A stretch of 32,095 bases of DNA. Origin: Candidatus Woesearchaeota archaeon (GTDB taxonomy: Archaea; Nanobdellota; Nanobdellia; Woesearchaeales; WJKL01). This document shows positions 1 through 32,095 of the stretch, one piece after another; the stretch's first letter is position 1, and the number at the start of each line of letters is the position of its first letter. Below the pieces are notes generated by a model. It was not told the DNA's origin and ran no database searches. It saw only the letters and a list, made by a program, of their open reading frames with translations. The stretch covers positions 1 to 32,095 of the forward strand of contig JAAOYC010000029.1 in assembly GCA_018221125.1 (NCBI GenBank), written 5' to 3'. The position numbers were made by a program, and so were the translations under genes.

Positions 1-1
1 A

Positions 2-439
2 GATGGGAAATTCCTGATTGCAAAAAGGTCTTCAACAGAGAAAGCATTTCCAAACCAGTGGACTGTTCCAGGAGGAAAACTTGAACCACAGGATTACCAG
101 AACAGGCCAAAAGATACAAGTGCCCAATGGTATAATGTCTGCGAGCATCTGTTGAGGAGGGAGATAATGGAAGAAGTTGGGTTGAAAGTTAAGGATATAA
201 AATATCTCGCAAGCCTCGCTTTTGTAAGACCTGACGGGATTCCTACAGTTGTCATCAGTTTGTATGCAGACCACGATTCAGGCGCTGTTAACTTGTCTGA
301 TGAACTTACTGAGCATGCCTGGGTTACACTGGAACAAGCTAAGGAATATGATATGATAGACGGAATATATGAAGAATTGGAAATGCTGGATAGAGTTCTG
401 AAAGGAGAGAAAGTCGGAGAATGGAAGTCAGCTCTTTAA
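2..439 (+). CDS. NUDIX hydrolase, 5'-truncated by window edge
   Basis: Frame open from position 2: DGKFLIAKRSSTEKAFPNQWTVPGGKLEP...LLRREIMEEVGLKV. Nudix-box elements (GG..E...REIMEEVG) are present, with an insertion inside the box. The track start at 152 is internal. Confidence 0.85.
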   Translation, partial: DGKFLIAKRSSTEKAFPNQWTVPGGKLEPQDYQNRPKDTSAQWYNVCEHLLRREIMEEVGLKVKDIKYLASLAFVRPDGIPTVVISLYADHDSGAVNLSDELTEHAWVTLEQAKEYDMIDGIYEELEMLDRVLKGEKVGEWKSAL

Positions 440-1003
440 TAACAATCCTTCTTCTATAACTATGAATAACAGCATGCCTGCTGCAAATGTCATTATCAAT
501 GATTGAGCCAGTATATTAAAATTAGCCAGGAATATATAGGTTATTATCCCTATTACAATAAATACAAACTGGATTGTTATCAGATCTTTGAAAGATTTTT
601 TTTCTGATAAAAGGCCGCCTTTTGGAATATTATGCAAGAAAAGCAAAATAGCAATTGCAATTCCTAATGAATTATCTATTGCAAATGAGCTTCCAAGGGC
701 AATTGCTTTTGGAATTTCTCTTAATAATTTTCTTTCTAAAGTTGTGTTTATTTTTCTTATTCTGGTTATCCTGTCAATAAGATATATCAATCCCATTCCT
801 GCCAATAAACTTAACATTACAAAGCCTGTTACTGCAAAGCCTTCTTTCATAAGTTCTCCGACAACCAATATCATCAGGAACATCTCTGCCAGCAAAGCAT
901 ATTTTGGATATTTTCTAAATCTCTTAAGAACAAAGTATGATAATCCTCCTAGTATGCTGGATAATGCTACTAAGAATAATGATATTGGAAAGTCTAGATT
1001 CAT
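428..1003 (-). CDS. Divergent ZIP-like metal transporter/membrane protein with degenerate motif
   Basis: Multi-TM 191 aa with GSSFAIDNSLG...LHNIPKGG, resembling ZIP TM4/TM5 (HSxxDG / HxxPEG) with substitutions. Confidence 0.55.
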   Translation of the reverse strand: MNLDFPISLFLVALSSILGGLSYFVLKRFRKYPKYALLAEMFLMILVVGELMKEGFAVTGFVMLSLLAGMGLIYLIDRITRIRKINTTLERKLLREIPKAIALGSSFAIDNSLGIAIAILLFLHNIPKGGLLSEKKSFKDLITIQFVFIVIGIITYIFLANFNILAQSLIMTFAAGMLLFIVIEEGLLLKS

Positions 1004-1028
1004 AACGATATATTTAGAAAACTATTAT

Positions 1029-2564
1029 TTAAATGCTTTTATTTGTTAACTTGGCTTTCTTGATTATAAGTTCAGCTATTATCTTAGACTCTTCTTTTAT
1101 CTCTGCTTTTTCTATTTTTATTTTCTTTTTGAAGATTGGACCATCTATCATTAATGTTTCAAATTCTCCGCCTTCTCCAGCAATATTAAATCCTATTTTT
1201 TTATTTAGATTTACCAGCTTGTCAATGTTTTTGTCTGTTATTTCTTTATTAAGCCATGTTTTATCCAATCCATCTGCTGCAATCTTTGTTATTATGAATT
1301 TGAATTTGTTTTCAAGAATCTCTCTCATTTCAGCTTCCTGGTCCATGTGCCATAAAGGAGAGAAAACTTTTAGATTTAATTCTTGTGCAATCTTTTCAAT
1401 CCTTTCTCTTTGATAATTTGAAAACAATGCTCCTGTTGAGATTCCCTGTATCTTGTATTTTGTTTTTGCTTTTTTCAAAGCATCTTTTAAGTCTTTAAGC
1501 TCTTTTTCTTTTTCTCCTCTTGTTGTTTGCTCTAGCAAGGGGATTCCTATTGCTTTTGACTGCAGTTTTGTCATGCTTATTGCAGGAGTATGGAACATGT
1601 ATGAATCTGGATTTTTGCTTTTTAGTGTTATCATGCATTTTACATTGAAGTCTTGTTTTAACATCAAGTGTAAAGCGTAGATAGAATCTTTTCCAGAAGA
1701 AACCAATGCTCCAATATTAAATAATGAGTTTAGATAGTTTTTCTTGTATTTGAAACTGTGTTTTTTTGCTAGTTTTAGGATTGCTTTGTCAAAATAAGAG
1801 CCGTATTGCGCTGCTTTCTTTTTTCTCCAGGCTTTTTTTAATCCCAGTTGTTCTGCTGATTTTCTCAGTGCATATTTTTTATATCCTGATCTTATCTTTT
1901 CTTTTCCTGGAATCTGCATTGCTGCTGAGATCACTTTTGGATCTAAGAATGGAACCAAGACATTTACTTTTAGCTTTTTTGCAATTGCAAAGTCTCTAGT
2001 AAAATCACGTTGATGCATGTCTTTTAACCCTTTCCAGCATTCTTTGTTAATGTCTTTTGATAAAGTATGCCTTTCATAGCCTGCAAAGATCTCTTCTGAT
2101 CCTAAGCCAGAGAAAATATCTTTGATATTGTCTTTTTTTGCCAGTTTTATTGCTTCGTAGATAACAGAACCAACTCCAACTTTCATTGTATCAGGACCTA
2201 TTAACTTTACCATTGTTTTTATTGTCTTTTCTATGTCTTTTAATGAAAGAATTTTCTTTTTTAATCTGAAATTGTGTTTTTTTGCAACTTCTTGTGCTGA
2301 GATTATATCTGGAGAATCTTTTAATCCTACACAATAGCAGACAAAGTCTGCTTTTAGTTTTTTGCAGATGAATGCAATCAAAGTAGAGTCAATCCCTCCT
2401 GAGAATAATATTCCAAACCTCTTTTTTGGAATTCTAGATTCTACTGCTTTTAGGAATTCTTTTTTAAAATCAAGTTTTTTTTCTTTTTTTAGAGAATCAA
2501 CTAGTTTATTCCATTCTTTTTCATGAATAAGTTCATTGTTTTTTGTTATGTCTGCAATCTTCAT
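1029..2564 (-). CDS. Fusion protein: asparagine-synthase-type ATP-PPase domain (N) + Dph6-like diphthine-ammonia ligase domain (C)
   Basis: First PP-loop FSGGIDSTLIAF with asparagine-synthase-like FSGLGSEEIFAGYERH and VPFLDPKVI. Second PP-loop ALVSSGKDSIYALHLML followed by Dph6-like SPLWHMDQ and AGEGGEFETLMIDGPIF. No N-terminal glutaminase (Cys2) domain. Confidence 0.85.
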   Translation of the reverse strand: MKIADITKNNELIHEKEWNKLVDSLKKEKKLDFKKEFLKAVESRIPKKRFGILFSGGIDSTLIAFICKKLKADFVCYCVGLKDSPDIISAQEVAKKHNFRLKKKILSLKDIEKTIKTMVKLIGPDTMKVGVGSVIYEAIKLAKKDNIKDIFSGLGSEEIFAGYERHTLSKDINKECWKGLKDMHQRDFTRDFAIAKKLKVNVLVPFLDPKVISAAMQIPGKEKIRSGYKKYALRKSAEQLGLKKAWRKKKAAQYGSYFDKAILKLAKKHSFKYKKNYLNSLFNIGALVSSGKDSIYALHLMLKQDFNVKCMITLKSKNPDSYMFHTPAISMTKLQSKAIGIPLLEQTTRGEKEKELKDLKDALKKAKTKYKIQGISTGALFSNYQRERIEKIAQELNLKVFSPLWHMDQEAEMREILENKFKFIITKIAADGLDKTWLNKEITDKNIDKLVNLNKKIGFNIAGEGGEFETLMIDGPIFKKKIKIEKAEIKEESKIIAELIIKKAKLTNKSI

Positions 2565-2676
2565 ACTAGAAATAGTTTATTTATTGTTTAAAAACGTTTG
2601 TAAAATCAGAGAATCAGATTAAACAAATAACCTAATATTGATATCTGATGTACTGTTATTATTGGAATCCAAATTG

Positions 2677-4761
2677 CTACTTTTGCCTTTTAATTGATAA
2701 AAATCTAGCATTAACTGCAACTATTACTGTGCTTAAGGACATGAAAACTGCACCCATCGCAGGACTTAAAAGAATATCATACTTATACAGGATTCCAGCC
2801 GCCAAAGGAATTGCAAAGATGTTATAACCTGTTGCCCATAAAAGATTCTGCTTCATCTTTCCGTAAGTTGCTTTTGCTAATCCAATAACAGAAACAACAT
2901 CTCTTGGATCATTACTTACAAGAATAACATCTGCTGATTCAATTGCAACATCTGTTCCTGCTCCAATTGCAATGCCTACATCAGCCTGAGTTAAAGCAGG
3001 AGCATCATTGACTCCATCACCAACCATTGCAACTCTCAATCCTTTTTTCTGGATTTTTTTAATATTCTTAGATTTTTCATGAGGCAGAACTTCTGCAAAA
3101 AAATCATCCAATTCCAATTCTTTAGCAACCCATTGTGCAACCTGTTTGTTATCACCAGTCAGCATCATACATTTGATACCCATTGATTTTAGATTTTTTA
3201 TTGCCTCTTTTGATTCATCTCTTATCAAATCAGCTAATGCAACAGCCCCAATTAGTTTGTTTTCTAATAAAACATAAACAGTTGTTTTCCCCTGTTTTGA
3301 TAGTTCATCAACTTTCTTGTTTTCTATTTTTATCCTGTTTTCTTTTAGGTAATTAGGACCGACTACCCTGATTTGTTTATTATTAATTAATCCCTGTATA
3401 CCTTTTCCAGGAAGATTTAAGAATTTCTCAACCTTGATTAATCTTATCTTTTTCTCTTTGGCTTTCTTTATTACGCCTTTTGCTATCGGATTTTCTGAAT
3501 TTGCTTCTAATGATGCTGCATAAAGAAGTACTTCATCTTCTTTATAATTTCCCAATGGAATAATGTCTGTAACTCCAAATTCTCCTTTTGTTAGTGTTCC
3601 GGTTTTATCAAATACTATTGCATCTATTTTTCTTGCTTTTTCAAAAGAAGCCCTATTCCTTATTAACAATCCATTTTTTGCTGCTAATGAAGTTGAAACT
3701 GCTACAACCAATGGAACAGCCAAGCCTAATGCATGAGGGCAAGTTATGACCATTACAGTAACCATCCTTTCTATAGCAAAAGTCAAAGTTTCCTTAAATA
3801 GCAACCAAGCTACAAAAGTAATAGAACCTATTGAAATAGAAATTATGGTAAGCCATTTTGCTGCAGTGTTTGCCAAATCTTGTGTTTTGGATTTTGATTC
3901 CTGCGCTTCTCTAACAAGCCTGATTACTTGTGATAAGTATGATTTTTCTCCAGTGTTTGTTACTTTTATATGAATGGCTCCTTCTCCATTAACAGAACCC
4001 CCAATAACTTTATCCCCTTTCTTTTTGCTTACTGGTTTTGACTCTCCTGTAAGCATTGATTCATTAATATTTGATTCTCCTTTTATGATAATTCCATCAG
4101 AAGGTATTTTTTCTCCTGGCTTGACAAGAATAACATCTCCTTTAATTAGTTTAGAAATTGGAGTTTCTATTGTTTTGCCATTGGATTTTATAAGGTGTGC
4201 TTCAGAAGGCATCAGCTTTGCAAGGGCTTCTAATGCTTTTGATGCCCCCATAACAGAACGCATCTCAATCCAATGTCCCAAAAGCATGATATCAATTAAA
4301 GTGACTAACTCCCAAAAGAAAAATTTGCCTTTTAATCCAAAAACTACTGCACTGCTATAGACAAAAGCAACGGTTATTGCTAATGCAATCAAGGTCATCA
4401 TTCCAGGGAGTTTGTTTTTTAATTCAGTAAACAATCCTTTTAAGAATGGCCAACCACCATAAAAGAAAATAAAGGTAGCCAATATAAATAGTAGATATTT
4501 GTCTCCAGCAAAAGCAATTGTAAATCCTGCAAATTTCTGTATTAAAGGAGATAATAATAAAATTGGGATAGTTAAGACAACAGAAACAAAGAATCTTTTC
4601 TTGAAATCCTTGACCATCATTGCATGATGATCATGGTGGCTATGTTTAGGAGTAGAGGGGGATTTATCATCCCCTGCTTCAACAAGCTCAGCACCATCCA
4701 TAGTGCATTTTCCTGGCTTGTCATATTCCATTCCGCATTTTGGACATTTGTATTTTTCCAT
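2677..4761 (-). CDS. copB: CopB-type (P1B-3, CPH motif) copper-translocating P-type ATPase
   Basis: DKTGT, TGES, GDGVND, CPH motif (ITCPHALGLAVPL); N-terminal heavy-metal-binding YKCPKCGMEYDKPGKCTMDGAEL and a His-rich stretch KHSHHDHHA. Confidence 0.92.
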   Translation of the reverse strand: MEKYKCPKCGMEYDKPGKCTMDGAELVEAGDDKSPSTPKHSHHDHHAMMVKDFKKRFFVSVVLTIPILLLSPLIQKFAGFTIAFAGDKYLLFILATFIFFYGGWPFLKGLFTELKNKLPGMMTLIALAITVAFVYSSAVVFGLKGKFFFWELVTLIDIMLLGHWIEMRSVMGASKALEALAKLMPSEAHLIKSNGKTIETPISKLIKGDVILVKPGEKIPSDGIIIKGESNINESMLTGESKPVSKKKGDKVIGGSVNGEGAIHIKVTNTGEKSYLSQVIRLVREAQESKSKTQDLANTAAKWLTIISISIGSITFVAWLLFKETLTFAIERMVTVMVITCPHALGLAVPLVVAVSTSLAAKNGLLIRNRASFEKARKIDAIVFDKTGTLTKGEFGVTDIIPLGNYKEDEVLLYAASLEANSENPIAKGVIKKAKEKKIRLIKVEKFLNLPGKGIQGLINNKQIRVVGPNYLKENRIKIENKKVDELSKQGKTTVYVLLENKLIGAVALADLIRDESKEAIKNLKSMGIKCMMLTGDNKQVAQWVAKELELDDFFAEVLPHEKSKNIKKIQKKGLRVAMVGDGVNDAPALTQADVGIAIGAGTDVAIESADVILVSNDPRDVVSVIGLAKATYGKMKQNLLWATGYNIFAIPLAAGILYKYDILLSPAMGAVFMSLSTVIVAVNARFLSIKRQK

Positions 4762-4919
4762 TATAATTTCACCGCATGTTTTGTTATTTTAATGTTACAT
4801 TGGTGATTCTTTTTACAAAAAGCCTCGCATTTTTCAGCTAATTCTTTTTCTTTATAGGCAAAATTACATTTTTCACATATATAAAATGTTTTGTTGTTTT
4901 TTATTTGCTCTTTTACCAT
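4761..4919 (-). CDS. Small Cys-rich protein (52 aa), stop overlaps copB start
   Basis: Read by eye on the minus strand: MVKEQIKNNKTFYICEKCNFAYKEKELAEKCEAFCKKNHQCNIKITKHAVKL*. CxxC...CxxxC plus a further Cys. TAATG overlap with copB. Not in the supplied track (<60 aa). Confidence 0.75.
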   Translation of the reverse strand: MVKEQIKNNKTFYICEKCNFAYKEKELAEKCEAFCKKNHQCNIKITKHAVKL

Positions 4920-4920
4920 T

Positions 4921-5607
4921 TTACATCTTTTTTAATTTCCGCCACATAACATGTTCATAAATACCTGCCCATATCATTCCAAAAGTAAAAGCAAACACTA
5001 TCTCTTCTAAAGGAACTCTTAAGATTAATATACCTGAGAGTGCAGATAGATTCCAATGATTGACAAAATCTGGGAATATTAAATTAATAAACAAAAAAAA
5101 TAGGAAATATAATATTGTGAATGTTATTCCTCCCATCAGTATATTCTTTTTTAAATCAGGCCTGCATAATATTGTTGCAATTCCTCCAACAAACATTGCA
5201 ATAGATGCAGTATAGATTGGATTTAAGTTTGTTAAAAGTTCTAATAATAAAAAAATAATAATTGGAGAGATTATTGCTAATTTATGAAATCTGTGTCTTT
5301 TGCCGTGCATTTCTTTCATAGTCATTTTTTTATGTTTTACTTTGAAAATAGATTCATATAATACTGCTCCAATCCCTCCAACAGCAAAACAAAATATCAG
5401 GCTTTCGATATCAAATCCAGTTCTTGCTGCAAGATTAAACAAAGAAGGAGGGCTCCAGTATTCTGGAACAAACAACGGCTCTGTCAAGCCAAATGGAGCA
5501 GTAAGTATACTAACCCAAAGTATTTCTTTTCTTAATAGAGGTCTTGCTAAATATATTATAAACCAGATTCCCAATAGTATTAATGAAAATATTAACCATT
5601 CATGCAT
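4921..5607 (-). CDS. Polytopic membrane protein, possibly lycopene-cyclase-domain-like
   Basis: 228 aa with several hydrophobic helices. Motifs FGLTEPLFVPEYWSPPSLFN and RVPLEEIVFAFTFGMIWAGIYEH resemble the lycopene cyclase (CrtYcd-type) domain family. Confidence 0.5.
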   Translation of the reverse strand: MHEWLIFSLILLGIWFIIYLARPLLRKEILWVSILTAPFGLTEPLFVPEYWSPPSLFNLAARTGFDIESLIFCFAVGGIGAVLYESIFKVKHKKMTMKEMHGKRHRFHKLAIISPIIIFLLLELLTNLNPIYTASIAMFVGGIATILCRPDLKKNILMGGITFTILYFLFFLFINLIFPDFVNHWNLSALSGILILRVPLEEIVFAFTFGMIWAGIYEHVMWRKLKKM

Positions 5608-5622
5608 TATCTTGTTCCTCTT

Positions 5623-5868
5623 TTAAATAAATTTGTTATATGTCCAACCAAAAGCATACGCAAATACAAAGCTAATTATTGCAGCTTCAATAATCCCTGT
5701 AATTATTCCTATAATGCTAATGGAAAAAAACATATGTCCTTGCTGCATCATCTCAACTGCACCTGTATAAACTCTTAGATTTCCTAATATACCTAACAAT
5801 AACATACTCACTGCAGAAATAATTGCTGCTGCATATCCTAATGCTAATGCATTTAATTTTTCAGCCAT
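5623..5868 (-). CDS. Small two-TM membrane protein (possibly DUF5676-like)
   Basis: 81 aa MAEKLNALALGYAAAIISAVSMLLLGILG... with two hydrophobic segments; small membrane protein typical of metal-resistance neighbourhoods. Confidence 0.6.
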   Translation of the reverse strand: MAEKLNALALGYAAAIISAVSMLLLGILGNLRVYTGAVEMMQQGHMFFSISIIGIITGIIEAAIISFVFAYAFGWTYNKFI

Positions 5869-5917
5869 TTTTTCACCTTTTTTATAATTTAAGCTAGTTA
5901 TTCTTTAAATAGTTTTC

Positions 5918-7177
5918 TTATTCTATATTCCAGGGCTTTAATACTCTTTTAAGTGCGTCTTCTCCCTGCATATAGGATAAAAACAAGCCATAATTTGTAA
6001 ATGACACTCCAATGTTAATCAAATCCCTTATTCTTGCAAGAAGTTTTTGAGAAAATATCATGCATCCACCGCAGTGGATGATTAGTTTGTATTGCTCTAG
6101 TTTTTCATTTTCCTGAAATTCTCTTCCAAAGTTATGTTCTAGGATTACTCCTGGGAATTTTTTCTTAAAATAATTGGGAATCTGAACAGTGCCTATATCT
6201 TCTCCAATACGAGAATGATTGCATGCTTCAACAATCAATACCTTGTCCCCTTTTTTTAATTCTTTTAATGCTTTGATTCCTTGTGCAAAGAGTTTTAATC
6301 TTCCTCTGCTAAAGTAATTAATCATTGTTATAGAAAAGGTTGTTAATTGAATATTTTTTGGAGTCCATTTTGCCATTATATCCATTGCTTGTGAATCAGT
6401 AATAATTGCTTTTGGTCTTTTTCCAAGATTATCAACCAGGGCTAAGAATCTTTTCTTCTCTGCTTCAACTTCTTCTGAGTCCTTACTTCTTGCTTTTGCT
6501 AAATCCATTCTAAAGGAAACAGGGTAAGCCCAGTTTCTTGTTATATATTCTTCAGACATTGCCTGAGGTCTTAGGTATCTTCCAGGAGGTGTTTCAATAT
6601 CCATTGGAATATTCAAGATATAATATTCATCTTTTTCTAAAAATGGAAATAATTCTATTTTTTTGTTCACTGATTCAAAGTTTTCAAGAATAAAATTAAG
6701 AAGTGGCTGCCTGTAATTCTCATCTGTTGCTTTTATGCTTATTTTTTTATAAAATTTAAGCAGAGGCATTTGTTTTTCAATATCAGCTATTTTTTCCTCT
6801 TCTTTTTTGAATAAATTATAGATGATTAAGATTTGCTTGTTTGATTCTCTTGCTTTTTCTATTAGCTGTTTCTCTGTTTTGAAATCAGATGCTGAAGGAT
6901 TTATTATGACAAGAACCAAGTCACATTCTTTTAGATCTGAAAATGCCTTGTTTCTTTTCTTTTCTCCCAGCTCTCCAATTTCATCTAATCCTGCTGTGTC
7001 AAATAATTTTACAGGGCCTAGGTTGTGGATTTCCTGCAGAGTAATCTTAGTGTCTGCTGTTGTTCCAGGAGTGGAGTCTACAATTGATGTTTTCTGCTGA
7101 GTCAATAGATTCATCAGACTGCTTTTTCCAGAATTCATCTTTCCAAAGATTCCAATATGATCACGTTCAACTATCAT
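5918..7177 (-). CDS. hydF: [FeFe]-hydrogenase maturation GTPase HydF
   Basis: G1 GKMNSGKSSLMN, DTPGTT, DTAGLDE; C-terminal cluster ligands EACNHSRIGEDIGTVQIPNYF...HCGGCMIFSQ (CxH...HCxxC) characteristic of HydF. Confidence 0.95.
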   Translation of the reverse strand: MIVERDHIGIFGKMNSGKSSLMNLLTQQKTSIVDSTPGTTADTKITLQEIHNLGPVKLFDTAGLDEIGELGEKKRNKAFSDLKECDLVLVIINPSASDFKTEKQLIEKARESNKQILIIYNLFKKEEEKIADIEKQMPLLKFYKKISIKATDENYRQPLLNFILENFESVNKKIELFPFLEKDEYYILNIPMDIETPPGRYLRPQAMSEEYITRNWAYPVSFRMDLAKARSKDSEEVEAEKKRFLALVDNLGKRPKAIITDSQAMDIMAKWTPKNIQLTTFSITMINYFSRGRLKLFAQGIKALKELKKGDKVLIVEACNHSRIGEDIGTVQIPNYFKKKFPGVILEHNFGREFQENEKLEQYKLIIHCGGCMIFSQKLLARIRDLINIGVSFTNYGLFLSYMQGEDALKRVLKPWNIE

Positions 7178-8226
7178 TTTATTCTTTTAAAAAAGTGTTT
7201 TGAATCTCCCCATTCATTAAAGCCAACTTCTCTTCCTACAGATTTAATCCTATTTAATAAACATTCTCTGCAATCAGATGACTGCTCATCAATGCAGGGC
7301 TTTCCGTCATAAAGCTGATAATCTTTTCTGATTCTTGAAGGTGTTACCAAAGGCATGACAATATTTGCTCCGTATTGCAGCCCTTTTTCCCTTCCAATAG
7401 GATCCATAGCCTGCAATGCAGTAGTTGCTGCAATATTTACATCTTTCAACAGAATTCTTGCTGCTGCAATCATCTTTAATGAAAGATTAAATACTTGTTT
7501 TTTTCTTTTTTCCATTTCTTCTGTATGTATTTTCATAGGAGTTTGTTTATGGATTAGGTAGGGTCCCATTCCAATCATATCAATATCATATTCCTTGAAA
7601 AACAAGATATCATTTGCTAAGTCATCAATTGTCTGTCCTGGGATTCCAATCATCACTCCTGTTCCAACCTGATAACCTATTTGTTTTAAGATTCTTAAAC
7701 ATTCTTTTCTGTTCTCTAAGGTTTGAGTTTCTGGATGCAGTTTTTTATATAAGATTGGAGAAGTTGTCTCTATTCTTAATAAATATCTATGAGCTCCTGC
7801 ATCAAAGAATCTTTTGTAGGTTTCATGAGTTTGCTCTCCAACGCACAAAGTTATTCCTAATCCATTTGGCAGTTTTTCAGAGATTGTTTTTTCTTTTATT
7901 GTTTTTAAAACATCTTCAACAAAATCAATGAATTTATCATCTTTTTGCCCTCCTGACTGCAGAACCATAGAGCCATAACCATTATCAGCAGTCCATACTG
8001 CTATATCAATAATTTCTTGTTTTGTTAATGAAAATCTGTTGGATTCTTTATTGCTTTTTCTGATGCCGCAATAATAGCAGTCATTGATGCAGATGTTTGA
8101 GAATTCCAATAATCCTCTGTAATATACTTTTTCTCCTGAGTATTCTTTCATAACAGAATAAGCTTTTTTTCTAATTGATTCCAGATTATTTGACTCTAAA
8201 ATCCTGATTATTTCCTGTTTTTCCAT
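7174..8226 (-). CDS. hydE: [FeFe]-hydrogenase maturase HydE, radical SAM
   Basis: CINDCYYCGIR radical-SAM CX3CX2C; HydE/BioB-like YRGLLEFSNICINDCYYCGIR. The track ORF starts at 8277, but the internal ATG (MEKQEIIRILE) at 8226 lies just past the hydG stop and is the likelier start. Confidence 0.95.
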   Translation of the reverse strand: MEKQEIIRILESNNLESIRKKAYSVMKEYSGEKVYYRGLLEFSNICINDCYYCGIRKSNKESNRFSLTKQEIIDIAVWTADNGYGSMVLQSGGQKDDKFIDFVEDVLKTIKEKTISEKLPNGLGITLCVGEQTHETYKRFFDAGAHRYLLRIETTSPILYKKLHPETQTLENRKECLRILKQIGYQVGTGVMIGIPGQTIDDLANDILFFKEYDIDMIGMGPYLIHKQTPMKIHTEEMEKRKKQVFNLSLKMIAAARILLKDVNIAATTALQAMDPIGREKGLQYGANIVMPLVTPSRIRKDYQLYDGKPCIDEQSSDCRECLLNRIKSVGREVGFNEWGDSKHFFKRIK

Positions 8227-8227
8227 C

Positions 8228-9613
8228 TTAAAAGTATAAGTCTCTTTCTTTGTTTTTAATTTTTTCCAGATATTCAATTGTTTTGTCTCTTCTGTCTTTA
8301 TCCAGGATATTATCTAATTCTCTTTGTATTAGTTCTTCTCCTGCTTTTTTTGTCTCTTCATCTGCATAATCTTCAAGATATTCTTTCAAAGTTGTTAGTG
8401 CATTAGGAAGGCAGCGGAGTTTTATCAATCCTGGCTTTGCCAAGTCCATGAAATCTTTTCCTACTCTACCTAATCTATAACAGCCAGTGCAAAAGGAAGG
8501 GATAAAGCCTTGTTTTATTACAGATTTTATTATCTCTCCTGTTGTTCTTGTATCATTTAAAGTGAATTGTTCTTCATCTTCTGGATTGATTATTGCTTCT
8601 TTATATCCTCCTGGATTTGTTTTTGAGCCTGCGCTTATCTGAGAAATACCTAGATTAAAGATTTCTTTCCTTATTTCAGCAGATTCTCTTGTAGACAAAA
8701 TAATGCCCGTGTAAGGGACAGCTAATCTTAATACTGCAACTAGTTTTTTGAAATCTTCATCAGAAACAGGATTTGGGATGGTGATTGAGGCAGGAGCATT
8801 TTGAGCAGGCTCTATTCTTGGGATTGATATTGTATGAGGTCCAATTCCATAGGTTTTATTCAAATGATTTGCGTGCTGGAGCAGTGCAAGGACTTCAAAT
8901 TTGTAATTGTACAATCCAAATAATGCCCCTATTCCAACATCATTGATCTTATTTTTTAATGCTCTGTCCATAACATTTAATCTCCAATCATAATCTGATT
9001 TTTTTCCAGATGGATGCATTTTTTTGTATGTTTCTCTGTGATATGTTTCCTGGAAAACAGTATAAGTTCCTATTTTTACATTTTTTAATTTCTGAAACTC
9101 TTCTTTATCTAAAGGAGCTATCTCAATATTTATTCTTCTGATAGAATTGCCTTTTGAATCCTTTACAGAATAAACAGCTTCAATTGCTTTTAGAAAATAA
9201 TCAAACTCTCCATCTTCTCCCATTAACATCAATATTCTTTTATGGCCTTGTTCAAGAATTATCTTTGTTTCCTCTTTGATTTCATCAAGATTAAGGCTTC
9301 TTCTTTTCATGTTTTTGTTATCTGTTCTAAAACCACAGTAAAGGCAGTTGTTAGAGCAGTGATTTGAAGTGTATAATGGGGCAAAGAGAACAAGGCGATT
9401 TCCATAGATGTTTTCTTTTATCTTAAATGCTGTCTGAAAAAGCCTGTCTAATGTCTCTTTATCAGAGATGTTCAGCAAGGCAGCAACTTCTTTTAGTTCT
9501 AGGCCTTTTAGCAATAGAGCTTTGTCTAGGATATTATTAATCTCTTTTTTTGACACTTCTTTTGTTTGTTTTAAAATTTGATGTATAATCTCTTCATCAA
9601 TAAATTGGTTCAT
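8228..9613 (-). CDS. hydG: [FeFe]-hydrogenase maturase HydG, tyrosine lyase radical SAM
   Basis: CSNNCLYCGFR radical-SAM motif and C-terminal CTGCYRLGRVGKDFMDLAKPGLIKLRC, which is the canonical CX2CX22C auxiliary-cluster motif of HydG. Confidence 0.96.
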   Translation of the reverse strand: MNQFIDEEIIHQILKQTKEVSKKEINNILDKALLLKGLELKEVAALLNISDKETLDRLFQTAFKIKENIYGNRLVLFAPLYTSNHCSNNCLYCGFRTDNKNMKRRSLNLDEIKEETKIILEQGHKRILMLMGEDGEFDYFLKAIEAVYSVKDSKGNSIRRINIEIAPLDKEEFQKLKNVKIGTYTVFQETYHRETYKKMHPSGKKSDYDWRLNVMDRALKNKINDVGIGALFGLYNYKFEVLALLQHANHLNKTYGIGPHTISIPRIEPAQNAPASITIPNPVSDEDFKKLVAVLRLAVPYTGIILSTRESAEIRKEIFNLGISQISAGSKTNPGGYKEAIINPEDEEQFTLNDTRTTGEIIKSVIKQGFIPSFCTGCYRLGRVGKDFMDLAKPGLIKLRCLPNALTTLKEYLEDYADEETKKAGEELIQRELDNILDKDRRDKTIEYLEKIKNKERDLYF

Positions 9614-9651
9614 TTATTAAACTCAATAACCCCCTGTATATTAAATTAGCG

Positions 9652-9663
9652 TTAAATATTTAA
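9652..9663. promoter_or_regulatory. Candidate bidirectional promoter/operator: 12-bp perfect palindrome TTAAATATTTAA between divergent hydG and Lrp-like gene
   Basis: The palindrome starts 39 bp from the hydG ATG and ends 26 bp from the regulator ATG, suitable for archaeal TATA boxes in both directions. Flanked by the inverted repeat ATTAAACT (9616-9623) / AGTTTAAT (9681-9688). Confidence 0.5.
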
Positions 9664-9688
9664 ACTTATTATAATTATTTAGTTTAAT

Positions 9689-10132
9689 ATGACAACCATA
9701 ACAAAGAATGAAAAAAAGGTTTTGTCAATCTTGCTCGATAATGCCAAAACAACAGATTCGGAAATAGCTGCAAGGCTTAAGATAACTCCTCAAGGAGTTA
9801 GAAAAATCAGAATAAAACTGGAAAAAGAATACATCAGACAATATCGCACAATAATAAACTACAAAGAGTTTGGAATAAATGTTCTTGCAATTGCCCAGAT
9901 TAAGATAATGAATAAGGATTTATTAAATAATAAGCATATAATAGGTGCATTTGAGATTAATGAGGCAGATATAACACACATACTTATCCTGGGTTTTAAA
10001 TCACTTGAAGAGCTCGATGAATATAAGATAAAAATATCAAAAGACGCAGAGATTCAAAAGCTGAATATCCTATCCAATAAAGGGCTCTTAAAGAATTCTC
10101 CAAATGAATTGATTAAAGAGCATTTGAAATAG
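9689..10132 (+). CDS. Lrp/AsnC-like winged-helix transcriptional regulator
   Basis: N-terminal HTH KNEKKVLSILLDNAKTTDSEIAARLKITPQGVRKIRIKLEKEYIRQYRTIINYKEFGI, as in Lrp/AsnC; divergent from hydG. Confidence 0.75.
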   Translation: MTTITKNEKKVLSILLDNAKTTDSEIAARLKITPQGVRKIRIKLEKEYIRQYRTIINYKEFGINVLAIAQIKIMNKDLLNNKHIIGAFEINEADITHILILGFKSLEELDEYKIKISKDAEIQKLNILSNKGLLKNSPNELIKEHLK

Positions 10133-10135
10133 ATT

Positions 10136-11320
10136 TTATAACTCTACAATCTTATTTATCTCCTCAATTAGTTTGTCACATTCTTCTTCTGTATTGTAAA
10201 TATATAATGATACTCTTGCGCTGCCTTTTAGATTATGGGCATTAAACCAGCTGTGAACACAATGAGCTCCTGATCTTACCATTATATCAGCAGAACTGTC
10301 CAGCAGCAAGGCTATCTCATGAGGGTCTGCATCTTTATAATTAAAACTAATGATGCCCGATCTTAATTCTGGATCTTCTGGACCGATTATTTTTATTCCA
10401 TCAATCTTAAGCAGCTCATTTGTTATTTTTTTATTAAGCTCTGTCTCATGCTTGCTGATATTTTTTCTTCCAATTTTCATCAAGTATCTTGCTGCTTCTG
10501 CCAGTCCAATGATTCCGGCATAATTTTGCAAGCCGGCTTCAAATTTCTCAGGAGGCTTTTCAAATTCTGCTGTTGTGTATGTTGTATCAATAACAGTATC
10601 CCCTCCAATAAGAAAAGGTTCTAATTTTTCCAATAGATGGTATTTTCCATATAATATTCCTGTTCCTGACGGCCCCAGCATTTTATGCCCAGAACAGGCA
10701 AGAAAATCAACATCTAGCTTTTTAACATTAATCTCTTTATGAGGGACAGACTGCGCAGCATCTAATAATACTAAGGCACCATGCTCATGGGCAATTTTTA
10801 TTATCTCTTCAGCAGGAATAGTAACTCCATCTAAATTGCTTGTATGGACCATTGAAACAAGTTTTGCTCCTTTTATCTTTTCTTTGAATTTGTCCATATT
10901 AAAAGTATTGTCTTCATTGCTTTTGATTATCTCATGTATAATTCCTCTTTTAGCCAGGTTCTGCCATGGCAAAAGATTTGAATTATGTTCTTTGTCTGTT
11001 GTAATCACTTTATCTCCTTTTTTCAAGCCAAGAGAATTTGCAACTAAGTTGATGCTTTCAGTTGTATTTTTAGTAAATACAATTTCATTAGGTTTTGCAT
11101 TAAAGAATTTTGCAATTATCTTTCTTGCTTTACTGACCTCTTCGGTTACTTTTTCCCCAAGCTTATGCATGCTTCTTCCAGCGCAAGCAGGAAATTCATT
11201 ATAATAACAGTTCATTGCTTTAACTACTTGTTGAGGCTTAAGGCTAACACAAGCAGAATCCATGTAGATTATCCCTTTTTCCAGAACTGGAAAATCTTTT
11301 CTTATTTTTTGAGTATTCAT
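10136..11320 (-). CDS. Cysteine desulfurase (SufS/CsdA-like, class V aminotransferase)
   Basis: PLP lysine motif SGHKMLGPSGTGILYG; active-site Cys region VRSGAHCVHSWFN; FTKNTTESINLVA. Start taken at MNTQKIRKDFPVL. Confidence 0.92.
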   Translation of the reverse strand: MNTQKIRKDFPVLEKGIIYMDSACVSLKPQQVVKAMNCYYNEFPACAGRSMHKLGEKVTEEVSKARKIIAKFFNAKPNEIVFTKNTTESINLVANSLGLKKGDKVITTDKEHNSNLLPWQNLAKRGIIHEIIKSNEDNTFNMDKFKEKIKGAKLVSMVHTSNLDGVTIPAEEIIKIAHEHGALVLLDAAQSVPHKEINVKKLDVDFLACSGHKMLGPSGTGILYGKYHLLEKLEPFLIGGDTVIDTTYTTAEFEKPPEKFEAGLQNYAGIIGLAEAARYLMKIGRKNISKHETELNKKITNELLKIDGIKIIGPEDPELRSGIISFNYKDADPHEIALLLDSSADIMVRSGAHCVHSWFNAHNLKGSARVSLYIYNTEEECDKLIEEINKIVEL

Positions 11321-11367
11321 TTCAACAACCAGATTAAACATATCACGTTAAAAAAATAAAAAATACT

Positions 11368-12393
11368 TTAACCACCGCATCCTCCTGCTGATGAAGGTGC
11401 ACTTGCTGTATTAAACCCAAAGCCAGGTGATGGATTTCCTTCTGCACTTAAGTCAGTATTACATTCTTCTGGCTTATCATTAAATGCAGAACAGATAGTG
11501 TTCAATAAACTTACTGCGTCTCTTCCTGAACTTATTGTCTTTCCATTTATCACTAAAGTAGGAGACCCCCTTACACCATATTTTTCGTTATCAGAATCAT
11601 ATATGTTAAATGGCGGGAATCTTCCCCTCCATTTTGATTTGTCATTGTAATCTTCTGTAATTCCAAACTCCTTATCAGCTTTTTCTACACATGAAGATAT
11701 TTTTGAACTATCTAATTTTTCCTTGACTATGCATTCATCTCCTTTTCCTTCTTCTAAAAAGCACTTAAGATAATCTATAAAGTGATCTGGATATTCTTTC
11801 TGGATACAATACTGGTTTAATTGTTCATCAATTTCTTTCTGTTCGTGCATTGCATAATTGACAAATTTAAGCTGGAAATCAATCTTATCACCAAGCAAAT
11901 CCACTACAGGAATAATTCCTTTTTCCATCTGAGTTCCATACGGGCAATGAGACATTACAAAAAGCTCTATAACAGGTTTATCGCTTTTTTCTAATCCTTG
12001 CGCTGGTGCTTGTTGTGGTGTTTGTTCTGGGATTTCTAGAGTTTCATCTAAATTAATTGCCTGCGGAAACAATAACTGGCCATCTTTTGTAACATAAGAA
12101 TCAAGTTCCTGTCCATTGACATCTAATTTGAGTCTGTAAAGATTGCCAGATTCTTCTACACTTTTCAATGTTGCTTTTCCTTGTCCTTGCAAAAGATTTT
12201 GATTTATGAATTTAATAGTTTTGTCTGCTGCTGCTTGGGCTGTTAAGCCAGAACTACTGCCTTTGCTAAATCCTCCCATAAAAACAGAAATAATTAACAG
12301 AACCACTAAAACTGCTGTTGATATCTGCCATACTACTATTTTTTTTATTTTATGCTTATGAGTTATGTGTTTATCTTCTTCCATTTGTTTCAC
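11368..12393 (-). CDS. Membrane-anchored thioredoxin-fold (DsbA/DsbG-like) protein with C-terminal GGCGG tail
   Basis: N-terminal TM (IVVWQISTAVLVVLLIISVFMGGF); VIELFVMSHCPYGTQMEKG; cis-Pro-like GSPTLVINGK; terminal SSAGGCGG. Confidence 0.85.
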   Translation of the reverse strand: MKQMEEDKHITHKHKIKKIVVWQISTAVLVVLLIISVFMGGFSKGSSSGLTAQAAADKTIKFINQNLLQGQGKATLKSVEESGNLYRLKLDVNGQELDSYVTKDGQLLFPQAINLDETLEIPEQTPQQAPAQGLEKSDKPVIELFVMSHCPYGTQMEKGIIPVVDLLGDKIDFQLKFVNYAMHEQKEIDEQLNQYCIQKEYPDHFIDYLKCFLEEGKGDECIVKEKLDSSKISSCVEKADKEFGITEDYNDKSKWRGRFPPFNIYDSDNEKYGVRGSPTLVINGKTISSGRDAVSLLNTICSAFNDKPEECNTDLSAEGNPSPGFGFNTASAPSSAGGCGG

Positions 12394-12400
12394 CCCATAT

Positions 12401-12481
12401 TTATCTCAAAATAAAATATATTAACACAAGGACTATCATTATCCCAATAATCCCTAAAATGTGCTCTATCTTAAGCTTCAT
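12401..12481 (-). CDS. Candidate 26-aa single-TM microprotein upstream of thioredoxin-fold gene
   Basis: Read by eye: MKLKIEHILGIIGIMIVLVLIYFILR*. TATA-like ttatttataag about 25 nt upstream; followed by GGGGTGAAA ahead of the next gene. Confidence 0.4.
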   Translation of the reverse strand: MKLKIEHILGIIGIMIVLVLIYFILR

Positions 12482-12600
12482 AAGCTCTGGAATACCCTTC
12501 CTTATAAATAACTTAGCCCATAAACTGTTAGTCAAAAAAGGGCTAATTCCTACGAATTTCGGCTCTAGACTGTTTATAACCGCTGTTTTGATTCGGATTA

Positions 12601-13101
12601 TTATAGCTTTATTCTTAAGAAAAGTTGGTTTGTTTTGCCTTTCTTTTCTTTTTTTATTAAGCCTTTCTGCTCTAAAATGCCAAGTATTATGCTTAACTTT
12701 GATTTATGCAGGTTTGTCCTGATGCCTAAAGTATGTTGAGTAATTCCATCCTGTTCTTTAATTGCAGTTAAAACTCTTTTTTCATCTTCATTTAATCCCA
12801 TTAAGATAAGATGAAATTTTGCTTCTTTTGATTTTAAGGATGCTTCTTGTTTTAATTTTTTTAGAAGTGTTTGATGTGATCTTTCAAAAAACAATAAATA
12901 AACTCCAAGACTTAAAGTAGCAAAAACAACTGCAATTCCTCCATGCACTATAAAAGGAGGTTCATGAGAGGCATCGCATGTGTCAGCGCAAGCGCAGGAA
13001 TCTATTTTAAGCTGGTTAATCTGGTTGTTGAATCCCCACAGGAACAAGCTAAACACCATACTTATTCCGATTATTATTAATCCTAATTTTTTATTGTCCA
13101 T
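12601..13101 (-). CDS. Membrane-anchored winged-helix regulator with extracytoplasmic Cys-rich loop
   Basis: TM - DSCACADTCDASHEPPF - TM - C-terminal wHTH EKRVLTAIKEQDGITQHTLGIRTNLHKSKLSIILGILEQKGLIKKEKKGKTNQLFL. Paralog of 21950-22471. Confidence 0.8.
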   Translation of the reverse strand: MDNKKLGLIIIGISMVFSLFLWGFNNQINQLKIDSCACADTCDASHEPPFIVHGGIAVVFATLSLGVYLLFFERSHQTLLKKLKQEASLKSKEAKFHLILMGLNEDEKRVLTAIKEQDGITQHTLGIRTNLHKSKLSIILGILEQKGLIKKEKKGKTNQLFLRIKL

Positions 13102-13125
13102 TTTTCATGATTTTTGGTATACAGC

Positions 13126-13157
13126 AACATCAAACAGGTAAGCAAATCTTTGATGTT
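13126..13157 (-). promoter_or_regulatory. Inverted repeat AACATCAAA-N14-TTTGATGTT between Zn/Cd ATPase gene and membrane wHTH gene
   Basis: 9-bp perfect arms at 13126-13134 and 13149-13157, in the 59-bp intergenic gap. Confidence 0.4.
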
Positions 13158-13160
13158 TAA

Positions 13161-15101
13161 TCATTTTTTCCTTCCAATCCTTAACGCATTCAATATAACA
13201 GCTAAACTCAAGCCCATATCACCTACAGCTACTGCCAGCCATAATGTAATAATTCCCGGGAATGCTAAAATAGCAAAAGAACTTTTAATTAAAATGGAAA
13301 CAGAAACGTTTTGCTTTACAATTGACATTGTTTTCCTGCTCAAATCAATAAGGTAATTAATTTTTGATAAATCATCGTGCATCAATGCAATATCGGCTGT
13401 TTCAATCGCCACATCAGATCCCATGGCGCCCATTGCTATACCAACATGAGCTTTTGCCAGAGCAGGAGCGTCATTCACACCGTCGCCAACCATTACAACA
13501 TGCTCATATTTTTTCAATAATTTATCAATGATAGCAACTTTATCTTCTGGCAAAAGTTCTGCATAATATTCATCAATAGCAAGCTTTTTTGCAATAGCAT
13601 TTGCAACCCTCTCATTATCTCCTGTAAGCATTATTGTCTTAATTCCTCTGTTTTTTAATTCATTTATCGTGTTTAAAGAAGATTTCCTCACCTTATCCAT
13701 CAAGGTGATTATGCCAATGATTTGGCTGCTGTTTCCAACCAGCACAGTGGTTTTTCCTTTTTCTTCAAATCCCTTTATCAGCTTATCTGGGATAATTATG
13801 CTCTTCTTTTTAAATAAATTCCTGCTGCCAATAAAGAACACTTTTCTCCTGATGCTTCCTTTCAGCCCTTTTCCAGCTATAGACTTGAAATTGCAGACAT
13901 TAGCCAGCTTAATCCCTTTCTTTTTTGCACTTTCAAGTATAGCCTCAGCTAAAGGATGTTTTGATTTTGATTCCAGGCAGGCAGCTATCTGCAGGAGTTC
14001 TGGCTTGGAATATTTGTTTAGAGCAACAATATCTATTACTTCTGGCTTTCCTTCTGTAAGGGTTCCTGTTTTATCAAAGACCATTACTTTTACCTTTTTT
14101 ACTTCTTCAATAAAATTCCCTCCTTTGATTAGAACACCATTTTTTGCTGCAGAAGTGATACTAGAAACCATTGATACAGGAGTTGATATTGCCAGAGCGC
14201 ATGGACAGGAAATTACAAGCAGAACTAATGCCTTGTAGAACCATTCGCTGAACGGCAAGCCAAACACAAGAGTAGGAATAATCATTACAAGAGCTGCCAA
14301 AATTATAACAGTAGGAGTGTAATATTTTGCGAATTTATCAATAAAGACTTCTGTTTTGGATTTTTGTTTTTGAGCTTCATTAACAAGCTTTACAATCTTG
14401 GAAAGCGTAGTTTCGTCAGATTTTTTAGTTACTTTTATTTCAAGATACCCCTCTTCGTTTATTGTTCCTGCAAAGACATCATCTCCTTTTGCTTTAGAAA
14501 CAGGCATACTTTCTCCTGTTATAGGGGCCTGGTTTACTGATGAGGCGCCTTTGACCACTGTTCCATCTAAAGGTATTCTGTCACCTGGCCTGACTATGAG
14601 GATATCATCAATATTTACTTCATGAACATGAACTTTTATTTCATTTCCCTTTCTTTTAACAGCAGCTGTTTCTGGCGCAAGCTCCAAAAGCGAGGCTATT
14701 GATTTTCTTGCTCTTTCTGCTGCATAATCTTCCAAAAATTCTGCAATGAAAAAAAGAAATATTACAGCCGCTCCTTCTTCACCATGGCCTATTAAAAAAG
14801 CCCCGATTGCAGCAATACTTATCAAAAGATTCATATCAAATCTTATTTTCAAGATTGAGAAAAAACCCCTTTTTAGAATGTCATAACCTGCCACTATCAC
14901 AACAACAAAAAATAAAATCTGGGCAGTTAAATGTTGGTTTGTCAAAAATTCAAGATACAGGCCAATAGCTAATACAATGCCTGCCGCCAGCATGATCAAG
15001 ACTTTTTTTTGCTTCCATAAAGGCTCTTTTTCTTCAAGAATATCTGTTGCGCAGGAAGAACAGCTTTTTTCATTTTCATGATTATGTGTTTTGTCTTTCA
15101 T
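13161..15101 (-). CDS. P1B-type heavy-metal ATPase, probable Zn/Cd/Pb class
   Basis: CPC motif ISCPCALAISTPVSMV; DKTGTLTEG; TGESMPVSK; GDGVNDAPALA; short N-terminus with SCSSC rather than a full HMA domain. Confidence 0.9.
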   Translation of the reverse strand: MKDKTHNHENEKSCSSCATDILEEKEPLWKQKKVLIMLAAGIVLAIGLYLEFLTNQHLTAQILFFVVVIVAGYDILKRGFFSILKIRFDMNLLISIAAIGAFLIGHGEEGAAVIFLFFIAEFLEDYAAERARKSIASLLELAPETAAVKRKGNEIKVHVHEVNIDDILIVRPGDRIPLDGTVVKGASSVNQAPITGESMPVSKAKGDDVFAGTINEEGYLEIKVTKKSDETTLSKIVKLVNEAQKQKSKTEVFIDKFAKYYTPTVIILAALVMIIPTLVFGLPFSEWFYKALVLLVISCPCALAISTPVSMVSSITSAAKNGVLIKGGNFIEEVKKVKVMVFDKTGTLTEGKPEVIDIVALNKYSKPELLQIAACLESKSKHPLAEAILESAKKKGIKLANVCNFKSIAGKGLKGSIRRKVFFIGSRNLFKKKSIIIPDKLIKGFEEKGKTTVLVGNSSQIIGIITLMDKVRKSSLNTINELKNRGIKTIMLTGDNERVANAIAKKLAIDEYYAELLPEDKVAIIDKLLKKYEHVVMVGDGVNDAPALAKAHVGIAMGAMGSDVAIETADIALMHDDLSKINYLIDLSRKTMSIVKQNVSVSILIKSSFAILAFPGIITLWLAVAVGDMGLSLAVILNALRIGRKK

Positions 15102-15163
15102 TATTATCTTTCATATCAATTCTTTACTCGTTTAAATAGTTTTTTAGAATTTCTTCATTTATT

Positions 15164-16078
15164 TCATTTCAATAATCTTTTATACACCCTATATGGTTTT
15201 GGTCCCACTACTGCCTCCCCATTTATAAACACAGTAGGAGTTCCGTAAATACCTGTTTTTTGAAGCTCAGACATCTGAAGCTTAGTGATTTCATGCGTTC
15301 TCTCTAAATACGAACAATGCTTAATTTCTTTTTTATCTAATCCTATCTTTTCAACAACTTCAAATATTTCGTCTTCATTTTTTAATGAGATTGTGTCTGA
15401 TGTAAAAATCAATTCATTAAATTCAATAAACTTATCTTTATCTGCTTCATTAATACAATTGAGGATGTTTGATATGAAATATGTGCTTTCTTTTGCTGGG
15501 AAATGAGCAAACACAAAATTCACATCTTTGCGATCAAGCAACTTTTTTATTGCAGGATAGGCTTTTCTTGTATAAGGACAGCCATAACATCCTATGAAAA
15601 CAACATCATTTTCTGCATTCTTATCATAACTCGGAAACAGACTCAAATCAACATTGAACAAAGTCAAGGATTCAGGATTTGGGGGCTCTGCAGAACAAGA
15701 TTGAGTCTCAGAGAATTTGCTTTTTTCACCTAATGGGTCAAATATGCAAAATCCATCTTCATTAGGACCATTACAATTTCCATATAAATAATAGTTATAA
15801 CCTCCAATAGCTACATAGATGAAACTTACAATAAACAGGATTATAAATGCCCAGGAGATTAATTCAAAATGCCTATGTATCTTGCTTGCTAGGATCGGAG
15901 ATCTTTTCATCAATCTTCCAGTAATCCTGCTTTTCAATCTGATGTCTAATCCAGATTCGCATTTCCTAAAAGTAATTCTTCTAAAAACGCAATCAAAAGC
16001 CTCTTTTGCTAATTGTCTATGGGTTGCACTAAATATACCAAGAATACTAAAGACAATTAATGCTATGATGCATATCAT
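15164..16078 (-). CDS. Membrane-anchored DsbA-like thioredoxin-fold protein
   Basis: Two hydrophobic segments, then VVFIGCYGCPYTRKAYPAIKKLLDRKDVNFVFAHFP...GIYGTPTVFINGE (thioredoxin fold with TPT cis-Pro). Confidence 0.85.
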   Translation of the reverse strand: MICIIALIVFSILGIFSATHRQLAKEAFDCVFRRITFRKCESGLDIRLKSRITGRLMKRSPILASKIHRHFELISWAFIILFIVSFIYVAIGGYNYYLYGNCNGPNEDGFCIFDPLGEKSKFSETQSCSAEPPNPESLTLFNVDLSLFPSYDKNAENDVVFIGCYGCPYTRKAYPAIKKLLDRKDVNFVFAHFPAKESTYFISNILNCINEADKDKFIEFNELIFTSDTISLKNEDEIFEVVEKIGLDKKEIKHCSYLERTHEITKLQMSELQKTGIYGTPTVFINGEAVVGPKPYRVYKRLLK

Positions 16079-16090
16079 ATTAAAAAAAAT

Positions 16091-16115
16091 AAAACCTGAA
16101 AATATATCAGGTTTT
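16091..16115. terminator. Intrinsic-terminator-like hairpin at 3' end of DsbA-family gene
   Basis: AAAACCTGA-AAATATA-TCAGGTTTT (9-bp perfect stem, 7-nt loop), with T-rich tracts on both strands after the stem; abuts the stop codon of 16115-16843. Confidence 0.6.
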
Positions 16116-16843
16116 TATTTTGCAAGTTCAGCCTCTATCACTTGTTTGAAAGCGTCAAAAGGCTGTGCTCCTGAGACAAGCTGACCATTTATGATGAATC
16201 CAGGTGTTCCCTGTATTCCAGCTGCTTGTCCATCTCTCATGTCTTTTGCAATTTCGTCTGCCATTGCTCCTGAATCAAGGCACTCATCAAATTCATTTGT
16301 ATCCAATCCTATTTCTTTTGCAAATCCTTTGAAAGCACTGACTCCTCCTGTTACGCCTTTCTCAAACAAAAGATCATGCATCTCATAGTATTTCTCCTGC
16401 TCTCCTGCACATTCAGCAGCTTCTGCTGCTTTCTGGGCATTTGCATGGAAGTTTAGTGGATAATCTCTGAATACAAGCTTGACTTTTCCAGTATCTATGT
16501 ATTCTTCTCTTATCTGCCCTAATGTCTGTTCATAGAATCTTGCACAGAAGGGACATTCATAATCAGACCATTCAACTATTGTTACTGGTGCATCTGCATC
16601 TCCTTCAACATCATCATCGTCTACTAAAGCAGCCATGTCTGTTGCTGAGCCAGAATCTCCTCTTGGCTGAGCAGGCTGTGCTTCTGTTGGTGCAGTGGCG
16701 GTTCCATCTAAATCAGATTTAATCCCAAAACCACTCATAAATACTGAGATTAGGAGCAATACTCCTAATATTCCTGCTATTGTTTTCCATAAAGTTACTT
16801 TGCTTATTGTTAAAGCATCTTTTTTTTGTTCATGTTCTTCCAT
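16115..16843 (-). CDS. DsbA/BdbD-family thiol-disulfide oxidoreductase, membrane-anchored
   Basis: N-terminal TM; PVTIVEWSDYECPFCARFYEQTLGQIREEYIDTGKVKLVFRDYPLNFH; GIQGTPGFIINGQ. Confidence 0.93.
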   Translation of the reverse strand: MEEHEQKKDALTISKVTLWKTIAGILGVLLLISVFMSGFGIKSDLDGTATAPTEAQPAQPRGDSGSATDMAALVDDDDVEGDADAPVTIVEWSDYECPFCARFYEQTLGQIREEYIDTGKVKLVFRDYPLNFHANAQKAAEAAECAGEQEKYYEMHDLLFEKGVTGGVSAFKGFAKEIGLDTNEFDECLDSGAMADEIAKDMRDGQAAGIQGTPGFIINGQLVSGAQPFDAFKQVIEAELAK

Positions 16844-16904
16844 TTTTTTATACCTCCTTATTAAGCGAATCTTTTTCTACTGGCTTTCATATCGCTTACT
16901 TTTA

Positions 16905-17291
16905 TTAATATATTGTTTCCTTGAACTGTATGGGGAAGATAACTTGGCCAGCACCCGTACCCTTTGTTCCTAATCCATCTATGCTGAATACTCTTCCACA
17001 ATTCCTACATTTAATATCACTTCCTTGCTGTTTATATCCTTGATATCCTCCGCAGACATCACAAGCATCAAAAGCAGTTCTTGGCTTTTCATCTGAGCCT
17101 AATACTGTGAAATAACTTATCTGGACTCCATTATCATTGTATTCGTAAAATTGAACTGTTTCAGATAAATCTGATAAAGGTATTGTTATAACTTCTTCAT
17201 CTGCAACAGCATTTCCTGTAGGACTGCTGCTGCATCCTGCTATTAGTATTGTTAATAATGCTAAGATTCCTATTATTATTGTTTTTCTCAT
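16905..17291 (-). CDS. DUF2318/FtrD-like lipoprotein
   Basis: Lipobox LLTILIAGCSSS; ARTAFDACDVCGG-like TAFDACDVCGGYQGYKQQGSDIKCRNCGRVFSIDGLG (CxxC pairs). Confidence 0.85.
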   Translation of the reverse strand: MRKTIIIGILALLTILIAGCSSSPTGNAVADEEVITIPLSDLSETVQFYEYNDNGVQISYFTVLGSDEKPRTAFDACDVCGGYQGYKQQGSDIKCRNCGRVFSIDGLGTKGTGAGQVIFPIQFKETIY

Positions 17292-17305
17292 TTATTTTTT
17301 CCTCA

Positions 17306-19480
17306 TTATAATTTTTTCATTTTTAGTAGTAATGAATTTGATACAACTGAAACAGAGCTTAATGCCATTGCTCCTCCTGCAATCATTGGATTTAAAAATC
17401 CTAATGCTGCAATAGGGATTCCCAATGTGTTGTAGAATAAAGCCCAAAACATGTTTTGTCTTATCTTACTCATAGTCATTCTGCTTAGTTTTATTGCTGT
17501 AGGAACGTCTTCAAGGTCATTCCTCATTAATACAATATCTCCTGTTTCCATTGCAACATCTGTGCCTGAGCCCATAGCAATCCCAATATCTGCCTGAGCT
17601 AAAGCAGGAGAATCATTAATACCATCTCCAACCATTGCAACCTTTCCTTTTTTCTGAAGTTTTTTAACATAATTAGCTTTGTCTTCAGGAAGAACTTCTG
17701 CAAATACATGATTTATTCCAGCTTGTTTTGCAATTGCCTTAGCAGTACGTTCATTATCTCCTGTTATCATATAGACAAAGATTTTCATTTTCTGCAATTT
17801 TCTTACAGCAGCTCTAGAAGTTTCTTTTATTGTATCTGCTACAGCAACAATACCTTTTAGTTTTTTATTGCTTCCTAGAAGCATAACTGTTTTTCCTTCT
17901 TCTTCTAGGTTTTCTATATCTTCTTTAATCTTTGGAGAAATGCTAATATTATATTTTGCCATTAATTTATTATTTCCAAAATAGTATGTTTCCCTTCCTA
18001 GATCTGCACTAACTCCATGTCCTGGAATTGCTTTGAAATTAGCTGCTTTTTTTAATGTAATATTTTTATCTTTTGCTTCTTTAACAATTGATTCTGCTAA
18101 TGGATGTTCTGATAACTGTTCAATTGATGCTACTGTCTGCAGTAGTTTTTCTTTTGATCCTGGATTTAATGAAACAAGATTAGTAACAGAAGGAACACCT
18201 TTTGTTATTGTTCCTGTTTTATCAAATATAACTGCTTTTAATTTATGTGCTGTTTCTAATGAATCTCCTCCTTTGATTAGGATACCTTTTTTAGCTCCTT
18301 TTCCTGTTCCAACCATTATTGCAGTTGGTGTTGCTAATCCTAATGAACAAGGACATGCAATAACTAGTACAGAGACAGCTGCAATTAAACCAAATGAAAA
18401 TTCTTTAGCAAATCCAAATTTCCATGTGAGAAAGGTTCCAATTGCAATTAGAATAACAACAGGAACAAAGTAAGCAGAAATAGTGTCTGCAAATCTTTGA
18501 ATTGGTGCTTTTTTTCCTTGAGCATCTTCTATTAGTTTAATGATTTGAGATAATGTTGTGTTAGCCCCTACTTTTTCTGCTTTGAATACAAATGAGCCTG
18601 TCTTGTTGATTGTTGCTCCGATTACTTTATCTCCTTTTGACTTTTCTATTGGTATGGATTCTCCAGTGATCATGCTTTCATCAACAGAAGAATGTCCTTC
18701 TGTAAGAACCCCGTCAACAGGAACTTTTTCTCCAGGCTTAACTATTATTAAATCTCCTTCTTTAACATCATCAACAGGTATTTTAATCTCTTTATTGTAT
18801 TTTATAACAGTTGCAATTTTTGGAGAAAGATTCATCAATTTTTTTATTGCTTCTGATGTTTTTCCTTTTGCAATTGCTTCTAATAATTTTCCCATTACAA
18901 CTAATGTGATTAATATAGCAGATGCTTCAAAATACTGCCCCATTCCACCAGTTAGAACCACATAAACACTATAAAAATAAGCAGCACTTGTTCCTATTGC
19001 AACTAATGTATCCATGTTTGCTGATTTGTTCTTTAAAGCATTCCACATTCCTTTATAGAATTGCGCTCCAACAATAAATTGGACAGGTGTTGCTAATACC
19101 CACAAAATATATCCTTCGTAAGGAATATCTATCTTAAGCCACATGGATAATACCATGCTAATAACAAATGCAGGAACTGCAAACAATAAACTAAAATAAA
19201 ATAGTTTTTTTAATTTGCCTAATTCTTGTTTTCTTTTTTTAGCTTCTTTATTTGCATCTGTTTTTCCCTGAATTAAAGAACAAGTGTAACCTTTTTTTGT
19301 TATTGTTTTTAAAATATCTTCTTGTTTTAATTTTGAATTATCAAAATCTACTGTTGCTTTTTCTGTTGTTAGGTTGACTACTGCATTTTGAATTCCATCT
19401 AGTTTTTTTAGAGATCTTTCTACTAAAGTAACACAGCTTTGGCAGTGCATGCCTTTAATGTCAATATTTATTTTTTTCAT
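17306..19480 (-). CDS. copA: CopA-type Cu+ P1B-1 ATPase with N-terminal HMA domain
   Basis: [69 protein letters not shown]. Start placed at [13 protein letters not shown]. Confidence 0.93.
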
Positions 19481-19614
19481 ATTGCCTTTGTACAATCCTC
19501 ACAACAATAAATTTCATCTCTTCTTTTTATTGAATTTAATCCAATATCCATTCCGCAAGTCCTGCAGAATAATTCGCTTCCATAAGTAGAATCCTTGAAT
19601 TCGTCGCATTGCAT
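19477..19614 (-). CDS. TRASH-like Cys-rich miniprotein (45 aa), translationally coupled to copA
   Basis: Read by eye: [45 protein letters not shown]. CxxC...CxxxC layout as in TRASH metal-binding domains; TGA overlaps the copA ATG (ATGA). Not in track. Confidence 0.75.
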
Positions 19615-19620
19615 TTTTAT

Positions 19621-21075
19621 CTAACCTCCACAGCCACAGCCACCGCTTCCTCCTCCACCGCAAGATCCTGCTTTAAGTTTTGGAGCAGCAGCAAGTTCTT
19701 TTTGAACAGCAACATCATCGCTTATGTCAATATTATCTTTGACAATGAATACCCCTGGAATCATTCCCATCCAGCAGCTCCATGAAATCACCCCTTCTTT
19801 ATCTGGAGTAAATTCAATAACCTGTTCTCCTCTTTTGATGTCAAACTTTAATCCTAATTTTGGGACTTGTATGGCATTATTGCAGCCATTGATTTCTTTT
19901 CCATTGATTATCCATTTTACAGGAACCCCTTTTTTAAGGACAAATTTATCAGGCTCCCATCCATACCTATTTACTTCCATATTGATTATTTGATAGCCGT
20001 CTTCTATAGCGGCAACATTTCCTGTTATTGCATTATCACCTGCTGAAACAGAAGCGAATAAAGAATTTGTATCAAATCCTGTTCCTGTTAATGCCAATCC
20101 TCTATTGATCATGACTAATCCTAATACAATAACAATTGCTCCTGAGGCTTTTAGAATTTTGTGAGTTGCTTTGCTTGAGATAAAGCTTGTGAAGAATCCA
20201 AAACCAAGCATTACAGGAAGGGTTCCTAATGCAAATACAAATAATAGTTTTGCTCCTTCTAAAGCAGACCCTGTTCCTGCAGCCATTATATAGATAGCCT
20301 GCAGTGGGCCGCAAGCAATCATCAATCCATTTAATAATCCAATAATGAGGGGGCTGCTATGTTTTTGAGATTCTTTGCCCACAAATCTACTTAAAAAATG
20401 AGGTGTTTGAATTCTCACTTTCCTTAACCAAGGAAATAGATTAAGCATATTCAGGCCAAAGACAACTAAGAATAATCCTGCGATTATTCCTGCAACTCCC
20501 CTCATCATTGGAGTGAATGCGATTATTGATCCTAATAAACCAAATCCTGCTCCTATGATTGTGTATGAAAGTGTTTTTCCAACACCATACATTAAATGGG
20601 ATTTATGAGATTTTCTTCCTTGTTCAGCAGCTTTTGCAGTGTAGCTTACTACAAAACCACCGCACATACTTACACAATGGAATCCTGTCAGTAATCCAAC
20701 TAAAAACAATAAGCCATAGCCCATATTTGCACTTATTTCAGGAAGAGCAATTCCATCTGCCATTCTGAATATAAAATAACCAGCTACTAGAATTCCAATT
20801 ATTGCAAATGCGATTCCAAAGAATTTTTTATCAATAGTATAATGTTCTGATTCTTTATTTTCCAGAATTAAAGAGCAATCATATCCTTTTTCTTCAACAG
20901 CTTTGAAAATATCCCCTAAATTCGTTTTGTTTTCATCAAAAATTACTTCAACTGTTTCTGTTGGATAGTCTGCTTTAATGCTTTGAATTCCTTCCATATT
21001 TTCTGCACTTTTTTCTATCAATCTTTCACAACTTCCACAATGCATTCCTTTTGCTTTGAATTTTTTTGTTGTCAT
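19621..21075 (-). CDS. Fusion: HMA domain + TauE/SafE (UreH/DsbD-like) membrane domain + cupredoxin-like domain + Gly/Cys tail
   Basis: GMHCGSCERLIEKSA; GFHCVSMCGGFVVSY membrane core; cupredoxin-like WEPDKFVLKKGVPVKWIINGKEINGCNNAIQ...SCWMGMIPGVFIV; terminal CGGGGSGGCGCGG. Confidence 0.88.
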   Translation of the reverse strand: MTTKKFKAKGMHCGSCERLIEKSAENMEGIQSIKADYPTETVEVIFDENKTNLGDIFKAVEEKGYDCSLILENKESEHYTIDKKFFGIAFAIIGILVAGYFIFRMADGIALPEISANMGYGLLFLVGLLTGFHCVSMCGGFVVSYTAKAAEQGRKSHKSHLMYGVGKTLSYTIIGAGFGLLGSIIAFTPMMRGVAGIIAGLFLVVFGLNMLNLFPWLRKVRIQTPHFLSRFVGKESQKHSSPLIIGLLNGLMIACGPLQAIYIMAAGTGSALEGAKLLFVFALGTLPVMLGFGFFTSFISSKATHKILKASGAIVIVLGLVMINRGLALTGTGFDTNSLFASVSAGDNAITGNVAAIEDGYQIINMEVNRYGWEPDKFVLKKGVPVKWIINGKEINGCNNAIQVPKLGLKFDIKRGEQVIEFTPDKEGVISWSCWMGMIPGVFIVKDNIDISDDVAVQKELAAAPKLKAGSCGGGGSGGCGCGG

Positions 21076-21130
21076 CGAAATTCCCTCCGGTTATTTCTCT
21101 GGAGTATCAAAAATTTACATTTTTGAACTA

Positions 21131-21337
21131 TCATTTGATTTTATACCCTTCTGATTTTATGATTTTTAGAATATTGCTTTCAGTTACTTTGTTTTCGTCA
21201 AAATTAACCCCTATTATTCCTGATTTAAAGTTTGCTTCTGCTTTCTCTACTCCATCCAATTCTTCTAAAGAATCTTTTACAAGCATTTCACAAGAAGAAC
21301 AGTGCATGCCTTTTGTTTTGATTTTTATGTTTTTCAT
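21131..21337 (-). CDS. CopZ-like HMA copper chaperone
   Basis: 68 aa MKNIKIKTKGMHCSSCEMLVKDSLEELDGVEKAEANFKSG...; GMHCSSC motif. Confidence 0.9.
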   Translation of the reverse strand: MKNIKIKTKGMHCSSCEMLVKDSLEELDGVEKAEANFKSGIIGVNFDENKVTESNILKIIKSEGYKIK

Positions 21338-21474
21338 AGTATCAACTCCGATTTATACTAGAAATAGCATGTTTGATATATACTTTAGCACTGAAACTGA
21401 AGTATTGAAAAGGGCTGTAATGCCAGAATTCTTAGGACTAATCGTTTATAACGAGATTTAGGCTATTTTTTGTA

Positions 21475-21897
21475 TTATTTACAATTCCAACCATCATTAC
21501 AATGAAGATCATACACAATACTACCCTCAGAAGCGATAATTATTTGACATCCGTGAGGACTTTTACATTTTCCAGGGCCTTTGAACCAATTTATAATCCA
21601 TATTTTTTGTCCACTATACTCTTGTTCAATTGGATGATTTCGTGATGGACCTCTTTTAGAAGTTTGAACCCACCAGTCATATTTATTATATTCTGCCATT
21701 TGTCCTTCAAGAGGTTTATTTAATTCTGACCTAACTTGCTCTAATGATAAAGAGTATTGTGTTGCTTCATTAGCATTATCTATAGGGAGAGTTATCTGCT
21801 TTGGATTATTAATTTGTTGATTTGAATATGTTTTTGGTGAACAACCAGAAATTAAGATCATACTAATAATCCCTAAGATAAGTATCAAATTTTTCAT
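21475..21897 (-). CDS. Hypothetical lipoprotein
   Basis: Lipobox-like ISMILISGCSPK; no recognised domain in the remainder. Confidence 0.65.
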   Translation of the reverse strand: MKNLILILGIISMILISGCSPKTYSNQQINNPKQITLPIDNANEATQYSLSLEQVRSELNKPLEGQMAEYNKYDWWVQTSKRGPSRNHPIEQEYSGQKIWIINWFKGPGKCKSPHGCQIIIASEGSIVYDLHCNDGWNCK

Positions 21898-21949
21898 GTA
21901 TATTATTATTTATAAGAAGTATATAAAAGTTCTTAAGACTTCTAAACAT

Positions 21950-22471
21950 TTACAAGTTAACTTTAAGAAATACTTGCTTTGTTTTTCCTTTTGCTTTTCT
22001 TGCAACCAATCCTTTTTTCTCTAAGCCATCCAAGACGATGCTTAATTTAGATTTATGCAAATCTGTTCTTAATCTTAATGTCTGCTGCGTGATGCCGTCC
22101 TGTTCTTTGACTGCTTTGATTACTTTCTTTTCTTCTGAAGTTAAGCCTTTAAGCAGGATGCTGAATTTTTCTTCTCCAACCTGGATTTGCTTTTGTTTTT
22201 CCAGTGTTGAGAGTATTGCTTGCTGTGATTTTTCAAAGAATACAAGATAAGCTCCTAATGTTATTATTGCAGCAGAAAAAATCCAGCCTAGAATATAAAA
22301 ACTTGCATCTCTATCTTCATGCAAACAAGTCCCATCATCTAAAAAACAAGATCCCTCTTCTAATATTATTTTATTAATTAAGACATCTTCTTTTGCTTTT
22401 GCAACATAGATTGCTGTAACTAAAACAATTCCGATTATTATCAGTATTATCCCGAGTTTTTTGTTGTCCAT
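21950..22471 (-). CDS. Membrane-anchored winged-helix regulator, paralog of 12601-13101
   Basis: TM - GSCFLDDGTCLHEDRD - TM - wHTH EEKKVIKAVKEQDGITQQTLRLRTDLHKSKLSIVLDGLEKKGL. Confidence 0.8.
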   Translation of the reverse strand: MDNKKLGIILIIIGIVLVTAIYVAKAKEDVLINKIILEEGSCFLDDGTCLHEDRDASFYILGWIFSAAIITLGAYLVFFEKSQQAILSTLEKQKQIQVGEEKFSILLKGLTSEEKKVIKAVKEQDGITQQTLRLRTDLHKSKLSIVLDGLEKKGLVARKAKGKTKQVFLKVNL

Positions 22472-22472
22472 T

Positions 22473-22928
22473 TTATCTAAATTTTAGTTCTTTGAAAAAT
22501 AATGTTCTGTATTTTAATGCATACAATATTCCAATACCAAATAATCCTCCAATAATTGCCACAATAATATCCCAGAATCCGTCCCAAAAGAATATGTCCT
22601 TTAGATAAGAAGGATTAGGCAATACTAGATCTTCCAGTGTTTCAAGTATTTCCCAGAATATTGATGCTATAAAAGTGAGCAATATTGCCCAAGTCTTTTT
22701 TCTAATGATTGCTGTCAATGAAAGAACCCAGTAGATTCCTATGAATAAAGCTATGCCTGCAAAGAAATGAGACGGGATGTCAACAAAAGGCAAATGCTTG
22801 TATAAATTAAAAGACCTTACAAATAACTCCATCATCAAGAATATTATCAATGATATCAATGCTGTGAAAAATAGTTCATTATGAGGAAATTTGCATCTTT
22901 CTCTTATTTTTAATTTTTTATTGTCCAT
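22473..22928 (-). CDS. Hypothetical multi-TM membrane protein
   Basis: 151 aa with several hydrophobic helices; VDIPSHFFAGIALFIG. Ends 2 bp before the wHTH gene start. Confidence 0.65.
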   Translation of the reverse strand: MDNKKLKIRERCKFPHNELFFTALISLIIFLMMELFVRSFNLYKHLPFVDIPSHFFAGIALFIGIYWVLSLTAIIRKKTWAILLTFIASIFWEILETLEDLVLPNPSYLKDIFFWDGFWDIIVAIIGGLFGIGILYALKYRTLFFKELKFR

Positions 22929-23148
22929 GTTTCTTTTTCAAATAAGCCATATCTTTTTCCATAGTAGCTTTTGTTTCCCTGTCTTTAGTTATATTCCTCA
23001 GTTGATTCAGTCTTCTTATGATTGTTGCATAGCTGTCTTTCTTGACTGCTTTATTTAGGATAGTGTGTCTTATGGAATCTGCCTGAGTCTTTTTCCAGCC
23101 GTATAATCCTCCTGGAGTTACTTTTGCCCATTTTTTTGGTTTTTTCAT
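22918..23148 (-). CDS. Small basic protein, possibly DUF5771-like
   Basis: VTPGGLYGWKKTQADSIRHTILNKAVKKDSYATIIRRLNQLRNIT; overlaps the next gene start by 11 bp. Confidence 0.55.
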   Translation of the reverse strand: MKKPKKWAKVTPGGLYGWKKTQADSIRHTILNKAVKKDSYATIIRRLNQLRNITKDRETKATMEKDMAYLKKKHGQ

Positions 23149-23279
23149 ATTCTTAGTTTTTCAATTTCTTTGCTATTTAGTCTATTAACTTTGACTTCTT
23201 TATTAAATTTATCTTTTTGCTAAACTTTTAAATACTAGAATAATTTAATACATAAAATCAACTAAAGGAGGTGAAACAA

Positions 23280-23537
23280 ATGGCTATGGAAATGATTGAT
23301 ATGATATTAGCACTTGGAATGCCAATAATAACAATAATTCTAGTGATAATGACTGTTTTGATTGATGCAGTAAAGGCAAAAAAGAAATTGATGTGGGGAC
23401 TTATAGTATCTTTAGGACTGTTTAATGTGGCAATGATAATAGACCACACTGGAATGATTGCACAACCTTTCTTAATGTATTCCCACATAGTGCTACCAAT
23501 AGGAGCATACCTTATTTATGCGGGTTTGAAAGAATAA
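23280..23537 (+). CDS. Small 3-TM membrane protein with strong Shine-Dalgarno
   Basis: aaaggaggtgaaacaaATG: AGGAGGTG precedes the ATG at 23280 (the track start at 23271 is a GTG inside the SD). 85 aa of hydrophobic helices. TATA-like cttttaaatac upstream. Confidence 0.7.
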   Translation: MAMEMIDMILALGMPIITIILVIMTVLIDAVKAKKKLMWGLIVSLGLFNVAMIIDHTGMIAQPFLMYSHIVLPIGAYLIYAGLKE

Positions 23538-23538
23538 G

Positions 23539-24501
23539 CTAAATTCTTATTTTTTTTATTTTTTCTTCTTTTATTTTATTAACAATAATTTCTTTGTTAT
23601 TGTATTTGACGGCAACCTTATCTTCTTCTGCATCAGAGTATCTTGCTGTTAAAGAAGCTGCTAATTCAATTGCTTTTTTTGTTGGCTTCCCTGTCAACAG
23701 TGTTGTTGGACCCATTACTCCTTTTGCTTCAAATTTCAATCCTTTTTGCTTTGCCAATATTTTGTTTTCTTCATGATTTCTTCCGACAATGATTTTGTTT
23801 TTTCCTTTTCTAAAATGTCTTCCTGTTTTCAGAAGTTTTGCATCTTCTAAAGATGGTATTTTTTTATGCTTGAATAAATCTCTAAGCTTGTTTGAATATG
23901 CTTCATAAGTTAATACGCAGCCTCCTCCTGGTGTTTCAAATTTTTTTATCTTGAATTTTTTTGCCAGCGCAAATTGGGGTTTTCTGCTTCTTCCATTCAG
24001 TCCAAGCAGTTTATTTCTGTCAACATAGGCTTTTTTCTCTGCTTCTGTTTCTTTTAGTAATTTTGCAGACAAGGGTCTTAGAAGTTTTCCTTTTAATCCA
24101 GCTTCTTTCTCTACAATGTTTAATGAACCTCTGTTTTGGCTCATTGGACGTTCATTAAGAACTTCTCCTGTGAATATGAATTTTGCTTTAATCTTTTTTG
24201 CATAGGCTTTTGCTTTTTTTAGCATGAATGCATGGCAGTCAATGCAGGGATTCATGTTTTTTCCATGTCCATGCTTTGGTTTTTTTACCATGTTTAGATA
24301 ATCTGTTCCTAATTCTATGAATTTGATTTTGAATTTATGTGTTTTAGCTGTTTTCTCCAGCTTTTTTTTCTTTTCCTGATTTGCTATAAAGAAAGGAGAC
24401 CTGAAAGCAACAGCAATTACATCTATACCCTGCTTTTGTATTAGTTTGATAGCTAGAAGAGAATCCAGTCCACCTGAGAATAATCCTACTGCCTTTATCA
24501 T
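23539..24501 (-). CDS. PP-loop tRNA thiolation-type ATPase (MnmA/ThiI-like)
   Basis: FSGGLDSLLAIKL PP-loop; NPCIDCHAFMLKKAK; CPC-like ETPGGGCVLTYEAYSNKLRDL. Confidence 0.8.
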   Translation of the reverse strand: MIKAVGLFSGGLDSLLAIKLIQKQGIDVIAVAFRSPFFIANQEKKKKLEKTAKTHKFKIKFIELGTDYLNMVKKPKHGHGKNMNPCIDCHAFMLKKAKAYAKKIKAKFIFTGEVLNERPMSQNRGSLNIVEKEAGLKGKLLRPLSAKLLKETEAEKKAYVDRNKLLGLNGRSRKPQFALAKKFKIKKFETPGGGCVLTYEAYSNKLRDLFKHKKIPSLEDAKLLKTGRHFRKGKNKIIVGRNHEENKILAKQKGLKFEAKGVMGPTTLLTGKPTKKAIELAASLTARYSDAEEDKVAVKYNNKEIIVNKIKEEKIKKIRI

Positions 24502-24527
24502 ATCAAAATAAAAAAAGAAAAGAGTTT

Positions 24528-24550
24528 TTAAAACTTTGCAAAAGTTTTAA
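24528..24550. terminator. Perfect hairpin TTAAAACTTT-GCA-AAAGTTTTAA in intergenic gap
   Basis: 10-bp arms with a 3-nt loop between the cupin stop and the PP-loop gene start. On the minus strand it is followed by a T-rich stretch. Confidence 0.45.
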
Positions 24551-24588
24551 GCTTGGGGTTCTGAAAGAAGATCATTGTTTAAAACTTC

Positions 24589-24903
24589 TTATTTTGTTAG
24601 AAGCAGAAGTATAGCCAAGTCTTCTTCAGCTTTAAGGAGATGAGGAGCATCTTTTGGCATAAAGATAAAGACTCCTGGTTTCATCTCTATATCTTTGCCA
24701 AACAAGGTAAATATTCCTTTGCCTTTCAGCACTTGCACTACTCCATCTTTTGTTGATGTATGTTCATCTATCTCAGTGCCTGCAGACAAGCACATAAGTG
24801 TGTAGCTATAGTTGTCTGCTTTAGCAAGAACTGTGCTGAAGATACCTTCTTTCGGAAACTCCATCAATTTGTTTAGGTCTTTGTAAAATCCTTCTTGTTT
24901 CAT
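24589..24903 (-). CDS. Cupin-fold small protein
   Basis: SAGTEIDEHTSTKDGVVQVLKGKGIFTLFGKDIEMKPGVFIFMPKDAPHLLKA, typical cupin motifs. Confidence 0.88.
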   Translation of the reverse strand: MKQEGFYKDLNKLMEFPKEGIFSTVLAKADNYSYTLMCLSAGTEIDEHTSTKDGVVQVLKGKGIFTLFGKDIEMKPGVFIFMPKDAPHLLKAEEDLAILLLLTK

Positions 24904-25094
24904 CTTGTTCTTTTTCCTCCGCCTGTCCTGTAAGGAGAATGTCTTGTTTTTTCTCTTTGAGAAGTTCTTTGTTCTGGAACTACTGACAAAGCATCACGTT
25001 CATCATAGCCGCAGTCTTTGCAGTAATATACTTTAGAGCCCATAAACTCAACAGATTTGATGTTCGTTGATCCGCATTTAGCGCATTTCTTCAT
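24900..25094 (-). CDS. Zinc-ribbon small protein
   Basis: MKKCAKCGSTNIKSVEFMGSKVYYCKDCGYDER (CxxC...CxxC). Confidence 0.75.
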   Translation of the reverse strand: MKKCAKCGSTNIKSVEFMGSKVYYCKDCGYDERDALSVVPEQRTSQREKTRHSPYRTGGGKRTR

Positions 25095-25215
25095 TTTTGT
25101 TCACAAAAATTAAGCTTGAAAATTTTTAATTTTCATTGATTCACTTTTCCACAATCCATGAACATTGCAAAGCTCTCTTGCTGTACCCATTACGAGGGTT
25201 TTGCTTACCTTTGAA

Positions 25216-25401
25216 TTATTTTTTCTTGTTAGTACTTATCCCAAGCAATTTATACGGCAGACAAGAGCCAGTTGCAATTGTCACTACAAGGATCACTGCA
25301 ACTATATACAGCCAAGGAGTATATGCATATCCAAGATAAGCAAATACTAAGGCTAATATCATCCTGATATTCTTATCTGTTTTTCCAATATTTTCTTCCA
25401 T
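25216..25401 (-). CDS. DUF2892/YgaP-TM-like membrane protein
   Basis: ENIGKTDKNIRMILALVFAYLGY...VVTIATGSCLPYKLLGIST matches the DUF2892 pattern. Confidence 0.8.
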   Translation of the reverse strand: MEENIGKTDKNIRMILALVFAYLGYAYTPWLYIVAVILVVTIATGSCLPYKLLGISTNKKK

Positions 25402-25412
25402 TTTTTTACCTC

Positions 25413-25931
25413 TTATTTTAATCTTTCTTCTGATAATTTTAGATGATCTGTCTCTACTTCAACAAATACTTCAAAGATTTCTTTTACTCTCTGGTTTTCA
25501 GATTCTGCTGCTGCTTGCTTGTAGAAGTTTATTGCTCTTTCTTCTCTTGCATGAGAATCTTCCAGGTCTTCTTTGTAATCTGTTGAACAGGAATCATTGC
25601 CTTTTGGAATGCTGTCTAGTTTTAGGATTTTCTTCCATACATCTGCATGTTCTGCTTCTACCTTGCCCAGGGCTTTAAACAGCTTTTTTCCTTCTTCTTC
25701 TGAAACTTTCTCAGCTGCGCAGAAATAAAATGCTGCATTGCTTATCTCTACTTCTAATGCATGCTCTGCATTTGCCTTGTCTTTTTCATTAAGTTCAACA
25801 TCAAACTCTGCTTTTGCTTCTTTGAATTCTTTTATGAATTTCTGTTTTGCTCCGCAGAATGGGCAGTTTGCAGGAGCTTCATCTCCTATATAAGGGTCTC
25901 CACATATTTCACATCTCCATAGCTTGACCAT
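25413..25931 (-). CDS. Rubrerythrin-like protein with N-terminal rubredoxin domain
   Basis: WRCEICGDPYIGDEAPANCPFCGA, then ferritin-like ExxH helices (EVEISNAAFY, VEAEHADVWK, AREERAINFY, VETDHLKL). Confidence 0.88.
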   Translation of the reverse strand: MVKLWRCEICGDPYIGDEAPANCPFCGAKQKFIKEFKEAKAEFDVELNEKDKANAEHALEVEISNAAFYFCAAEKVSEEEGKKLFKALGKVEAEHADVWKKILKLDSIPKGNDSCSTDYKEDLEDSHAREERAINFYKQAAAESENQRVKEIFEVFVEVETDHLKLSEERLK

Positions 25932-25933
25932 CT

Positions 25934-26224
25934 TTATTCCCCTACTTCTTCTTTAACTTCTTTTTTGCCTGCTTCCAGCTCCTTGACCTGCTCTTTATCT
26001 CTTTTTAACAATAAAGCCTGGAATTCTCCTACATGTGTTTTTTCTTCTTTTGCTATATCTAATAAAATAGTTTTTATGTTCTTGTCAGTTGTCATTGCAG
26101 CCATCTGCTCGTATAGATTTACTGCATCCAGCTCTGCTATCATTCCTACTCTTAAGATTTCGTTGTTTATGTCCTTTTTTTCCATACTGCTAAGGTCTTC
26201 TTTTATTGGTATTTTTGACATCAT
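25934..26224 (-). CDS. Encapsulated-ferritin-like (EncFtn-type) short ferritin-like protein
   Basis: MIAELDAVNLYEQMAAMTTDKNIKTILLDIAKEEKTHVGEFQALLLKRDKEQ resembles the short two-helix ferritin-like domain of encapsulin cargo (compare the N-terminal domain of the Pyrococcus furiosus encapsulin). Confidence 0.75.
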   Translation of the reverse strand: MMSKIPIKEDLSSMEKKDINNEILRVGMIAELDAVNLYEQMAAMTTDKNIKTILLDIAKEEKTHVGEFQALLLKRDKEQVKELEAGKKEVKEEVGE

Positions 26225-26228
26225 TTTT

Positions 26229-26960
26229 TTAACCTCCGTGTGATAAAACTATGATAATAGCCACGATTATTCCGGCAGCCATGGCAAGCAATGAAAATCT
26301 TTTTTCTTCTTTCTGCACTTCTGGAAGCAGATGTGTTGCCCCTACATAAACCAGTGAGCCTGCTGATAATGACAACAAAATTCCGAGCATGGGTTTTGTA
26401 AGTGTGCTGATAAGCGGCCATGATATCAATGCTCCTAATGGTGTTGTTATTGCTGCTGCAAGGAAAGCATATAATGATGCTCTTGATTTTTTGAATTTTC
26501 CTTTGATCAATAAGAGATATGTTATAATCCCTTCCGGGAATTCATGAAGCACCATTCCAATTGCAGCCAATGCTCCTGTGAATACACTTACCTTAAATGC
26601 CACTGCATAGATAATTCCGTCTATAAATGAATGAAAACCAATCCCCAATACTGGGATAATTGCATGAAATTTCTTTTTGCAGTTTTTTTCCCCGCATTTA
26701 AACATGCTTAGAAATCTGTTTATCACCAATAATGCTAAGAATCCTACAAGTAAAAATATTGGAGCAGATTTATTCATCTCAAAGGATTCTGGGATTATAT
26801 GTATGAAAGATACAGAGATAAGCACTCCTGCTGCAAAGGCCATAAAGTAAACAGCATTTTTTTTGCCCCATTTTGAGAATTTGTTTATTACATATATACC
26901 TATAGTAGTCACAACACATGCCAATACACTTGCCAGCAGAGTTACCCAAAATATATCCAT
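26229..26960 (-). CDS. ZIP-family metal transporter
   Basis: GFHSFIDGIIYAVAF and MVLHEFPEGIITYLLL ZIP signatures; 8-TM-like. Confidence 0.92.
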   Translation of the reverse strand: MDIFWVTLLASVLACVVTTIGIYVINKFSKWGKKNAVYFMAFAAGVLISVSFIHIIPESFEMNKSAPIFLLVGFLALLVINRFLSMFKCGEKNCKKKFHAIIPVLGIGFHSFIDGIIYAVAFKVSVFTGALAAIGMVLHEFPEGIITYLLLIKGKFKKSRASLYAFLAAAITTPLGALISWPLISTLTKPMLGILLSLSAGSLVYVGATHLLPEVQKEEKRFSLLAMAAGIIVAIIIVLSHGG

Positions 26961-26961
26961 T

Positions 26962-27153
26962 TTATTCCACCTCTTTGACAGTTATTGCATCAACAGGACA
27001 GCTATCTGCTGCTTCCTGATTGCAGCCAAGCTCTTTGACTTCTGTCTTTTTTGCAATAGCTTTTCCATCTTTTAATTCATAGTTATCGCATGTTGCTACG
27101 CAAGCTCCGCAGCCAATACATTTTTCCTTGTCTATGGTTATTTTGAATGTCAT
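26962..27153 (-). CDS. 4Fe-4S ferredoxin
   Basis: CIGCGACVATC ... SCPVDAITV (CX2CX2CX3C...CP). Confidence 0.92.
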   Translation of the reverse strand: MTFKITIDKEKCIGCGACVATCDNYELKDGKAIAKKTEVKELGCNQEAADSCPVDAITVKEVE

Positions 27154-27593
27154 TTTTTAAACCTCTTTAAAGCATTTATCTGAATCTTGTTTGGATGGAT
27201 AACAGGTCTTTTTTTCTTAATAAAATCTATTGCTTGTTTAACTGTTTTTCCTTTTGATATTAGATAAGCAGCAACTAATGTTGGGGCACGGCCATGTCCT
27301 CTTTGGCAGTGGATGTAAACTTTGATTTTGTTTTTTACTAGTTTGTCTATGAAATTAATTCCAAGCTTTAATTGTTTTTCAGATGGGGCTGTATGATCTT
27401 TTGTTGGAAGCCAAAGATAATATTCAACTCCAAATGGAGCATCAATGCGTTCTTTTTCTAAACTTATATCTGCTTTTATTCCTTTTTTTAGAAGCTCGTT
27501 TTTGAAGTGTATCTGGCAGCACTGATTAGTTCCTAAGAAAATATAATCTGTTATCTTGTTGTATTCAAAAGTTAATTTACCATGCTTGACCAT
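27150..27593 (-). CDS. Dual-specificity (tyrosine) phosphatase
   Basis: VYIHCQRGHGRAPTLVAAYLISKG (HCX5R). Start moved to ATG 27593 (MVKHGKLTF) because the longer track start overlaps a Cys-rich ORF. Confidence 0.88.
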   Translation of the reverse strand: MVKHGKLTFEYNKITDYIFLGTNQCCQIHFKNELLKKGIKADISLEKERIDAPFGVEYYLWLPTKDHTAPSEKQLKLGINFIDKLVKNKIKVYIHCQRGHGRAPTLVAAYLISKGKTVKQAIDFIKKKRPVIHPNKIQINALKRFKK

Positions 27594-27594
27594 C

Positions 27595-27741
27595 TTAGAT
27601 ATTTTCTCCACATTTACAGCATTCAGAGCAGCATCCGCATCTAGAGCATAATCCATCTTCTCCTGGATCTTTGCCGCAAATCTTGCATCTTTTTTCTTCT
27701 ACTTTCTTTTCTTCTTGGATATCTTTTATTTCTTCTTCCAT
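27595..27741 (-). CDS. Cys-rich miniprotein (48 aa)
   Basis: Read by eye: MEEEIKDIQEEKKVEEKRCKICGKDPGEDGLCSRCGCCSECCKCGENI*. Nine Cys; stop is 1 bp from the phosphatase ATG. Not in track. Confidence 0.6.
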   Translation of the reverse strand: MEEEIKDIQEEKKVEEKRCKICGKDPGEDGLCSRCGCCSECCKCGENI

Positions 27742-27744
27742 TTT

Positions 27745-28650
27745 TTACCCCTTTTTTGAGACATAGGCAAATGCACTTAACAACGCTCTTGAGCCGTCTC
27801 CTGCTGCTATGATAGATTGTTTTCCAGGCAAATCAGTTAGATCTCCTGCTGCAAATATTCCTGGCTGGGAGGTTGCTCCTGTCTTGTCTGTTACAATCTC
27901 TTTTTTATCATTAAGTTCAACTAAATCTTTTACTATATCTGTATTTCTTATGTGGCCTATTTCTACAAACACTCCCTGGACATCCAATGTTTTTTCCTGC
28001 CCATCCTGCTCGTATTTAATTCCTGTAACAAATTCCTCTCCAAAGACTTCTTTTGATTTTGCATTATTAATCACTTCAACTTTTTCACTTTTAAGGACTT
28101 TCTCGCTTAATGCCTTGTCTTTTCCAGTCAGTTCTTCTGTGAGATTCAGGATATAGACTTTGTTTGTCATCTGTATCAATGTCAATGCAGCTGCCAATGC
28201 AGAGTCTCCTCCTCCGATAACAACAACATCTTTTCCTGCAAACAAAGGGCCGTCGCATGTTGCGCAATAAGCAAGGCCTTTTCCTTCAAATTTGTCTGCT
28301 CCTTCTACTTCTAGTTTTCTCGGAGAACTTCCAGAGGCAATTACAACTGATTTTGTTTCATATTCTTCTTTTTCTGTCTTAACAATGAAATTATCATCTT
28401 TTTTCTCTACTTTTGTTATTGTTTCTTCTTTTACATTGATTTTGTAATCAGCCATATGCTCTTTGAATTTTTCAACCAAATCAATACCTGTAAGATTATG
28501 ATAGCCTGTATAGTTTTCAATATCCGGGCTCCATAATGTCAGCCCCCCAACATCTTTTGATATTATTTCAAAGTTTAAGTTAGCTCTTGCTGCATAGATT
28601 GCTGCTGTTATCCCTGCAGCTCCTGCTCCTATTATTATTATGTCATACAT
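27745..28650 (-). CDS. trxB: Thioredoxin reductase
   Basis: MYDIIIIGAGAAGITAAIYAAR; YCATCDGPLFAGKDVVVIGGGDSALAAALTL; GIFAAGDL. GGAGG lies just upstream of ATG 28650. Confidence 0.95.
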   Translation of the reverse strand: MYDIIIIGAGAAGITAAIYAARANLNFEIISKDVGGLTLWSPDIENYTGYHNLTGIDLVEKFKEHMADYKINVKEETITKVEKKDDNFIVKTEKEEYETKSVVIASGSSPRKLEVEGADKFEGKGLAYCATCDGPLFAGKDVVVIGGGDSALAAALTLIQMTNKVYILNLTEELTGKDKALSEKVLKSEKVEVINNAKSKEVFGEEFVTGIKYEQDGQEKTLDVQGVFVEIGHIRNTDIVKDLVELNDKKEIVTDKTGATSQPGIFAAGDLTDLPGKQSIIAAGDGSRALLSAFAYVSKKG

Positions 28651-28663
28651 TGTCTCTTCCTCC

Positions 28664-28825
28664 TTAGTCACATGGACATTTGCACACTGTTATACAGCAG
28701 CCATCTGGTCCGCAGATATCTTTTTTGCATTTAGGGCATGTCTTTATTATAATGCTTTTTTTCTCTGGAAGTTCTATTTCAATATCAAAGCCGCATTCAG
28801 GGCATTTAACACTTGCCATTACCAT
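28664..28825 (-). CDS. Cys-rich zinc-ribbon-like miniprotein (53 aa) upstream of trxB
   Basis: Read by eye: MVMASVKCPECGFDIEIELPEKKSIIIKTCPKCKKDICGPDGCCITVCKCPCD*. Not in track. Confidence 0.65.
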   Translation of the reverse strand: MVMASVKCPECGFDIEIELPEKKSIIIKTCPKCKKDICGPDGCCITVCKCPCD

Positions 28826-28827
28826 TT

Positions 28828-29064
28828 TTATGCACCTATGTTGAGGGCTTTTTTTAGCTTTTCAACATCATAGCCAACTATTATTTCTCCGTCAATATCA
28901 ATGACAGGAACACTCATCTGTCCTGACTTGTCAATCATCTCTTTTTGAGCTTCTTGGTTTGAAGCAACATCTATTTCTTCATATTCAATATTATTTTCTT
29001 TAAAGAATTCTTTTACTTTTTTACACCATGGACATGTTGGTGTTGTATAGATTTTTACTGTCAT
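28828..29064 (-). CDS. Glutaredoxin-like protein
   Basis: MTVKIYTTPTCPWCKKVKEFFKENNIEYEEIDVA...SVPVIDIDGEIIVGYD (CPWC, cis-Pro). Confidence 0.93.
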   Translation of the reverse strand: MTVKIYTTPTCPWCKKVKEFFKENNIEYEEIDVASNQEAQKEMIDKSGQMSVPVIDIDGEIIVGYDVEKLKKALNIGA

Positions 29065-29073
29065 ATAATCCCC

Positions 29074-30030
29074 TCACAATCTTCTGATAAGAACCCTTTC
29101 TTTTCTTTTCTTTATAAATTTTTTTGCTTGAATGTATGTCAACAGCTTATTTTTTGTTCCAAAGTATTGGACTACAGAAGCTGCATTAGCCATCCCTAAT
29201 TCTAAAGCATGAGTTATGTCCTGTTTATGCAGGATTCCTGCCAAGAAGCCTGATGCAAAAGCATCTCCTGCTCCTGTTGTGTTTACAACTTTAACCTGAT
29301 ATGCAGGCGTTGTGTACAGGTTATTACCATCATAAGCTGCAATCCCTTTTGAGCCTTCTGTTACAACAACTAATTTAGGGCCTAGGTTGTATAATCCTTT
29401 TGCAATATCTGGAATGTTGTTTGACTTTGTCTTTAGCAATAATTTTGCCTCTGATTTGTTTAGGACTAGAATGGTTGCTGCTTTCAGGATGTTTCTTAAT
29501 TTTCCTTTTCCTTTTTTTGCAAGATAGGTAGAAGGATTGAACATCAGTCTTATATTATTCTTTTTAGCATATTTTGCTATCTTGTTTGCTGTCTTGAATG
29601 ACTGATTTAGCATTGTGGCTAAGTAGATCCATTTTGTGTTTAGTTCTGATTTATTTATCTCGCTGTATAATAGATGGTCAGATGCTCCTTTATGGATAAA
29701 TAGGATCCTGTCTTTTTCCTGCTTGCTTTTCAGGATAAATGAGTATGATGTTGAATATTTTGAAGGAGTTGTTTTTATTATTTTTACATTTTCTTTTTTT
29801 AGTTCATGAAGGATCTTGAAAGCATTATGGTCATGGCCGAGTTTTCCTAAGAATGCTGCTTTTAATCCCATCCTTGATAAAGCAACTGCAGGGTTTATCC
29901 CTCCTCCTCCTGTTTCAAATACAATCTCTTCAATAAGAACCTTGTCTCCTAGTCTGCATTCATGAACTTTTTTAGAAATATTGGCAAATACATCAATTGT
30001 TGCAGAACCTATAGTTATGACATCGTACAT
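29074..30030 (-). CDS. PfkB-family carbohydrate/nucleoside kinase
   Basis: GGGGINPAVALSRMG; VVNTTGAGDAFASGFLAGIL. Confidence 0.92.
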   Translation of the reverse strand: MYDVITIGSATIDVFANISKKVHECRLGDKVLIEEIVFETGGGGINPAVALSRMGLKAAFLGKLGHDHNAFKILHELKKENVKIIKTTPSKYSTSYSFILKSKQEKDRILFIHKGASDHLLYSEINKSELNTKWIYLATMLNQSFKTANKIAKYAKKNNIRLMFNPSTYLAKKGKGKLRNILKAATILVLNKSEAKLLLKTKSNNIPDIAKGLYNLGPKLVVVTEGSKGIAAYDGNNLYTTPAYQVKVVNTTGAGDAFASGFLAGILHKQDITHALELGMANAASVVQYFGTKNKLLTYIQAKKFIKKRKERVLIRRL

Positions 30031-30087
30031 CTATATACCTCTTTTTTAGTTAATTAAGAAATATTGTATTTAAATGTTTGCACTTTC

Positions 30088-30705
30088 TTATAATAGAAGT
30101 CCTGTTGTTCTTCCCTTATCTTGAACAATGTTTAATACAAGATATTCTAATCTAGTCATACCAAATTGAGGAAAATGTTTTAAAAGATATTTCATTTGCG
30201 GTTCTAATTTTTTAAGAACATCTTCTGTAGCTCTTCCTTTTATTGTCAGTTCATTATGTTCTTCCAGAAACAATTCTATTCCAGCAGTATCTTTATCGTA
30301 GAAATTAGGCAAATCATCCAATGAAGCTACTTTTAATCTTCCTATTTTATCTTTCATAGCCATCTTTACAAGTTCAGGAGTCCAAAGATCACCATCATAT
30401 CCTATACATATAAGAAGAGGGTCTACTTTATCCACAGTTCCTGTCTTTAACATTAACCCAAGTCTTAATATTCTATTGAACATATCTTCAAAAGATTCGT
30501 ATACTTTTGATGGGGTTACATCATCATCAGGCACTATCCTTGTTTTTTGATACACTCCTAAAAATCTTGGAACTATTAGAGATTCTTCTGTAAGATCTAC
30601 GTCTAATCTTTTAATAGTCCCTGCACTAGGCATCTTATTAAAATCCCCATCTCTAAGCTGCTCAGGATTCCCTACTGCATATATGTATTCAGTAACACTG
30701 TCCAT
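30088..30705 (-). CDS. Hypothetical protein
   Basis: 205-aa intact ORF; no recognised domain. Confidence 0.65.
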   Translation of the reverse strand: MDSVTEYIYAVGNPEQLRDGDFNKMPSAGTIKRLDVDLTEESLIVPRFLGVYQKTRIVPDDDVTPSKVYESFEDMFNRILRLGLMLKTGTVDKVDPLLICIGYDGDLWTPELVKMAMKDKIGRLKVASLDDLPNFYDKDTAGIELFLEEHNELTIKGRATEDVLKKLEPQMKYLLKHFPQFGMTRLEYLVLNIVQDKGRTTGLLL

Positions 30706-30758
30706 AAAATTCTAGAAGTCTGATATGTTTAAAAACCTTCGTGATTTAAGCTTTTTGC

Positions 30759-31406
30759 TTATTGGTCTGAAACTAATCTTCTATATTTGTTTTCAAAAAG
30801 TTTTAATTTTAATGTTTCACTTGCGATAGAATCTTCTTTGAATTTACTGAACTTTCCTTCATCTTCAAATCTAACTTCATGATCTAATCTATCTACAAGA
30901 GCATTAATTTTTGTTTTTGGTTCTTGATCTGGAAGTAATGAGTAAAATCCATTTAAAGTGTATAGTGGTTTTGGTTCTTGAACATCAAATTCTATATATT
31001 TAGCAAGTTCTCTTTCTTGTTTTCTTCTTTCAAATCGTTTTTTTTCTTCTTTGAAAAATATTTTTCCGCCTTTTATTATATCATCAAGAAAATGTCCTTT
31101 TTCCCAATGAACATGCGGCGCTTTCCTCTCTCCAGGATAGATTTCACTTAAATCAACTTCTCCTTTAAATATATGCAATCCTTTTTCATATCCTTTGATT
31201 AATCTTCCAGAATTAGTCACACAAAATAAGCCTTCATAGGTTTTATCTGCTTCTTCCATCAGTCCAAACATTCTTTTAAGTTCATGCTTGGTTTTGAATG
31301 GTCCTCTCCATCCTCCTATGCCAATATAGACATTATATACAAGATATTCTGATGGTTCTGGAACTTCTAATATTCCTACTTTTTCTAAAAGTGTTGCTAA
31401 TCCCAT
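30759..31406 (-). CDS. Hypothetical protein
   Basis: 215-aa intact ORF; no recognised domain. Confidence 0.65.
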   Translation of the reverse strand: MGLATLLEKVGILEVPEPSEYLVYNVYIGIGGWRGPFKTKHELKRMFGLMEEADKTYEGLFCVTNSGRLIKGYEKGLHIFKGEVDLSEIYPGERKAPHVHWEKGHFLDDIIKGGKIFFKEEKKRFERRKQERELAKYIEFDVQEPKPLYTLNGFYSLLPDQEPKTKINALVDRLDHEVRFEDEGKFSKFKEDSIASETLKLKLFENKYRRLVSDQ

Positions 31407-31438
31407 ACTGATAAGAATTTCTTTGGTTTATAAAAAGT

Positions 31439-32095
31439 TTATTGTGATTTCTTATAATACTTAATCAAAACATAACCAGCCACTATAACCATTACAATGC
31501 TTAGATACTGGCCCATGCTTAGGCCCAGTACTCTTGGGTCGTCTCTTAGGAAATCAGTTATGAATCTTCCAATGCCCATGAACAGGATGAAGTTCCAGAA
31601 AAGGAAACCATCTTTGAATTTCTTTATGTTTTTTAATGCAGCTAGATAGCCTAATAATATGAATCTTCCTGCTGATGCGTATAACTGCACTGGATGTCTG
31701 CAGCCTTCATAGCCTGGGAATTTAACACACCATCCTGCATTTGTTACTGTTCCAACCAGTTCTGCATTGATGAAGTTTGCAATCCTTCCTACTGCCAGTG
31801 CAAACAAACCAGGAAGAACCAGGATGTCTGCAAGTTTTAGAAATTTTATATTATATTTTTTGCAGAAAAAGTAAAGCACTAATGCTGCTCCTGCAAGACC
31901 TCCATGCAGAGATAATCCTCCTTTCCAGACTGCAAATATCTCCAATGGATTAGAGAAGTAATAAACAGGATTCCATATCAGGACTTCAAATAATCTTGCA
32001 CCTAAAATAACTCCAAGGATTATATACAGGATAAAGGATTCAACATCTTTTTTTGTCAGTTTTAATTCTTGTTTTTTCTTGTTCAGGACATACCA
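31439..32095 (-). CDS. lgt: Prolipoprotein diacylglyceryl transferase (Lgt), N-terminus beyond window edge
   Basis: LSLHGGLAGA, GRIANFINAELVG, RHPVQLYA, MGIGRFITDFLRDDPR. Frame stays open to 32095 (WYVLNKKKQELKLTKKDVESFILYIILGVILGARLFEVLIWNPVYYFSNPLEIFAVW). Confidence 0.9.
   Translation of the reverse strand, partial: WYVLNKKKQELKLTKKDVESFILYIILGVILGARLFEVLIWNPVYYFSNPLEIFAVWKGGLSLHGGLAGAALVLYFFCKKYNIKFLKLADILVLPGLFALAVGRIANFINAELVGTVTNAGWCVKFPGYEGCRHPVQLYASAGRFILLGYLAALKNIKKFKDGFLFWNFILFMGIGRFITDFLRDDPRVLGLSMGQYLSIVMVIVAGYVLIKYYKKSQ

Follow-up and report, generated by a model that had tools for sequence, protein, structure and literature searches.

The genes for all three [FeFe]-hydrogenase maturases, HydG, HydE and HydF, stand side by side in a stretch of apparently archaeal DNA in which no hydrogenase gene is seen, raising the question of what these maturases mature. 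The stretch analysed (the window, 32,095 bases) is contig C7 of G000, a draft MAG of 964,591 bases in 68 contigs with an estimated completeness of 78.6% and contamination of 0.25%. The genome belongs to one order with Woesearchaeota and Nanoarchaeota MAGs, and a search of G000 for a 16S rRNA gene returned no match to the 515F pattern. Elsewhere in the window, positions 31439–32095 encode Lgt, the prolipoprotein diacylglyceryl transferase (PF01790, E = 2e-54), which is found mostly in bacteria and here lies on an archaeal contig. Three metal-transporter-like P-type ATPases and one HMA/DsbD-like membrane/cupredoxin-like protein are encoded within 20 kb (2677–4761, 13161–15101, 17306–19495 and 19621–21075).

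The maturase genes are all on the minus strand, with hydG at 8228–9613 (TIGR03955, 524 bits against a cut-off of 312; phmmer to the solved HydG 4wcx, E = 8e-151), hydE at 7174–8226 (TIGR03956, 349 bits against 255; phmmer to 3cix/7o1p, E = 3e-85) and hydF at 5918–7177 (TIGR03918, 314 bits against 325.6; phmmer to 5kh0, E = 6e-56). Each protein aligns lengthwise with its solved homologues, and HydF, whose score falls just below the family cut-off, is nevertheless full length (4–405 of 419) with this family as its best match by far. HydG is a radical SAM tyrosine lyase whose product is an Fe(CO)2(CN)-cysteine synthon, and HydF is a GTPase and [4Fe-4S] scaffold that carries the [2Fe] unit. The HydG sequence contains CSNNCLYC (CX3CX2C) and a C-terminal CTGC-X22-C (CX2CX22C), HydE contains the radical SAM motif CINDCYYC (CX3CX2C), and HydF contains the P-loop GKMNSGKS and the CNH ... 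HCGGC motif. Translation of hydE likely begins with the ATG at position 8226, a single base past the hydG stop (TAA G ATG), and not with the TTG at 8277; the hydE and hydF genes share 4 bases. The contiguous, tightly spaced and motif-intact operon described in the sequence-only reading is therefore confirmed, and G000 hydGEF is a standard bacterial-type HydEFG set in a DPANN archaeon of the Woesearchaeota order.

That reading had also noted that the window holds no hydrogenase subunit, which agrees with the absence of a HydA gene there, and had supposed that a hydA, possibly of a minimal form, might lie elsewhere. A search of the rest of the genome found one full-length HydA, on contig C40 (C40:18280–19116, PF02906, E = 5.8e-95), and G000 gave no PF02906 or PF02256 match outside that contig. 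The first supposition is thus correct and the second is not, as the protein is a 558-aa group A HydA (ORF L002 17638–19314) that also carries the small-subunit domain PF02256 (2e-26) and is accompanied by HydB and HydC. It scores 774 bits against the NCBIfam family 'NADH-dependent [FeFe] hydrogenase, group A6' (cut-off 765) and aligns over its length with the bifurcating HydA1 8a6t. Its H-cluster loops L1, L2 and L3 read TTCCP, MPCTAKKFE and MACPGGCIGGGGQP. Upstream of hydA lie hydC (135 aa, NuoE-like, PF01257) and then hydB (372 aa, NuoF-like, PF01512/PF10589), so that both the loops and the NuoF-like and NuoE-like partners of a trimeric group A NADH-linked hydrogenase are present. Downstream follow a type I gapdh and then pgk, each with a 4-base overlap. 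The arrangement hydCBA–gap–pgk recurs in G150, and gap and pgk also lie downstream in G296. An ultraminimal archaeal HydA (~280–300 aa, without accessory clusters) was discarded as a candidate in view of the length of the G000 protein and its 2Fe-2S and 4Fe-4S domains, and the HydA on C40 rules out orphan maturases without a HydA.

The location of hydA and hydGEF on different contigs of a draft MAG would also fit a binning contaminant, the true genome having no HydA. We consider this extremely improbable, given the low contamination estimate, the grouping of this HydA with HydAs of the same order and the other genes of C40, which include those for CDP-archaeol synthase (CarS), Rpp21 and Elp3. 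These genes mark C40 as archaeal, and on their strength contamination was rejected; CarS and Rpp21, together with the placement of the genome, bear out the assignment of the window to an archaeon.

We infer, with a probability of about 0.8, that the HydGEF proteins of G000 mature the NADH-linked, H2-evolving HydABC of C40. The intact maturases, the HydA in the same genome, its linkage to gap and pgk, the archaeal character of C40 and the co-occurrence of HydG with HydA argue for this reading, and against it we counted the many genomes with full-length HydA in which no maturase was detected (31 of 35), the failure to find GcvH in G000, the 78.6% completeness of the MAG and the separate contigs. 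Following established work on these families, HydG would convert tyrosine to Fe(CO)2(CN)Cys, HydE would dimerise this product, and HydF would scaffold the [2Fe] unit and hand it over to apo-HydA. In the mature enzyme, HydC (NuoE-like) and HydB (a NuoF core) would draw electrons from NADH, with which HydA would reduce protons to H2. Since the hyd genes overlap those of gapdh and pgk, HydABC would most likely serve to reoxidise glycolytic NADH.

The subunits also bear on the route of electron flow. The 372-aa HydB of G000 has neither the N-terminal thioredoxin-like [2Fe-2S] domain nor the C-terminal ferredoxin clusters, whereas the HydB of G034 has both the thioredoxin-like N-terminal domain and the C-terminal ferredoxin domain. 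Similarly, the H-x3-C-x2-C-x5-C (His-Cys3) site is lost from the HydAs of the short-HydB group, that of G000 included, and is intact in most HydAs of the long-HydB group. According to a published analysis, a HydB/HoxF subunit without two FeS clusters is probably unable to bifurcate (PMC11406978). Taken together, a HydB without the extra domains and a HydA without the His-Cys3 site make simple NADH-dependent H2 evolution more likely than electron bifurcation for the G000 enzyme.

Divergent from hydG, on the plus strand at 9689–10132, lies a gene for an Lrp/AsnC-like winged-helix regulator (HTH_24; weak Lrp matches), and an Lrp-like gene occupies the same position in the window and in loci L061, L062, L106 and L107. 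Comparison of the five divergent intergenic regions revealed a conserved element on the minus strand at 9639–9666, AGTTTAAATATTTAACGCTAATTTAATA, comprising an archaeal TATA-like box and TTAACG; AGTTTAAATATTTAACG or close variants of it, followed by an AT-rich stretch, are common to the compared regions. The element is probably the hydG promoter and possibly an operator, and the Lrp-like protein probably controls hydGEF.

Phylogenies of HydE, HydF and HydG had been proposed as a check, and that of HydG (82 proteins) places the window HydG among seven DPANN sequences that form a clade (99/95), its closest relative being that of archaeon DeMMO1_7 (77% identical). This clade groups weakly (84/44) with Ignavibacteria/Kapabacteria, and one node further out (100/96) stands the HydG of the Olavius algarvensis spirochete endosymbiont. 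The position of the clade beside these bacteria suggests that G000 HydG was probably acquired from bacteria. The refutation named in the sequence-only reading, a bacterium with an ordinary hydABC, does not apply to G000, though its HydG looks bacterially acquired. HydA of G000, in its own tree, groups with those of G017, G352, G070, G129 and G150, all of its own order and class. The hydrogenase and the maturases therefore differ in history.

The two gene sets are also distributed very differently. Across a phylum sample of 371 genomes, HydA was found in 54, and HydG, counted only when above the family cut-off, in five (G000, G034, G081, G120 and G160). Searches of the HydA-positive genomes placed HydE above its cut-off in the same five, marginally and as a fusion in G160, and HydF in four, so that 4 of the 54 HydA-bearing genomes have HydEFG and HydA without maturases is the rule in the phylum. 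HydE, HydF and HydG were undetected in the remaining 50, of which about 18 have a short HydA (~280–310 aa), a form found in other families of the class. Among the 35 genomes with a full-length HydA, family searches detected none of the three maturases in 31, of which 23 are at least 90% complete, and the nearest HydA relatives of G000 (G017, G352 and G070) belong to this maturase-less group. HydA here may therefore not depend on HydEFG, or these HydAs may lack a complete H-cluster. The pattern may already have been noted in Greening et al. 2024. A 461-aa HydG-like protein below the cut-off is encoded at G074:C1:432924–434225 (L065), in a genome without HydA and without HydE or HydF above the cut-off.

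This distribution is what would be expected if the HydABC of the order were matured otherwise, by another maturase or with the cofactor of a partner cell, and hydGEF were a recent and dispensable acquisition. The rarity of HydEFG relative to HydA (5 against 54 genomes) agrees with that account, as do the HydA and HydG trees, which do not track each other, and the retention of the H-cluster loop cysteines by maturase-less HydAs, the four cysteines (the first of L1, that of L2 and both of L3) being conserved in 52 of 52 aligned HydAs. Against it, HydG is found mostly with HydA, co-occurring with the full-length form in four of the five HydG genomes of the sample (Fisher p = 3e-4), and several DPANN genomes have kept the hydGEF operon together with the divergent regulator and the promoter element, which suggests selection. 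We judge this account unlikely and prefer maturation of HydABC by HydGEF in G000. Clustering of the neighbours of maturase-less hydABC at 16 loci uncovered no common radical SAM candidate for a conserved alternative maturase; besides hydCBA, only a membrane-like protein of ~180–190 aa recurs widely (11 of 16 loci).

The supply of the bridging ligand is a further point. In vitro, this ligand is made from the aminomethyl-lipoyl-H-protein (PMC11736057). The defined maturation system includes SHMT. The H-protein, GcvH, the presumed donor of the bridge, is a pathway requirement of that defined system (PMC11736057) and not a formal criterion of the HydEFG families. GcvH (PF01597) was undetected in all 11 HydG-bearing archaeal genomes searched (G000 and ten others), in contrast to strong matches in 17 of 20 HydG-bearing bacterial genomes (Fisher p = 4e-6, with kinship ignored). 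A tblastn search over nearly all of G000, which is 78.6% complete, likewise found none. The order to which G000 belongs is not invisible to the PF01597 search, which found GcvH in its member G014. An SHMT gene lies between hydE and hydF on the plus strand in DeMMO1_7 (L106 3517–4740) and in the Woesearchaeota MAG M_DeepCast_400m_m2_277 (L115 2434–3711), and G000 has one SHMT, away from the hyd operon.

A different partnership of HydG was revealed in three DPANN relatives, where it adjoins a HypC–HydE fusion: G373 (L108 4613–5950, plus strand), G160 (L064 1662–2918, minus strand) and G376 (L148 2285–3568, plus strand). The N-terminal HypC domain (PF01455) matches with E of about 1e-14 in L108 and L148 and 4e-7 in L064, and the HydE-like radical SAM domain scores 242–254 bits against TIGR03956, just below the cut-off. 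The modelled structure of the L148 protein (mean pLDDT 84) has a barrel that matches T. maritima HydE (TM 0.93 by target length) and, at the N-terminus, a small beta domain. No HydF was found in G160 or within the L108 and L148 loci. Of 12 genomes tested, these three and no others have a [NiFe] large subunit (p = 0.005), and in G373 a single cluster holds HydG and the fusion together with the [NiFe] genes and a protease-like gene. HypD was found in none of the 22 genomes searched, and HypF gave weak domain matches only. The presence of the fusion and a [NiFe] hydrogenase where HypD and HypF were undetected suggests HydG-driven [NiFe] maturation in these relatives, in which the Fe–CO–CN unit made by HydG would be processed by the HydE and HypC parts of the fusion and delivered by them to the [NiFe] large subunit. 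The literature searched yielded nothing relevant on a link between HydG, HypC and [NiFe] hydrogenase.

Several observations adjoin these loci. On a bacterial contig (L166 1522–8895), HydG immediately adjoins a hypA-like gene and an operon for a group-4-like [NiFe] hydrogenase, as read from translations, with no HydE or HydF seen within its 8.9 kb, and this HydG joins those of L064, L148 and L144 in the HydG tree (100/97). The L064 fusion (about 1662–2945, minus strand) reads ICYAIPG where HypC proteins begin MCxxIPG, and no ATG, GTG or TTG lies between the upstream stop and this motif, pointing to an unusual start or a sequence error. In addition to a [NiFe] hydrogenase, G373 has an open frame of 358 aa that matches PF02906 (E = 1.2e-34; L197, G373:C18:4008–4688).

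These relatives make it conceivable that the G000 maturases, too, act on some protein other than HydA, for instance a [NiFe] hydrogenase. The sequence-only reading had raised another target, which apparently fits the three HypC–HydE genomes and fails for G000, whose HydE and HydF are canonical, whose HydA is present and in which no [NiFe] large subunit was matched; no other target is needed there, and the chance of one is very slight. A wider proposal, that DPANN HydG has been rewired, would combine an H-protein-free H-cluster with another bridge-carbon donor in G000 and its kin and, in the sister genomes, [NiFe] maturation by HydG and HypC–HydE in place of HypD and HypF; we advance it tentatively, considering it possible but rather doubtful.

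The window and C40 together provide a complete set of maturases and hydrogenase, found in a DPANN archaeon and ready to be expressed. The operon is a known kind of system with a standard target, and the questions that it exposes merit more attention. One is the maturation of [FeFe] hydrogenases in the numerous DPANN genomes with a HydA in which HydEFG went undetected, and another is the formation of the bridging dithiomethylamine ligand without H-protein. The HypC–HydE fusion beside HydG, in genomes with a [NiFe] hydrogenase in which HypD and HypF were undetected, suggests in turn a way of maturation that spans both hydrogenase classes.

Compared with HydEFG of Thermotoga maritima and other bacteria, the G000 set is alike in the full length of all three proteins, their motifs and their domain order, and differs in its archaeal host, the undetected GcvH and a HydF slightly below the family cut-off. 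The hydrogenase shares HydA, HydB-like and HydC-like subunits and the H-cluster loops with the trimeric group A HydABC of T. kivui, A. woodii and T. maritima, whereas its HydB is the NuoF core only, its HydA is without the His-Cys3 site and it probably does not bifurcate. [FeFe] hydrogenase genes have been described in archaea (Greening et al. 2024, as cited in PMC11406978) and noted in Woesearchaeota MAGs (PMC9723730), and G000 resembles these reports in having such genes in an archaeon of that group. The closest bacterial counterparts are the loci of Ignavibacteria/Kapabacteria and of the Olavius algarvensis spirochete endosymbiont, whose HydG is 65–69% identical to that of G000. These differ in being bacteria, with GcvH in 5 of 5 such genomes tested, and in the Ignavibacteria/Kapabacteria loci hydF was not seen beside hydG–hydE, unlike in G000. 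The endosymbiont (L116), in contrast, has the same hydG–hydE–hydF order as G000, with a HydF that is 72% identical.
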